Below, piece by piece: positions 1 through 64,000 of a stretch of 64,000 nucleotides of DNA (positions within the stretch are counted from its first letter, which is position 1; each line of letters starts with the position of its first letter). The notes beneath the pieces are model-generated. The model had not been told where the DNA came from. It worked only from the letters and a program-made list of their open reading frames with translations, and did not search any database. This stretch comes from Pectobacterium punjabense (lineage in GTDB: Bacteria > Pseudomonadota > Gammaproteobacteria > Enterobacterales > Enterobacteriaceae). The stretch spans positions 124,001-188,000 of the forward strand of contig NZ_CP038498.1 of the NCBI RefSeq assembly GCF_012427845.1, given 5' to 3'. A program made the position numbers and the translations under genes.

Positions 1-820
1 TGCTTTCTCGCACCTGTTCAACAATACCACTCAGGCTTTTGCGCATGTGGTTCATGGCGGACAATAGACTGGTTGTGTCGCCTGCCACCAGATCAATCGG
101 TATGGCGAGATTACCTTGGGCGATTTCCTGCGTGACCAACGTAGCGTAGGCGGGTTCACCACCCAGTTGTTTCTTGATATGGCGAGTAATCAGCCAGGCG
201 ATGCATACGCCAATCAATGACGCTATGCCAGCCAGCATCAATAGCGAATTGCCATCATAGTAAGACTCTTCAATCGCATTGGTGGCCGTTTGCGTGGTGT
301 AGTCTTTCTGCAACTGAATCATGGTGTTCAAGTTGTTGAAAAGTTTGGTTTGTATCGGCTCAAGCTGGGTTCTGACTAACTCGATGGATTCGGCCTGTTT
401 ATTGTTGAGCGATAGGGCGACGGATTGGCGGCCTACGGTGGCAAATTCAGTGCGGTTTTGCTGAAGCTCACCCAGGATATTACGGACCTCTTTTGCCCGC
501 AAATTCTGTTCCAGTTGAGTGACAAGCTTCGCGTTTTTGGCGCTCGTGGTTTCAATCAGTTTTTGGTTGTCCTCCAGAACCGTTCTTTCCGTTGTGATCA
601 GCATGCGCAACGTGGCTTTGATCGTGACGTTCAGATTATCTTTCAATTCTTGTAGCACGATGAGGTTGGCAAGATGGTGTTTAGCAAGGTTGTCTGTGGT
701 ATTACCGAGGCCAATCAGATGCATTCTGCCGAAAATGGCCACTAATAGGCCGATAATTATAACAATGGCAAAACCCGAACCGACCTGAGTACCCAGTTTC
801 ATTTTTCTTATACGCTGCAT
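1..820 (-). CDS. methyl-accepting chemotaxis protein, partial (C-terminal part outside window)
   Basis: Inner-membrane chemoreceptor that passes periplasmic ligand binding to the CheA/CheW kinase complex. The chosen ATG at 820 follows an AGGATAAC ribosome site. The translation begins MQRIRKMKLGTQVGSGF and has a first membrane segment near residues 14-33, a periplasmic four-helix region, a second membrane segment near 195-215 and the start of a HAMP linker. The highly conserved signalling hairpin lies beyond base 1. It is a tandem paralogue of the complete receptor at 1084-2763: both start with the same MKLGT..G.GFA pattern and are nearly identical at DNA level around the HAMP end. The ligand is unknown. 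The call is firm for the family and open for specificity. Confidence 0.9.
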   Translation of the reverse strand, partial: MQRIRKMKLGTQVGSGFAIVIIIGLLVAIFGRMHLIGLGNTTDNLAKHHLANLIVLQELKDNLNVTIKATLRMLITTERTVLEDNQKLIETTSAKNAKLVTQLEQNLRAKEVRNILGELQQNRTEFATVGRQSVALSLNNKQAESIELVRTQLEPIQTKLFNNLNTMIQLQKDYTTQTATNAIEESYYDGNSLLMLAGIASLIGVCIAWLITRHIKKQLGGEPAYATLVTQEIAQGNLAIPIDLVAGDTTSLLSAMNHMRKSLSGIVEQVRES

Positions 821-940
821 GTTATCCTCATGATCTATTTAAAATATTTATTATTACGCGAGTTTCCTTTATTCCTCAGAAGCAATGTATTGGCACAGTT
901 CCCGATCCTTCAGATGAATAACTGACCCGTTCAGTTTGGA

Positions 941-967
941 ATATCGGCATTTTTCGGGAAAACATTG
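941..967 (-). promoter_or_regulatory. candidate sigma-28 (FliA) promoter of the partial chemoreceptor gene
   Basis: Read on the minus strand: CAATGTTT, 11 nt, GCCGATAT. The flagellar sigma-28 consensus is TAAAGTTT-N11-GCCGATAA, so 6 of 8 and 7 of 8 bases agree with exact spacing. It lies about 120 nt upstream of the ATG at 820, fitting a chemotaxis gene of the flagellar regulon. Seen by eye; not tested. Confidence 0.6.
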
Positions 968-1083
968 ATTTTAATTCTTACTGCTGTGGTATAGCGCACG
1001 ATGACAAAAAAACAGAAATATCGTGCGTAAGGGGGGCGAGGAAAAGTAAGCAGGGGGAATGCAGGACATCCCCCTGTGGGTCA

Positions 1084-2763
1084 TTAGAACTGTTCCCAGT
1101 TTTGGCTATGGCTCCCCGTACTGCCTGTAGGGGTTGTCAGTGAAAGTTTTGCGCTTGAGGGCCTTTTTAACGTGGGTGCACTACGCTGTGAGGAGCCGCC
1201 TTCAACGATGAAGACTTTCATCAGCTCTACCAGATGGGCGGCCTGATCGCTCAGGCTATCGGCGGCGGATGCGGATTGCTCGACGAGCGCGGCGTTCTGC
1301 TGAGTGACTTGGTCGAGTTGGTTAACAGCATCATGAATCTGTGAAACGCCGGACTCTTGTTCCTGCGTGGTGACACCAATTTCGTTGATCAAGTCGGCAA
1401 CGTGGCGAGCCTGACGCACTAACTCTTCGATCGTCGTTCCTGCGTCACCGACCAGAGCAGAACCTGTCTCAACTTTCTCGACGCTGTGGCCGATCAGCTC
1501 TTTAATCTCTTTGGCGGCGATGGCGGAACGCTGTGCTAATGAGCGCACCTCGCCTGCGACCACGGCAAAACCACGCCCTTGCTCGCCCGCGCGTGCGGCT
1601 TCTACCGCGGCGTTGAGTGCCAGGATATTGGTCTGGAACGCGATGCCGTCGATGACGCTGATGATGTCGCCAATTTTTTGCGAGCTGTGGGTGATTTCTC
1701 TCATGGTGGTAACAATATTGCTGACGGCTTCACCGCCTTTAGCCGCGGTATTGCTGGCGGCCTGCGCCAGTTGGGCGGCGTTACGCACCGTATCTGAGTT
1801 CTGGCGTACGGTTTGGCTCATTTCTTCCATGGAGGCGGCAGTCTGTTGCAGATTAGCCGCCTGTTCTTCCGTGCGCTGACTGAGGTCGGTGCTGCCTGCC
1901 GCGATCTGGCTGGCGCCGGTCGCGATAGATTCACTGCTCTCACGTACCTGTTCAACAATACTGCTCAGGCTTTTGCGCATACCGTTCATTGCCGCGAGTA
2001 CGCTACGATCGTCTCCGGGGCGTAGATTGACCGCAACGGCCAGATTTCCCTGTGCAACCGCTTGGGCGATTTGTGCAGCGTAAGCTACCTCGCCGCCCAA
2101 CAAGTTTTTGATGGTGCGGGTAATCAGCACGGAAACCAGAATACCGACGAGAACCGCAAGCGCCGCGAAGAAGATCAGGGTGTTACCATCTGAGCGTGCT
2201 TCCTGCATGGCGCTTGCCGTCATCTCCAGCGTTCGCTTTTTCTGTAATTCCGTCATGCTGTCGAGCGCGGCGAAAACCGGTGCCTGCGTAGCCTGCATTT
2301 CATTAACCATGAGCTGCACGGCTTGCGCTCTTTCTTCCGCGTTTTCGGATACGCCAAGCTCAACCGCTTTATTCACCGCATCTCGGTAAGCTGGGCGTGC
2401 CTGCGTCAGGTTGTCTAGCAGGCTGCGGGTTTCTGGCTCAGACAGGTTTTCATACAGCTTGGATAGGGTTTCTGTATTACGAGCAATTTGCTGATCGATC
2501 AGGCGCTTTTCTTCCTGAATTCGGCTCCTATTGTCTGTCAGGCCGATAGTACGTACCGAACGTGCCACAGCATCAAAACCGCTTTTAGCATCCTGTATCA
2601 GGATGAGGCTGGTGAGGTTTTTTTCGGACAGCGACTCAATATCTTCGCCTAGGTCGAGCAAATGCACACGCCCCAGAACGGCGACCATCAGACCGATGAT
2701 AATGACAGAGGCGAAGCCAGTACCCAACATGGTGCCAAGCTTCATTTTTGCTAAAAAATTCAT
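1084..2763 (-). CDS. methyl-accepting chemotaxis protein
   Basis: Complete 559-residue chemoreceptor. In order: short cytoplasmic N-terminus, membrane segment about residues 13-33, periplasmic helical ligand domain about 34-190, membrane segment about 197-216, HAMP linker, and a long methylation/signalling coiled coil whose tip contains the canonical [18 protein letters not shown] sequence. The last five residues are NWEQF, a variant of the NWETF pentapeptide that tethers CheR and CheB in E. coli Tar/Tsr, so this is probably a high-abundance, self-adapting receptor. The start has a good AAAGGAAC ribosome site. It lies just downstream of the threonate operon and is transcribed in the same direction, but a terminator separates them. 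Ligand unknown. Confidence 0.94.
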
Positions 2764-2782
2764 AGTGTTCCTTTATTATTTT

Positions 2783-2809
2783 TCATCGGCTGATGCAGGT
2801 TTAGCCTTA
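2783..2809 (-). promoter_or_regulatory. candidate sigma-28 promoter of the complete chemoreceptor gene
   Basis: Minus strand reads TAAGGCTA, 11 nt, GCCGATGA, agreeing with the flagellar consensus at 5 of 8 and 7 of 8 positions. It ends about 20 nt before the ATG, so the leader would be very short. Weaker than the site ahead of the neighbouring paralogue. Confidence 0.45.
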
Positions 2810-2994
2810 TGGATTGGGCTGCTATCTACGATAGGTCAGGAATAGGGCGTCTTGCTGATGACATGCACGTGTTATGCAGACTTGCCTGACAGGAGCGCGC
2901 GTTGTCTCTTGCCATGGACATATTATAAAGACAGTGCATGGATAGGCAGATGTGGAATATAAGAGTAAAACGGGCGTATTTTTTGGCATAAGGC

Positions 2995-3023
2995 GGAAAA
3001 CCGCTGAATATCAGCGGTTTTCC
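2995..3023. terminator. perfect 13-bp hairpin, likely terminator of the threonate operon
   Basis: The arms GGAAAACCGCTGA and TCAGCGGTTTTCC flank a 3-nt loop, 21 nt past the stop of the gntP-family gene. A-rich and T-rich arms on both strands suggest a bidirectional intrinsic terminator between the operon and the receptor gene. Confidence 0.75.
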
Positions 3024-3043
3024 GTAGTGAAACGTTGAAATTC

Positions 3044-4402
3044 TTACATAACCAGCCACAGCGCCCAGGTGAAGAGGAAACCTGCCAGCCCGAGCAGAGT
3101 GGTCAGCACCGTCCAGGTACGCAGGCCATCGGCGACGGACAGCCCCAGATATTTGGTGACGATCCAGAAACCTGAGTCATTAACGTGCGACAGACCCAGC
3201 CCGCCAAAGCAGGCAGAGAGCGTCACCAGTACCAATTGCATCTGATTCAGGCCACTGACGGCTTCGCTCAGCAGGCCGCAGGTGGTAAGAATAGCGACGG
3301 TGGCTGAGCCCTGCGAGGCACGTAGCGCCAGCGACAGAATAAATGCGGCAGGCACTAGCGGCAGATGAATGCTGGTCAGCGTATCCGCCAGCGCTTTACC
3401 GACGCCCGATTCCACCAGCACCTTGCCGAACACACCACCGGCACCCGTCACCATGATGACGACCGCAGCGGCAGGCATGGCATCGCCCATAACGTTGCCG
3501 GTCTTTTCAAGCGACCAGCCTCTACGCATAGCGATAAAGTAAAAGGCGAGTGCCAGGGCAATCAGTAGCGCAACAGCAGGGGAACCGACCAACGTGGTGA
3601 TATTACGCAGTGGGTGGCCTGCTGGGAACAGCGTCGCCGCCACGGTGCCGAGCATGATAATGGCGATAGGAATGACGATCAGCGCCGTAACCAGACTGGC
3701 GGAAGGCGCATTCTTATGTGGCGTCACCTCATTTTTTTCTTCAGTTTTTGCTAATTGCAACTGCTCCAGCACATCAACAGATAGCGCGTACTGCCGACGG
3801 TTAATATATTTCGCAACCCAGAAACCGATGATGCCGACAGGAATAGAGATCGCCAGTCCTAATATAGTTAACCAGCCCACATCGGCTTTTAACAAACTGG
3901 CTGCCGCAACCGGTCCAGGATGAGGGGGCAGGGCGACGTGAACCGTCAACATCACACCCGCGACGGGCAGACCGAATTTAAGTGGAGAGACTTTCGCGAC
4001 TTTCGCAAAGCCGTAAATAATCGGGGCGAGGATAATAAAGCCGACATCAAAAAAGACCGGAATACCGAGAATAAATGCTGCCATAGTCAGCGCCGCAATA
4101 ACGCGTTTTTCTCCCAGTGTTTGGGTAAATTTCCTTGCCAGAGATTCGGCTCCGCCAGAAATTTCGATCATTCTTCCCAACATGGCACCCAGTCCAATGA
4201 TCATGGTGATCGAGCCGAGAACGCCTCCCATGCCACTGGACATGACTTTCATTATTTCTTCTGTGGGTATTCCGGTTGCCAGCGCGACGAGCAAGCTGAC
4301 AACCAGCAGTGCGACAAAGGGCTGAATTTTAAATTTAATGACCATCAGCAACAGGAGTAATACCCCGGCGATAGCGATGCAGAGTAAGAGCGAGGTGGCC
4401 AT
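3044..4402 (-). CDS. GntP-family permease, probable threonate/erythronate importer
   Basis: A 452-residue, very hydrophobic inner-membrane protein with about 12-14 membrane segments. It contains the GntP-family stretch VALPPHPGPVAAA (about residues 153-165) and GLGLSHVNDSGFW near the C-terminus, both typical of gluconate/DsdX-type proton symporters. It is the last gene of the ltnD-otnK-otnC-otnI cluster (185-nt gap after otnI), the place of ygbN in E. coli, so uptake of a four-carbon sugar acid is the best inference. The substrate is not readable from sequence. Confidence 0.88.
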   Translation of the reverse strand: MATSLLLCIAIAGVLLLLLMVIKFKIQPFVALLVVSLLVALATGIPTEEIMKVMSSGMGGVLGSITMIIGLGAMLGRMIEISGGAESLARKFTQTLGEKRVIAALTMAAFILGIPVFFDVGFIILAPIIYGFAKVAKVSPLKFGLPVAGVMLTVHVALPPHPGPVAAASLLKADVGWLTILGLAISIPVGIIGFWVAKYINRRQYALSVDVLEQLQLAKTEEKNEVTPHKNAPSASLVTALIVIPIAIIMLGTVAATLFPAGHPLRNITTLVGSPAVALLIALALAFYFIAMRRGWSLEKTGNVMGDAMPAAAVVIMVTGAGGVFGKVLVESGVGKALADTLTSIHLPLVPAAFILSLALRASQGSATVAILTTCGLLSEAVSGLNQMQLVLVTLSACFGGLGLSHVNDSGFWIVTKYLGLSVADGLRTWTVLTTLLGLAGFLFTWALWLVM

Positions 4403-4587
4403 GTTCTTATCCTCATTGACCCATTTTGCAATTCAGAGGCTGAAAAGGTAGTGGGTTATTGTTTTATTTGAATAAAGGGATGCCTCGACTCCTGCAATAT
4501 ATACAGGAGTCTGACCTATTCTTTTTTATTTATTCGCGTCTAACGACGATGTCTCTGGTGTTAATATTATTTCCTGTAATAAGTGAA

Positions 4588-5376
4588 TTAGTGTTTTTTC
4601 TCCAGCCAAGTTTTAGCCCATCCTAATCCGTCTTCCGTTTTACCTCGTGGGTTATATTCACAGCCAACCCAGCCGGAATACTTCACGCGATCCAGTTCGG
4701 CAAAGATGAATGGATAATTAATCTCTCCTTCATCGGGTTCATGTCTCGCAGGAACTGAAGCAATTTGAATATGTCCGATGCGGCCATCCAAATCGTGAAT
4801 AATTTGCGTCAGGTTGCCATCGACAATCTGCGCGTGGAAGAAATCTAGCTGGATATAAACGTTTGGGCGATCGATCAGATTGGCTAATTCCAGCGCCTGA
4901 TACTGACTGGCGAACAGGTAATTCGGTTTCACCTTCGCACTCAGCGCTTCAATCATGATATTGATGCCGTGTGGTGCAAATTTATCGGCCGCGTAGCGCA
5001 GGTTATCGATAAAGGTTTGCTGATAGGCCGCGCGGTCTTCACCGGGCGGCACGACGCCCCCCATCACCAGCACAGAAGGGCAGTTGAGCGCCAGCGCATA
5101 TTCCAGCGCGTTATCGATATCCCGGCGGGCATTTTCAATGCGGTCGGGCAGAGCAGATACGCCCCATTCGCCCGCTGCAATATTGCCGGGCGCGGTATTG
5201 AATAACACCTGCTTCAGGCCATTTTCCCGTAGCTTTTCCGCCAGCAGCGGTGCCGGATACTCATAAGGAAACAGATACTCAACCGAGGTGAAACCCGCAT
5301 CGGCAGCGGCTTTAAAACGGTCGAGAAACGGCACATCGGTAAACAGCATAGAAAGATTGGCAGCAAACTTAGGCAT
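4588..5376 (-). CDS. otnI: 2-oxo-tetronate isomerase (hydroxypyruvate-isomerase family)
   Basis: A 262-residue cytosolic TIM-barrel enzyme of the xylose-isomerase-like fold, homologous to E. coli YgbM/OtnI. It interconverts 2-oxo- and 3-oxo-tetronate in the D-erythronate branch. The family start [21 protein letters not shown] and the region [12 protein letters not shown], carrying metal-binding acidic residues, are visible; the length equals the family norm of about 258-262. A GAGGAG-like site precedes the ATG, 18 nt after otnC. Its presence with ltnD suggests the operon handles both L-threonate and D-erythronate, though no erythronate dehydrogenase is present here. Confidence 0.88.
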
Positions 5377-5394
5377 GGTTAACTCCTCGGCTCA

Positions 5395-6051
5395 TCAAGA
5401 GAGCTCGGCAATATCGTCAGCGGTGAGGTAGCGAATTTTTCGATCGCCGAGAATAAAAATCAGCTTGGCGGTTTCTTCCAGCTCTTCCATGTTGTCCGCC
5501 GCCGCACGCAGATCCTTGCCAGTGACGACTGGGCCGTGGTTAGCCAATAAGAATGCCTTGTAGCGCGAGGCCAGCTTCGCCAGATCTTCACCAAGCCGGG
5601 CATCGCCGGGGCGATAATAAGGCACGACGGGCACTTTACCGACGCGCATCACCACATAAGGTGTGAACGGCTTTATGGCATCCTGCGTATCCAGCCCTTC
5701 CAGACACGAGAGCGCCGTCAGGTAGGTGCTGTGCAGGTGAACGATTGCTTTGCATTCGGGATCGTTACGGTAAATCGACAGGTGAAAGCTAACCTCTTTC
5801 GACGGCTTATCGCCGGAGAGCCACTCACCGCTCAGGCTGACTTTGGACAGCCGCTCGGCATCCAGTTCACCGAGGCAGGAGCCGGTCGGCGTTGCCAGCA
5901 GCGTGCCGTCATCCAGTAACAGCGAGAGATTGCCCGCCGAACCGGTGGCATAGCCGCGTTGGAAAAAGGACGCGCCCAGTTTGACCATGTCCGCGCGTGC
6001 ACGCTGTTCGCTGTTCAGCGCTGCCTCATTGCTGTGGTGTTTTTCACTCAT
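5395..6051 (-). CDS. otnC: 3-oxo-tetronate 4-phosphate decarboxylase (class II aldolase family)
   Basis: A 218-residue class II aldolase/adducin-family enzyme that converts 3-oxo-tetronate 4-phosphate to dihydroxyacetone phosphate and CO2. The divalent-metal histidines are in IVHLHSTYLTALS (about residues 103-115) and LLANHGPVV (about 169-177), with the YATGSAGNLS stretch near residue 35 marking the phosphate-binding loop. It overlaps otnK by 4 nt (ATGA), implying translational coupling. The E. coli counterpart is YgbL. Confidence 0.88.
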   Translation of the reverse strand: MSEKHHSNEAALNSEQRARADMVKLGASFFQRGYATGSAGNLSLLLDDGTLLATPTGSCLGELDAERLSKVSLSGEWLSGDKPSKEVSFHLSIYRNDPECKAIVHLHSTYLTALSCLEGLDTQDAIKPFTPYVVMRVGKVPVVPYYRPGDARLGEDLAKLASRYKAFLLANHGPVVTGKDLRAAADNMEELEETAKLIFILGDRKIRYLTADDIAELS

Positions 6052-7322
6052 GCGGCAAACTCCTTTTGGGCGCGGGCAAAAAAGTCTTCATCACCGAAAT
6101 TGCCAGATTTCAACGCCAGCGACAGCGGATGATTGGTGGAACGTACCCACGGTACGCCGGGGGAAATAGACGGCCCGATATGGAACGCATGGATGCCCAA
6201 GGTTTGCACCACAATGCTGGAGGTTTCCCCGCCCGCGATGATGAAGCGCTGGAAGCCGTGTTGCTGAAGCTGGCGGGCGACAGCGGCAAACAGTTTCTCT
6301 ACTGCCTGACTGCTGGCTTCCGCCCCCCAGCGCTGCTGAATCTGCGCCAGTTCATCGGATGACGAGGTGGCGTACAGCAGCGGCGCGAGCGCGTCGTCAC
6401 GATGCGCTTTCACCCAGTCGGCCAGTTCCTGCACGTAGGCGTGCTGAGCATCATCGCTTGCTAAGCAGCGAGCGACGTCAATCGCACGACCTGCCGCCTG
6501 TTTCAGGTAGTGAGCGACCTGCTTGTTGGTCATCACCGAACAGGAACCGGATAGCACAACGCCTGCACCGGATTGTGGCTTGCCCGCCTCGGTGGCGGAA
6601 CCAGTCTGTGCCGCGGGCTCTGCCAATTGACGTGCCAGGCCAATCGCCAGACCGGAACCACCGGTGACCAGCTTCATATCGCGCAGCGCCTCGCCCTGTG
6701 TTAACAGGTGCTGTTCGTTCAGCGTATCCAGCACCACATAGCGTATGCCTTGTTCTTTCAACTGCGTCAGCCGCTGCTTAACAGCCTCTGCACCCTGATC
6801 CATCACCGCATAAGGCACCAGCCCGCAGCGTCCGGCTGCCTGCTGTTCCATGACGCGCATCAGGTTGCTATCTGTCATTGGCGTGACCGGATGGTGGCGC
6901 ATTCCAGACTCGGACAACAGCTGATCCATCACGAATAAATGGCCCTGATAGACGGTTCTGCCGTTCACCGGCAGCGCCGGAGAAATGATGGTTTGCGTTT
7001 CGCCAAGCTGCGCTAATAGTGCATCGGTCACTGGACCGATGTTGCCTTTCGCGGTGCTATCGAAGGTGGAGCAATATTTAAAGTAGAACTGCTGGCAGCC
7101 CTGCTGTTGCAGCCACGCCAGCGCCTTGAGTGAATCCGCCACAGCCTGTTCCGCCGGGCAGGAACGCGATTTCAGGCTAATGACCACGGCCTGCGTGTCG
7201 ACCTTAAAATCGGACGGCGGTACGCCGTTGAGCTGCACGGTCGGCAGCCCGTTGTTCACCAGAAAGCTGGCGATATCCGTGGCACCGGTAAAATCGTCGG
7301 CAATCACACCTAGCTTGATCAT
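6048..7322 (-). CDS. otnK: 3-oxo-tetronate kinase (four-carbon acid sugar kinase)
   Basis: A 424-residue ATP-dependent kinase of the DUF1537 family that phosphorylates 3-oxo-tetronate at C4. N-terminal substrate-domain signature IADDFTGATDIASF (residues 7-20), then KYCSTFDSTAKGNIGP, and the C-terminal nucleotide-binding-domain signature FIIAGGETSSIVV near residue 365. It overlaps ltnD upstream and otnC downstream by 4 nt each, so three genes are coupled. Residues about 235-250 form an alanine/glycine-rich stretch between the two domains. The E. coli homologue is YgbK. Confidence 0.9.
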   Translation of the reverse strand: MIKLGVIADDFTGATDIASFLVNNGLPTVQLNGVPPSDFKVDTQAVVISLKSRSCPAEQAVADSLKALAWLQQQGCQQFYFKYCSTFDSTAKGNIGPVTDALLAQLGETQTIISPALPVNGRTVYQGHLFVMDQLLSESGMRHHPVTPMTDSNLMRVMEQQAAGRCGLVPYAVMDQGAEAVKQRLTQLKEQGIRYVVLDTLNEQHLLTQGEALRDMKLVTGGSGLAIGLARQLAEPAAQTGSATEAGKPQSGAGVVLSGSCSVMTNKQVAHYLKQAAGRAIDVARCLASDDAQHAYVQELADWVKAHRDDALAPLLYATSSSDELAQIQQRWGAEASSQAVEKLFAAVARQLQQHGFQRFIIAGGETSSIVVQTLGIHAFHIGPSISPGVPWVRSTNHPLSLALKSGNFGDEDFFARAQKEFAA

Positions 7323-8233
7323 GGCGCCTCCTTCTTTTCCGGCAGCGTAATGCCGTTAAAAATCTTGATGACCGCGCTATCGTCTTCTTTGCCGAATCCG
7401 GCGTTGCTGGCGGCGGTAAACATATTGAATGCGGTGGAGGCCAGCGGAAGCGGGAAATGGAGCGATTTGGCGGTGTCGGTGACCAGCCCCAGATCTTTCA
7501 CGAAAATATCAACGGCGGATTTTGGCGTGTAGTCGCCATCGACAACGTGGCGCATGCGGTTCTCAAACATCCAGGAATTCCCAGCGGCGTTGGTCACCAC
7601 GTCGTACATGATATCCAGCGGAATATCGGCACGCGCGGCCAGCGCCATCGCTTCTGCGCCAGCGGCGATGTGTACGCCTGCCAACAGCTGGTGGATAATT
7701 TTAACGGTCGCACCCAACCCGATCTCTTCACCGATGCGATAGACCTTGCCCGCGACGGCATCGAGCACGGGTTTCAGTTTCTCAAAAGCCAGATCGGAAC
7801 CGGATGCCATCACTGTCATATCGCCTGCGGCGGCTTTCACTGCACCGCCAGATACCGGTGCATCCAGCATGATGAGCTGATGCTCAGCCAGACGCTGTTC
7901 AATGTTTTTGGCATCCTGCGCGGAGATCGTGGAGGACACCATAACCACGGTGCCGGGCTTGAGTTTCGCTGCGACCTGCGGCTCACCGAACAGAATCCCA
8001 TTCACCTGCGCGGCGTTCACCACCAGCAGCACGACCGCATCCAGCTTGTCAGCGAAGGCATCAATACGCGTGTCAGCCTGCGCCGCACCCGCCTGACGTA
8101 AGCGTTCCAGTGCTTGCGGATTGATATCGACACCGTATGTCGTCAGGCCAGCGTTGATGCAGGACGCCGCAGCGCCAAAGCCCATGGAACCCAGACCGAT
8201 AACGGCGACAGCATAATCAGAAGTCTTTTTCAT
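7319..8233 (-). CDS. ltnD: L-threonate dehydrogenase
   Basis: A 304-residue NAD-dependent beta-hydroxyacid dehydrogenase, homologous to E. coli YgbJ/LtnD, oxidising L-threonate to 2-oxo-tetronate. The Rossmann motif GLGSMGFGAA is at residues 14-23, the substrate-binding DAPVSGG motif near 124, and the helix with the catalytic lysine reads GATVKIIHQLLAG near 173. First gene of the operon. Closely related genes act on other hydroxyacids, but the otnK/otnC/otnI neighbourhood fixes the assignment. Confidence 0.9.
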   Translation of the reverse strand: MKKTSDYAVAVIGLGSMGFGAAASCINAGLTTYGVDINPQALERLRQAGAAQADTRIDAFADKLDAVVLLVVNAAQVNGILFGEPQVAAKLKPGTVVMVSSTISAQDAKNIEQRLAEHQLIMLDAPVSGGAVKAAAGDMTVMASGSDLAFEKLKPVLDAVAGKVYRIGEEIGLGATVKIIHQLLAGVHIAAGAEAMALAARADIPLDIMYDVVTNAAGNSWMFENRMRHVVDGDYTPKSAVDIFVKDLGLVTDTAKSLHFPLPLASTAFNMFTAASNAGFGKEDDSAVIKIFNGITLPEKKEAP

Positions 8234-8306
8234 CGTGGTTGCCTTGTTAAAATTAGTGATTTTTTGTTCTCTGGTGTTAAATATAAGGACTATCAGAACA
8301 AAATAT

Positions 8307-8322
8307 GGTGATTTTTATCACA
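8307..8322 (-). promoter_or_regulatory. candidate CRP site upstream of ltnD
   Basis: Minus strand reads TGTGATAAAAATCACC, one base off the CRP palindrome TGTGA-N6-TCACA. It lies 74-89 nt upstream of the ltnD ATG in the 338-nt gap shared with the divergent regulator, as expected for catabolite control of a sugar-acid operon. The rest of the gap is AT-rich and holds no gene. Confidence 0.6.
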
Positions 8323-8571
8323 TAAATTAACATTTAAATCGTGATGATTCAGTGTAGTTGAACCTCGCTGGGAAGGTGATTTCCATTATTATCTTTATAT
8401 ATCAGATAATTATTTCTATTTTGGCATTGAGCGATGAGAAAGGTTGTTATGTCTGGCGTGGTTTATGACGTGAATTTATGATAATTATCGTCATCAAACG
8501 GGGTGTTTCTCACAATATTTATCAGCCACCCTATTTATCAGACCAGCACAACCAAACAGGGAACGGACAGC

Positions 8572-9333
8572 GTGATTCCAGTAGAACGTCATCAACAGAT
8601 TCTGGCGCTGATCGCCGAGCGCGGCGCGGTAAGCATTAACGAACTGACCGAGCGACTGGGCGTGTCGCACATGACGGTACGGCGCGATGTGCAAAAACTG
8701 GAGCAGGACGGCCTGCTGCTGAGCGTTTCCGGCGGCGTGCGTTCGCCTGAACGGCTGGCGATTGAGCCGTCGCATCAGGATAAATCGGTGATGTTCAGCC
8801 AGCAGAAAGAAGCAATTGGCAAACTGGCGGCACAGCATATCCCGTTCAATAGCTGCATTTATCTGGATGCAGGCACCACGACGTTATCGCTGGCGCGCGA
8901 ACTTGCCGAGCGTGACGATCTGCTGATTGTCACTAACGATTTTGTGATTGCTGCTTTTCTGATTGAGTCCAGCCAGTGCCGCATGATCCACACCGGCGGC
9001 ACGCTGTGTCGGGAAAACCGCTCCTGCATTGGCGAAGCGGTGGCACAGGCGCTGCGCAACCTGTTTATCGATATTGCGTTTATCTCCGCGTCTTCCTGGA
9101 GCCTGCGCGGGCTGTCCACGCCGAACGAAGACAAAGTGGTTGTGAAACGCGCGGCGGTAGAAGCTAGCAGCAAGTGCGTACTGCTGTGTGACACCTCGAA
9201 ATACGGCCGCATCGCCACCCATCTCGCCACGCCGCTCAGCGTCTTCGACAGCATCATCACCGACGACGGCCTGCCCGTCGCCGCCAAAGACGCGCTGGGC
9301 AAAATGGGGGTTGAGGTGCTGGTGGCGGGGTGA
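8572..9333 (+). CDS. DeoR-family regulator of the threonate operon
   Basis: A 253-residue repressor of the YgbI type. N-terminal winged helix-turn-helix (residues about 4-57) with ITELTERLGVSHMTVRRDVQ-like sequence; the C-terminal DeoRC sensor domain has YLDAGTTTLSLA near 102 and is expected to bind a phosphorylated intermediate. The GTG at 8572 is chosen because the family begins (V/M)IP.ERHQQIL; a longer in-frame reading from 8503 adds 23 residues with no homology. Divergent from ltnD, which it probably controls. Confidence 0.88.
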   Translation: MIPVERHQQILALIAERGAVSINELTERLGVSHMTVRRDVQKLEQDGLLLSVSGGVRSPERLAIEPSHQDKSVMFSQQKEAIGKLAAQHIPFNSCIYLDAGTTTLSLARELAERDDLLIVTNDFVIAAFLIESSQCRMIHTGGTLCRENRSCIGEAVAQALRNLFIDIAFISASSWSLRGLSTPNEDKVVVKRAAVEASSKCVLLCDTSKYGRIATHLATPLSVFDSIITDDGLPVAAKDALGKMGVEVLVAG

Positions 9334-9356
9334 GGGTGGTGTTTATGTCTGTTTGT

Positions 9357-9458
9357 CTAACTGGCAAAAATATCCAGACCTTTCTCGTTGATTATATTGA
9401 GAAGACGTAGCACAGCCCCTGAGGGTTTTTTCTCATTTCGTTCCCATTTTGAGACGCC
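9357..9458 (-). pseudogene. remnant of an XRE-type antitoxin/regulator (C-terminal 33 codons)
   Basis: Reading the minus strand from 9458 to the TAG at 9357-9359 gives GVSKWERNEKKPSGAVLR followed by LLNIINEKGLDIFAS and stop. This is the typical end of YiaG/NadS/HigA-type helix-turn-helix proteins, which carry VSxxTVxxWExGxxxPSGxALxLLxxI. The match stops abruptly at 9458, where the TacA-like remnant begins on the other strand, so the front of the gene has been deleted. No start codon or ribosome site remains. Not previously visible as a gene because it is short and headless. Confidence 0.75.
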
Positions 9459-9685
9459 AGCGGGATTTGATCGATATGGCTGCAAACCTTGTGTCAAAAT
9501 CACGTACCGACTTTATGCTTGAAGCAGCCTGCCGCAAGGCGCAGGACATCTTGTTGGATCAACGTTTGTTTATTTTGGATAACGAACAGTTTGATGGATT
9601 GTTGGCCGAGTTGGATGCGCCTATCACCGCAGAGCGTCATGCCCGCATTAACGATCTTATGTGTCGTCAATCGCCATGGGAATAA
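9459..9685 (+). pseudogene. TacA-like (DUF1778) antitoxin lacking its N-terminus
   Basis: The encoded residues QRDLIDMAANLVSKSRTDF and on through LEAACRKAQDILLDQRLF to LDAPIT line up with DUF1778 antitoxins such as Salmonella TacA. Those normally begin with about 12-15 further residues forming the DNA-binding ribbon (MKSD.QLNLRA..). Here that ribbon is missing: upstream sequence belongs to the opposite-strand XRE remnant. A TTG at 9449 could start translation but has no ribosome site. With the ribbon gone it should not bind an operator, though the toxin-binding tail is intact. Confidence 0.78.
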
Positions 9686-9753
9686 CAGCACCAGAGCCAT
9701 TACTGATAATTGTTCTTGGTGGCATGCTATTGATTGAATACATCCTTATTTAG
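9676..9753 (+). pseudogene. TacT-like acetyltransferase toxin, cut after nine codons
   Basis: An ATG at 9676 overlaps the antitoxin end by 10 nt, the usual TacAT arrangement, and reads MGITAPEPL, the standard N-terminus of GNAT toxins of this family. After that the reading turns into unrelated LIIVLGGMLLIEYILI and a TAG at 9751. The remaining roughly 150 residues, including the acetyl-CoA site, are gone; the parE end follows directly at 9761. The toxin is therefore dead. Confidence 0.72.
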
Positions 9754-9780
9754 CCACTTTTTAAATATCAAAAAAGTGGC
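9753..9780. repeat. perfect 10-bp inverted repeat at the parE end
   Basis: GCCACTTTTT and AAAAAGTGGC flank 8 nt, overlapping the last codons of parE and the stop of the TacT remnant. It may be a transcript-end hairpin for parDE, but no T-run follows on the minus strand. Confidence 0.4.
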
Positions 9781-10054
9781 ACATAGGTTCCATTTGCTGA
9801 TGCAGGATTCGGATGATAAGAAGATCTTCTTCTCGTATGCGGTAGAAAATAGCGTGTTGCCTATGATCGAATCGGCGCACACCTTGGCTAATTTCAGGGT
9901 ACTCTTGGCCTATATAAGGGGATTCTGCTAGCAGAATCAGCGTATTCTCTAGCGACTCTGTATAATTGTCAGCCTGACTGATGCCGTAGTTGATCAATGT
10001 GTACTCAAAGATGCCTGCGAAATCTTCTGCTGCAAGATTAGAGAGTTTATACAT
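9761..10054 (-). CDS. parE: ParE-family toxin
   Basis: A 97-residue RelE/ParE-superfamily toxin. ParE members poison DNA gyrase, although the target here is not proven. The start MYKLSNLAAEDFAGI and the core FYRIREEDLLIIRILHQQM near the C-terminus match the family fold, with the conserved arginine/histidine positions RRF.H..H.IFYR near residues 64-75. The ATG at 10054 was preferred over an 11-residue upstream extension because it gives the usual family start and overlaps parD by 8 nt. No frameshift, so the pair looks functional. Confidence 0.88.
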   Translation of the reverse strand: MYKLSNLAAEDFAGIFEYTLINYGISQADNYTESLENTLILLAESPYIGQEYPEISQGVRRFDHRQHAIFYRIREEDLLIIRILHQQMEPMCHFFDI

Positions 10055-10289
10055 TCCGTTCGCGCTTCTTTTTTGCCGCAATTTCACGCAGCGTCAACGA
10101 ACTTTCTCCACTTTGCTCCCCTGCATAAATCGCTTTTTTCAGAGCCTCTGTTTTGGATTCTTGTTGTTCAAGAAGACGAAGCGCTGACCTGATGACTTCA
10201 CTGGTAGAACTATAGCGACCGCTATCTATTAATTTGGAGACAAAGTCATCCAGTTGTTCGCCGATCGTAATACTTGTCGTTCTAGGCAT
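10047..10289 (-). CDS. parD: ParD-family antitoxin
   Basis: An 80-residue ribbon-helix-helix antitoxin that neutralises the downstream toxin and represses its own operon. The DNA-binding ribbon and helices are visible as TSITIGEQLDDFVSKLID and YSSTSEVIRSALRLLE; the charged tail wraps the toxin. The ATG at 10289 follows a near-perfect ACAGGAGG ribosome site; the 13-residue upstream extension is rejected. A palindrome directly upstream is the likely autoregulatory operator. Confidence 0.9.
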   Translation of the reverse strand: MPRTTSITIGEQLDDFVSKLIDSGRYSSTSEVIRSALRLLEQQESKTEALKKAIYAGEQSGESSLTLREIAAKKKRERNV

Positions 10290-10297
10290 AAAACCTC

Positions 10298-10318
10298 CTG
10301 TGTTATCTATTAACACAG
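10298..10318. promoter_or_regulatory. candidate parDE autoregulatory operator
   Basis: A perfect 8-bp inverted repeat CTGTGTTA-TCTAT-TAACACAG, 9 nt upstream of the parD start and overlapping its ribosome site. Ribbon-helix-helix antitoxins typically bind such repeats in their own promoter. Confidence 0.6.
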
Positions 10319-10369
10319 ATGGTAGCACAGAACAGCCTACTTAGTAGCCAATAAGAAGACGTTCTTTCC

Positions 10370-10409
10370 TTGTCACTTTCCTGTCATCTTCCAGTTATTT
10401 TTCTGTCAC
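10370..10409 (+). promoter_or_regulatory. Pho box (four 11-nt units) of the ugp operon
   Basis: TTGTCAC (10370), CTGTCAT (10381), CAGTTAT (10392) and CTGTCAC (10403) recur at an exact 11-nt period with T/C-rich spacers, the direct-repeat pattern bound by PhoB dimers. It sits 76 nt ahead of the ugpB start. In E. coli ugpBAECQ is PhoB-activated, so the site fits the established regulation. Confidence 0.88.
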
Positions 10410-10484
10410 GAGCCCGTGTCATGTTTACCTTCGCATAAAAAACGCCGTGATGATGGCGAACTTAATCGATTGCAGGAGACAGGC

Positions 10485-11819
10485 ATGTTCAACAACACAA
10501 CTCGTAAAACACATGCTATTCGCACCGCAGCGGCGTGTGTGGCATTCGCGCTGATGAGCGCTGGTGCGCAGGCCGCGACAGAAATTCCTTTTTGGCACTC
10601 CATGGAAGGCGAGTTAGGGAAAGAAGTGAATTCTCTGGCTGACCGTTTTAACCAAGCACACAGCGATGTAAAAATTGTACCGGTCTACAAAGGCAACTAT
10701 GAGCAGAACCTGGCTGCCGGGATCGCGGCCTATCGCGCGGGGAATGCGCCCGCCATTTTGCAGGTCTATGAAGTCGGTACCGCCACCATGATGGCAAGTA
10801 AAGCCATCAAACCTGTCTATGAAGTGTTCAAAGACGCTGGCATTAATTTCGATGAGTCGGTGTTTGTACCGACAGTCTCCGGTTATTACACCGATGCGAA
10901 GAGCGGCCACCTGCTGTCGCAGCCATTTAACAGCTCGACCCCTGTGCTGTACTACAACAAAGATGCCTTCAAGAAGGCTGGTTTAGATCCAGAGCAGCCG
11001 CCGAAAACCTGGCAGCAGATGGCGGAATACACCGCCAAATTGCGTGCTGCTGGGATGAAGTGTGGCTACGCCAGCGGTTGGCAGGGTTGGATTCAGATTG
11101 AAAACTTCAGCGCCTGGAACGGTCTACCTGTCGCGACCAAGAACAACGGTTTTGACGGCACCGATGCGGTACTGGAGTTCAATAAACCTACGCAGGTCAA
11201 ACACATCCAGCTGTTGCAGGACATGAACAAGAAAGGTGATTTCACCTACTTCGGGCGCAAGGATGAGCCGACCGAGAAGTTCTACAACGGCGAATGTGCC
11301 ATGACGACCGCATCTTCCGGTTCGCTGGCAAATATTCGGGAACACGCCAAGTTCAACTATGGTGTTGGCATGATGCCGTATGACGCCGATGCGAAAGGCG
11401 CACCGCAGAACGCCATTATCGGTGGTGCCAGCCTGTGGGTGATGGGCGGTAAAGATGCCGCGACCTACAAAGGCGTCGCTGAGTTTATGAAGTTCCTGGC
11501 TGAGCCGGAAAATGCCGCTGAATGGCACCAGAAAACCGGTTACTTGCCGATCACTACGGCGGCGTATGAGCTGACGCAGAAGCAGGGCTTCTATGAGAAA
11601 AACCCTGGTGCAGATATCGCTACGCGTCAGATGTTGAACAAGCCACCGTTGGCGTTCACCAAAGGTCTACGTTTGGGCAATATGCCGCAAATTCGTACCG
11701 TCGTGGATGAAGAATTAGAGAGCGTATGGACAGGTAAGAAGACGCCACAACAGGCGTTGGATAGCGCGGTAGAACGCGGTAACGCGCTGCTGCGTCGCTT
11801 CGAGCAGTCAACGAAGTAA
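10485..11819 (+). CDS. ugpB: sn-glycerol-3-phosphate ABC importer, periplasmic binding protein
   Basis: A 444-residue periplasmic protein that captures sn-glycerol-3-phosphate and glycerophosphodiesters for the UgpAEC importer. Signal peptide about residues 1-30 ending AGAQA|A, then the mature start [14 protein letters not shown] characteristic of UgpB. The ATG at 10485 has a CAGGAGAC ribosome site; a 23-residue upstream extension is rejected. First gene of ugpBAECQ, 72 nt before ugpA, and preceded by a strong Pho box. Confidence 0.95.
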
Positions 11820-11891
11820 TACGTCATCGTTGAGTAATACCGGGCCGAAGGGAATCGGCCTGTTTCTTTTCTGTTTGCAATGAGTTACCGC

Positions 11892-12779
11892 ATGACAACA
11901 TCCCGCCCCGTTTTTCGCAGCAGTTGGTTGCCCTATGTGCTGGTGCTGCCGCAACTGCTGATTACCGTAATTTTCTTTATCTGGCCTGCTGGTCAGGCGC
12001 TGTGGTATTCGGTGCAGAATCTGGACCCGTTTGGGCTATCCAGTGAGTTCGTCGGCATGGAAAACTTCAGACAGCTGTTCAATAACCCCTACTACCTCGA
12101 TTCGTTTTACACCACGCTGATATTCAGTTTTCTGGTGGCCGGGTTTGGCATGCTGATTTCACTCTTTCTGGCCGCACTGGTGGACTATGTCATTCGTGCC
12201 AGCCGCCTGTATCAGACGTTAATCATCCTGCCCTATGCTGTGGCGCCTGCCGTCGCTGCCGTGCTGTGGATGTTTCTGTTTAACCCCGGACTCGGGCTGA
12301 TTACCCATTTTCTCGGACTACTGGGCTATACGTGGAATCACGCGCAGCACAGCGGGCAGGCGATGTTTTTAGTCGTACTGGCGTCAATCTGGAAACAGAT
12401 TAGCTATAACTTCCTGTTCTTCCTCGCTGCGCTGCAATCGATCCCCCGTTCGTTAGTGGAAGCGGGTGCGATTGATGGCGCTGGACCCGTACGGCGGTTC
12501 TTCAATCTGGTACTGCCGATGATCTCGCCAGTGAGCTTCTTCTTGCTGGTGGTCAATCTGGTCTATGCCTTTTTCGATACCTTCCCGATTATTGATGCCG
12601 CGACGGCCGGTGGGCCAGTGCAGTCGACGACCACGCTGATCTACAAGATTTATCGCGAAGGTTTTGCAGGGCTGGATCTGTCCAGTTCGGCGGCGCAGTC
12701 GGTGATCTTGATGCTGTTGGTTATCGGGTTGACCGTTATTCAATTCCGGTTTGTTGAACGGAAGGTGAATTATCAATGA
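11892..12779 (+). CDS. ugpA: glycerol-3-phosphate ABC importer, permease subunit
   Basis: A 295-residue inner-membrane permease with six predicted membrane segments and the EAA loop [21 protein letters not shown] near residues 194-214 that docks on UgpC. The ATG at 11892 gives the same length as the E. coli protein and has a GAG motif 7 nt upstream; an ATG at 11880 would add four residues without a ribosome site. Between its end and ugpE lie three imperfect copies of a GAAGGTSAAT unit. Confidence 0.94.
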
Positions 12780-12807
12780 AGGTGAATCTATGAAGGTCAA
12801 TGGCAAT
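12761..12807 (+). repeat. three short imperfect repeats across the ugpA-ugpE junction
   Basis: Units GAAGGTGAATTATCAAT, GAAGGTGAATCTAT and GAAGGTCAATGGCAAT stand head to tail. The first codes for the last UgpA residues, and the third supplies the AAGG ribosome site and the ATG of ugpE. A five-codon reading MKVNL lies in the second unit. This looks like local duplication of a start region. Confidence 0.6.
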
Positions 12808-13651
12808 GATTGAGAATCGTCGCGGGTTAGATATTTTCAGCCACGTCATGCTGATTGTCGGCATTCTTGCCGTGCTGTTTCCGCTGTACGTGGGGTTTGT
12901 CGCTGCCACGCTGGATAATCAGGAAGTCTTTCAGGCGCCGATGACGCTCATCCCCGGTGCTCACCTGTGGGAAAACCTGCGTTACATCTGGCTGCACGGC
13001 GCGGGCAACAACACCACGCCGTTTGGACTGATGCTGCTTAACAGCTTTGTGATGGCATTGGCGATTACGGTGGGAAAAATCACCGTATCGATCCTGTCCG
13101 CTTACGCCATCGTTTATTTTCGTTTTCCGCTACGCAGCCTGTTCTTCTGGATGATTTTCCTGACGCTGATGCTGCCGGTGGAAGTACGTATTTTCCCGAC
13201 GGTGGAAGTGATTGCGCGGCTCGACATGATGGATAGCTATACCGGTTTAACGCTGCCGCTGATGGCGTCGGCGACCGCCACCTTTCTGTTTCGCCAGTTC
13301 TTTATGACGCTGCCGGATGAGCTGATGGAAGCGGCGCGTATCGACGGTGCCAGCCCGATGCGTTTCTTCTTCGACATGGTACTGCCGTTGTCGAAAACCA
13401 ATCTGGCTGCGCTGTTTGTGATCACGTTCATCTACGGCTGGAACCAGTACCTGTGGCCGCTGCTGATTGTCAGCGATGCCAATCTGGGCACCGCCGTCGC
13501 CGGGATTAAAAGCATGATTGCCTCCGGCGATGGCGCGACCCAGTGGAATCAGGTGATGGCTGCCATGCTGCTGACCATGCTGCCGCCGCTGCTGGTCGTG
13601 TTACTGATGCAGCGCTGGTTCGTTCGCGGTCTGGTCGACAGCGAAAAATAA
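12806..13651 (+). CDS. ugpE: glycerol-3-phosphate ABC importer, second permease subunit
   Basis: A 281-residue inner-membrane permease, the partner of UgpA, with six membrane segments and the EAA loop [21 protein letters not shown] near residues 173-193. The ATG at 12806 ([15 protein letters not shown]) is chosen over the ATG at 12800 because the GAAGG ribosome site is then 8 nt away rather than 2, and the length equals the E. coli protein. Confidence 0.94.
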
Positions 13652-13676
13652 ATCGAGACGAATTTCGGAAACGCTT

Positions 13677-14750
13677 ATGGCATGTTTAAAACTTCAGGCC
13701 GTCACCAAGTCATACGATGGCAAAAATCAGATTATCCAACCCATCGATCTGGACGTCGCGGACGGCGAATTCGTGGTGATGGTCGGGCCGTCAGGCTGTG
13801 GCAAATCGACGCTGCTGCGCATGGTGGCAGGCCTCGAACGCACCACCAGCGGTGATATCTACATTGATAACCAGCGGGTCACCGATCTGGAGCCAAAAGA
13901 TCGCGGTATTGCGATGGTGTTCCAGAACTACGCGCTTTATCCGCATATGAACGTGTTCGACAATATGGCTTACGGCCTAAAAATCCGTGGCTTCGGCAAA
14001 ACACAGATTCGTGAACGGGTAGAAGACGCGGCACGCATTCTGGAGTTGATGCCGCTGTTGCAACGCAAACCGCGTGAGCTATCAGGCGGCCAGCGTCAGC
14101 GCGTGGCGATGGGGCGGGCGATTGTGCGTGAACCGGCGGTGTTCCTGTTCGACGAACCGTTGTCGAATCTGGATGCCAAACTGCGCGTGCAGATGCGACT
14201 GGAATTACAGCAACTGCACCAGCGCCTGAAAACTACCAGCCTGTACGTCACGCACGATCAGGTCGAAGCGATGACGCTGGCGCAGCGCGTCATCGTGATG
14301 AACAAAGGGATTGCCGAACAAATTGGCGCACCGGCTGATATTTATCGTCGTCCGGCCTCGCTGTTCGTGGCCAGCTTTATTGGTTCACCGGCGATGAACC
14401 TGTGGTCGGGGCGCATTAGCGATGACGGTTGCCGCTTTGAAATCGGTGAAGACATCGCGTTGGCGCTACCTGAACCGAAGCCGCAGTGGCGTGCTAAAGC
14501 ATTGACGCTGGGGGTACGCCCAGAGCATATTCAGCTGGCGACGCGCGAAACGGGCGGTATCCCGTTGCAGATTTCAACACTCGAACTGCTGGGCGCGGAC
14601 AATTTAGCGCACGGTAAGTGGGGCGGACAAAACGTGATTGCACGGCTCTCTTATGAGCACTGTCCCGCTATTGGCTCGACGCTTTGGCTGCATTTGCCAA
14701 CGTCATCATGGCACCTGTTTGATTCGCAAAGCGGATTACGGATGGAATAA
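13677..14750 (+). CDS. ugpC: glycerol-3-phosphate ABC importer, ATP-binding subunit
   Basis: A 357-residue MalK-type ATPase that powers the UgpAE channel. Walker [10 protein letters not shown] at about 37-45, Q-loop [11 protein letters not shown] at about 81-91, ABC signature [14 protein letters not shown] at about 135-148, Walker [13 protein letters not shown] at about 155-166 and switch histidine in YVTHD. The C-terminal OB-like regulatory domain (about 240-357) is present. Its stop overlaps the ugpQ start by one base (TAATG). Confidence 0.95.
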
Positions 14751-15499
14751 TGGAAACAATCTGGCCTTACCCGAGCATTGTCGCCCACCGCGGCGGTGGC
14801 TCACTGGCACCGGAAAACACGCTGGCGGCGATTGATGTTGGTGCCAGCCTCGGTCACAATATGATCGAATTTGATGCCAAGCTGTCGCAGGACGGCCAGA
14901 TTTTCCTCCTACACGACGACACGCTTGAGCGCACCAGCAACGGCTGGGGCATTGCAGGAGAACTGCCGTGGGACAAGCTGGTCGGGCTGGATGTCGGCGG
15001 CTGGTACGGTCATAAATTTGTTGGTGAACGCCTGCCGCTGCTATCGGAAGTGGCAAAACGCTGCGTGCAGTACGGCATGGCGGCCAATATTGAGATTAAA
15101 CCCACCACCGGATATGAAACCGAAACCGGGCGGGTGATTGCGCTGGCGGCACGCCAGCTGTGGGCCGATCATCCGGTCGCACCGCTGCTGTCATCGTTCT
15201 CCATCGAAGCCCTGGAAGCGGCGCAGCAGGCGGTGCCAGAACTGCCGCGTGGGCTGCTGCTGGATGAGTGGGAAGAGGACTGGCTGGCGTTAACGCAGCG
15301 TCTGGATTGTGTGTCCATCCACCTGAATCACAAACTGCTGACGGCGGAACGTGTTGCGGCGCTGAAAGCGGCGGGTTTGCGCATTCTGGTTTATACCGTT
15401 AACCAACCTGATCGCGCGCAAACTTTGCTGGATTGGGGCGTTGACTGTATCTGTACTGACCGGATAGATTTAATCGGGGCTAACTTCGCGACCGGCTGA
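14750..15499 (+). CDS. ugpQ: glycerophosphodiester phosphodiesterase
   Basis: A 249-residue cytosolic hydrolase of the GDPD family that splits glycerophosphodiesters brought in by Ugp into sn-glycerol-3-phosphate plus an alcohol. Catalytic core [18 protein letters not shown] near residues 11-28 and [11 protein letters not shown] near 55-65, then IEIKP, all TIM-barrel active-site segments. Last gene of the ugp operon and translationally coupled to ugpC. It has no signal peptide, unlike periplasmic GlpQ. Confidence 0.95.
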
Positions 15500-15610
15500 G
15501 GTCTGCCTCCTTCCCGTAATAGCGTGCTGCGGCGATATTGATATCGTCGCAATAAAGATAATGCGGCGATCCTCTTTCTGACTCGGTGCCGGTAATAAGG
15601 AAGTGGCGTC

Positions 15611-16567
15611 ATGCCCGCATTTATTGTTTCGCTTTGGCACCAGATTTTTCTGTCGTTACCCCTCTTTGTTCTTATCGCACTCGGCTATAGCCTGATTCGC
15701 TACGGTAAATGGCCGACCACCGTGACCGACGGTATGACACGCTTTGTCTTCTCTGTGGCGATGCCCGCCATGCTGTTCCGTCTGATGTCGGATTTCTCCA
15801 AACGCCCGGTGGTGGATGCCCGGTTGCTGATCGCCTTTTTCGGTGGTTGCTTGTTGGTGTTTGTCTTAGGCCGCATCGTGGCGCGCAAGGTCTTTCATCT
15901 TGATGGCGTCTCTGGCTCGCTGTTTGCGCTGAGCGGCATCTTCTCTAACAACGTGATGCTGGGGCTGCCGATTGCCACACTGATGCTCGGTGAAGAGTCG
16001 ATCCCGTCGGTCGCGCTGGTGGTGGTGTTTAACGGGCTAATTTTGTGGACATTGGTGACGGTATCGGTGGAATGGGCGCGTAACGGCGCGCTGTCGCTGC
16101 AAGGCTTTACCAAAACCGCGCTGGGCGTGCTGAAGAACCCGCTGATTATCGGCATTCTGTCTGGTACGGCGTTCAGCCTGACCGGCTTGCCGCTGCCGTC
16201 GTACGTCGATCAGCCGCTTTCCATGCTGGGGCAGATTGCCGCACCGCTGTCGCTGGTGGCGCTGGGGATGGGGCTGGCGGAATACCGCGTGCGTGACGGT
16301 TGGCAGATTAGTACAGCGATTTGTACCATCAAGCTGTTGGTACAACCGTTGGTGATCTGGGGGATTGCTATCGCTCTCGGCCTGCCGGAAATGGAGACGC
16401 GTTCGGTCGTCCTGCTGGGGTCGATGGCGGTGGGCGTCAACGTCTATTTGATGTCGCGCCAGTTCGATGTACTGGGCGGCCCGGTGGCCTCCAGCCTGCT
16501 GCTATCAACGGCGATGGCGGCGTTAACCACGCCGTTGATTCTGACGCTGATGGGTGTGCGGTTATAA
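15611..16567 (+). CDS. AEC-family transporter (auxin efflux carrier type)
   Basis: A 318-residue hydrophobic protein with about ten membrane segments in two repeated halves, the AEC layout. The family feature SNNVMLGLPIATLMLGEES lies near residues 113-131, and a long hydrophilic loop occurs mid-protein. Members move organic anions such as malonate in bacteria; the substrate cannot be read here. It has its own AAGGAAG ribosome site 110 nt past ugpQ and may be read through from ugp. It converges with yhhA. Confidence 0.82.
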   Translation: MPAFIVSLWHQIFLSLPLFVLIALGYSLIRYGKWPTTVTDGMTRFVFSVAMPAMLFRLMSDFSKRPVVDARLLIAFFGGCLLVFVLGRIVARKVFHLDGVSGSLFALSGIFSNNVMLGLPIATLMLGEESIPSVALVVVFNGLILWTLVTVSVEWARNGALSLQGFTKTALGVLKNPLIIGILSGTAFSLTGLPLPSYVDQPLSMLGQIAAPLSLVALGMGLAEYRVRDGWQISTAICTIKLLVQPLVIWGIAIALGLPEMETRSVVLLGSMAVGVNVYLMSRQFDVLGGPVASSLLLSTAMAALTTPLILTLMGVRL

Positions 16568-16580
16568 GGCCGCAGCAGCC

Positions 16581-16877
16581 TCAGGGGTTCTGTTTAATGG
16601 GCGGTGGTGGTGTGGTTCTCTGCGACCGCTCTAGATCCTTCTGTAGCTGCTGCTGGCGCTGTTGCTGCAACTGCTGGTTACGCTGCTGGAGCTGCTGATT
16701 CAGCTGTTGCTGCTGCAATTTTTGGCTCTGCTGCATACTTTGCTGTAGCTGTTTCTGGCTACTGATGCCATTTTCAAACTGCTGCTGAGGCGTGGGCGCT
16801 TGTATCGCGTTGGCGTTTGCCAGCAGTGGCAGGCCGAGCAGAGCCGCACAGGCCAATAATGTCTTAGGGTGTTTCAT
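16581..16877 (-). CDS. yhhA: small exported glutamine-rich protein, DUF2756 family
   Basis: A 98-residue protein with a signal peptide (MKHPKTLLACAALLGLPLLANA) followed by a mature chain that is almost entirely Q, L, K, R and S in coiled-coil-like runs (residues about 35-85), ending in a proline-rich tail. It corresponds to E. coli YhhA, which also lies next to ugpQ; its function is unknown. The ATG at 16877 has a strong GGAGGTTT site. The glutamine runs come from CAG/CAA-rich DNA that could slip in replication. Confidence 0.8.
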   Translation of the reverse strand: MKHPKTLLACAALLGLPLLANANAIQAPTPQQQFENGISSQKQLQQSMQQSQKLQQQQLNQQLQQRNQQLQQQRQQQLQKDLERSQRTTPPPPIKQNP

Positions 16878-17073
16878 TAAACCTCCACACAGGCTGTATG
16901 CCCGCATCGTGTTTTCATCAGTGCATTAGCCTGATGTGTTTCATTAAGTGTAATCGCTGTGGATGAAAACGTCGTGCAGAGTAATCCGCATTCCTGTGTG
17001 CGCAGGCTTTGGGTCGCTCCGTTGGAATGCGTTATACTGCGACGGAATTTTTCTTCGTGGTTGACGTTATCTC

Positions 17074-17538
17074 ATGTTCCATATCGCGCTCTATGAACCG
17101 CAAATTGCACCAAACACCGGCAATATCATCCGATTAGCTGCCAACAACGGCTGTACGCTTCATTTGATCGAACCGCTTGGGTTTGATTTTGAAGAGAAGA
17201 AACTGCGCCGTGCAGGGCTGGATTACCACGATCTGGCGAAGGTCAGCCGTCATAAGAACTATCAGGATTTTCTGGCCGCAATTCCCGGCCAGCGCATTTT
17301 CGCCTGTACGACCAAAGGCAGTCGTCCCTATGACCAGCCGACGTATCAGCCGGGCGATGTGCTGCTGTTTGGATCGGAAACGTCCGGCCTGCCAGACGAG
17401 ATCCGCAACGGCTTCGAATCGGATTTCCGTATCCGTATTCCCATGCAGTCCGATAGCCGCAGCCTGAATCTGTCGAATGCGGTGGCGATTATCAGCTATG
17501 AAGCCTGGCGGCAAAATGGCTTCGGCGGTTGCCTGTAA
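17074..17538 (+). CDS. trmL: tRNA (cytidine/uridine-34 2'-O)-methyltransferase
   Basis: A 154-residue SPOUT-class enzyme, homologous to E. coli TrmL (YibK, 157 residues), that methylates the wobble ribose of tRNA-Leu isoacceptors using S-adenosylmethionine. The knotted cofactor site is visible in three pieces: [14 protein letters not shown] (13-26), [11 protein letters not shown] (about 96-106) and [13 protein letters not shown] (about 127-139). Single gene; its convergent neighbour ends 10 nt away. Confidence 0.94.
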
Positions 17539-17547
17539 CCGCGTTTG

Positions 17548-18348
17548 CTACAGCCTGCCGCTGGCGGATTTCTTCAGTGGCGGATTTACCAGAAACACCA
17601 CCTCTCCGCGATAATAGGGTGACGTGGCAAGGCGCTGCTGCCATTGCGGTTCCCACTTACCGTTTTGTACCAGCCCTACCCGGAAAGGAAGGGTCAGCTT
17701 CATCAGCGCGGGTAGGTACTCGGTGTAGTTGGTAATGGTGCTGCGCCCCTGATAGGTTTGCACCACCACTTCATCCAGTTTGCCCTGTAAGCGGTTCAAC
17801 GCTGACACATCCCCCGTTTTCGACCAGTCGAGCAGCCCGGTAATGCTGAGCTGACAATCTTCGGGCAAACGCTCGCGCAACTGCGTTAGGAAGGCGACAT
17901 AGCCCGCCAATTGATAGCTTTTGGCGTCAAAATCTATCTGAATCCCGACCACCTGATTACCGTGGCGCTGCCACTTTTCCCGTAACTTCAGCATCCGGTT
18001 GAGATGGCGATCGGAAAGCTCTAGCGTGGTCATGCGGAAAGCCAGCCACATGCGCTTAACGCGCAGCTGGCTGGGGGGAACGCCTTGACGCAGGAAAACG
18101 ACGTTACCCTGACGACGAGCGACTTCTCCCTGATGCAGGTAAAGTGTCTGCGCCTGATGCAGAACCTGCTGTGGCCGCACCGCGGCCCAGAGCCAAAAGT
18201 CCTGATAGCGCGTTGCATCGACGATGGTGTTTGCCGCGTTGACGGTTGAAGGTGCAGCGTTAACGGGAGCGGCCTGCGTACACAACGAGAGTACGCAGGC
18301 CAGCACGATTGACGGCGTTACCAGTAATAATCGAGCTTTTCTGCCCAC
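17548..18348 (-). CDS. exported DUF3142-family protein
   Basis: A 266-residue protein starting with a signal-like segment (residues about 1-30, rich in L, V and A) and carrying a DUF3142-type domain: alternating beta strands and helices such as VVGIQIDFDAKSYQLAGYVAFL near 125-150 and LSITGLLDW, which resemble glycosidase-like TIM-barrel segments. The GTG at 18348 lies inside the last codons of the upstream gene (31-nt overlap), so the two are translationally coupled. No function is assigned to this family. Confidence 0.7.
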   Translation of the reverse strand: MGRKARLLLVTPSIVLACVLSLCTQAAPVNAAPSTVNAANTIVDATRYQDFWLWAAVRPQQVLHQAQTLYLHQGEVARRQGNVVFLRQGVPPSQLRVKRMWLAFRMTTLELSDRHLNRMLKLREKWQRHGNQVVGIQIDFDAKSYQLAGYVAFLTQLRERLPEDCQLSITGLLDWSKTGDVSALNRLQGKLDEVVVQTYQGRSTITNYTEYLPALMKLTLPFRVGLVQNGKWEPQWQQRLATSPYYRGEVVFLVNPPLKKSASGRL

Positions 18349-20492
18349 ACGCTGCCTTTGTATTTGGTTTTCAGTTGGGTAAACCAGGCTTTGCGGGTTG
18401 CTTTGCTGATTTCCTGTGGGCCACAGTCGTTATAGCCGCTTGGTGCATAGCAGTAGACCGCGCGATACAAGGCATAGGTTTTGTCTTCCGGTGGCGCTTT
18501 TGGATCGGCAATCACCTTCATGTAACCATCCAGACGATTATATTCGGTGCCGACGAATTGCGTTGGCGCGTTGGTGAGCCCACTCAACATGCTGCCTTCA
18601 CCCCAATCGAAGCCCACGCTGTTATTGGTGCGCAGGAAGAACTCGCCGAGGCAGTTAATCGCACGTGCATCGTTGGGGCGTTGGTTCAGCGTTGTGACCA
18701 CGTCATTCAGCGCTGGGCATTGATAGTCTTCCTCGGTGTCGCTGCCGTCCCAGTCAAAGGCCGTTAGATCCTCCTGATTCCAGCTTTGATTTTCGCTGCT
18801 GACCAGCGGCGCAATGTCTTTTCGCAACTGAACGTCTTTGAGATAGCTGGCGTAATCACCGTGGGTTAGCGATTTGGTTAACAGCGTATGCAGCGCGATA
18901 GCCCGCTCTTCATGGCTTTGCTGTGGGCCTGTTTGCTGACGGAGCAAATCGGCATTGGCGCTAATTTTCAGCACGGCGGAACGGAAACGCAGGTTTTTCA
19001 CCGGGCTGTCGGCGGTAAAAATTCGCTCTGGATGAACGGCCTTGACCAGCGTTTCCGCCAGTGCCAGTTGCAGGAACTGGTTTTGCGTGTACCCCATGTT
19101 ATGCGTTAATAGCTGGCGCCAGTGCGCCTCTGCCTCATCCCAGCGCTCCAGACGTACCAGCGCCCGACCGCGTAATACTTGCAGACTAAAACGCACGGTA
19201 TCGGTCAGATCGTTCGCCTGTGTGGCGGGAACGCTGTTAACCACGGCAGCGTAATCTTTTTGACCATAAAACAGCTGGGCGGCTTGAAGGTAGCTGAACG
19301 CGTCCTGCATGTTGTCTTGCTCAAACAGCGGTTTCTGCGCGGCTAGCTCATCGGCGGATAAGGCGGGTAAAGCCAGCCAGCCTTCGTCTGAACGCAAGCG
19401 TTTGAGATCTTGCACCATCGTCAACGGCGCGCTGCCCGGTGCGCTGATGAACTGCCGATTTTCCAGCAGCTTATTGTCGATCTCATCGTTCAATTCAAGG
19501 AGGTCTTCGACGTCGGTGGTGCCGTCCAGTTCGTGTTGGTACGTTTTCGCCAGAGCATTCGTATCGTTCATGATCCAGTATGCGCGACGATACAGTCCGT
19601 TAGCGGAATCGGTGTATTGCCCCTCGGGATACTGTTTCAGATAGTCATCAATATGCTGAACGGCCAACTGAGCGGCGGCTTTATCGGCTTTACTGGCATC
19701 GAACATATTGTATTCATCCAGTGCGTTTTCCATGGCTTTATTGATTGCCACGCGAATTAGCATGTAGCGCGAGGTTTCCGCAACCCACGGCTGTGGCGAC
19801 GACGTTAACGTCTGAAAACCGCTTTCCGCCTCACCAAAGTGACCCTGGTAAAACGCCAGAACCGCGAACAGATAGTGCGTGAGTGCGCCAGCGTGTCCTT
19901 CGTCTGGCAGGCTGGCAAGCCCCTCGTTCAGCGCCTCTTCGGTATACAGCGGGTTGAGGAGATTCACCCGCTGATGTGCCAGTATCGTACGCTGTTCCTC
20001 GGTGAGCTGCTTATCTGCCAACAGAACGTCAAAAAACGCTTCCAGCGTGGAGAGCGCATTGGAAATGTGCCGTCCTTCGTTATCATCAGGCGAAAACGTG
20101 GAGATCGTGCTCTGAACGGACAAAGGCAGATGCAGCTGTTTCGCTTTGTTGAGCGTCGAAAGGTAAGGCGCATCAGCCGTGACATCCTCTCCTGACTCTG
20201 ACGTCTGAGGCGTTTCCGTCGCCGCGAGCCCCATGACTCGGTACGCCGTGAAAGGATCGATACGTGAACGCGCTTGATCGGGTAAAGGATGGGGTAACGG
20301 AAGCGAAATTCCGTGGAGACGGCTTTGCAGCAACATCAGATTCGTACGCGTGTCATTACCTGGTTGCAGGTAAGGCAGGGCGGACATGCCGCATTCTGAG
20401 TCGGAAAAGCCGCACACTCCATCGCTGGAACTGAATGCCTGACTGCTCATTAACGCGGTCAGTACGCCAGCCAGTAGCGTTACTCCTTTCAT
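18318..20492 (-). CDS. large exported TPR-like protein of unknown function
   Basis: A 724-residue protein with a signal peptide (residues about 1-22, ending SSQAFS). The rest is mostly alpha-helical, with tetratricopeptide-like stretches, for example AVLAFYQGHFGEAESGFQTL near 205-225 and ALVRLERWDEAEAHW near 445-460. Eight or so cysteines are concentrated near the two ends (CGFSDSEC; CYAPSGYNDCG), consistent with disulfides in the periplasm. It may scaffold a periplasmic or outer-membrane assembly with its coupled DUF3142 partner. I recognise no named homologue. Confidence 0.7.
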   Translation of the reverse strand: MKGVTLLAGVLTALMSSQAFSSSDGVCGFSDSECGMSALPYLQPGNDTRTNLMLLQSRLHGISLPLPHPLPDQARSRIDPFTAYRVMGLAATETPQTSESGEDVTADAPYLSTLNKAKQLHLPLSVQSTISTFSPDDNEGRHISNALSTLEAFFDVLLADKQLTEEQRTILAHQRVNLLNPLYTEEALNEGLASLPDEGHAGALTHYLFAVLAFYQGHFGEAESGFQTLTSSPQPWVAETSRYMLIRVAINKAMENALDEYNMFDASKADKAAAQLAVQHIDDYLKQYPEGQYTDSANGLYRRAYWIMNDTNALAKTYQHELDGTTDVEDLLELNDEIDNKLLENRQFISAPGSAPLTMVQDLKRLRSDEGWLALPALSADELAAQKPLFEQDNMQDAFSYLQAAQLFYGQKDYAAVVNSVPATQANDLTDTVRFSLQVLRGRALVRLERWDEAEAHWRQLLTHNMGYTQNQFLQLALAETLVKAVHPERIFTADSPVKNLRFRSAVLKISANADLLRQQTGPQQSHEERAIALHTLLTKSLTHGDYASYLKDVQLRKDIAPLVSSENQSWNQEDLTAFDWDGSDTEEDYQCPALNDVVTTLNQRPNDARAINCLGEFFLRTNNSVGFDWGEGSMLSGLTNAPTQFVGTEYNRLDGYMKVIADPKAPPEDKTYALYRAVYCYAPSGYNDCGPQEISKATRKAWFTQLKTKYKGSVWAEKLDYYW

Positions 20493-20905
20493 GGTTGGTA
20501 TCCTTCTTTAACACGGGTCTTGCCTGTTTTCGGCATGAGTGACGATCACTCTACGCAATCGCGTAAAAAACGCAATGTCGAGTCATCGTAGGGGATAACC
20601 TGACCACTGAATAAATAATTTCGACGGTGTTTTCTAATCTGGAAAACTTCATTTTCCTGAATTTTTATTTATCTTCTATTAATAATTGTAGATGATTGTT
20701 ATTTTTTATTTGGTCATTATATTTCTTGCTAAAAAATATAATCATATTTTATGAGCTACAAGACATATCTCCGTGCAGGCGATATCTCACGGCTATTATT
20801 TTCTGGTTTATTCAACGATCTAGTACTCACCATTTCTACTTATAGCTACCCACCGAGTGTAATGATGTTTTTCGAAATCATATCAGTTTTTGTAAGAGGG
20901 ATATT
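20493..20905. other. AT-rich intergenic region before the DUF1120 locus
   Basis: About 410 bp with no convincing gene. Base composition falls sharply compared with the genes to the left, with long A/T runs from 20600 to 20760. It marks the left edge of the AT-rich fimbrial locus and probably contains the promoter of the decayed first subunit gene; I could not choose a promoter with confidence. Confidence 0.5.
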
Positions 20906-21451
20906 ATGCTGAATGCAATGAAGATGGCCGCCTGTGTACTGGTCGTGCTGGTAACTGCACCCCACTCGGTGAGTGCTGACGGCATTAACGTAAAAATTAT
21001 AGGTACTCTTACGTTGACGGCCTACCATTCATCGCCGACTGACGGGTGTTCATCCGACTACAGTATTACTTTACCCGTTTCGCTAAAAAATGGATTTATC
21101 ACTCTGACAGGTTTGGAAGTATTTGATACCCGTAAAAATAGCGGGGAATATGACGTCAGGCTTATACCGAGTTTCTATGCCACTGATGGTGAAAGTGCTT
21201 TATTAGTAATGCATCGTAATACGTCTAGATCGTGGGAACACTGGGTAGTTGATAATGACGCTATGTGTCATGCTTCTGATAAGCGTCAGCAATTGACTTG
21301 CTGGAAAAAAGCGAGAAAACTCCGTTCGCTAGCAAAATTATGGCTGGCACACAGGGCGTGTAAGACGACCTTAATAAAAGCCCTACGCCTTTCCTTTCAC
21401 AAACCCGCTAAGCTGGATAGGATGCTCATATTGGAGTTGGACTATCTGTAA
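20906..21451 (+). pseudogene. decayed DUF1120 fimbrial-type subunit gene
   Basis: Signal peptide (MLNAMKMAACVLVVLVTAPHSVSA) and the start DGINVKIIGTLTLTA correspond to ESIDVRVIGTITPTA of the intact copies downstream, and the end KPAKLDRMLILELDYL to KPVKLDGLTTLELHYL. Three lesions are visible. The first-cysteine position is now tyrosine. The central segment with the second cysteine is deleted. Near 21300-21365 the homologous residues (EKSEKTPFASKIMAGTQGV) are in a different frame and end in a stop, so the frame shifts out and later back. The reading stays open but cannot make a normal subunit. Confidence 0.78.
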
Positions 21452-21970
21452 CGTATTTATCTGCGGTGACTACGCTTCTGGTTTGGATTTTTCTGGTTAC
21501 TTCGGATCAATTCATATTTCTTTTTCAGATATATCTGATATTTTTAAGGTTATTTAATTACGCATTTATAGCGAGTGAAGAGTAACTCTCTTCTGGCGAG
21601 TGTGGTAATGGGAAATAGAATTTTCTTTTCTTTTCCATTTTGGAAATGTTTATTTTTCTTTTTTTTTGTTTACTTGCTTTTAATGTTTATAGATAATTTG
21701 TGAAATTTATTTATTCCAGTTGCTATTTTTTCATTTGTTAAAGTACGTATTTTACGGTTTTTTATTAATTACATGGCCGACATGGCCGGTTGAAATCTGG
21801 TGAAATGGCGCTGTTTTTATTTCTTATTTTTGTTCGCCTCACGGTGGCGGTGTTGTCTGGAAATTATTTTTTTCATTAATTTAATCATTCTGTGAGTTTT
21901 ATTCTCGCAGTTACCTGTCTGGCAGAGTCATTCCTGCCGACGTTGTTAATCTATAAAAAACGAAGAGGTT
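21452..21970. other. AT-rich leader region of the first intact subunit gene
   Basis: About 520 bp, very AT-rich, no gene. The final 70 bp (about 21899-21970), from TTATTCTCGCAGTTACCTG to the GAAGAGG ribosome site, recurs almost unchanged at about 23850-23928 ahead of the third copy, so the promoter/leader was duplicated with the gene. Confidence 0.6.
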
Positions 21971-22687
21971 ATGATGATGATGAATACAGTAACAAAAACC
22001 GCTTGTGCACTGGCGGTTTTGGCCGCGACATCAACCAGCGTGATGGCTGAAAGTATTGATGTCAGAGTCATTGGCACCATCACGCCGACGGCCTGCAAGC
22101 CCATCCTGGCCGGTGGCGGTACCATCGATTATGGCGTTATTCCGCCAGCATCGTTGAAAAAGGACACCTTTACGGTGTTAGCGGAAAAACAGGTCGATTT
22201 TTCCATAACGTGTGATGCCCCTGCGAAAGTCGCGGTGAATGCTATCGGTACGAAGGCCGATACAGTCACAGATACAAACAAAGCTGCTGGTGGCTATGAT
22301 CCCTTTAGGGGCAAGCTCTTTGATATGCCTTCTGTAAATGTCACAGGGTTAGGGAAATCTGATGACGGCAAGAATATCGGGGGATATGGCATTCGGTTTG
22401 TACCGGATTCCTATACTGTTGATGGTGGCAGTGCTTCATTACTGGTGCGCCAGAAGGCGTCTGATGAGTGGGACAGCTTAGTACACGATAATGGCTCCTT
22501 GTTTGGTGTGTATTCTAAACTCCAGCAGCTAACCTGGGCAGAAAAAGGTGGGAAAACGCCGGTCGCTTTCAAAACGGTGGCCGGTAAACTGGGCGTGCAG
22601 GCTTATATCACCAAAACCTCCGATCTTGACCTTTCCAAACCCGTCAAGCTGGATGGCCTGACCACGCTGGAACTGCATTACCTGTAA
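21971..22687 (+). CDS. DUF1120 fimbrial-type subunit, copy 1
   Basis: A 238-residue secreted protein. Signal peptide about residues 1-25 (ending SVMA), then an alternating hydrophobic N-terminal strand IDVRVIGTITPTAC that could be the donor strand for chaperone-usher assembly. Two cysteines (ACKP near 41 and ITCDAP near 80) can form the usual pilin disulfide, and the C-terminal strand ends LELHYL. Four consecutive ATG codons begin the gene after GAAGAGG, so the exact start is ambiguous. Near-identical to copy 3 except for a patch around residues 165-190. Probably a major surface subunit. Confidence 0.85.
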   Translation: MMMMNTVTKTACALAVLAATSTSVMAESIDVRVIGTITPTACKPILAGGGTIDYGVIPPASLKKDTFTVLAEKQVDFSITCDAPAKVAVNAIGTKADTVTDTNKAAGGYDPFRGKLFDMPSVNVTGLGKSDDGKNIGGYGIRFVPDSYTVDGGSASLLVRQKASDEWDSLVHDNGSLFGVYSKLQQLTWAEKGGKTPVAFKTVAGKLGVQAYITKTSDLDLSKPVKLDGLTTLELHYL

Positions 22688-22700
22688 TGTTTTTCTCTGC

Positions 22701-22728
22701 TGTCGATTGGGATCTGTGCCCAGTTTTT
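22701..22728 (+). terminator. imperfect hairpin with T-run after subunit copy 1
   Basis: GATTGGGATCTGTGCCCAGTTTTTT can fold with a few mismatches and is the diverged counterpart of the perfect hairpin after copy 3. Likely a weak transcript end or attenuator. Confidence 0.5.
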
Positions 22729-22777
22729 TATGACTAATACGCGTCTCTTTTATTTTTAGAGACCAAGGGTGTTCCGT

Positions 22778-22798
22778 ATGCGTCTTTCTGCACCATAA
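22778..22798 (+). pseudogene. fossil of the chaperone gene start
   Basis: ATGCGTCTTTCTGCACCATAA (MRLSAP, stop) follows AGAGACCAAGGGTGTTCCGT. The same leader with small changes (AGAGACCGAAGGTGTTTCGT) precedes the real chaperone start ATGCGTTTTTCTAC at 24746. The spacer after copy 1 therefore preserves the first bases of the chaperone gene, which shows that the subunit was duplicated together with its downstream junction and then cut. Confidence 0.7.
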
Positions 22799-22924
22799 AC
22801 CGCAGAGATATATTCTGGATATTTTTACATTTTTCAATTTTAAAAAGTTTATTTCTTTTAACGTTTCTTCTTGGCAGGTAAATTTCTGCTGGTTCTTTTA
22901 ATTAATAAACATGAAGAGGTTATT

Positions 22925-23626
22925 ATGATGATGATGAATACAGTAACAAAAACGGCCTGTGCACTGGCGGTTTTAGCCGCGACATCAACCAGCGTGATGG
23001 CTGAAAGTATTGATGTCAGAGTCATTGGCACCATCACGCCGACAGCCTGCAAGCCTACCCTGTCCGGTGGGGGTACGATTGACTATGGTGTTATTTCGCC
23101 AGCGTCGTTAAAGAAAGATTCACTTAATCAACTCGGTATTAAGAGTGTGGACTTTGCTATCACCTGTGATGCGCCGGCAAAAGTTGCATTGAAAGCGATT
23201 AACGGCCGCCCTAACACCGTGGCTGGACGGGGAGATGACAATAAAGGTGGCGCTTCCTATCGACCTGACAATATTGGCGGTGATGTTGCAGACTACGTTG
23301 TTGGGCTGGGTCTGGATGGTAATAAAAAAATAGGCGGATATGCCATTGCAATGACAAATGTTAGTGCGGATGGCAAATCGGTTGATTATGGGATTCAAGG
23401 TTTAAATTCAGGTGACAAATGGACTAAATACGGCAAATCTTATTTCTATTACACAGTGCCAGTGATATCCAGTTGGTTTAAACCTGGCACAACTGATCCT
23501 ATCGCTTTCACCACTCTCGTTGGCAAGCTGGATGTCCAGGCCTACATCAACAAAACCTCTGAGCTTGACCTCTCCAAACCCGTCAAGCTTGATGGCCTGA
23601 CCACGCTGGAACTGCATTACCTGTAA
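22925..23626 (+). CDS. DUF1120 fimbrial-type subunit, copy 2 (divergent centre)
   Basis: A 233-residue secreted subunit. Signal peptide, N-terminal strand, both cysteines and the last 30 residues are nearly the same as in copies 1 and 3, but residues about 65-200 are substantially different (for example KAINGRPNTVAGRGDDNKGGASY and the IGGYAIAMTNVSADGKS stretch). Starts at 22925 with four ATG codons after GAAGAGGTTATT. The mosaic of shared ends and a private middle suggests recombination or strong diversifying selection. Assembly role as for copy 1. Confidence 0.85.
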   Translation: MMMMNTVTKTACALAVLAATSTSVMAESIDVRVIGTITPTACKPTLSGGGTIDYGVISPASLKKDSLNQLGIKSVDFAITCDAPAKVALKAINGRPNTVAGRGDDNKGGASYRPDNIGGDVADYVVGLGLDGNKKIGGYAIAMTNVSADGKSVDYGIQGLNSGDKWTKYGKSYFYYTVPVISSWFKPGTTDPIAFTTLVGKLDVQAYINKTSELDLSKPVKLDGLTTLELHYL

Positions 23627-23928
23627 TGTTTTTTCCGTAATAAACTGCGGAGATATATTTTTATTTATTTTCTAATTTGGAAAGGTTTGTTTTTTTATTA
23701 TTTTTAATATTCCTGACTGCTTTTTGAAGATGATCACTTCACTGGTTTTTTATTGGCACCTGTATTGATTAATTGATTGTGATTTCCTGGGTGCTACTCA
23801 ATTGAATTAAGGGGGTGATGTAAAAATAAAATAATGCGGTTGTTGATGATGTTTATTCTCGCAGTTATCTGTCTGGCAGGATTCATTCCTGTTGACGTTA
23901 TTAATCTATAAAAAACGAAGAGGTTATT
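23627..23928. other. AT-rich spacer between subunit copies 2 and 3
   Basis: About 300 bp without a gene. The start (AAACTGCGGAGATATATT near 23641) repeats a stretch of the copy 1-copy 2 spacer (AAACCGCAGAGATATATT near 22797). The last 80 bp repeats the leader of copy 1. The spacer is therefore built of duplicated pieces. Confidence 0.6.
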
Positions 23929-24645
23929 ATGATGATGATGAATACAGTAACAAAAACGGCCTGTGCACTGGCGGTTTTAGCCGCGACATCAACCAGCGTG
24001 ATGGCTGAAAGTATTGATGTCAGAGTCATTGGCACCATCACGCCGACGGCCTGCAAGCCCACTCTGGCCGGTGGCGGTACCATCGATTATGGTGTTATTC
24101 CGCCAGCGTCGTTGAAAAGTGACACCTTTACGGTGTTAGCGGAAAAACAGGTCGATTTTTCCATAACGTGTGATGCTCCTGCGAAAGTTGCGGTGAATGC
24201 TATCGGCACCAAGGCCGATACGGTCACCGATGCAAAAAAATCTGCTGGTGGCTATGCCCCTTTTCTGGGCAAGCTCTTTGATATGCCTTCTGTGAATGTC
24301 GCAGGGTTAGGAAAATCTGATGACGGCAAGAATATCGGGGGATACGGCATTCGGTTTGTTCCGGGCTCCTACACCGTTGATGGTGGCAGTGCTTCATTGC
24401 TGGTACGCAAAAATGCGTCTGACAACTGGGGCAGTGCGACATTTGATAATGGCTCCTTGCTTAATTACACTTCTAAAAGCCATCAGCTAACCTGGGCAGA
24501 AAAAGGCGGGAAAACGCCGGTCGCTTTCAAAACGGTTGCCGGTAAACTGGGCGTACAGGCTTATATCACCAAAACCTCCGAGCTTAACCTCTCCAAACCC
24601 GTCAAACTGGACGGGCTGACCACGCTGGAACTGCATTACCTGTAA
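23929..24645 (+). CDS. DUF1120 fimbrial-type subunit, copy 3
   Basis: A 238-residue secreted subunit, co-linear with copy 1 along its whole length. Differences cluster at residues about 98-110 and 165-190 (KNASDNWGSATFDNGSLL versus QKASDEWDSLVHDNGSLF). Same signal peptide, paired cysteines and terminal LELHYL. Four ATG codons after GAAGAGGTTATT. It is directly upstream of the chaperone gene, from which a hairpin separates it. Confidence 0.85.
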   Translation: MMMMNTVTKTACALAVLAATSTSVMAESIDVRVIGTITPTACKPTLAGGGTIDYGVIPPASLKSDTFTVLAEKQVDFSITCDAPAKVAVNAIGTKADTVTDAKKSAGGYAPFLGKLFDMPSVNVAGLGKSDDGKNIGGYGIRFVPGSYTVDGGSASLLVRKNASDNWGSATFDNGSLLNYTSKSHQLTWAEKGGKTPVAFKTVAGKLGVQAYITKTSELNLSKPVKLDGLTTLELHYL

Positions 24646-24662
24646 TGTTTTTCTCCGCTGCC

Positions 24663-24687
24663 GACTGGGCTCCGTGCCCAGTCTTTT
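24663..24687 (+). terminator. hairpin with T-run between subunit copy 3 and the chaperone gene
   Basis: GACTGGGC-TCCGT-GCCCAGTC is a perfect 8-bp stem followed by TTTT. In chaperone-usher operons such a partial terminator after the major subunit keeps subunit mRNA in excess over chaperone and usher mRNA; that role is inferred here. Confidence 0.7.
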
Positions 24688-24745
24688 CTGGTTTTCTCTG
24701 ACCAATTCCTGTTTCTTTTATTTTTAGAGACCGAAGGTGTTTCGT

Positions 24746-25444
24746 ATGCGTTTTTCTACTTTTTGTGTGGCTTCGCTTGCCGCGCTGTGGTTGCTATCCG
24801 TCAACGCTCATGCAACGGGCATGCTGCCCGAATCTTCAGTTGTTATCGTAGAGGGAAGTGATGGTGAAGGTGCCATCAACCTGAAAAATACGGATGCCTT
24901 TCCCGTATTGCTGCTAACGACGTTGCAGGATATTGAGCACGACCAGGAAAAATTACTCATCATCACCCCACCGGCTGCTCGTGTCGAATCTGGCAAAACC
25001 CAGCGTGTGCGTTTCATGCTGACGACGAAAACACCACTTAAAACCGAACGTCTTAAACGCGTGATATTTGAAGGTGTACCTCCTCAGGAAAAAGACGGCA
25101 ACGTCGTGCGTATGACCGTGCGACAGAACCTGCCAGTCATCATTCGCCCTGCTGGCCTTGCCCGTGATGAGGCTCCCTGGAAACGCCTTGTGTGGTCTCT
25201 CAAGGAAGGAAAACTGAGCGTCCATAACCCATCACCTTATGTTGTTCGCCTTGGTGTGGGCGTTACGACATTGCCAAACCGCTCGAACTGGATGCTGCCG
25301 CATGCTTATATCCTGCCGGGACAGCAACTGACACTGACCAGCGAGGTAAAGCAAACCAGTGGCGTAGCAAACCGAGTCCAGATCTCACCTGCTACGACGT
25401 GGGGTTTTACTGTCGATAGCTATGAAGCGCCTCTGGTGCCGTAA
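24746..25444 (+). CDS. periplasmic fimbrial chaperone
   Basis: A 232-residue two-domain immunoglobulin-like chaperone that caps subunits by donor-strand complementation. Signal peptide MRFSTFCVASLAALWLLSVNAHA; domain 1 includes ITPPAARVESGKTQRVRFML, with the conserved arginine and the alternating G1-type strand, and RLKRVIFEGVPP; domain 2 has NLPVIIRPAGLA and the C-terminal strands. The ATG at 24746 is chosen because a GAAGGTG site precedes it and the signal peptide then starts cleanly. Immediately followed by the usher gene (9 nt). Confidence 0.88.
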   Translation: MRFSTFCVASLAALWLLSVNAHATGMLPESSVVIVEGSDGEGAINLKNTDAFPVLLLTTLQDIEHDQEKLLIITPPAARVESGKTQRVRFMLTTKTPLKTERLKRVIFEGVPPQEKDGNVVRMTVRQNLPVIIRPAGLARDEAPWKRLVWSLKEGKLSVHNPSPYVVRLGVGVTTLPNRSNWMLPHAYILPGQQLTLTSEVKQTSGVANRVQISPATTWGFTVDSYEAPLVP

Positions 25445-25453
25445 GGGGGCGAT

Positions 25454-27895
25454 GTGTCACATGAACCGTACACCAAGCTTCCATCGCGGCGTTGCCGTCT
25501 TTCGTTGTTAATCGCTTTTGGCTGTGCCAGTTGTGTGGGTGTGGCTGGCGCAGCGACTGATAACGCCAATGATGATAGTCTCATTTTTGATGAGAGTGTT
25601 TTGGGTGACCGTGGTATTGACCCTAGCATTGCCAGGCTATTTAGCCACGCACCGCGTTTTATGCCAGGTGAGTCCACCGTGTTGCTGGCGGTAAACGGCG
25701 ATAATCGTGGACGCATTAAGGTGCGTTTTGATGAAAAAGGGACATTATGCGCCGATCGCGCCTTTCAGAATCAGGCTCAACTGGTATCGCCACCTGGGTA
25801 TGCGGATAGTGCGGCCTGCTTCGACCTGCGCCAGGCCTGGCCTCAAACTGACATACAGGTTGAACCGGGCGAGGGTAAAGTTTATCTGTTCGTCCCACCG
25901 GAAGCGCGTAGTGCATCAAGCACTGAGCAGGGAAACTGGCAACATGGCGGTGTGGCGGGCATGCTCAACTATGATGCTATGTATATGAGCTCGTCTGGCG
26001 GCGCGGGAGGCGTCGATTTCAGCCAAATCGGTACCGAAGCGGGGTTTAATGCTGGCGATTGGCTGGTTCGCAGTCGCCAGACGTTTACCCGCTTTAATGG
26101 GCAGGAGCGTATTAACCACCAGGCTGCCTACGCTCAGCGTAGCTTTGTTGGCCTTAAAAAGGTACTACAGGTTGGGCAGGTCAGCCTATCCAGCTCTTTG
26201 TTTGGTGCTGGTCAAGTGCGAGGGTTCCAAATGTTCCCGGAATCGGCACTGACATCAGGGCAGGGAGGTGCTGGCTTGGTTGAGGGGGTGACTGAGACGC
26301 CATCCGTTGTCGAAGTTCGCCAGTCTGGCGTGCTGATTTACAGCGCTGCCGTGCCAGCGGGGCCTTTCCGGCTACAAGGTTTTTCACTGCTCAATGTACG
26401 CTCCGATCTGGTCGTCACACTGACGGGCACTAACGGTCAGGCGCGACAATTTATCGTCCCTGCGGCGACGCTGTTGGCGCGTGCGCCTTTGATTACACCA
26501 GGACTGTCGTTTGGTGCTGGTCGCCTTGAACAGCAGGGCAGCGAATCCCCCGTGCTGGGAACGATTGCTTCTGGCTGGCAGCTCACCCCCTTCACAAGCC
26601 TTAATGCAGGTGTCTTAGGATCATCCCCTTACCGCGCGGGTTCCATGAGTGTGGAAACCCAATTGTTTGATCCGACTCGCCTTAGTCTTCAAGGTACGCT
26701 GGCTCAGGATGTGGAGCACAGTAATACGGGTACGTTACTGTCAGCAATGCTTGGCCACAGCCTGAACGAACGCCTCGGCGTTAGCGTGAATGGGAGTCAA
26801 CAGACGGCCAAATACCGTGAACTGAGCGATGCACTGCAACGGCGTTCTCTCAACAACCCGAATAGCCAAAGCCGCAGTCGCTATCAGTGGGGGAGCGGTA
26901 TTCACTGGTCGGAAGATGTACTTGGCAGTTTTTCCCTGTCATGGGCGCGTAGCACGACTTTTGCTGGTAACAACACTGATTATCTGCGTGGCAGTTGGAG
27001 TCGTCAGTTTGGTCGCGCCTATCTGGGCGCGAGTCTTGAACGCAATACGGGTACGCTCAGCGGTAAAGCGGATAATCGATTGTACGTCTCGTTCAGCATG
27101 CCGCTGGGTGAGGGGCGTAATATCAGTAGCTACCTGAACACGGCTAAACGCAGTGCTCGTACAGGTGTACGTTACAGTGACCGTACCAGTCAGGACCGTG
27201 GCTGGAGCATTTCTACCGATCGCGATCTGCGTAATCATCATACTTCTGCCAGCGGTAATGTGGATTTCGTGACGCCTGTTAGTCAGCTCAGTGCCAGCCT
27301 TAGCCATAGCAGTGATAACTATACCAGTTGGTCAGCACGCGCCAGCGGTGCCGCAGTGCTTCATAAGGACGGCGTGACACTATCCCCTTATCGTGTGGCA
27401 GATACTTTTGGTATTGCTCGGGTGGGGAAAGAGTCAGGCGTGCGGTTGGATACACCAGGAGGGCCGGTGTGGACTAACCGATGGGGATATGCCGTCCTCC
27501 CAACGCTGAATGGCTACCGTCGTTCAGGCATTCAAATCGACACCCGCAGTCTGGACAAGAATGTTGATGTCAGCAATGCCTGGCAAGAAACGGAAATGGC
27601 ACGGGGTGCCATTGGCCGGGTAGATTTTGATGTAATACGCACGCGTCGTGTGCTAGTTGACGCGGTGATGGCGGATGATAAACGCATTCCGGCTGGCGCT
27701 AGCGTGTTTGATGGTTCCGACAGCCTGGTGACGGTAGTGGGTGAAGATGGGTCGGTTTTTGTGCCAGATGCTACTCCCGGCATGGTGTTGGCGGTGCAAA
27801 GCTCGGGCAAAACCGTGTGCAGCATGAAACTTGACTTGCCGGAGAAGGTGGACACATCGGGCTTCTATGAAAATGCAACGGCAACCTGTCGATAA
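25454..27895 (+). CDS. outer-membrane usher, divergent type
   Basis: An 813-residue usher. Signal sequence within residues 1-34, an N-terminal domain containing two cysteines (about 88-115), a long beta-barrel with plug region, and a C-terminal domain ending in a cysteine pair (CSMKLDL...ATATCR). It is somewhat shorter than typical FimD/PapC ushers and lacks the usual SDD.MLP motif at the plug edge: the equivalent region reads VRGFQMFPESALTSGQGG. The GTG at 25454 follows a GGGGGCGAT site. It should secrete and polymerise the DUF1120 subunits encoded around it. Confidence 0.86.
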   Translation: MSHEPYTKLPSRRCRLSLLIAFGCASCVGVAGAATDNANDDSLIFDESVLGDRGIDPSIARLFSHAPRFMPGESTVLLAVNGDNRGRIKVRFDEKGTLCADRAFQNQAQLVSPPGYADSAACFDLRQAWPQTDIQVEPGEGKVYLFVPPEARSASSTEQGNWQHGGVAGMLNYDAMYMSSSGGAGGVDFSQIGTEAGFNAGDWLVRSRQTFTRFNGQERINHQAAYAQRSFVGLKKVLQVGQVSLSSSLFGAGQVRGFQMFPESALTSGQGGAGLVEGVTETPSVVEVRQSGVLIYSAAVPAGPFRLQGFSLLNVRSDLVVTLTGTNGQARQFIVPAATLLARAPLITPGLSFGAGRLEQQGSESPVLGTIASGWQLTPFTSLNAGVLGSSPYRAGSMSVETQLFDPTRLSLQGTLAQDVEHSNTGTLLSAMLGHSLNERLGVSVNGSQQTAKYRELSDALQRRSLNNPNSQSRSRYQWGSGIHWSEDVLGSFSLSWARSTTFAGNNTDYLRGSWSRQFGRAYLGASLERNTGTLSGKADNRLYVSFSMPLGEGRNISSYLNTAKRSARTGVRYSDRTSQDRGWSISTDRDLRNHHTSASGNVDFVTPVSQLSASLSHSSDNYTSWSARASGAAVLHKDGVTLSPYRVADTFGIARVGKESGVRLDTPGGPVWTNRWGYAVLPTLNGYRRSGIQIDTRSLDKNVDVSNAWQETEMARGAIGRVDFDVIRTRRVLVDAVMADDKRIPAGASVFDGSDSLVTVVGEDGSVFVPDATPGMVLAVQSSGKTVCSMKLDLPEKVDTSGFYENATATCR

Positions 27896-27905
27896 GGAGA
27901 ATGAT

Positions 27906-28508
27906 ATGAATATGTTTTGTGGGCGATGGGCGCTTGCGCTGTTGATGAGCGCAGCCTGTGCCAATGCTACCGACCTTATTTCCCCCCCTGTTACTGAAGG
28001 TGGCGTGATGCCTGAGTGGCAACCTAATACTCGCTGTACCCTGTCAGCTAGTAATCCAGTGGTTGATTACGGCATCATGTCACGTTGGCAGTTGCAGGAT
28101 GTTGCGAGGGGCTCGGTGTCTCCTGGTACGCGTTCACTGATGCTTAACGTGGCTTGTCCGCACACCCGAACCATGAAATTACTGATTCAGGGAGAAGGTA
28201 GTGAACAGGGAGGGCTGCGTTACGGTGGACACGGGGTTACCCGCCTACGCTTGTTGGATGTACAGTTGGATGGAAAAGCTGTGGAACTGCGAACACTGAC
28301 GTCAACGGGGGAATGGGGGGATAATGGTGGTCAGGCGATGATGTTGACCCCCGGACAGCAACTGGTGCCAGTGGTTCAAGGGAGGCTCGTCGAGGGGAAG
28401 GCCTTGACTGCACGCTTGGAAGTACAACCGATACTGGCAGAACAGGAGGCCCACGTCAGCAGCCCGCAACGCAGCGAATCGGTATTGACGTTGACGTTGG
28501 CCAATTAG
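27906..28508 (+). CDS. minor (tip or terminator) subunit of the DUF1120 chaperone-usher system
   Basis: A 200-residue secreted protein with a signal peptide (residues about 1-20, ending CANA). The N-terminal region NTRCTLSASNPVVDYGIMS and LMLNVACPHTR contain two cysteines in the pilin arrangement and the VDYG.. stretch also found in the major subunits (TIDYGVI). The C-terminal strand LTLTLAN matches a fimbrial end. As a single distant relative after the usher it may be the tip or anchor. ATG at 27906 with AAGGAGAATGAT ribosome site. Confidence 0.78.
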   Translation: MNMFCGRWALALLMSAACANATDLISPPVTEGGVMPEWQPNTRCTLSASNPVVDYGIMSRWQLQDVARGSVSPGTRSLMLNVACPHTRTMKLLIQGEGSEQGGLRYGGHGVTRLRLLDVQLDGKAVELRTLTSTGEWGDNGGQAMMLTPGQQLVPVVQGRLVEGKALTARLEVQPILAEQEAHVSSPQRSESVLTLTLAN

Positions 28509-29068
28509 CCCGCTTTATAGCCCCCATTGACCGATAAAATTGAGTGGCGTGGCGCATTGGGGGCTGTTATTTCTGAGATGATTTTTCGTCACTTATCAAT
28601 AAATATACCGACCCTGAATCGGGATGAGCAATAAAAGGCTTTCCGGGTATTGTGGTGAATATAATTAAGTGTTTTTAGATGAAATATTGCCAGCAGACTA
28701 TCAGATGGAAAAGGAGTGTGTTTTAATAAGAGGTAGATGGCTAAAGAGTGAGGATGAGTGATATCAGTGTAGGTACCTATGAGTGCATTAATAAAACGTG
28801 ATCGGAAACGGAAATAATCCACCCCATCGCCTATGGCGAACTCCCTTCTGAAATATGGTTGCATTAATTTCGCCATCATCGATAACTGACGTAACTATAT
28901 ATTAACCATAGAAGGTGGAGAATCATCTCACAGAAAATTTACGTGTGTATATTAAGTGTTTAATGAGTAAGGGGATATTGGTTTTTGTGCATTTGTAATG
29001 AATGAAAAGTGATAGTTTTTTGAAAATGCAAATTTAATTCATGATTATAAATAACCAGGGTTATTATT
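28509..29068. other. 560-bp AT-rich spacer without a supported gene
   Basis: Lies between the last subunit gene and the LysR-type regulator. Strongly AT-rich. One minus-strand reading of 96 codons (28589-28879) resembles nothing I recognise and has no clear ribosome site. Probably contains the regulator promoter. Confidence 0.5.
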
Positions 29069-30001
29069 ATGATTTATAAAAATAAACTAGTAAATGATTG
29101 GGTCATTTTTTATACGGTTGTTGAATGTGGGAGTTTGTCGCTGGCAGCAACAAAACTTGGCACGAGTGTATCAACGATCAGTAAATCAATTGCAAAAACA
29201 GAGTCGCTCCTGGGCTCCACGTTGCTTCGAAGAAGTTCTCGTGGGATTGAGATGACGAATTCTGGTCATTCTACGTATAAAAAAGCGAAATCTATCGTAT
29301 CGTCTATTTATTCTCTGCTATCTGAAATTGGTGATGATACAGGGGTGATTCGTGGAAAAATTAGGTTCTCTGCACCGAATGTTATGTGTGAAAATATTGC
29401 GAATCAATGGATATTTGATTATATAAATGAGCACAAAGAAGTTTGTGTTGATTTATTTTCAAGGGAGCGAAGTGATTTGTCAGTGAGTTCTCCTGAGTTT
29501 GATGATCTGGTGTTGAAAAGTGGGTTCATGAATAGTCCAGATTTAGTCCATTGTAAATTGACACCTATGCCTCTTGTTATGTGTGCATCGCCTGATTATT
29601 TGAATGAAAACGATGAAGTTACCGATCCTCACGATCTTAATAACCATGGTGTTTTGATGTTAAACCATCCATCGTTGGCAGAATTAACCTTTATGAAGGA
29701 AGACGAAAATATTCAGAAAACCATAAATATCAATGCGAGATTAATTTCAAATAATGTGGCAGCGATAGTCAATCTGGCTTTAGAGGGGAAAGGTATTTGT
29801 GTTGCTTCTCCGTATTGGTTTATTAGGGACTACCTTAATTCTGGGAAATTAAAAATGGTCCTTCCTGACTGGAAAATACCGACATTAGACACTTATCTGG
29901 TATGGAGGTATAGGGAATATCAATCCCCGTTGATGATTAGTTTCAGAAAATACATACAGCAGAAGTGGGAGGAACTTTCATTTGGGGAATGCACTCAGTA
30001 G
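29069..30001 (+). CDS. LysR-type transcriptional regulator
   Basis: A 310-residue regulator. N-terminal helix-turn-helix (residues about 9-68) including SLSLAATKLGTSVSTISKSIAK, then a periplasmic-binding-like effector domain. Its DNA is much richer in A and T than flanking core genes, as in the fimbrial locus to the left, suggesting joint horizontal acquisition. It is transcribed in the same direction as the usher locus after a 560-bp gap, so control of that locus is plausible but unproven. Effector unknown. Confidence 0.85.
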   Translation: MIYKNKLVNDWVIFYTVVECGSLSLAATKLGTSVSTISKSIAKTESLLGSTLLRRSSRGIEMTNSGHSTYKKAKSIVSSIYSLLSEIGDDTGVIRGKIRFSAPNVMCENIANQWIFDYINEHKEVCVDLFSRERSDLSVSSPEFDDLVLKSGFMNSPDLVHCKLTPMPLVMCASPDYLNENDEVTDPHDLNNHGVLMLNHPSLAELTFMKEDENIQKTININARLISNNVAAIVNLALEGKGICVASPYWFIRDYLNSGKLKMVLPDWKIPTLDTYLVWRYREYQSPLMISFRKYIQQKWEELSFGECTQ

Positions 30002-30071
30002 CCTGATGGTTCGACAAAATTTTTCTGCGACACGAGTCCTAAATAGGATGGGCTTTACTGGCTTACTGGAG

Positions 30072-30110
30072 TGTCCTGACGCATTGAGAGAAAACCAATG
30101 CGTCAGGACA
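30072..30110. repeat. perfect 15-bp inverted repeat between the LysR gene and cpxA
   Basis: TGTCCTGACGCATTG and CAATGCGTCAGGACA flank a 9-nt loop in the gap between two convergent genes. It lacks a strong T-run on either side, but a stem of this length and GC content could end transcription from either direction. Confidence 0.6.
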
Positions 30111-30122
30111 GGTCTACCTAGC

Positions 30123-31493
30123 CTACCGTTGATGCAACGGTAGCCAGATGATTAAGCGCAACCCACCCAGTGGGCTGTCTTCCGCTTTTACCCACCCTTT
30201 GTGCTGCGTAATCGCGGTTTCCACAATAGCGAGCCCCAAACCGCTACCGCCAGATTCGCGGTCACGCGCTTCATCGGTACGGTAGAAGGGGCGGAAAATC
30301 TGTTCACGATCTTCCGGGCTAACGCCGGGGCCGTCATCATCCACTTTGATGGTGATGCCCTGATTATCCACCGAAAAAGCCACTTCGATGTGGTTGTGAG
30401 AATAACGCAGCGCGTTGCGCACGATATTCTCCAGCGCACTGTCGAGCGAGGCCGGGTTACCGAAGAGCGTCCAGGGGCCTGGAGGGTAAGGGACTTCCAG
30501 CGTTTTACCCATCTGCTCGGCTTCAAAAGCTGCATCGTCTAGCACATTGCCCCACAGTTCATCAGCATGCAGGAACTCGCGGGTCAGTTCATTCTTGTGC
30601 TGATTGCGCGACAGCACCAGCAGGTCGTTAATCATGCTGTCGAGCCGCTGGGTTTCCGTCTCGATGCGGTTCAGTTCATTGCCTTCTCCCTGACGCCGAC
30701 GCAGTAGCGCCGTTGCCAACTGCAAGCGCGTCAGCGGCGTCCGCAGTTCGTGCGAGATATCAGACAGCAGACGTTGCTGTGCGGTCACCATCCGTTCCAG
30801 CGCACTGACCATTTGGTTAAAGCTGACGCCCGTCGCCTGAAACTCCTGCGGGCCAGATTCCAATTCAGGATGCTGACGTAAATTACCTTTGGCGACTTCA
30901 TCGGCGGCGTGCTTGAGCTTACGCGCGGGTTTCGCCAGGCTCCAGGCGAGCCAAAGCAAGAGCGGTGAACTGATTAACATGGTGAAGATCAGTAGCAGCA
31001 AAGGACGGTCAAACAACAGGCTAATGAAATCGGACTGCGGGCTGCTGGCAGGACGAATCAGATAAAGCTGGTAGTTGTCATCACCATCGCGGATCGCAAA
31101 AGGACCGAGAAGCTCAATGCGGCCGTAATTTTTCTTTTGTGGATGATCGGCGTTATCCGACAACCCGATAAAATTACGCACGATCGGAGTTTCATGCTTC
31201 TCTGCGCCAAAGATCCGGCCTTCGCTGGTGACCAGAAAAAGGCGCTGCCCCGGTGGAGCCCACTTCTCCAACACCCAGAACAGTCGTAGCCACCAGCGCA
31301 GATCGTTGGCAGGGGTGTTGGCGAGGTCTGCTTCAATGTGCTGTTCCAGCATGATGCCCTGCCGCTGCTCGTTTTCCAGCAGGGCGGTAAGCTGGCGCGA
31401 GTCCAGCTTGGGCACCATCAGAACCAGCATGAGTACCAGCGCCAGCGTTAACCAAAAAATGGCAAAGATACGGGCGGTCAAACTATTGATCAT
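30123..31493 (-). CDS. cpxA: envelope-stress sensor histidine kinase/phosphatase CpxA
   Basis: A 456-residue inner-membrane kinase. Membrane segment about residues 8-28, periplasmic sensor about 29-163, second membrane segment about 164-186, HAMP about 187-238, dimerisation domain with phospho-accepting histidine in SDISHELRTPLTR (near 248), and an ATP-binding domain with N box IVRNALRYS, DDDGPGV and GGSGLGL. It overlaps cpxR by 4 nt. The 3' end of the gene is itself a 9-bp palindrome (30123-30143). Confidence 0.96.
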   Translation of the reverse strand: MINSLTARIFAIFWLTLALVLMLVLMVPKLDSRQLTALLENEQRQGIMLEQHIEADLANTPANDLRWWLRLFWVLEKWAPPGQRLFLVTSEGRIFGAEKHETPIVRNFIGLSDNADHPQKKNYGRIELLGPFAIRDGDDNYQLYLIRPASSPQSDFISLLFDRPLLLLIFTMLISSPLLLWLAWSLAKPARKLKHAADEVAKGNLRQHPELESGPQEFQATGVSFNQMVSALERMVTAQQRLLSDISHELRTPLTRLQLATALLRRRQGEGNELNRIETETQRLDSMINDLLVLSRNQHKNELTREFLHADELWGNVLDDAAFEAEQMGKTLEVPYPPGPWTLFGNPASLDSALENIVRNALRYSHNHIEVAFSVDNQGITIKVDDDGPGVSPEDREQIFRPFYRTDEARDRESGGSGLGLAIVETAITQHKGWVKAEDSPLGGLRLIIWLPLHQR

Positions 31494-32188
31494 GCAGCCG
31501 ATACCATCAAATAGCCTCGTCCACGCAGCGTTTTAAACCAGGGCAAACTGTCTTTACGCTCTGGCAATTTACGCCGCAGGTTCGAGATATGCATATCGAT
31601 CGCACGGTCAAACGGCGTCAGCCGTTTCCCCAGAACTTCCTGACTTAAATGCTCGCGGGAAACCACCTGTCCTAACCGCTGCGCCAGCAGATAGAGCAGC
31701 GTGAATTCGGTGCCTGTCAAATCCAGTACAACATCGTCAAAGCTGGCTTCCTGCCGTCCGGGATTCAGACGCAGGCCATCGACTTCCAGCGTTGGCGCGC
31801 TGTTATCACCCGCCTGCTGTTGATCGGTCCAGTTGGAACGGCGGAGAATCGCGCGAATTCGTGCCACCAGTTCCCTATCGTTAAAGGGTTTCGGCAGATA
31901 GTCATCCGCACCCAGCTCCAGGCCAAGAACGCGATCTAACTCACTGCCGCGGGCGGTCAACATGATGACCGGCGTTTGATGCTGCTGTCGTAGTTCTTTT
32001 AATGTATCGATACCGTTTTTCTTCGGCATCATTACATCCAGTAATAACAGGTCAATGGTGTTATCTATTATCTGTAACGCCTGCTCGCCGTCGTAGGCGA
32101 CAACGACGTTAAAACCTTCCATTTCGAGCAACTCTTTCAATAAAGCGGTCAGCTCTTTATCGTCATCAACCAGCAGAATTTTATTCAT
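31490..32188 (-). CDS. cpxR: envelope-stress response regulator CpxR
   Basis: A 232-residue OmpR-family regulator, the same length as in E. coli. Receiver domain about 1-120 with acidic pocket DDDKE and phospho-accepting aspartate in LLLLDVMMPKKNG (near 51), then a winged-helix DNA-binding domain (about 130-230) with DRAIDMHISNLRRKL. The ATG at 32188 is the family start; an 11-residue upstream extension is rejected. It phosphorelays with CpxA and likely autoregulates through the site at 32243-32257. Confidence 0.96.
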   Translation of the reverse strand: MNKILLVDDDKELTALLKELLEMEGFNVVVAYDGEQALQIIDNTIDLLLLDVMMPKKNGIDTLKELRQQHQTPVIMLTARGSELDRVLGLELGADDYLPKPFNDRELVARIRAILRRSNWTDQQQAGDNSAPTLEVDGLRLNPGRQEASFDDVVLDLTGTEFTLLYLLAQRLGQVVSREHLSQEVLGKRLTPFDRAIDMHISNLRRKLPERKDSLPWFKTLRGRGYLMVSAA

Positions 32189-32242
32189 GTTTTCTCTACC
32201 TCCAAGGGCAAAATACGACATAGATTAGCGCTATTCCATGAC

Positions 32243-32257
32243 TTTACGTAGTTTTAC
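32243..32257. promoter_or_regulatory. CpxR box between cpxR and cpxP
   Basis: TTTAC-GTAGT-TTTAC, that is GTAAA-N5-GTAAA on the minus strand, exactly the CpxR consensus. It lies 55 nt upstream of cpxR and 85 nt upstream of cpxP, well placed to activate both. Confidence 0.9.
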
Positions 32258-32341
32258 ATCCTCTGACGCATGTTTGCAGCAAGATGCGTAGACTCATGCT
32301 CATTGATTCACAAAATGACGTACCGCTCTGGAGAGTTATTG

Positions 32342-32872
32342 ATGCAACAGTTCGCAACCTTATCTCTTGCTTCACTGCTTATGTTAGGCACTTTTACCGC
32401 CTTTGCAGCAGAGAAGAGTGGAGATGCTCCGGTGAGCAGCGGCTGGCATATTGATGATTCCGCCACGAAAGGCGTATCCAGCCAGCAAGGTATGTTCGAT
32501 GGCGTGAGGTTGACTGAGCAACAGCGTCAGCAAATGCGTGATTTGATGCACCAGAGTCGTCAGGACAAACCGGCGTTTAACATCGAAGATATTAAAGCCA
32601 TGCATCAGTTGGTGACCGCAGAAACGTTTGATGAAGCGGCGGTGCGAACGCAGATAACCCGAATGATGAGTGTGCAGATTGAGCGTCAGATTCAGATGAC
32701 CCGAGTGCGCAACCAAATGTATAACCTGCTGACGCCAGCACAGAAAGACATTTTAGAGCTGAAGCATAAGCAACGAATGAAAGAGATGCAGCAGCAGATA
32801 TCCATGTTTAACCAGATGGCCGCGCCATCACCAGGCACCACAAGCGATACTGAGACAGAGAATCCCGAGTAG
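32342..32872 (+). CDS. cpxP: periplasmic Cpx inhibitor and adaptor CpxP
   Basis: A 176-residue periplasmic protein, product of the most Cpx-responsive gene in enterobacteria. It damps CpxA and delivers misfolded pilins to DegP. Signal peptide MQQFATLSLASLLMLGTFTAFA; two LTxxQ motifs, LTEQQ (about 61) and LTPAQ (about 133), mark the hook-shaped CpxP/Spy fold. The ATG at 32342 has a GGAGAG site; a 24-residue upstream extension is rejected. Its mRNA 3' end carries the CpxQ small RNA. Confidence 0.94.
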   Translation: MQQFATLSLASLLMLGTFTAFAAEKSGDAPVSSGWHIDDSATKGVSSQQGMFDGVRLTEQQRQQMRDLMHQSRQDKPAFNIEDIKAMHQLVTAETFDEAAVRTQITRMMSVQIERQIQMTRVRNQMYNLLTPAQKDILELKHKQRMKEMQQQISMFNQMAAPSPGTTSDTETENPE

Positions 32873-32940
32873 TAGTGTAGTAAGTAGTCTGTAAGCGTAG
32901 TGCAGTCCGAGTAGCAAATGTGTAGTAGGTACACACCCTG

Positions 32941-33002
32941 TTTTTCCTTGCCATAGACACCATCCCTGTCTTTTTGCCCTCCATGATGGAGGGCTTTTTT
33001 TT
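32941..33002 (+). ncRNA. cpxQ: CpxQ small RNA from the cpxP 3' UTR, with terminator
   Basis: The segment TTTTTCCTTGCCATAGACAC followed by CATCCCTGTC is, from memory, the same 5' and seed region as E. coli/Salmonella CpxQ, which RNase E releases from cpxP mRNA and which, with Hfq, represses envelope-protein mRNAs. It ends in a perfect 8-bp terminator hairpin GCCCTCCA-TGA-TGGAGGGC (32976-32994) plus eight T. The terminator stem sequence differs from the E. coli one while the seed is kept, as expected of a conserved RNA. Confidence 0.85.
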
Positions 33003-33179
33003 GGGTTTTTTTAACGTTGATGGCGCATCTTGGCGCTAATAAGTCTGTGTCCGATTTACGTGGGTAAGATCATTCTTCAGCATAGTGAAGTGCTGCCATT
33101 AACTGGCATAATACACATGTCATTCTCGGTCAATATCTTAACGGGATACACCTATTGGGCATGCGCAGGTGTGTTGGCC

Positions 33180-33375
<196 letters not shown>

Positions 33376-33496
33376 GACACTCGTTAAGGCCGCGCTGGTT
33401 AGCGTCGATGCATAATCGTGGCCGAGAGAAACACTTATTGCCGATACTTGCTGATGAGAAAGAGCGGGTATATATCGTTATTATTGAGGTTTTCGC

Positions 33497-34381
33497 ATGA
33501 AAAAAGTTACCGTTGCCGCAACACAAATGGCGTGTTCCTGGGATCTGCCCAAGAATATCGAAAACGCTGAAAAGCTGGTGCGACAAGCGCAGGCAAAGGG
33601 CGCGCAGGTTATCCTGATTCAGGAACTGTTTGCCGCACCGTATTTTTGTATCGATCAGAGCCCAGAGCACTATGCGCTGGCGCAGGAGCTGGAAACCAGC
33701 CCGCTGATTAAGCACTTCTCCGCACTGGCGGCGGAGCTGAATGTGGTGTTGCCGTTGAGCTTCTTTGAGCGTGCTAATAACGCCTATTACAACTCGCTGG
33801 TGATGATTGACGCAGATGGTTCCGTGTTGGACGTTTATCGCAAAACACACATTCCGAACGGCCCGGCGTATCAGGAAAAGCAATTCTTCATTCCGGGCGA
33901 CACGGGCTTTAAAGTTTGGCAGACACGCTACGCGAAAATCGGTGTGGGTATTTGCTGGGACCAGTGGTTCCCAGAAACCGCACGTAGCCTGGCATTGCAG
34001 GGCGCAGAGCTGATTTTCTATCCGACCGCCATTGGTTCCGAGCCCGCCTACCCAGACATCGACAGCCAGCCGCACTGGACTCGCGTTCAGCAAGGGCACG
34101 CCGCCGCAAATCTGGTGCCGGTGATCGCATCCAACCGCATCGGTACGGAAGCCAGCAAATATATCGACGGTCTGGAAATGACGTTCTACGGTTCTTCTTT
34201 CATTGCCGATCAAACGGGGGCGCTGTTGGCACAGGCCAATAAGACAGATGAAGCTATTCTGGTGCATGAATTTGATTTAGACGCGATTGCCGCGCAGCGT
34301 GCGTCATGGGGCCTGTTCCGCGACCGTCGCCCGGAAATGTACGGCACCATTGCCACCTCTGACGGCAAGACCCGGAGATAA
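33497..34381 (+). CDS. aguB: N-carbamoylputrescine amidase
   Basis: A 294-residue nitrilase-superfamily enzyme that hydrolyses N-carbamoylputrescine to putrescine, CO2 and ammonia. The Glu-Lys-Cys triad is visible in ILIQELFAAPYF (E43), VYRKTHIPNG (K near 119) and GVGICWDQWFPE (C near 156). Ribosome site GAGGTTTT before the ATG. It is followed after 3 nt by aguA, giving a two-step route from agmatine to putrescine. Confidence 0.95.
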   Translation: MKKVTVAATQMACSWDLPKNIENAEKLVRQAQAKGAQVILIQELFAAPYFCIDQSPEHYALAQELETSPLIKHFSALAAELNVVLPLSFFERANNAYYNSLVMIDADGSVLDVYRKTHIPNGPAYQEKQFFIPGDTGFKVWQTRYAKIGVGICWDQWFPETARSLALQGAELIFYPTAIGSEPAYPDIDSQPHWTRVQQGHAAANLVPVIASNRIGTEASKYIDGLEMTFYGSSFIADQTGALLAQANKTDEAILVHEFDLDAIAAQRASWGLFRDRRPEMYGTIATSDGKTRR

Positions 34382-34384
34382 GTG

Positions 34385-35488
34385 ATGTCACAGCTAGCTA
34401 CTCCTCATCTTACCACGCCGCATCAGGATGGTTTTGCGATGCCCGCCGAGTGGGCATCGCATGATGCCGTGTGGATGATCTGGCCATATCGCACCGATAA
34501 CTGGCGCGAGCAGGGTATTCCGGCGCAAAAAACGTTCGCGCGCGTGGCGGAAGCCATCGCCCAAAACACGCCTGTTATCATGGGTGTGCCTGCGCGTTAC
34601 AGGGCGGATGCGCAACAAGTGATGCCGGTGAATGTTACGCTGGTGGAAATGGAAAGCGACGATGCATGGATGCGCGACACTGGACCCACTATCGTGCTGA
34701 ATCAGACGGGCGAACGTCGGGGTATCGACTGGCAGTTCAATGCCTGGGGCGGTGAACTGGGCGGTCTGTATGAAGACTGGCGTCAGGATGAGAAAGTCGC
34801 GGCACAGGTGCTGGACTATCATCAGGCCGCACGCTATGCCGCGCCGCTGATTCTGGAAGGCGGCTCGATCCATGTCGATGGTGAAGGCACATTGCTGACC
34901 ACAGCGGAATGCTTGCTCAATCCGAACCGTAATCCGCATCTGAGTAAGGCAGAAATCGAACAGCTGATGCGTGATTACCTCAGCATCTCGACGATTATCT
35001 GGCTGGAAGAGGGCGTGTACAACGACGAAACCGACGGGCATATCGATAACATGTGTTGTTTCGTGCGTCCCGGTGAAGTGGCGCTGCACTGGACGGATGA
35101 TGAAAACGATCCGCAGTATGCACGCTCTGTCGCGGCCTATGAGGTACTGTCGGCCGCGCGGGATGCAAAAGGACGTGAGCTGAAAATCTGGAAACTACCT
35201 GCTCCCGGCCCGCTCCATGCGACTATCGAGGAAGCGCAGGGCGTGGACAGCGGCGATGCGATTGAGCGCCTTGCCGGTGCTCGTCTGGCGGGGTCTTATG
35301 TGAATTTCCTGATCAGCAACCAGCAGATTGTTTTCCCACTGCTGGATGAAAAGACGGATGACGTTGCACGCGATCTGCTGCAACAGATGTTCCCTGGCTA
35401 CTTGATTAGCGGCGTGCCTGCGCGGGAAATCCTGCTGGGCGGGGGAAATATTCACTGCATTACGCAGCAAATTCCTGCGGCGAAGTAA
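34385..35488 (+). CDS. aguA: agmatine deiminase
   Basis: A 367-residue peptidyl-arginine-deiminase-family enzyme converting agmatine to N-carbamoylputrescine. The MRDTGP motif (near 97), [12 protein letters not shown] (near 158), the catalytic-histidine segment [13 protein letters not shown] (near 217) and the nucleophilic cysteine in [12 protein letters not shown] (near 357) are all present. The ATG at 34385 is chosen over an overlapping GTG at 34382, with a GGAGAT site 8 nt away. The product is used by aguB. Confidence 0.95.
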
Positions 35489-35551
35489 CGGTTGAGCAGC
35501 TAACTGACGGCTTAAAAGAAGTGTGGCGGACAGGGAGGGATGTCCGTTATA

Positions 35552-35589
35552 AAAAAGCCGGTTGGCGCAATAGCGTGAACCGGCTTTTT
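35552..35589. terminator. bidirectional terminator between aguA and tpiA
   Basis: AAAAAGCCGGTT and AACCGGCTTTTT flank a 14-nt loop between the convergent genes aguA and tpiA; A/T tracts on both sides allow use in both directions. Confidence 0.88.
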
Positions 35590-35627
35590 GATCGGACGAA
35601 CCTTTGGCCGCCCATTTTCGATAAAGC

Positions 35628-36434
<807 letters not shown>

Positions 36435-36560
36435 TTAATAAATCAATGTATTAATGAACCGATGCATAAATTTTACTGCCGTCAGGCAATATAACTTGCC
36501 CACAGTATAGAGACGAAATGTGACCGTGGCTCTGTTTTTCGTCATGAATTACCGTGTTGA

Positions 36561-37160
36561 TCACGGTTCAGATAGCGTTAGCTTAATCGGTTCAACAGCA
36601 AAAGTTAGCCCTTTTTCGCCGTCATCTGCAACCACATAACGCAAAGCTCCCTCCGTTTGCTGATAAAAGCGCTGCCCTTTGCCCTTTTCCAGCAATTCAG
36701 TGACCTTTTTCATACTTTGTTCTTCCGTCAGCGAAGGGGCGAACGTGCGTGCCAGTGCAGCCATATAGTCGATGGCCTGTTTACGGCGCACCGTTGTTTC
36801 TTGTTCGCTCTGTGGCTGCGGTAGCAGGGTGATTTGCAGCGTTTTGATTTTCCCTGTGCCTTTCTCCAATGCGGTTGAGGCATAGAGGTAGTCGTTGATT
36901 CGGCTGGCAGCCCGCGTCAACATGCTGGTGATATTACCGGTATCGACCACCCGAAATTCGCCGATCGGCAGCGTTGGGTTGCTCAGGTTGTAGCGAGAAC
37001 GGAACTGTGTGATGGTTTGATCGAAGGTTGGCGCACCGGCTAGTAGGTACGGCGCATTGGATGAGGTTTTGGGCGGAAACGTCGGATCGGCTCCCGCGTG
37101 AGTCTGGTACAGCACCAGGGATGATAAAACCAACAGTGAAGCGATGCGTTTTCGTGTCAT
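36561..37160 (-). CDS. yiiQ: exported DUF1454-family protein YiiQ
   Basis: A 199-residue protein with a signal peptide (residues about 1-24, ending HAGA), otherwise soluble. Homologous to E. coli YiiQ, which also follows tpiA in the same position. The domain covers most of the mature chain, including the RRKQAIDYMAALARTFAPSLTEEQS helix region. Function unknown. Confidence 0.88.
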   Translation of the reverse strand: MTRKRIASLLVLSSLVLYQTHAGADPTFPPKTSSNAPYLLAGAPTFDQTITQFRSRYNLSNPTLPIGEFRVVDTGNITSMLTRAASRINDYLYASTALEKGTGKIKTLQITLLPQPQSEQETTVRRKQAIDYMAALARTFAPSLTEEQSMKKVTELLEKGKGQRFYQQTEGALRYVVADDGEKGLTFAVEPIKLTLSEP

Positions 37161-37417
37161 AGGGATTTAGGTCAGCCATTTCAGAAAATATGCAGGCCGA
37201 TAACGGCGGAATACGTTCGATTAAAGCGGCATTTGTACGTCATTGTCAAAAATAGTCGGTGGTCGCCTGAAATCACATCAGCTTGTCAAAAAATAGGACA
37301 TGACGGCCAAAAATCGCGTAAATATTGCAGGTAAACACCTCGGTTGAGGTAAAATCACCCACAATTAAAACAGATTTATTCGGCCAGACAGGCTAACAAT
37401 TCAGGGCGTTATCGTTA

Positions 37418-37840
37418 ATGACATTACAGCAATGGTGCTTCTCGTTTAAAGGTCGTATTGGTCGTCGTGATTTCTGGCTCTGGATGGGTATTTGGGTGGC
37501 GCTGATGGCGGTATTGTTTACGCTTTCTGGTCAACGCTGGCTGGACACGCAATTGACGGCGTTTGGTTTAGTGGCCTTGTTGTGGCCGACGGCGGCGATG
37601 ATGGTGAAACGGCTGCATGACCGTAACAAAAGTGGCTGGTGGGCGCTGTTGCTAGTGGTGGCGTGGGTATTGGCTTCAGGGAATTGGTATATGTTCTCCG
37701 CCATCTGGCAGTGGGGCATTGGTCGCTTCTTGCCGATCCTGATTGTCGTGATGACATTGCTCGACTGCGGTGTTTTTCTGGGGACAAAAGGAGAAAATCG
37801 GTTTGGAGCAGAGGCGGAACCATTTCGCTTCCGCCGCTAA
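37418..37840 (+). CDS. yiiR: DUF805-family inner-membrane protein YiiR
   Basis: A 140-residue membrane protein with four hydrophobic segments. The DUF805 signatures FKGRIGRRDFWLW (10-22) and MMVKRLHDRNKSGWWALLL (about 61-79) are clear. Divergent from yiiQ as in E. coli. Function unknown. Confidence 0.88.
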   Translation: MTLQQWCFSFKGRIGRRDFWLWMGIWVALMAVLFTLSGQRWLDTQLTAFGLVALLWPTAAMMVKRLHDRNKSGWWALLLVVAWVLASGNWYMFSAIWQWGIGRFLPILIVVMTLLDCGVFLGTKGENRFGAEAEPFRFRR

Positions 37841-37857
37841 TTAGAACAACTGGCTGT

Positions 37858-38604
37858 TTACCAATAGTTTTCGGCAGTCATATGACCGGGTCTGCGGCGC
37901 AGGTGTTTGGTCATGTTCCGCTCTTCTTTCAGCAACAGTTGAGTATCACGCACCATCTGCGGGTTACCGCACAGCATGACATGGCTGGTAGCGGTATCCA
38001 TCGGCAAGCCTACTGCGGCTTCCAGCGTACCGTTGCTGATCAACGTAGGAATACGTCCTGTCAGCGAACCTGCTTCCTCTTCCCGGCTAACCACCGTTTG
38101 AATATGCAGCTTACCATGGTAGCGCTGCTGTAATTGCTGCATCAGCGGCAGATAGCTCAGATCGCGTGAGAACCGGGCGGCGTGAACCAGCACGATGTTC
38201 TTAAAGCGTTCCAGCCCCTTGCCTTCCTGAAGGATGGACAAATAGGGGCCGATCCCCGTCCCTGTTGCCAGCATCCACAGCGTTTCACAGTCAGGAATCT
38301 CTTCCAGCACGAAAAAGCCAGCAGCCTCTTTGACGATCATGACTTCCGAACCGGGTTGCATGGCATGTAAATGAGGACTCAGTTTGCCTTCCGGCACCGT
38401 CACCAGATAGAACTCAAGCGTAGGATCGCTGGGTGCGTTCACGTAGGAATACGCGCGCTGCACCTTTTCACCCTCAATCTCCAGCGCCAACTTGCCATAT
38501 TGCCCGGCAGTGAATGAATCGACGGGTGCATGCACCCGAATGCTAAACAGACTTTCTGTCCAGTTTTCCACCTGAATCACTTTGCCTGTCACCCATTCAG
38601 CCAT
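37858..38604 (-). CDS. fpr: ferredoxin/flavodoxin-NADP+ reductase
   Basis: A 248-residue FAD enzyme shuttling electrons between NADPH and flavodoxin or ferredoxin. FAD motif RAYSYVNAPSD (about 50-60), NADP motif ATGTGIGPYLSIL (about 112-124), CGNPQMVRDT and the C-terminal W of AENYW stacking on the flavin. Almost the same as E. coli Fpr in length and residues. Confidence 0.97.
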   Translation of the reverse strand: MAEWVTGKVIQVENWTESLFSIRVHAPVDSFTAGQYGKLALEIEGEKVQRAYSYVNAPSDPTLEFYLVTVPEGKLSPHLHAMQPGSEVMIVKEAAGFFVLEEIPDCETLWMLATGTGIGPYLSILQEGKGLERFKNIVLVHAARFSRDLSYLPLMQQLQQRYHGKLHIQTVVSREEEAGSLTGRIPTLISNGTLEAAVGLPMDTATSHVMLCGNPQMVRDTQLLLKEERNMTKHLRRRPGHMTAENYW

Positions 38605-38622
38605 ATTTTTCTGCTCCTGTTG

Positions 38623-38817
<195 letters not shown>

Positions 38818-38907
38818 TCGACGCCACTATTTGTGCATGTAAGTTGTGCGTCTACGATACGCCATTTATTAACAACTGTGAAACAATCAGTTAGCGACGG
38901 TGGCCTG

Positions 38908-39918
38908 CTACAGCAAGAATTCGTGCAGCGTACGATCCTTACGATCCAGATAGTGCGTCGATTTAATTCGGCGGATCGTGCGGGATTTGCCGCGGATCAG
39001 CAGCGTTTCCGTGGTTGCCATGTTGCCTTTACGCGCAATTCCATCCAGTAAGTCACCTTTGGTTATGCCCGTTGCGGAGAAAATTACGTTGTCGTTGCGT
39101 GCCATGTCGTCGAGTTTGAGGACATTACCCGCTTCGATGCCCATTTGCCGACAGCGTGCCAGCTCGTCTTCACCGATGCGGCGGTTTTCAGCGCTATCGC
39201 CTTTGACTTCATGACGAGCCAGCAAACGTCCTTGCATGTCGCCATCGAGCGCACGGATAACCGCTGCCGAAATCACGCCTTCTGGTGCCCCGCCGATACC
39301 GTACAACACGTCAACTTCGCTGTCCGGCATGCAGGTTAGGATGGATGCGGCTACGTCGCCGTCTGGAATCGCGAACACTTTCACGCCCAACTGCTGCATT
39401 TCTGCGATGCAGGCATCATGGCGCGGTTTAGCCAGCGTAGTGACGGTTAACTGGCTGAGCGGTTTACCCAGCTTCAGCGCGATATTGCGCAGGTTGTCCG
39501 TCAGCGGCAGGTTGAGGTCAATCGACCCTTTGGCCTCAGGCCCGACAATCAGCTTTTCCATGTACATGTCTGGTGCGTGCAGAAACGCGCCTTTTTCGCC
39601 GACGGCCAGCACAGCGAGCGCATTCGCCTGACCCATTGCCGTCATCCGTGTGCCTTCAATCGGATCGACAGCGATATCAACGGCATCGCCCAGGCCGGTA
39701 CCAACCTGTTCACCGATGAACAGCATGGGCGCTTCGTCGATTTCCCCTTCGCCGATGACAATCTGACCGTTGATATTGACCTGATTCAGCATGATTCGCA
39801 TCGCCTGTACGGCGGCATTGTCGGCGGCATTCTTGTCGCCACGACCTAACCACTTATAGCCTGCCAGCGCGGCTGCTTCAGTGACGCGCGAGAACTCGAT
39901 GGCTAATTCACGTTTCAT
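38908..39918 (-). CDS. glpX: class II fructose-1,6-bisphosphatase
   Basis: A 336-residue gluconeogenic phosphatase with the length of E. coli GlpX. The metal/phosphate site is shown by VIGEGEIDEAPMLFIGE (about 55-71), DPIEGTR (about 85-91) and YGIGGAPEGV. The ATG at 39918 is chosen; an upstream in-frame extension of 79 residues would run back towards glpK and is not homologous. Third gene of the glpFKX series, 127 nt after glpK. Confidence 0.96.
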   Translation of the reverse strand: MKRELAIEFSRVTEAAALAGYKWLGRGDKNAADNAAVQAMRIMLNQVNINGQIVIGEGEIDEAPMLFIGEQVGTGLGDAVDIAVDPIEGTRMTAMGQANALAVLAVGEKGAFLHAPDMYMEKLIVGPEAKGSIDLNLPLTDNLRNIALKLGKPLSQLTVTTLAKPRHDACIAEMQQLGVKVFAIPDGDVAASILTCMPDSEVDVLYGIGGAPEGVISAAVIRALDGDMQGRLLARHEVKGDSAENRRIGEDELARCRQMGIEAGNVLKLDDMARNDNVIFSATGITKGDLLDGIARKGNMATTETLLIRGKSRTIRRIKSTHYLDRKDRTLHEFLL

Positions 39919-40045
39919 AAATACCTGTCTGTTGTCGATCGGGAAAGGAAGAGATGTGGACGAGGATTTTATCACAACGGGGGAAGAGGGAGGCTGAATG
40001 ATAGGGGGAAAAAACGGGCGCGACAGACGCGCCCGATAGGAGGAA

Positions 40046-42450
<2,405 letters not shown>

Positions 42451-42548
42451 ATTTTTTTCCTGCTGGGTAACGTACAGAGTGGTAGGTCTAAGGATACCGT
42501 TGGTGGCATCCCCTGTTTTAAATGTATTTATGATGTGAATTTATCGTT

Positions 42549-42568
42549 AATGCTCGAAAACGAGAAAT
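42549..42568. promoter_or_regulatory. candidate GlpR operator upstream of glpF
   Basis: AATGCTCGAAAACGAGAAAT agrees with the GlpR repressor consensus (W)ATGTTCGATAACGAACAT(W), with a CTCG/CGAG core around AAAA. It sits 99-118 nt upstream of the glpF start, as expected for glycerol-3-phosphate-relieved repression. The following sequence to 43020 holds the short tandem repeat and the zapB promoter region, and no other gene. Confidence 0.7.
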
Positions 42569-42714
42569 ATCGAAATTGAAATGTGTGTTGTGTGTCAAAA
42601 AAATGAGCGTATTCGCTTATAAAATGACTCGCAGTGGTTTTTCGTCCACGGTTAATAGTAACGTTCAGGTTAAATTTATTAACACAATAGGGGTAACGGG
42701 GAAGCGAATGGGGT

Positions 42715-42795
42715 AGTTTTCAGCCTGTGCGACTCGCTTTTCTATTTGCGCAGCCCGTTTTTCAGTTTGTACTGCCTGTTTTTCAGTTTGTACTG
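42715..42795. repeat. four 21-nt tandem repeat units between glpF and zapB
   Basis: GTTTTTCAGTTTGTACTG occurs at 42757 and 42778, preceded by two more-decayed 21-nt units. On the minus strand they would encode (V/A)Q.EK.A heptads within a 92-codon reading (42665-42943) that has no ribosome site. More likely slipped-strand repeats than a gene. Confidence 0.6.
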
Positions 42796-43020
42796 ATAGT
42801 GTTAAGTAAGAAAAGCTGCCACACTCGCGTAGTGGGGGATGTACGCTAGACAGGGCGCCATTGGCTACATACAATTTCGCTATGGTCTGTCTTGCCAGCC
42901 GTCCCACGGTCAGGATTATGTTTGTGGGCGGATGACGCGACACCGTGAGTGTTGGTTACAGAGTCCGAAAGCCAGCGTTAACCGATCTTTGCCTTGTTGC
43001 GATTAAAAGGGGTTTGAAGA

Positions 43021-43260
43021 ATGTCATTTGAAGTGTTTGAAAAGCTGGAAGCGAAAGTTCAGCAGGCGATTGATACCATCACGCTGTTGCAAATGGAAAT
43101 TGAAGAGCTGAAAGAACAGAACAACACACTGTCGCAGGATGTTCAGGCGGCAGCGGGTTCACGTGAAGCGCTGGTGCGCGAGAACGAGCAGTTGAAAGAA
43201 GAGCAAGTGGTATGGCAAGAGCGCCTGCGCGCGCTGTTAGGCAAAATGGAAGAAGTCTAA
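43021..43260 (+). CDS. zapB: cell-division protein ZapB
   Basis: A 79-residue protein that is a coiled coil along almost its entire length (heptads from [18 protein letters not shown] to the C-terminus). It is cytoplasmic, bundling at the FtsZ ring through ZapA. The size and position between glpF and rraA match E. coli. A GGGGTTTGAAGA site precedes the ATG. Confidence 0.95.
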
Positions 43261-43309
43261 TCAGGCTTGCTGGCTCAGATGCCGGAACGGCTTAGCGATT
43301 GAGCCAAAT

Positions 43310-43336
43310 AAAAAAGGGCGTATATCGCCCTTTTTT
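43310..43336. terminator. bidirectional terminator between zapB and rraA
   Basis: AAAAAAGGGCG-TATAT-CGCCCTTTTTT, a stem with A- and T-tracts on both sides, between two convergent genes. Confidence 0.92.
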
Positions 43337-43378
43337 GTGGTGATGTTACCGCAACGAAAGCGCGGAAATTCAACGATA

Positions 43379-43891
<513 letters not shown>

Positions 43892-43998
43892 TCATGAGTA
43901 TATCCCTTTCTGGCGGCTGTTGGCAAAATCATCAAATGTTAACTTGATGCGCATCAGTAAATACGCATCGTTTCTTGCCCGCGCTCACTTTACCCGCA

Positions 43999-44916
43999 CT
44001 AACTCAGTATCACACCCACGGCGAACAGAATGTTGGTCAGCAGCGCGCCTTTCACCGTTTTTTCCAGCATCGGGCGCATACTGAATGCGCTGGTTTCACG
44101 CAGTACATAGCGCGCCTGCTTAATCAGCAGCGGGAGTGCCAGAATAAACAGCCAGCCCGCCAGACTGTGCAGATAAAACGTTGCGAACAAGCCAAGACAA
44201 ACCGGTGCCAGCAGTAGCAACATCGTGTGGTAGAAGCGTGCTTTTTCCGCCCCAAGACGCACCGCCAGCGTGTTTTTTCCACTAAGACGATCGTTGTCGA
44301 TATCACGCAAATTGTTGATATTCAGTACCGCGGTTGCCAGCAGGCCGCAGGCCGTTGCAGGCAGCATCACGACGCTGTCGAAATGGCCAGTTTGTAGATA
44401 ATACGACCCTGCTACGCTGAGCCAGCCGAAAAAGATCAACACCGAGATATCGCCAAGCCCGATATAGCCATAAGGTTTGTTGCCGACGGTATAGGTGATC
44501 GCGGCAAAAATCGCTAGCAGCCCCAGAATCAGGAAGCCAAAGATATCCGCAGGCTTTTCACACGCCAGAATCACCAGACTAACGCCGGAAATGATGGTAA
44601 GCGCCACGGTCACGATGAGCGCATTGCGCAGCTGTGACAGCGTAATAGCACCGGTTTGGATGCCGCGCAACGGCCCGATGCGTTCCTCGGTATCGCTACC
44701 TTTTACCGCATCCCCATAGTCGTTCGCCAGATTGGAGAGGATTTGCAGCAGTCCGGCGGTCAACAACGCCAGTAATGCTACGCCCGGTTTAAAGCTGCTA
44801 TGCCAACTCGCAATCGCCGAGCCGGTGACGATGGATGCAAAAGCTAATGGCAACGTTTTTGGACGCAGACTATCCAGCCAGGCTTTGGTTTTGCTGCTAT
44901 GGGTCGATAAGGTCAT
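43999..44916 (-). CDS. menA: 1,4-dihydroxy-2-naphthoate polyprenyltransferase
   Basis: A 305-residue inner-membrane prenyltransferase that attaches the octaprenyl chain in menaquinone synthesis. The first aspartate-rich motif NDYGDAVKGSD (about 64-74) and second NNLRDIDNDRLSGK (about 202-215) bind Mg-diphosphate; about eight or nine membrane helices. ATG at 44916 (MTLSTHSS) is chosen over a TTG 12 nt upstream, since a GAAG site lies 7 nt before it. Confidence 0.94.
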   Translation of the reverse strand: MTLSTHSSKTKAWLDSLRPKTLPLAFASIVTGSAIASWHSSFKPGVALLALLTAGLLQILSNLANDYGDAVKGSDTEERIGPLRGIQTGAITLSQLRNALIVTVALTIISGVSLVILACEKPADIFGFLILGLLAIFAAITYTVGNKPYGYIGLGDISVLIFFGWLSVAGSYYLQTGHFDSVVMLPATACGLLATAVLNINNLRDIDNDRLSGKNTLAVRLGAEKARFYHTMLLLLAPVCLGLFATFYLHSLAGWLFILALPLLIKQARYVLRETSAFSMRPMLEKTVKGALLTNILFAVGVILS

Positions 44917-45002
44917 GGTGTGCTTCAATTTTTATTGACGATTCAATTGCGTGAATCATCCGTTTATAAACAAAAAAAGTCAGTGATGGCGGCGTCAGAA
45001 AC

Positions 45003-45031
45003 AAAAGTGGGAGGCCAACGCCTCCCACTTT
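45003..45031. terminator. terminator after hslU
   Basis: AAAGTGGGAGGC-CAAC-GCCTCCCACTTT, a 12-bp stem ending in TTTTG on the minus strand, 31 nt past the hslU stop. Confidence 0.88.
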
Positions 45032-45061
45032 ATCGTTAATCGTGCGATCCGCGAAAACGGA

Positions 45062-46393
45062 TTATAAGATAAATCGACTCAGATCTTCATCTGCTACTAA
45101 TTCATCCAGATGATTACGTACGTAATCTGCATCAATGGTAACGCTTTGACCGTGCATTTCGCTGGCGTCGTAAGATACATCTTCGATCAGACGCTCCATT
45201 ACGGTGTGTAAACGGCGTGCACCGATATTCTCGGTGCTTTCGTTGACCTGCCAGGCCGCTTCGGCAATGCGGCGGATACCATCGGCGGTGAACGAAATAT
45301 CCACGCCTTCCGTTGCCATCAGCGCTTTATACTGTTCAGTCAGCGAAGCACTGGGTTCTGTCAGGATGCGCTCGAAATCTTCCGTCGTCAGCGCCTGCAA
45401 TTCCACACGAATCGGCAGACGTCCCTGTAGTTCTGGAATCAGATCGGACGGGCTGGCAACCTGGAACGCGCCAGACGCGATAAACAGGATATGGTCAGTT
45501 TTGACCATACCGTGCTTGGTTGATACCGTGCAGCCTTCAACCAGCGGCAGCAGGTCGCGCTGAACGCCTTCACGAGAAACATCCGGGCCGGAGCTTTCGC
45601 CACGCTTACAGATTTTGTCGATCTCGTCGATGAACACGATACCGTGCTGCTCAACGGCTTCAATCGCCTGCTGTTTCAGCTCTTCTGGGTTCACCAGTTT
45701 GGCGGCCTCTTCTTCTATCAGCAGCTTGAAGGCCTCTTTGATTTTGACCTTACGGGCTTTCTGCTTCTGTCCTGCCAGATTCTGGAACATGGACTGTAGC
45801 TGATTAGTCATCTCTTCCATGCCCGGAGGTGCCATGATCTCTACGCCAACGGGGGCGGCAGCCAGATCGATCTCGATCTCCTTGTCGTCCAACTGACCTT
45901 CACGCAGTTTCTTGCGGAATGCCTGACGTGTTGCTGAGGGTTCCTGAGCGCTTTCTGCCTGTCCCCAGTTATTTTTCGCCGGAGGAATCAGCACGTCCAG
46001 AATACGATCTTCTGCCATTTCTTCCGCACGAAAACGATTTTTTTCGATGGACTGATGGCGCACCATTTTGATCGCGGAATCTGTCAGATCGCGGATGATG
46101 GAATCCACTTCTTTGCCGACATAGCCGACTTCAGTAAATTTGGTCGCTTCCACTTTGATGAACGGCGCATTGGCGAGCTTCGCCAGACGGCGAGCGATTT
46201 CGGTTTTACCTACGCCGGTTGGGCCGATCATCAGAATATTTTTAGGCGTCACTTCATGGCGGAGTGCTTCGTCCAACTGCATACGGCGCCAGCGGTTACG
46301 CAGCGCGATGGAAACAGCGCGTTTGGCTTTATTCTGGCCGATAATATAACTGTCGAGTTCGCTGACTATCTCGCGCGGGGTCATTTCAGACAT
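45062..46393 (-). CDS. hslU: HslUV protease ATPase/unfoldase subunit
   Basis: A 443-residue AAA+ unfoldase that feeds substrates to HslV. Walker [13 protein letters not shown] (about 57-68), the pore loop [10 protein letters not shown] (about 88-97, GYVG), an inserted I domain about 110-245, Walker [12 protein letters not shown] near 250, and the C-terminal tail LSRFIL that docks in HslV. It lies 9 nt after hslV; co-transcribed heat-shock operon. Confidence 0.97.
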
Positions 46394-46402
46394 GGTTGAT
46401 CC

Positions 46403-46933
46403 TTACGCCTTGGAGGCTAATTCTTCTATCGTGTGGAACTGGTTGGTGTAGATACAGATGTCGCCAGCAATCCCCAAAGATTTCTCGACGATATCGCGGG
46501 CACCCAGTTCGGTATTTTCCAGTAAAGCGCGCGCGGCGGCTTGCGCGTAAGGACCACCTGAACCAATGGCGATCAGATCGTTTTCAGGCTGTACGACATC
46601 GCCATTACCGGTAATGATCAGTGAGGCATTTTCGTCTGCGACGGCTAACAGGGCTTCCAGCTTGCGTAGCATACGGTCGGTACGCCAGTCTTTCGCTAAC
46701 TCGACAGCGGCTTTCACCAAATGGCCCTGATGTAATTCCAGCTTGCGCTCAAAAAGCTCAAAAAGGGTGAAGGCATCCGCGGTGCCACCGGCAAAACCAG
46801 CGATGACGCGGTCATGATAGAGACGACGTACTTTACGCACGTTGCCTTTCATCACGGTATTGCCCAGAGTCGCCTGTCCATCACCGCCAATAACCACTTG
46901 GCCATTGCGGCGTACGCTTACAATTGTTGTCAC
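46403..46933 (-). CDS. hslV: HslUV protease, threonine-protease subunit
   Basis: A 176-residue proteasome-beta-like peptidase that forms double hexameric rings. The N-terminal nucleophile is Thr2 of [11 protein letters not shown], exposed after Met removal; the K33 region (GNVRKVRRL) and [12 protein letters not shown] complete the site. First gene of hslVU, preceded by a strong sigma-32 promoter and a leader hairpin. Confidence 0.97.
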
Positions 46934-46961
46934 GAGTCAGTCCCCGTTTGAAGAAAAAGAT

Positions 46962-46978
46962 CCCCGCATGACGCGGGG
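46962..46978 (-). promoter_or_regulatory. leader stem-loop of hslVU mRNA
   Basis: CCCCGC-ATGAC-GCGGGG forms a 6-bp GC-only stem in the 5' UTR, 30 nt upstream of the hslV start. In E. coli a stem-loop at this place stabilises hslVU mRNA; the same role is inferred. Confidence 0.6.
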
Positions 46979-46991
46979 CACATTGATGTTA

Positions 46992-47020
46992 TAGATGGGG
47001 GAACGCGTGGGGTTTTTCAA
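46992..47020 (-). promoter_or_regulatory. sigma-32 heat-shock promoter of hslVU
   Basis: Minus strand reads TTGAAA, 14 nt, CCCCATCTA. This agrees with the sigma-32 elements CTTGAAA and CCCCATNT. The -35 element overlaps the ftsN stop codon by 4 nt, so the heat-shock promoter is embedded in the end of the upstream gene. Confidence 0.88.
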
Positions 47021-47877
47021 CCCCCGCTGGCGAGAGGAATACAGTTTGATGCGCCCGCGCCTTTAAGACGTTGGATCATGCTGTCTGCGGCAGCACGGTT
47101 GTTGTAAGGTCCTAACATAATACGGTTCCAGCCGCCGTTGGAGGTTATGCGGCTTTCGATACCTGCAAACGCCAGCTGTGCTCTCACTGATTCGGCAGGG
47201 TCCATGGTTTTAAAGGAGCCACACTGAATCGCCCAGCGTTGCGTTTTTTCGACTTTTGGCGTTTCAGGCTGTTTAACCGGCTGTGACTTCGGTGCTTCCT
47301 GCTTTGGAGCTTCTTGTCTTGGCACCACTGGCGTCGCTTGCGTGACCGTTGGTGCTCGCGTTGCAGGCTGTGTCGTCACGACGGGTGGCTGCTGCATCGA
47401 TTGCGTCGGTGGCTTAATGGTCACCTGCGAGCGTGGAACCTGCGTCTGGTCGTTATACGGCACTTCGGAAAGCTGTGTCGGTTGGCGACGCATATCAGAC
47501 TGCATCTGTTCCAATAGCTGACGCTGTTCATCCGTCAACTGCACCGGCGAGCGGATCTCTCCACCCGCCGAAGGCTCCGTGGGTGCCGTGACGCCCAACT
47601 GACGATTTTCCAGTTCTTTGATGTAACGCCAACGTTCTTCCGGCTTGGGTGGCAGGCCATTACCTTTGCCCACGTTTTGATGCGGAAGGACGGGGGACTC
47701 TTCGGGTTTATTATGGGCGATGAAGTACAGACCGCCCGCGAAGGTGACCAAAACAGCAACAGCAAGCGCGACCATCGTTTTGGACGCACCTGAAGCGTTG
47801 CCTTTTTTTCGGCTATTTGTCGTTTTCCGACGCGTTCCTGATGAACGTCCCCGGCTCACGTAGTCTCTTTGTGCCAC
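47017..47877 (-). CDS. ftsN: essential cell-division protein FtsN
   Basis: A 286-residue single-span protein that triggers septal peptidoglycan synthesis. N-terminal cytoplasmic AQRDYVSRGRSS...RRKTTNSRKK, membrane segment about residues 35-55, three short periplasmic helices with GNGLPPKPEERWRYIKELE, a Q/P/T-rich linker, and a C-terminal SPOR domain (about 205-286; WAIQCGSFKTMDPAES) that binds denuded glycan. The GTG at 47877 is chosen because the family begins (M)AQRDYV. The linker is shorter than in E. coli (319 residues in total). Confidence 0.95.
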   Translation of the reverse strand: MAQRDYVSRGRSSGTRRKTTNSRKKGNASGASKTMVALAVAVLVTFAGGLYFIAHNKPEESPVLPHQNVGKGNGLPPKPEERWRYIKELENRQLGVTAPTEPSAGGEIRSPVQLTDEQRQLLEQMQSDMRRQPTQLSEVPYNDQTQVPRSQVTIKPPTQSMQQPPVVTTQPATRAPTVTQATPVVPRQEAPKQEAPKSQPVKQPETPKVEKTQRWAIQCGSFKTMDPAESVRAQLAFAGIESRITSNGGWNRIMLGPYNNRAAADSMIQRLKGAGASNCIPLASGG

Positions 47878-47908
47878 TGTCGTTTCGCTGTGAATTGATA
47901 GGTAAATG

Positions 47909-48109
<201 letters not shown>

Positions 48110-48167
48110 AACATAATTAGGGGGTCATGTTACTGAACCCTCAAATATTTGACCAGCACCTGAAGTC

Positions 48168-49211
48168 TTAAAGCCTGTTACGGACGTAATTCGGGGCGGC
48201 GACGCTGTCGCGTATGACCAGCTCACTGGACAATAGGCGGGAACCGCTTTGTACCGTATTACCTTGTAACTGCTCTAAGAGTAGCAGCATTGCCTCGCGT
48301 CCGATCTGATAGCGTGGTTGGGCGACAGAAGTCAGAGGCGGCCAACAGTACTGCGCTTGCTCGATGTCGTCGAAACCGATAATGGAGAGATCGCGTGGGA
48401 TGTCCAGCCCCATTTTACGGGCCTGTGCCAGTACGCCCAGCGCCATGAGATCGCTATGGCAGAAGATAGCGCTGGGCGGCTGAGGATGTTGCATCAGCGC
48501 AATCAGACCGTTGATCCCCGTTTCGTAGGTGAAATCGCCCCGAAAAATATAGTGGTTATCGATGAGAATCCCATTGCGACGCAGAGCCTGAATGTACCCT
48601 TGCAAGCGATATTGACTCAGATGCATGTGCTCCGGGCCGGCAATGCAGGCGATGCGCTGGTGACCGGCCTGATACAGATAATGTACGGCTTCAAAGGCGG
48701 CGGTCAGATTATCGATATGCACGGTTGGCAGCGCCAGATCCGGTGAGAACTCATTCGCCATCACCATCGGTGGCAGATTACGCTGCTCTTCCTGGCCGGC
48801 ATCAAATGGCAGGTTAGAGCCGAGCAACACCATACCGTCGATCTGTTTAGTGATAATCAGATCGACGAAGGTTTTTTCCCTTTGATGCTGGTGCGCGCAG
48901 TCGCCAATCAATACCAGATAGCCGTGTTCGGCAGCCGTTTCCTCGATCCCGCGAAATATTTCGGAGAAATAGGGATCGCAGATGTCGGGTACGATCGTCA
49001 GGATCGTGCGCGATTCGTTACGCTTGAGGTTGCGGTTGAGTGCGTGAGGCGAATAGCCAACGGCGATGACAGCCTGCTCGACCTTCCTGCGGGTGGTCGC
49101 AGAGACTTTTTCCGGGTTCATTAACGTTCTGGATACGGTGGCGGTGGAAACGCCCGCCTCATCCGCCACGTCTTTCATCGTCGCCGTGGTGACGCCTTTC
49201 TTCTGCTTCAA
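48168..49211 (-). CDS. cytR: LacI-family repressor CytR
   Basis: A 347-residue repressor of nucleoside-uptake and catabolism genes, working with CRP and relieved by cytidine. Helix-turn-helix ATMKDVADEAGVSTATVSRTLMNPEKVS (about 10-37), hinge, then a periplasmic-binding-like sensor core. The TTG at 49211 is chosen because a strong AAGGAG site lies 9 nt upstream and the family begins MK.KK; the first ATG would be 33 nt later. Confidence 0.93.
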   Translation of the reverse strand: MKQKKGVTTATMKDVADEAGVSTATVSRTLMNPEKVSATTRRKVEQAVIAVGYSPHALNRNLKRNESRTILTIVPDICDPYFSEIFRGIEETAAEHGYLVLIGDCAHQHQREKTFVDLIITKQIDGMVLLGSNLPFDAGQEEQRNLPPMVMANEFSPDLALPTVHIDNLTAAFEAVHYLYQAGHQRIACIAGPEHMHLSQYRLQGYIQALRRNGILIDNHYIFRGDFTYETGINGLIALMQHPQPPSAIFCHSDLMALGVLAQARKMGLDIPRDLSIIGFDDIEQAQYCWPPLTSVAQPRYQIGREAMLLLLEQLQGNTVQSGSRLLSSELVIRDSVAAPNYVRNRL

Positions 49212-49481
49212 CGCTTTTCTCCTTGCGTCAGCGTTAACTGGCGCTGACGGCCAGCAGAATGTTCCTGTCTGCTGACGCTCTATGATTACGGGTAATGCTG
49301 TCCGGCACGCATACTAAGGGGATGGTGCCGCGCCTCAGGATACTGCCTGCGCAGACAGTGATAACAGATTGAACGCAGGTTTTGTTGCTTAATTTGCACA
49401 GAAAATGTGATGGATATCGTGTTCTCGACGCCGATCGCAAAAATGTGTGGCAAGAAACCTGACATGGCTTAACAGGAAACG

Positions 49482-51743
<2,262 letters not shown>

Positions 51744-51952
51744 TCATGCGCGACGCGGGGTGAAAATAACGCAAGGCGCTAGTGTACATGCTGAGAGGGA
51801 TAATGTGTGGATGCGATTGCATCGGGGTAGCGGATTCTGTATGATCCGCCGCCATTGTGCCGTTTGCATAATGAAACTTACTTATACAACTTTCGTGTGG
51901 TGTCTGGCGGAACAGGGCTGGATAGCGACACGGCCTTAACTGAGGTTTCCCC

Positions 51953-52168
51953 ATGAAAAAAGGTATTCACCCGAATTATTCTGCAGTTACTGTAACTTGC
52001 TCTTGCGGTAACGTGATCAAAACCCATTCTACCGTGGGTCGTGACCTGAACCTGGACGTTTGTGGCGAATGTCACCCGTTCTACACTGGCAAACAACGTG
52101 ATGTTGCAACCGGTGGCCGTGTTGACCGCTTCAACAAGCGTTTCTCCGTACCAGGCGCTAAAAAATAA
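51953..52168 (+). CDS. rpmE: 50S ribosomal protein L31 (zinc-binding form)
   Basis: A 71-residue ribosomal protein bridging the subunits. Four zinc cysteines: CSC near residues 16-18 and CGEC near 37-40, so this is the C+ paralogue that holds zinc, the one normally replaced by a cysteine-free copy under zinc shortage. A GAGG-type site (TGAGGTTTCCCC) precedes the ATG. Divergent from priA. Confidence 0.97.
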
Positions 52169-52201
52169 GTTCTACTGGCCAATTGGTACAGTAACTTTCT
52201 G

Positions 52202-52225
52202 CAAAGGCACCAACAGGTGCCTTTG
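52202..52225. terminator. terminator of rpmE
   Basis: CAAAGGCACC-AACA-GGTGCCTTTG then TTGTTTCT; 10-bp stem 34 nt past the stop. Confidence 0.85.
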
Positions 52226-52249
52226 TTGTTTCTGGTGGCTCAGTGCTGT

Positions 52250-52660
52250 TCATCGGGAAGACGAGATTCGCTCTAATGCCGCCTGCGCGAGAAAACCTGA
52301 GCGGCTTTTAAATTCAGGATTACTCGCCACGCAACGATCAATTCGGTCAATCAGTGATTTAGGCAGCGTGACGTTAATTTTTTCTGAACCGCCCATTAAA
52401 CGCGTCACATCGATATCAACAACCGCCCACGTGTACCCAGTGTATTCTGCGCTTTTTGCCAATTGGCCTACTGACGACACGGTGGGAATATCCTGACCCA
52501 TCTCGATCAGCAGTTCGATATGTCCGGTAATCGCCTCTTTAGCATTCGCGATGGCATCGTCTAGCGTATCGCCTGCAGAAAAACAGCCCGGTAGATCTGG
52601 CACTGTTACACCGTATGCGTGGGTATCGTCGCCTGCTTCAATTGCAATCGGATAAAACAT
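52250..52660 (-). CDS. hicB: HicB-family antitoxin
   Basis: A 136-residue antitoxin. N-terminal partial RNase-H-like fold with YGVTVPDLPGCFSAGDTLDDAIANAKEAI (about 16-45), C-terminal ribbon-helix-helix (INVTLPKSLIDRIDRCV, about 94-110) for operator binding. It lies 27 nt after hicA in the same direction, the common toxin-first order. No lesions seen. Confidence 0.92.
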   Translation of the reverse strand: MFYPIAIEAGDDTHAYGVTVPDLPGCFSAGDTLDDAIANAKEAITGHIELLIEMGQDIPTVSSVGQLAKSAEYTGYTWAVVDIDVTRLMGGSEKINVTLPKSLIDRIDRCVASNPEFKSRSGFLAQAALERISSSR

Positions 52661-52687
52661 AATTAAGCCTCTTCGAGTCAGCGATGA

Positions 52688-52867
52688 TCATATTCCTGCT
52701 TGTTTCCTGATGCTTTTTACCGTGCCTATCGGTAAATCTTTCTTAGGGTGGGGGATTGTGACTAACCCCGGTTTACTAGGATGCATAAAATGGTGGTGGC
52801 TTCCGTTCACTCTTATCAGTTCCCACCCATCGGCCTTGATTTCTGCTATTAACGTCCTGCTATCCAT
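52688..52867 (-). CDS. hicA: HicA-family mRNA interferase toxin
   Basis: A 59-residue toxin, short enough to be missed by automated scans. It begins MDSRTLIAEIKADGWELIRV and carries the dsRNA-binding fold with the catalytic histidine in GSHHHFMHP (about 22-30) and the PHPKKDLPIGTVKSIRKQAGI tail. HicA cleaves mRNA when free of HicB. GGGTGCAGGG precedes the ATG. The pair looks complete. Confidence 0.9.
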   Translation of the reverse strand: MDSRTLIAEIKADGWELIRVNGSHHHFMHPSKPGLVTIPHPKKDLPIGTVKSIRKQAGI

Positions 52868-52900
52868 CCCTGCACCCCGCTGCCCTTTAATACGATAAAG

Positions 52901-52949
52901 ATAACCCCAATAACTCCAGCTGGCAATATCTCGGAGTTATTGGGGTTAT
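52901..52949. terminator. perfect 17-bp hairpin at the end of the FecCD-type operon
   Basis: ATAACCCCAATAACTCC and GGAGTTATTGGGGTTAT flank 15 nt, starting 2 nt past the permease stop. It probably ends that minus-strand operon. No U-tract of note follows, so stability rather than classical termination is also possible. Confidence 0.65.
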
Positions 52950-52950
52950 T

Positions 52951-53961
52951 TCATCCCTGCTGACGTTTTACCAGCATCCCCAGCACGAAGATGCCACCTA
53001 ATCCTGCCGTAATAATCCCGATGGGCAATTCCTGTGGTGCCAGTAGCTGTCGGCTGAGCCAATCACCGCCGCACAGCAGTATCGCACCCAGCACGGCGGT
53101 CAGCGGCAGAAGCTTCTTGTGCAGCACGCCGCTCAGCGGGCGAGCCAGATGGGGAATCATCAGGCCGATAAACCCAATCACGCCGGTCAGCGCGACTAAC
53201 AGCGACGTGGCGAACGCGCAGCAGATGAAAATTTCCACCCGTACGCGAGACAGATTAACCCCCATTGAGGCCGCGGTTTGTCCGCCAGCCAGCAGCGCGT
53301 CGAGCGCACGCCAGCGCAGGGCGGTGAGGCCGAATAGCAGCAGAACGCTGAACACCGCAAAAGGTAACGTGTCCCAACGGGCAAGGCCCAGCCCGCCCAG
53401 CGACCAGAAAAGAATCGAGCTGGCGGCCCGCTGATCGCCGGAAAACACTAGATAGTTCGTCAACGCACCGAACAGAAATGAGATCGCCAATCCACAGATG
53501 ATGAGGCGCTCTGCGCCCCGCGCCTGTTGCAGCAGAAACAGCACGGTCACGGCGACGGCCGATAAGAGTCCGCCACAGAAGGCCGCCATCGGCAGCGCCC
53601 AGTCACCGAGCTGCTCACCAAAGCGCGTGATGACGGCGACCGCACCCGCAGAGGCGCCGGCAGACAGGCCGAACAGAAAAGGGTCAGCCAGATCGTTACG
53701 GGTTGCCGTTTGCAAAAAGGCACCGACCATCGCTAACCCCGCGCCGCACAACGCTGCCAGCAGGCTGCGGGGAATACGCAGTTCCAGAATGATGCGTGAG
53801 GTCATCGGCGAGACGTCAGCTGACGATAACCCCACTACGCTGGCGACCTGCGTAAGAGGGATCGTCGTGCTGCCTGTCGCGATATTTAACAGCATCAGCC
53901 CAACCAGTATCAGCAGCGCGATAGCGAAGGTCGCAACATAACGTGAAGACGTTGGGCTCAC
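52951..53961 (-). CDS. FecCD-type ABC importer permease
   Basis: A 336-residue permease of the BtuC/FhuB/FecCD family, about ten membrane helices. Family signatures GLSSADVSPMTSRIILELRIPRSLLAALCGAGLAMVGA (about 40-77) and GVIGFIGLMIPHLARPL (about 262-278). It overlaps the binding-protein stop by 4 nt. Ligand would be an iron-siderophore, cobalamin or another metal chelate; sequence alone does not decide. Confidence 0.9.
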   Translation of the reverse strand: MSPTSSRYVATFAIALLILVGLMLLNIATGSTTIPLTQVASVVGLSSADVSPMTSRIILELRIPRSLLAALCGAGLAMVGAFLQTATRNDLADPFLFGLSAGASAGAVAVITRFGEQLGDWALPMAAFCGGLLSAVAVTVLFLLQQARGAERLIICGLAISFLFGALTNYLVFSGDQRAASSILFWSLGGLGLARWDTLPFAVFSVLLLFGLTALRWRALDALLAGGQTAASMGVNLSRVRVEIFICCAFATSLLVALTGVIGFIGLMIPHLARPLSGVLHKKLLPLTAVLGAILLCGGDWLSRQLLAPQELPIGIITAGLGGIFVLGMLVKRQQG

Positions 53962-54920
53962 TTAAAGGCATCCGGGTAAAGGGCGTGTGCCAGTTTATCG
54001 ACGGCAGTGATATTCGCGGGCCCCGGTGTGAGCTCCGCATATTGCAGCTTCAGATAGCGATGCTGTCGTACGGCTGGGGTAAATTTCATCAGCGGGTGTG
54101 ATTCCAAAAATTCCCTTAACGCTTCTGCGCCGTTGCCTGTCTGGTAATCCAGCAAAATAATAAAGTCAGGCTCGCGCGCTGCCACGCTTTCCCATGATGT
54201 GGAAGCCCAACTCGTTTCCATATCGTCCATCACATTCTTGCCACCCGCAGCCTCAATGATGGCGGTTGGCATGGCGAATTTCCCGCTGGTAAAAGGTTTA
54301 TCTTCACCCGAGTCATACAGAAAAACTTTCTGTTTTGGCCGATTGCCGATACGGGTTTGCAGGGCGGCAAGGCGCTGTTTCCACGTGTCGATCTGTTCCT
54401 GAGCCTGTTCCTGCTTACCGAAGATTTTCCCCAGCTTCAGCAGGTCGCCATAGAGCAGATCCATAGTGGCTTGCGGACGCGGCTGTTGCTGCTCGGTGAA
54501 CACGCAGCTTTCGCTGAGTACCAGCGTTTGAATACCATATTTTTGCAGCGATTGCGGTGTGACTTCTCCGCCGACTTTCATGCCGTAGTTCCACCCAGCA
54601 AAGAAGAAATCCGGATGTACAGCCAGCAGGTTTTCCAACGTCGGGTATTTTGCTGCCAGTTCAGGGATCGTGCCCTGCTGCTTGATAAAGTCTGGCGTTG
54701 CCTTATACCAGCCGGTGATTCCGGTCAGCCCGACAATACTTTTTTGCAGCCCAAGCGCAAACGCCATTTCCGCCATATTCAGGTCATGAATCACGGCGCG
54801 CTGCGGCGGTTGAGTGAAGGTTAGCGGTTGCCCACAGCTGTCGACCGTGACCGGAAAACCCGAGGCGTGTGCCCAGCACGACGTTAATGCCAGCAGTCCA
54901 GACAGAAGCGTTATTTTCAT
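53958..54920 (-). CDS. ABC importer periplasmic binding protein (metal-chelate type)
   Basis: A 320-residue class III binding protein with a signal peptide (MKITLLSGLLALTSCWAHA). Family features: FTQPPQRAVIHDLNMAEMAFALGL (about 34-57) and two lobes joined by a long helix (LLKLGKIFGKQEQAQEQIDTW). Middle gene of a three-gene operon between ATPase and permease. Its own ligand is not recognisable; see the Zur-like palindrome at the operon start. Confidence 0.86.
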   Translation of the reverse strand: MKITLLSGLLALTSCWAHASGFPVTVDSCGQPLTFTQPPQRAVIHDLNMAEMAFALGLQKSIVGLTGITGWYKATPDFIKQQGTIPELAAKYPTLENLLAVHPDFFFAGWNYGMKVGGEVTPQSLQKYGIQTLVLSESCVFTEQQQPRPQATMDLLYGDLLKLGKIFGKQEQAQEQIDTWKQRLAALQTRIGNRPKQKVFLYDSGEDKPFTSGKFAMPTAIIEAAGGKNVMDDMETSWASTSWESVAAREPDFIILLDYQTGNGAEALREFLESHPLMKFTPAVRQHRYLKLQYAELTPGPANITAVDKLAHALYPDAFK

Positions 54921-54929
54921 CAGGGTTCC

Positions 54930-55727
54930 TTAGTGCAGTTCAGGGGCTTCAAAGATGCGAATGGGGGAGCCATTTCGCGGATGCGGTACCGTAAAACTCT
55001 CCATCCCAAAGACCGATTTCACACAGTCAGGGTTCTGCGCGTGTGCAGGCGTTCCCCAGCGGAGTAGCGCACCCTGCTGCAAAACGGCGACGCGATCGGC
55101 AAAGGGCGTAATCAATGGCAGATCGTGCAATACCGCTAGCGTTGAAATACCGCGTTTTCGTACCAGAGACAGTAGCTGTGCGCGTGCTAACGGATCGAGA
55201 TGGTTGGTCGGTTCATCTAGCAGCAGGAGCTGCGGCGTTTGGGCAAAAGCGCGTGCCAGCGAGGCGCGTTGACGTTCCCCGCCGGAGAGCGTACCCAGCA
55301 GGCGGTGGCGCAGTGGTAATAATCCGGTATCGTCCAGCGCTTCTTCGATGAGTTGGCGATCGTGCGCAGGTGTACTGAATCCATGGTGCGGAATCCGCCC
55401 TAAGGCGACATACTCCGCAACCCGCAGGCGCAGATCTGGGGCATCATTTTGCGCCAGAATCGCGATGCGCTTTGCCCGCTCATGACGGCTGAGTGCGTTC
55501 AGCGGTTGGCCGTTCAAATGGACATCGCCTGCTGTTGCACTAAGTTCGCTGGTCAGCACGCGTAACAGTGTGGATTTGCCGCTGCCGTTGGGGCCGATGA
55601 GTGCCAAACGTTCGCCTGTATGCATGGAAAGTGAAATATCACTGAGCCTAGGAGCCCGATTAGCGTCGGCAACGGAAACATGGTGAAGCTGTAGCAGTAC
55701 GGGGCTGTTAGAGAGTGGCTCTGTCAT
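54930..55727 (-). CDS. ABC importer ATP-binding protein (FecE/BtuD type)
   Basis: A 265-residue ATPase. Walker A GPNGSGKSTLLR (about 45-56), Q-loop ILAQNDAPDLRLRV (about 88-101), signature LSGGERQRASLARA (about 145-158), Walker B LLLLDEPTNHLD (about 166-177), switch in VLHDLPL. The ATG at 55727 is chosen because MTEPLSN precedes the domain smoothly; an ATG at 55748 would add seven residues. No strong ribosome site is seen for either. Confidence 0.88.
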   Translation of the reverse strand: MTEPLSNSPVLLQLHHVSVADANRAPRLSDISLSMHTGERLALIGPNGSGKSTLLRVLTSELSATAGDVHLNGQPLNALSRHERAKRIAILAQNDAPDLRLRVAEYVALGRIPHHGFSTPAHDRQLIEEALDDTGLLPLRHRLLGTLSGGERQRASLARAFAQTPQLLLLDEPTNHLDPLARAQLLSLVRKRGISTLAVLHDLPLITPFADRVAVLQQGALLRWGTPAHAQNPDCVKSVFGMESFTVPHPRNGSPIRIFEAPELH

Positions 55728-55759
55728 GATGCGGCATATCATCGTCATACGTTAAAAAT

Positions 55760-55782
55760 GATATGTTATAACATAACAAATT
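55760..55782. promoter_or_regulatory. Zur-like operator ahead of the metal-chelate ABC operon
   Basis: GATATGTTATAACATAACAAATT contains the perfect 14-bp palindrome TATGTTATAACATA and agrees with the Zur consensus GAAATGTTATANTATAACATTTC at 18 of 22 scored positions (my own count). It lies 12-34 nt upstream of the possible ATPase starts, overlapping the expected promoter, so repression by zinc-loaded Zur is plausible. Confidence 0.6.
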
Positions 55783-55887
55783 AAATGCAATCCCGATTCA
55801 CAACATGAGCGGAAAAGGAAGTGGCTGAAAGAAGATAAGGTGGCGGGTGTTAAAGGTGCAATGGGAGGAATAAGGGTTTTCTACATA

Positions 55888-55919
55888 GCAAAACCCCGCC
55901 GGGAAAGGCGGGGTTTTGC
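55888..55919. terminator. terminator after metJ
   Basis: GCAAAACCCCGCC-GGGAAA-GGCGGGGTTTTGC, a perfect 13-bp stem with A/T tracts, 26 nt past the metJ stop; also usable for the opposite strand. Confidence 0.9.
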
Positions 55920-55944
55920 GAGGAAATAGACAGCGCAAACGCGA

Positions 55945-56262
55945 TCAGTATTCCCACGTATCCGGGTCGATGCCCATTTCACGCATGATGATTTTCGCTG
56001 CCTCAGGAATTTCATCGCTGCGCTCTTTACGCAGGTCTTCATCATTCGGTAACGGTTGACCTGTGAACGCATGCAGAAACGCTTCGCACAGCAGCTCGCT
56101 GTTGGTGGCGTGGCGCAGGTTGTTCACCTGACGACGTGTGCGTTCGTCAGTTAGTATCTTCAATACTTTCAAGGGGATAGATACTGTTATCTTCTTGACC
56201 TGTTCGCTTTTTTTACCGTGTTCAGCGTAAGGGCTGACATACTCGCCGTTCCACTCAGCCAT
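55945..56262 (-). CDS. metJ: methionine regulon repressor MetJ
   Basis: A 105-residue ribbon-helix-helix repressor that, with S-adenosylmethionine as corepressor, binds tandem met boxes. DNA-contact strand [15 protein letters not shown] (about 23-37), then helices with [24 protein letters not shown]; the C-terminal GIDPDTWEY is the family tail. Divergent from metB with the met boxes between them, so it controls both itself and metBL. Confidence 0.97.
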
Positions 56263-56356
56263 GGGATACCTTAAAAATTAATCTAATGAAGACAGCATCT
56301 GTCATGAAATGCCACAATTCTAGCGGTTATTATGCTTATGCTCAATCTATACGCAA

Positions 56357-56388
56357 AGAAGTTTAGATGTCTAGATGTGTTGACGTCC
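56357..56388. promoter_or_regulatory. tandem met boxes between metJ and metB
   Basis: Successive 8-bp units AGAAGTTT, AGATGTCT, AGATGTGT and TGACGTCC, each 6-7 of 8 bases like the MetJ box AGACGTCT, placed head to tail about 61-92 nt upstream of metB and 95-126 nt upstream of metJ. Confidence 0.88.
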
Positions 56389-56448
56389 ATTAAAACTGCG
56401 TTTACTCTTAAGTTCCTATTTTTCAGTCTCCAGCCAGGAAAAGAGCCG

Positions 56449-57609
56449 ATGACGCGTAAACAGGCAACGATCGCAGTCCGCAGTGGGTTAAATGATGACG
56501 AGCAGTATGGCTGCGTTGTCCCCCCCATTCACCTTTCCAGCACGTATAACTTTACCGGATTCAACCAGCCACGCGCACACGACTATTCGCGTCGCGGTAA
56601 CCCTACGCGTGATGTTGTGCAGCGTGCGCTTGCCGAACTGGAAGGCGGTGCGGGTGCGGTAATGACGAGCAGCGGGATGTCGGCGATTATGCTGGTTTGC
56701 ACGGTATTCCTGCGTCCCGGCGATCTGCTGGTGGCACCGCATGATTGTTACGGTGGCAGCTATCGTCTGTTTGATAGCCTGAGTAAGCGTGGTGCGTTCC
56801 GCGTTAAATTTGTCGATCAAAGTGATACCGATGCGCTTAATGCCGCATTGGCAGAAAAACCGAAGCTGGTGCTGGTGGAAAGCCCGAGCAATCCACTGCT
56901 GCGCGTCGTGGATATTGCCGCGATTTGTCAGGCCGCACGGGAAGCGGGTGCCGTCAGCGTGGTAGATAACACCTTCCTGAGCCCGGCGTTGCAGAAGCCG
57001 CTGGAACTGGGAGCCGATCTGGTCGTGCATTCGTGCACTAAATACCTGAATGGTCACTCTGATGTGGTCGCAGGTGCGGTGATCGCCAAAGATGCCGACA
57101 CCATTACTGAACTGGCCTGGTGGGCGAACAATATCGGTGTAACGGGGGCGGCGTTCGACAGCTATCTGCTGCTGCGTGGCCTGCGTACTTTATCGCCGCG
57201 TATGGCGGCCGCGCAGCGTAATGCGCAACAGGTGGTTGAATTCTTACAGACGCAGCCACTGGTGAAGGCACTGTATCATCCTTCACTGCCGAACAATCCC
57301 GGCCATGATATTGCCCGCCGTCAACAATCTGGCTTTGGCGCTATGCTAAGTTTTGAACTGGATGGAGATGAAGACACTCTGCGGCGTTTTCTGGCCTCGC
57401 TGGAGCTGTTTACGCTGGCGGAATCGCTAGGTGGCGTTGAGAGCCTCATCTCGCATGCGGCAACGATGACGCATGCGGGTATGGCACCGGAGGCGCGTGC
57501 CGCAGCGGGTATCTCTGAAACATTACTGCGTATTTCTACCGGTATTGAAGACGGCGATGATCTGGTTGCCGATCTGGATCGTGCGTTTCAAGCCGCAGCC
57601 AAGAGGTAA
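56449..57609 (+). CDS. metB: cystathionine gamma-synthase
   Basis: A 386-residue PLP enzyme, the same length as in E. coli, joining O-succinylhomoserine and cysteine. PLP lysine in VHSCTKYLNGHSDVVAG (near 198), YSRRGNPTRD (about 46-55) and SSGMSAIM loop, plus S.VESLISHAATMTHAG near 320. The ATG at 56449 follows AGGAAAAG; an upstream in-frame reading from 56332 crosses the met boxes and is rejected. Two bases before metL. Confidence 0.96.
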   Translation: MTRKQATIAVRSGLNDDEQYGCVVPPIHLSSTYNFTGFNQPRAHDYSRRGNPTRDVVQRALAELEGGAGAVMTSSGMSAIMLVCTVFLRPGDLLVAPHDCYGGSYRLFDSLSKRGAFRVKFVDQSDTDALNAALAEKPKLVLVESPSNPLLRVVDIAAICQAAREAGAVSVVDNTFLSPALQKPLELGADLVVHSCTKYLNGHSDVVAGAVIAKDADTITELAWWANNIGVTGAAFDSYLLLRGLRTLSPRMAAAQRNAQQVVEFLQTQPLVKALYHPSLPNNPGHDIARRQQSGFGAMLSFELDGDEDTLRRFLASLELFTLAESLGGVESLISHAATMTHAGMAPEARAAAGISETLLRISTGIEDGDDLVADLDRAFQAAAKR

Positions 57610-57611
57610 GA

Positions 57612-60047
57612 ATGAGTGCATTAGGAGTAGCGCCATCGGTAACAGGCCGACAACTGCATAAGTTTGGCGGAAGCAGTCTGGCCGATGTGAAGTGTTACCT
57701 GCGCGTAGCCGGTATTATGGCGGAATATAGCCATCCCGGAGATTTGATGGTGGTGTCTGCCGCAGGCAGTACCACAAACCAGCTGATTAGCTGGTTGAAA
57801 CTGAGCCAGAGCGATCGTCTGTCGGCGCATCAGGTTCAGCAGGCATTACGTCGCTATCACAGTGAACTGATTGCCGGGCTTTTGCCTGTGCAAGAAGCAG
57901 AGGCATTGACTGCCCAGTTTATTCGCGATCTGGAGCGTTTGGCTGCGCTGCTGGATGGCAAGATTACGGATGCTGTCTACGCCGAGGTGGTTGGGCACGG
58001 TGAAATCTGGTCAGCTCGCCTGATGTCGGCCGTGTTGAATCATCGAGATATGAAAGCCGCGTGGCTGGATGCACGTGATTTTCTCTGCGCGGAACGTGCC
58101 GCGCAGCCGCAGGTGGATGAGGGGCGCTCCTGGCCGCTGTTGCAGCAATATCTGACGCAACACGCAGGTCAGCGTTTAGTGGTAACCGGTTTTATCTGCC
58201 GCAATGACGCGGGTGAAACGGTACTGCTGGGGCGTAACGGGAGTGACTACTCCGCGACGCAAATCGGTGCGCTGGCTGGGGTTGAACGTGTCACCATCTG
58301 GAGCGATGTCGCTGGGGTTTATAGTGCTGACCCGCGCAAAGTAAAAGATGCTTGTTTGCTGCCACTGCTGCGGTTGGATGAAGCCAGCGAACTGGCACGT
58401 CTGGCAGCGCCCGTGCTGCATACGCGTACGTTACAGCCCGTTTCCGGCAGTGATATCGACCTGCAACTGCGTTGCAGCTATCAGCCTGAACAAGGGTCGA
58501 CGCGTATCGAACGTGTGCTGGCCTCAGGTACGGGTGCCAAAATTGTCACCAGTCATGATGATGTGTGCCTGATTGAAGTTCAGGTGCCTTCCGAACACGA
58601 TTTCGTGCTGCTGCAAAAAGAGGTCGAACAGCTTCTGAACCGTGCGCAGTTGAAACCGCTGGCCATTGGCGCCCATCAGGATCGCAGCCTGCTGCAACTG
58701 TGCTACACCTCCGAAGTGGTGGAGAGCGCATTACAGTTGCTGACACAGGCCAACCTGCCAGTGGAGCTCAGCGAGCGTGATGGGTTAGCGATGGTGGCGA
58801 TGGTCGGGGCGGGCGTAGGCAAAAACCCGCTGCACAGCCACCGTTTCTATCAGCAGTTGAAAGATCAGCCGATTGAATTTGTTCGCCAGGCCGATGATGG
58901 CATCAGTCTGGTTGCTGTTCTGCGCGTGGGTCCGACGGAGCATTTGATTCGCGGCTTGCACCATTCGCTGTTCCGCGCCGAAAAACGCATTGGTCTGGTG
59001 CTGTTCGGTAAAGGAAATATTGGTTCACGTTGGCTGGAGCTGTTTGCACGTGAGCAGAGCAACCTTTCCGCCCGTACCGGCTTTGAGTTTGTACTGGCTG
59101 GCGTGGTAGACAGTACGCGCAGTCTCTTGAACTATGACGGGCTGGATGCCAGCCGCGCATTGGCTTTCTTCGAAAGTGAAGCGCAAGAGCGGGATGGTGA
59201 AGATCTGTTCCTGTGGATGCGTGCGCACCCCTTTGATGATTTGGTCGTATTGGATGTGACAGCCAGTGAGTCGGTCGCCGATCTGTATCTGGATTTCGCC
59301 AGCTACGGCTTCCATGTCATCAGCGCCAACAAACTGGCGGGAGCATCTGGCGGCAATAACTATCGCCAGATTCGTGATGCCTTCGCTAAAACGGATCGCC
59401 ACTGGTTGTATAACGCGACGGTGGGCGCAGGTTTGCCGGTCAACTTTGCTGTACGCGATTTACGGGAAAGTGGTGACAGTATTCTGGCGATAAGCGGGAT
59501 TTTCTCCGGCACGCTTTCCTGGCTGTTTTTGCAGTTCGATGGCACCGTACCGTTCACCGATCTGGTCGATCAGGCGTGTCAGCAAGGGTTGACGGAGCCC
59601 GATCCGCGCGTTGACCTGTCTGGTCAGGACGTCATGCGTAAGCTGGTGATTCTGGCGCGTGAGGCGGGATATGATATCGAGCCTAGCCAGGTTCGGGTTG
59701 AGTCGCTGGTGCCGCCGGGCTGTGAACAGGGATCTGTCGATTATTTCTTCGAAAACGGCGATTCGCTGAACGAACAGATGTTGCAACGTCTGGAAGCCGC
59801 ACAGGAAATGGGCTTGGTTCTGCGTCACGTCGCACGCTTCGATAGCAACGGCAAAGCGCGCGTTGGCGTTGAAGCTGTTCGTCCCGATCATCCTTTGGCT
59901 TCTCTGTTGCCGGGTGACAACGTGTTTGCGATTGAAAGCCGTTGGTATCGGGATAACCCGCTGGTTATCCGTGGTCCGGGGGCGGGACGTGATGTCACGG
60001 CAGGCGCGCTTCAATCTGACCTCAGTCGTTTGGCACAGTTGTTGTAG
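57612..60047 (+). CDS. metL: bifunctional aspartokinase II / homoserine dehydrogenase II
   Basis: An 811-residue fusion enzyme. Aspartokinase domain (about 15-290) starts KFGGSSLADVKCYLRVA and has the GRNGSDYSATQIGALAGVERVTIWSDVAGVYSADPRKV region. An ACT-like linker follows (about 300-450), then a homoserine dehydrogenase domain (about 460-811) with GKGNIGSRWLELF and NATVGAGLPV. It starts 2 nt after metB (TAAGAATG), so the operon is metBL. Confidence 0.96.
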   Translation: MSALGVAPSVTGRQLHKFGGSSLADVKCYLRVAGIMAEYSHPGDLMVVSAAGSTTNQLISWLKLSQSDRLSAHQVQQALRRYHSELIAGLLPVQEAEALTAQFIRDLERLAALLDGKITDAVYAEVVGHGEIWSARLMSAVLNHRDMKAAWLDARDFLCAERAAQPQVDEGRSWPLLQQYLTQHAGQRLVVTGFICRNDAGETVLLGRNGSDYSATQIGALAGVERVTIWSDVAGVYSADPRKVKDACLLPLLRLDEASELARLAAPVLHTRTLQPVSGSDIDLQLRCSYQPEQGSTRIERVLASGTGAKIVTSHDDVCLIEVQVPSEHDFVLLQKEVEQLLNRAQLKPLAIGAHQDRSLLQLCYTSEVVESALQLLTQANLPVELSERDGLAMVAMVGAGVGKNPLHSHRFYQQLKDQPIEFVRQADDGISLVAVLRVGPTEHLIRGLHHSLFRAEKRIGLVLFGKGNIGSRWLELFAREQSNLSARTGFEFVLAGVVDSTRSLLNYDGLDASRALAFFESEAQERDGEDLFLWMRAHPFDDLVVLDVTASESVADLYLDFASYGFHVISANKLAGASGGNNYRQIRDAFAKTDRHWLYNATVGAGLPVNFAVRDLRESGDSILAISGIFSGTLSWLFLQFDGTVPFTDLVDQACQQGLTEPDPRVDLSGQDVMRKLVILAREAGYDIEPSQVRVESLVPPGCEQGSVDYFFENGDSLNEQMLQRLEAAQEMGLVLRHVARFDSNGKARVGVEAVRPDHPLASLLPGDNVFAIESRWYRDNPLVIRGPGAGRDVTAGALQSDLSRLAQLL

Positions 60048-60076
60048 AACCTGTTGTAAGCGCGACATACCGTTGG

Positions 60077-60115
60077 CCGTCTCTTAGTCATATTTTTATG
60101 CAGACCAAGAGACGG
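60077..60115 (+). terminator. candidate terminator after metL
   Basis: CCGTCTCTT and AAGAGACGG flank a 21-nt loop, followed only by TTTCG. The long loop and short T-run make it a weak candidate. Confidence 0.4.
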
Positions 60116-60315
60116 TTTCGTGCGCCACAACCCCGCCATTTTCATGCTACCTCGTAGCAAACGCCCGAAACGGGGCGGCTCATCCTAAGCCCGCTATCTC
60201 CTCAGCATAATTTTTTACGCCGGATAGCGGCAAAACCTGCAGGGCTTTCATGTGCTTATGCATAACAGGCGTAAGAGATGGGCGTTAAAGGTATTTCCCT
60301 GTCTTCTCACCAGTC

Positions 60316-60355
60316 GTGTCATTGAAATGTCACGCTGACAACATGCCACTGACAC
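60316..60355 (+). promoter_or_regulatory. Pho box (four 11-nt units) of the second importer operon
   Basis: GTGTCAT (60316), ATGTCAC (60327), ACAACAT (60338) and CTGACAC (60349) recur at exactly 11 nt, the same layout as upstream of ugpB; the first two units are close to consensus, the third is weak. It lies 51 nt before the ATPase gene. The rest of the 60048-60406 gap holds no gene. Confidence 0.75.
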
Positions 60356-60406
60356 GAACCCACCGCACAATCTGCGCATTGTTTGTTTATCGCGGAATGC
60401 ACAGCT

Positions 60407-61573
60407 GTGCAAAAAACAACATCCTCTGCGGCAGCCCCGCACATTGTTATTGATCACCTACATGTTGGATACGGCACGACAGCCGTATTGAACGATATCC
60501 ATCTGGAGATTGCACAGGGCGAATTCGTTGCGTTACTCGGTTCGTCGGGCTGTGGCAAGACGACGTTATTACGCACGGTTGCGGGATTCTCGTCACCGCG
60601 AGCGGGGGCGATTCGCGTTAACGGGCAGGATATGACGCAAGCGCCGCCAGAGAAACGCGGAATGGCGCTGGTATTTCAGAGCTACGCGCTGTGGCCGCAT
60701 ATGACGGTGGCACAGCATATTGCCTACGGACTGCGTTTGCGCCGCGTCCCGCGTGCGGAGATTGCCAGCCGTGTGGCGGAACTGGAAACCATGCTCGGTT
60801 TGACTGGCCTGAGCGCCCGTAAACCTGCGGAACTGTCCGGTGGACAGCGCCAGCGGGTTGCCTTGGGGCGCGCACTGGCGGTACGGCCCGATATTCTGCT
60901 GCTGGACGAACCGCTCTCCAATCTGGATGCCCGCATTCGCCTACAGCTGCGCGATGAGATTCGAGCGCTGCAACAGCGGCTGGGATTGACCGCGATCCAC
61001 GTGACGCACGATCGCGAAGAAGCAATGGTGATGGCGGACCGCATCGTGATTTTGAATCAGGGTCGGATCATGCAGGCGGGCAGCCCGCAAGAGGTGTATC
61101 ACCATCCTGCCAGTTCGTTTGTCGCGGCGTTTATGGGCGCGGAAAATCGGCTTGTGTTGGAAGCGCGCTATGACGGCGAGACGCTGATGATTCCCGGTGA
61201 TGCCGAGAGTCATTCGCTGGTGCCAGCGAATACGTCGCTACCGCCCGGTGCGATAGAAGCACGTTTTCGTGCGGAAGCCGCTCGCCTTTACGATGCGGCG
61301 GACGTCCCGCTTATCCAGCCCGGTATGTTGATGCGCTATGGCACGGTACAAGCACAAAGCTACCCTGGCGGATACTGGCTGCATACGATTTCCAGCGGCA
61401 CCTGGCGGATACAGGTTCATGCGTCGCACCCCTATGCCATCGGGCAGCGGGTTGCGGTGCAGATCCCTGCCGAGGCGCTATTTCTTTTCCCGCTGGCAGA
61501 AGAGACGACATCTTCGACGGCGATACCGGATACCACTTCACGTTATTCCCCGCTTCCCGGCCTGACGGCCTGA
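60407..61573 (+). CDS. ABC importer ATP-binding protein, Pho-linked, substrate unknown
   Basis: A 388-residue ATPase of the MalK/PotA group. Walker A GSSGCGKTTLL (about 46-56), Q-loop VFQSYALWPHM (about 86-96), signature [14 protein letters not shown] (about 142-155), Walker [16 protein letters not shown] and switch THDREE; an extra C-terminal regulatory domain (about 250-388) of TOBE type. GTG at 60407 is chosen over a TTG 24 nt upstream. First gene of an operon with binding protein and two permeases. Confidence 0.85.
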   Translation: MQKTTSSAAAPHIVIDHLHVGYGTTAVLNDIHLEIAQGEFVALLGSSGCGKTTLLRTVAGFSSPRAGAIRVNGQDMTQAPPEKRGMALVFQSYALWPHMTVAQHIAYGLRLRRVPRAEIASRVAELETMLGLTGLSARKPAELSGGQRQRVALGRALAVRPDILLLDEPLSNLDARIRLQLRDEIRALQQRLGLTAIHVTHDREEAMVMADRIVILNQGRIMQAGSPQEVYHHPASSFVAAFMGAENRLVLEARYDGETLMIPGDAESHSLVPANTSLPPGAIEARFRAEAARLYDAADVPLIQPGMLMRYGTVQAQSYPGGYWLHTISSGTWRIQVHASHPYAIGQRVAVQIPAEALFLFPLAEETTSSTAIPDTTSRYSPLPGLTA

Positions 61574-61595
61574 TCCTGAATTGGAGACAAATGAG

Positions 61596-62729
61596 ATGAA
61601 ACGCATTTTTGCTGCAACGCTGATGATGAGTACGCCGCTGGCGGCGGTACAGGCACAGGAATTAACAGTGTTGACGGCGGGTGACCAAAACATGGTCGAC
61701 TATGTCAATGAATATCTGGGGCCGCTGTTTGAGAAGCAGCATCCCGGCGTAAAAGTACGTGCCGTCGGCACCGGGCCGGGTGATGCGGGGTCGCAGAAGA
61801 TTCTTGAGCGTTTCAATGCACAGCAGGCCGCCGGAGCCAAAGTCTGGGACACCGATGTGGCAGTCGTGCATGAGAAATTTGTCGGCCCTATGGTGCAAAA
61901 GGGTGACTTGCTGAAATATCGCGATGATATCGCCAGCGGCAAGCTGGTCAGCATGGCCGCAGCAGATAAAGCCATGGGGACGGATGTGAAAGGCTATGTC
62001 ATGCCGATGTTCAGTAGCCAGACCGCGCTGGCCTATAACCCTGGTATGGTCGCTAACCCGCCTAAAAGCTATGACGAGATCCAGCAATGGGCAGCCGCGA
62101 ATCCGAAGATGTTTGGCTATAACGGGATTAAGGGCGGTGCATCGGGCGTCAGTTTTGTGATGGGCTGGATTTACGCTTACGGCGGTGATGCACAGAAGCT
62201 GATGAACGGACCGTTTGACGAAGCGGAAGCAAAAAAATGGCAGCCAGCGTTTGAACGCCTGAAAGCCTTTAACAAGAACGTGACGCTGACGCCGGGCAAT
62301 GCGGGCACGCTCGATATGTTGAGCCGTGGCGAAATCGCCATGGGACCGGTATGGGTCGATATGTTCTATTCCTGGAAAGCGAGTGGACAACTGCCAGACA
62401 ATTTCAAACTGCTGCTTCCTGCACCGGGTATGCCGGGACAGCCGATGCACTATGTCATCCCTGCGCAGGCACCGAATCGTGAACTGGCTAAACAGTTTGT
62501 CGAGCTGGCAACCAGCGCCAAAGTACAAGCGGAAGGAATTGTGGAGCGTTTTAACTGGTATCCAGGGATTGATGCCAAGTACGTTCAGGCCGAGCTGAAG
62601 CCCGCTGTCTGGCGGCGCCTTTTCACGGACGTAACGCCCGATGAACTGGCGAGCAAAGGCAAGACGTTCCCTATCGCGCCTTACCACACCGCGATTTTGA
62701 ACGCCTATGAGCAGGCGATGGCGAAGTAA
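61596..62729 (+). CDS. ABC importer periplasmic binding protein, Pho-linked
   Basis: A 377-residue family-1 solute-binding protein with a signal peptide (MKRIFAATLMMSTPLAAVQA). It has a two-lobed fold with YVNEYLGPLFEKQHPGVKV (about 38-56) and a GIKGGASGVSFVMGWIYAYGG loop. Second gene of the operon. Ligand not recognisable; the Pho box points to a phosphorus compound such as a phosphonate or phosphodiester, by inference only. Confidence 0.85.
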   Translation: MKRIFAATLMMSTPLAAVQAQELTVLTAGDQNMVDYVNEYLGPLFEKQHPGVKVRAVGTGPGDAGSQKILERFNAQQAAGAKVWDTDVAVVHEKFVGPMVQKGDLLKYRDDIASGKLVSMAAADKAMGTDVKGYVMPMFSSQTALAYNPGMVANPPKSYDEIQQWAAANPKMFGYNGIKGGASGVSFVMGWIYAYGGDAQKLMNGPFDEAEAKKWQPAFERLKAFNKNVTLTPGNAGTLDMLSRGEIAMGPVWVDMFYSWKASGQLPDNFKLLLPAPGMPGQPMHYVIPAQAPNRELAKQFVELATSAKVQAEGIVERFNWYPGIDAKYVQAELKPAVWRRLFTDVTPDELASKGKTFPIAPYHTAILNAYEQAMAK

Positions 62730-62730
62730 T

Positions 62731-62927
62731 TATACCCGTCATACTTCAAGCTGCTTGTGCGTTGGCCGCCCTTACTCACCCCAGTCACTTACCTGAGTAA
62801 GCTCCTGGGGACTCGTGCGGTTGCCGCGTTACAAGGCCATAAATGGGTCTTGCCCTAAAGGGTCAACGCTTCGCGTTGTTCAAAACGCCAACGTTTTGTC
62901 ATGCAACTCGAATTATTTAGGGTATAT
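62731..62927 (+). repeat. ERIC element 4, inside the Pho-linked operon
   Basis: TATACCCGTCATACTTCAAG, core CACTTACCTGAGTAAGCTCC, end CAACTCGAATTATTTAGGGT. The insert lies after the core and folds into small hairpins (CCAT/ATGG, CCCT/AGGG, AACGC/GCGTT, CAAAACG/CGTTTTG). It separates the binding-protein gene from the first permease gene and so would be transcribed with them. Confidence 0.85.
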
Positions 62928-62981
62928 ACATTTAGTACCACAGGCGCTCTGGCGGAATGAGGCCAGAGCGCGGAGACCTTC

Positions 62982-63821
62982 ATGTTGCAAGTATCCCAAT
63001 TCTCTTCCCGACTAGCGGGGATCGCGCTTGTGCTACCCGCGCTGGCGGTGGTGGCTGTCTGTTTTATCGTACCGCTGGGGCTGTCGGTTGGGGGGGCTTT
63101 CGTCAGTCAGAATGGCGTGGGCATTGATAATTTTGTCACCGCATTAACGCTCTATCTGCCTGATATCCTGTTTACTCTGCTGATTGTGAGCCTCGCGACG
63201 CTGCTGATTGGCCTGCTGTCCGTCATGATCGGCGGCTACCTGACACTGGGGGAAAACCCGCGCATGGTGGCGCTGCTGCGCTGGGTCTATCGCTGGCCGC
63301 TGTTTATCCCGTTTATCGTGACCGGGCAAATTTTACGCACGTTTCTGGCCAAGAACGGCTGGTTGAATGGGGCGCTGGATACGCTCGGCATTGTCGATAT
63401 GGCCAGCGCCAGCAATTGGTTGGACTGGCGCGGCATTGTGTTTGCTTTCGTCTGGAAACAGACGCCGTTTGTGGCGCTGTTGGTTGCGGGCGCGATGGCG
63501 TCACTGGATCGCACGATGATCGAATCTGCCCGTAACTTAGGCGCATCGCGCCTGCGTATTTTGTGTGAAATTGTGGTGCCTCAGGTTGGGCAAACGTTGC
63601 TCACTGGTCTTATTCTCTCTTTCGTCACCATGATGTCGGTACTCTCCGTGCCGATGATGATCAATGCCCAGTCGCCGACGATGCTCACCGCTAATATTGC
63701 CTTCCGCATTAACGCCTACGGCGATTATGGCGTAGCGAACGCGTTGGGAGTGATTTCGTTACTGATGACCGGCCTGTTTGCCGTGATTTATCTCCGGCTG
63801 AACATGAGGGAGAAGGCATGA
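62982..63821 (+). CDS. ABC importer permease, Pho-linked operon
   Basis: A 279-residue inner-membrane permease with six predicted helices and the EAA loop MIESARNLGASRLRILCEIVVPQ near residues 178-200 that couples to the ATPase. It starts about 55 nt after the ERIC repeat and overlaps the next gene by 4 nt (ATGA). Same operon as the genes at 60407 and 61596. Confidence 0.88.
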   Translation: MLQVSQFSSRLAGIALVLPALAVVAVCFIVPLGLSVGGAFVSQNGVGIDNFVTALTLYLPDILFTLLIVSLATLLIGLLSVMIGGYLTLGENPRMVALLRWVYRWPLFIPFIVTGQILRTFLAKNGWLNGALDTLGIVDMASASNWLDWRGIVFAFVWKQTPFVALLVAGAMASLDRTMIESARNLGASRLRILCEIVVPQVGQTLLTGLILSFVTMMSVLSVPMMINAQSPTMLTANIAFRINAYGDYGVANALGVISLLMTGLFAVIYLRLNMREKA

Positions 63822-64000
63822 AGAACGTACTGTGGTGGGTTCCGAGAATGCTGATTCTGGGGACGCTGATCTTCTTGATTTTTGGGCCATTGGCTAACCT
63901 CCTGCTGTGGTCGGTAGCGGAAAAATGGTTCTATCCTCACCTGCTGCCGAATGACTGGGGTTTTGCCTTCTGGAAGCGCGTGTTTTCGCCGCGTGGTGTG
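63818..64000 (+). CDS. second ABC permease of the Pho-linked operon, partial
   Basis: The first 61 codons are in the window: MKNVLWWVPRMLILGTLIFL and a second hydrophilic stretch with WSVAEKWFYPHLLPNDWGF, the start seen in permeases paired with the upstream one. It overlaps the preceding stop by 4 nt. The rest is beyond base 64000. Confidence 0.85.
   Translation, partial: MKNVLWWVPRMLILGTLIFLIFGPLANLLLWSVAEKWFYPHLLPNDWGFAFWKRVFSPRGV

Follow-up and report, generated by a model that had tools for sequence, protein, structure and literature searches.

Shared ends around distinct cores in a tandem array of DUF1120 pilin genes in a Pectobacterium fimbrial island

The pilE and pilS genes of Neisseria contain constant and variable pilin segments, with gene conversion between the copies, and silent partial cassettes feed the one expressed gene of the Neisseria type IV pilin. 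In Bordetella, the genes fim2, fim3, and fimX share one chaperone-usher set. Yhc of E. coli is presumably a beta-clade fimbria. In excerpts of the published work, stj is given as the only beta-fimbria of Salmonella, from a clade described there as lacking a typical adhesin gene as well as structural or functional information, and Salmonella ste as having two tandem predicted adhesin genes, with one apparent recombinant gene in several strains (both PMC3373541). The corresponding excerpts on Bordetella report several alternative main fimbrial subunit genes per genome (fim2/fim3/fimX), the expression of which varies through homopolymer tracts in the promoters (PMC1891110), and those on Gallibacterium suggest that recombination between fimbrial clusters keeps the subunits diverse (PMC4299563).

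The locus described here is a fimbrial island (Table 1) in the window, meaning the whole 64,000-nucleotide stretch of DNA that was analyzed. Three tandem pilin genes, c1, c2, and c3, are followed by one chaperone gene, one usher gene, a small terminal subunit-like gene, and a LysR regulator gene. The features of a chaperone-usher operon are thus present: a PapD-like chaperone, an usher with three domains, and a pilin fold, the last of these predicted. All three subunit genes are intact, as the initial annotation had stated, and pass the Pfam DUF1120 cut-off of 21 bits; c3 is 90% identical to c1. The chaperone scores 306.7 bits against NCBIfam PRK09918 (cut-off 183) and 21.9 bits against PF02753 (PapD_C), slightly below the cut-off of 22.8. 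Pfam detects the N, barrel, and C domains of the usher, whose best NCBIfam match, PRK15304, reaches 622.6 bits and lies below the cut-off of 723. Pfam searches gave no match for the small terminal subunit-like protein and no DUF1120 match for c0. Identity to the yhc products of E. coli K-12 is 40% for YhcA, 32% for YhcD, and 28-29% for YhcF, and a 51% identical relative, P0083, is named "Beta-fimbriae probable major subunit" at its source.

Table 1. Features of the fimbrial island, in window coordinates
Feature	Position	Strand	Remarks
Fimbrial island	20577..30123	.	9.5 kb; probably of Pectobacterium punjabense
c0, decayed DUF1120-like copy	20906..21451	+	181 aa, middle missing; ends not homogenised
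c1, DUF1120 pilin, class-A core	21971..22687	+	238 residues from first ATG; PF06551 71.2 bits
3' handle tract in c1	22652..22694	+	43 nt identical to c2 23591-23633
Pilin-chaperone junction relic behind c1	22688..22789	+	77% over 112 columns to 24646-24757
5' handle tract in c2	22913..23043	+	131 nt identical to c3 23917-24047
c2, DUF1120 pilin, class-B core	22925..23626	+	233 residues from first ATG; PF06551 69.5 bits
Different hairpin behind c2	23632-23653		
5' handle tract in c3	23917..24047	+	Partner of c2 22913-23043
c3, DUF1120 pilin, class-A core	23929..24645	+	238 residues from first ATG; PF06551 68.9 bits
Terminator/attenuator-like hairpin behind c3	24663..24683	+	Counterpart behind c1 at 22705-22725
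Periplasmic pilus chaperone (PapD-like)	24746..25444	+	PF00345 80.8 bits (cut-off 23)
Outer-membrane usher	25454..27895	+	PF00577 277.6 bits, PF13954, PF13953, all above cut-off
Small terminal subunit-like protein	27900..28508	+	~202 aa; NCBIfam PRK15301 58.7 bits (cut-off 226)
LysR-type regulator, travels with the island	29069..30001	+	Pfam match

Among the island-free Pectobacterium (23 species genomes), both flanking genes lie 80-114 nt apart in all nine species inspected, so the island is present or absent as one unit. Matches to the subunits occur in 2 of 25 Pectobacterium genomes. A close usher (79-100%) is confined to the same two, with only distant family members elsewhere, and a close LysR match (85-100%) is likewise found in only 2 of the 25, the other LysR proteins among the matches listed being at most 33% identical. 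The flanking TPR gene is present in all 25.

Comparison of c1, c2, and c3 at the DNA level in 20-codon windows, the check proposed in the initial annotation, gave the constant ends and variable middle that had been claimed. Codons 1-40 are 95-100% identical in nucleotide sequence for each pair, and the last window is 90-93% identical for all pairs, while the center of c2 is only 27-62% identical to c1 or c3 (windows starting at codons 81-181). At the protein level, c1 and c2 are 98% identical over residues 1-45 and 33-35% identical in the core, where their synonymous distance is saturated (Nei-Gojobori). Similarly, 0.77 of the synonymous sites differ between the cores of c2 and c3, despite 131 identical nucleotides at their 5' ends, a contrast that exceeds chance. 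This 5' tract spans 12 nt before the first ATG, the signal peptide, and a donor-strand-like segment. The frame of c2 is open upstream to a TTG at 22871, which leaves its true start and the non-coding share of the tract uncertain. At the 3' end, the 43-nt tract common to c1 and c2 comprises the last 11 codons, the stop, and 7 nt of spacer; pS in codons 205-238 is 0.34 for c1-c2 and 0.41 for c2-c3. Both cysteines of the mature protein (C42 and C81) are invariant across an alignment of 31 rows, in keeping with the earlier remark that the cysteines are kept.

The age of the shared ends can be judged from P. fontis (L041), which carries the island at the corresponding site, with one A gene ahead of one B gene. 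The order of the two core classes is shared by the window and P. fontis, but the 5' ends are each species' own. Core protein identity between the species is 68-71% for c1 or c3 versus the P. fontis A protein and 70% for c2 versus B, whereas over residues 1-45 the P. fontis A and B proteins are 93% identical to each other and only 76-78% identity is found across both species. Synonymous distances over codons 5-45 (Nei-Gojobori) follow the same division, at 0.17 (c1-c2), 0.10 (c2-c3), and 0.10 (P. fontis A-B) within genomes and at 1.66 (c1-A) and 2.61 (c2-B) for genes of the same class between species. In ungapped counts, which exaggerate upstream mismatches at a 3-nt indel when c1 is compared with c2 or c3, c2 and c3 show no difference over the 131 nt between -21 and +109 relative to the last Met codon, whereas 39 of these 131 positions differ between c2 and P. 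fontis B. P. fontis A and B differ at a single position among 112 nt (-39 to +72).

Tree tests were made for the 5' part (codons 5-60) and the core (codons 66-200) with 10 rows, three Buttiauxella rows missing. The 5' tree rejects the grouping of c2 with B (p-AU 7.5e-55) and of c1 and c3 with A (p-AU 3.2e-4), its own group of c1, c2, and c3 having a support of only 79/85; the core tree rejects the grouping of c1, c2, and c3 (p-AU 1.2e-50) and of A with B (p-AU 3.9e-57). For the 3' end, p-AU values of 0.15 and 0.18 decide neither grouping. The 5' ends group by genome and the cores by class. The shared 5' ends are younger than the cores, independently in two species, most simply through repeated gene conversion. 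The DNA-level comparison within Pectobacterium covers two genomes, strain-level evidence being protein records, and it supports conversion that was strong at the 5' end and weaker at the 3' end. The recombination between copies that the initial annotation had put forward as its mechanism is upheld in this form. Moreover, since the shared tract begins ahead of the first ATG, protein-level constraint alone is insufficient. Recent duplication followed by fast change of the cores is ruled out, both core classes being shared with P. fontis.

The array is probably best read as a set of alternative main subunits for one chaperone-usher fimbria, with shared handles, individual cores, and gene conversion of the handles. 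Each pilin would carry common assembly handles (the signal peptide, the donor-strand-like N-terminus, and the last C-terminal strand) around a core of its own. Gene conversion between neighboring copies would repeatedly overwrite the 5' handle and some upstream sequence, and the 3' end less thoroughly, presumably stopping where the cores are too dissimilar to pair; at the 5' handle this would have happened in each lineage, after the species split. Old core classes would persist inside handles compatible with the single chaperone and usher, and new cores would enter by recombination through the handles. The same usher would then assemble c1, c2, and c3.

Cores in other strains and genera bear on this reading. 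The database protein P0008, recorded under the name P. punjabense, has the 18-residue leader translation and first 65 residues of c2, including S47 and S58, which are absent from c1 and c3, and then a different core. Past residue 65, an A-like stretch is followed by a distinct region, and the core as a whole is 61% identical to that of c1 and 35% to that of c2. P0008 may come from the same strain as the c1-like P0002, the longest contig being 72,770 for both. At the protein level, P0008 shows replacement of the core between strains. It thereby answers, for this case, the question raised in the initial annotation of whether cores vary between strains. That annotation had named as refutation the same three cores in every strain with mostly synonymous change: synonymous changes do dominate in same-class cores between species, but the cores are not the same between strains. 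Identity of the chaperone, usher, and N-end to those of the window is 80%, 79%, and 80% both in P. fontis and in Serratia ureilytica, the latter with a single subunit whose core is only 31-37% identical to those of c1, c3, and c2. Additionally, Klebsiella sp. BIGb0407 has a single subunit gene next to an usher gene that shares 75% identity with that of the window; the subunit core clusters with B (support 96/95) and is 47% identical to c2.

Selection on the cores is evident from the comparison of species, with dN/dS of about 0.14 (0.219/1.61) for the B core (c2 versus P. fontis B) and about 0.2 for the A core. The B core is thus under purifying selection, an old and conserved class rather than a fast-changing one. 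The B value also suits a division of labor, in which A and B form different parts of the fiber (e.g., rod and adaptor), distinct functions account for the distinct cores, and the ends undergo conversion merely as a side effect of lying in tandem. This explanation is rather unlikely, yet it has several points in its favor: the order of A then B is common to the window and P. fontis, P. aroidearum has proteins of both classes (P0004 and P0052, though on different contigs), P0010 (A) and P0026 (B) have the same longest contig value of 6,104, and the order and the purifying selection on B fit a specialized subunit as well as an interchangeable one. It is opposed by loci in which a single subunit is accompanied by chaperone, usher, and terminal subunit, as in Serratia ureilytica, Serratia sp. 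Ag1, and Klebsiella sp. BIGb0407, the lone Klebsiella subunit having a B-like core. Furthermore, the two A copies, c1 and c3, are distinguished chiefly by predicted loops, and P0008 joins the 5' part of c2 to an A-like core.

The reading as alternative main subunits also concerns where c1 and c3 differ. Predicted models of c1 (pLDDT 86.4) and c2 (pLDDT 83.7) match the pilin domains of FimA, FimG, and PapG from about residue 36 to the end, and a FimA-like pilin fold is accordingly predicted for classes A and B, in which residues ~27-38 may act as the donor segment. A sequence search of solved structures returned only two matches (E 0.68 and 0.71), taken as chance. As first noted from the letters, c1 and c3 differ mainly in two patches: of 24 residue differences, 5 belong to the stretch 102-113 and 13 to the stretch 161-185, which forms a predicted loop in the c1 model. 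Only 1 of the 24 falls in predicted strands, which make up 67 of 212 residues (Fisher p 0.0017; c1 model). In codons 160-186, pN (0.33) is close to pS (0.34); codons 100-115 have a pN of 0.15, and the four remaining segments have values of 0.01-0.02. On the predicted structure, this pattern agrees with selection that is relaxed or diversifying in a single loop. The surface diversity proposed in the initial annotation is therefore plausible for c1 and c3, whose differences avoid predicted strands and cluster in one loop, but the purifying selection on the old B core limits any claim of fast surface change.

The array could instead be a gene-dosage array, one pilin having been duplicated for output and the extra copies decaying neutrally, with c0 as the end state. 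This is very improbable. It would account for the decay of c0, for the closeness of c1 and c3, and for the pilin-chaperone junction relic behind c1, which includes the chaperone start and first codons and was left by a past segment duplication or conversion that reached into the chaperone gene. However, the core of c2 is old, not a recent duplicate, and under purifying selection, and the differences between c1 and c3 are concentrated in predicted loops rather than spread. The ends of c0 are 56-60% identical in nucleotide sequence to those of c1, c2, and c3 and so are not common to the array, which shows that a copy within the same array can escape exchange.

Handle conversion between alternative subunits would also leave a signature that can be sought elsewhere. 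The family search found relatives in 45 of 392 genomes, and a search with the subunit alignment gave 52 loci; an usher-based search for related loci found 20 stretches that fit the pattern, none of them a relative. The array test covered 24 loci with 66 genes, 21 of the loci having two or more copies, after matches below 60 bits (one 27-bit piece in L070), duplicate loci of the same arrays, Pseudomonas loci, and the multi-copy loci L056-L059, L080, and L084 were left out. The signature was defined as at least one pair with 5' pS at most 0.30 and core pS at least 0.5, thresholds set after the array data had been seen. By this definition it is present in 7 of the 21 arrays (those of the window, P. 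fontis, Buttiauxella sp. B2, Enterobacteriaceae bacterium 89, Erwinia aphidicola, and G192, and one Cedecea array) and in 0 of 2,070 between-array pairs; outside Pectobacterium, 5 of 19 arrays tested have it. At the 3' end, the same threshold is passed in 1 of 21 arrays and by 1 of 2,070 between-array pairs. The pattern recurs and is not universal, the other 14 arrays having no pair with the signature. That the ends are alike without any recombination, through the demands of chaperone and usher, would agree with their conservation across 31 aligned relatives and with the low pN in the ends of the window copies, yet it is extremely improbable, purifying selection alone being ruled out by synonymous sites and nearby upstream bases that are alike within a genome and strongly diverged between species, by the rejection, in tree tests, of a common history for the 5' end and the core, and by the lack of such synonymous likeness in any pair of those 14 arrays.

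Other sequence elements were also considered. The window contains 17 Chi sites, whereas shuffled sequence would be expected to contain 2.6, and c1 and c3 have one each; two sites in 2.7 kb are unremarkable for this window, and Chi as the cause was therefore dropped. A separate promoter for each copy was borne out only in part. The promoter scan gave 9 sites against 9.0 in shuffles, and a conserved promoter-like element, although clearly recognizable ahead of c1 and the P. fontis genes, is degraded ahead of c2 and c3. For c1 and P. fontis A, the promoter-like hexamer is immediately preceded by a T9 run, and c3 has a T7 run upstream; the upstream stretches examined for c2 and P. fontis B contain no homopolymer run of at least 7. 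A scan of the region for hairpins of the terminator/attenuator-like kind gave 9 sites against 5.4 expected (sd 2.1).

The value of alternative main subunits may lie in a changeable outer surface for contact with phage, plant, or neighbors, with the variable loops of the predicted models probably facing outward. A more tentative and rather doubtful idea goes further: in a fimbria without a dedicated tip adhesin, the repeated subunit would bear the contact face, and the tandem cores would be a surface library, exchanged via the handles and served by one usher. If so, alternative binding or phage-facing surfaces would be swapped as cassettes within a cell, between strains, and between genera. The array suggests that one assembly machine is able to build hairs with different outer faces. 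It offers a clean natural case in which recombination holds protein handles uniform and cores remain different, and, for a little-studied fimbrial clade, an idea of which parts of a DUF1120 pilin serve assembly and which face outside. At the handle boundaries, cores have been joined in nature, which makes pilin modularity directly testable. No description of homogenised ends in a tandem chaperone-usher pilin array was found in the literature searched, mostly outside subscription papers.

Among known systems, Neisseria differs from the present array in that here all three genes are complete and conversion affects the constant end rather than the variable core. Silent cassettes are not seen, as all three ORFs have a start, a signal peptide, and a stop, and c0 is decayed with unlike ends. 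In Bordetella fim, variation is in expression, through the promoter homopolymers; here the copies are tandem and the evidence points to gene conversion of the ends. The excerpts on Salmonella ste and Gallibacterium contain no description of homogenised ends with distinct cores in a tandem main-subunit array. In type 1 pili, FimA diversity lies between strains, whereas here it also lies between tandem genes of one genome. The island also resembles Stj of Salmonella and Yhc of E. coli, which share the DUF1120 subunits, the chaperone of the PRK09918 family, an usher nearest PRK15304, and the small terminal subunit. In E. coli K-12 yhc, the usher is followed by the single DUF1120-annotated gene, yhcF, and the related gltF precedes the chaperone; the Pectobacterium island differs from Stj and Yhc in having several tandem main subunits with homogenised 5' ends.

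Behind the two class-A genes of the tandem DUF1120 array, c1 and c3, and behind both pilin genes of the P. fontis locus (L041), a hairpin lies at the matching position, but the letters of its stem differ from gene to gene. The class-B gene between c1 and c3, c2, is followed by a hairpin unlike these four. Hairpins held in place while their stem letters change are as expected for a kept RNA stem, which may serve as an attenuator or as a stabiliser of the mRNA end. Upstream of c1, a run of nine T residues directly precedes a promoter-like pair (TTTACT-17-GATAAT), and the same element, likewise preceded by nine T residues, is found at the P. fontis A gene; this run could vary in length and thereby affect expression.

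Coordinates of the features
Feature	Sequence	Position
Hairpin behind c1	window	22705-22725
Hairpin behind c3	window	24663-24683
Hairpins behind both P. fontis pilin genes	L041	8619-8680 and 9721-9780
T run and promoter-like pair upstream of c1	window	21659-21697
T run and promoter-like element, P. fontis A gene	L041	from 7647
GCTGGTGG in c1	window	22286
GCTGGTGG in c3	window	24244
Fimbrial island with adjoining kinase-regulator pair	window	20577-32221
Near-identical pilin genes of G192	L055	7186-7866 and 8918-9598

The window contains 17 copies of GCTGGTGG, the E. coli Chi sequence, versus 2.6 expected from shuffles; one copy falls within c1 and another at the corresponding place in c3. In the array of genome G192, two pilin genes are near-identical over their whole length (97-100% of nucleotides by region) and flank an unlike pilin gene, as if one entire gene had been copied inside the array.

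Compared with P. fontis at the nucleotide level, the usher, chaperone and subunit genes are approximately 75% identical, whereas the flanks reach 86-87%. This greater divergence hints at separate acquisition or at a faster rate of change. A kinase-regulator pair, presumably Cpx-like, adjoins the island, and its kinase is 99% identical to the P. fontis counterpart.

Many Pseudomonas loci carry several DUF1120-related genes (at most nine per locus), with one open frame frequently much longer than the rest, a larger arrangement of a different type.
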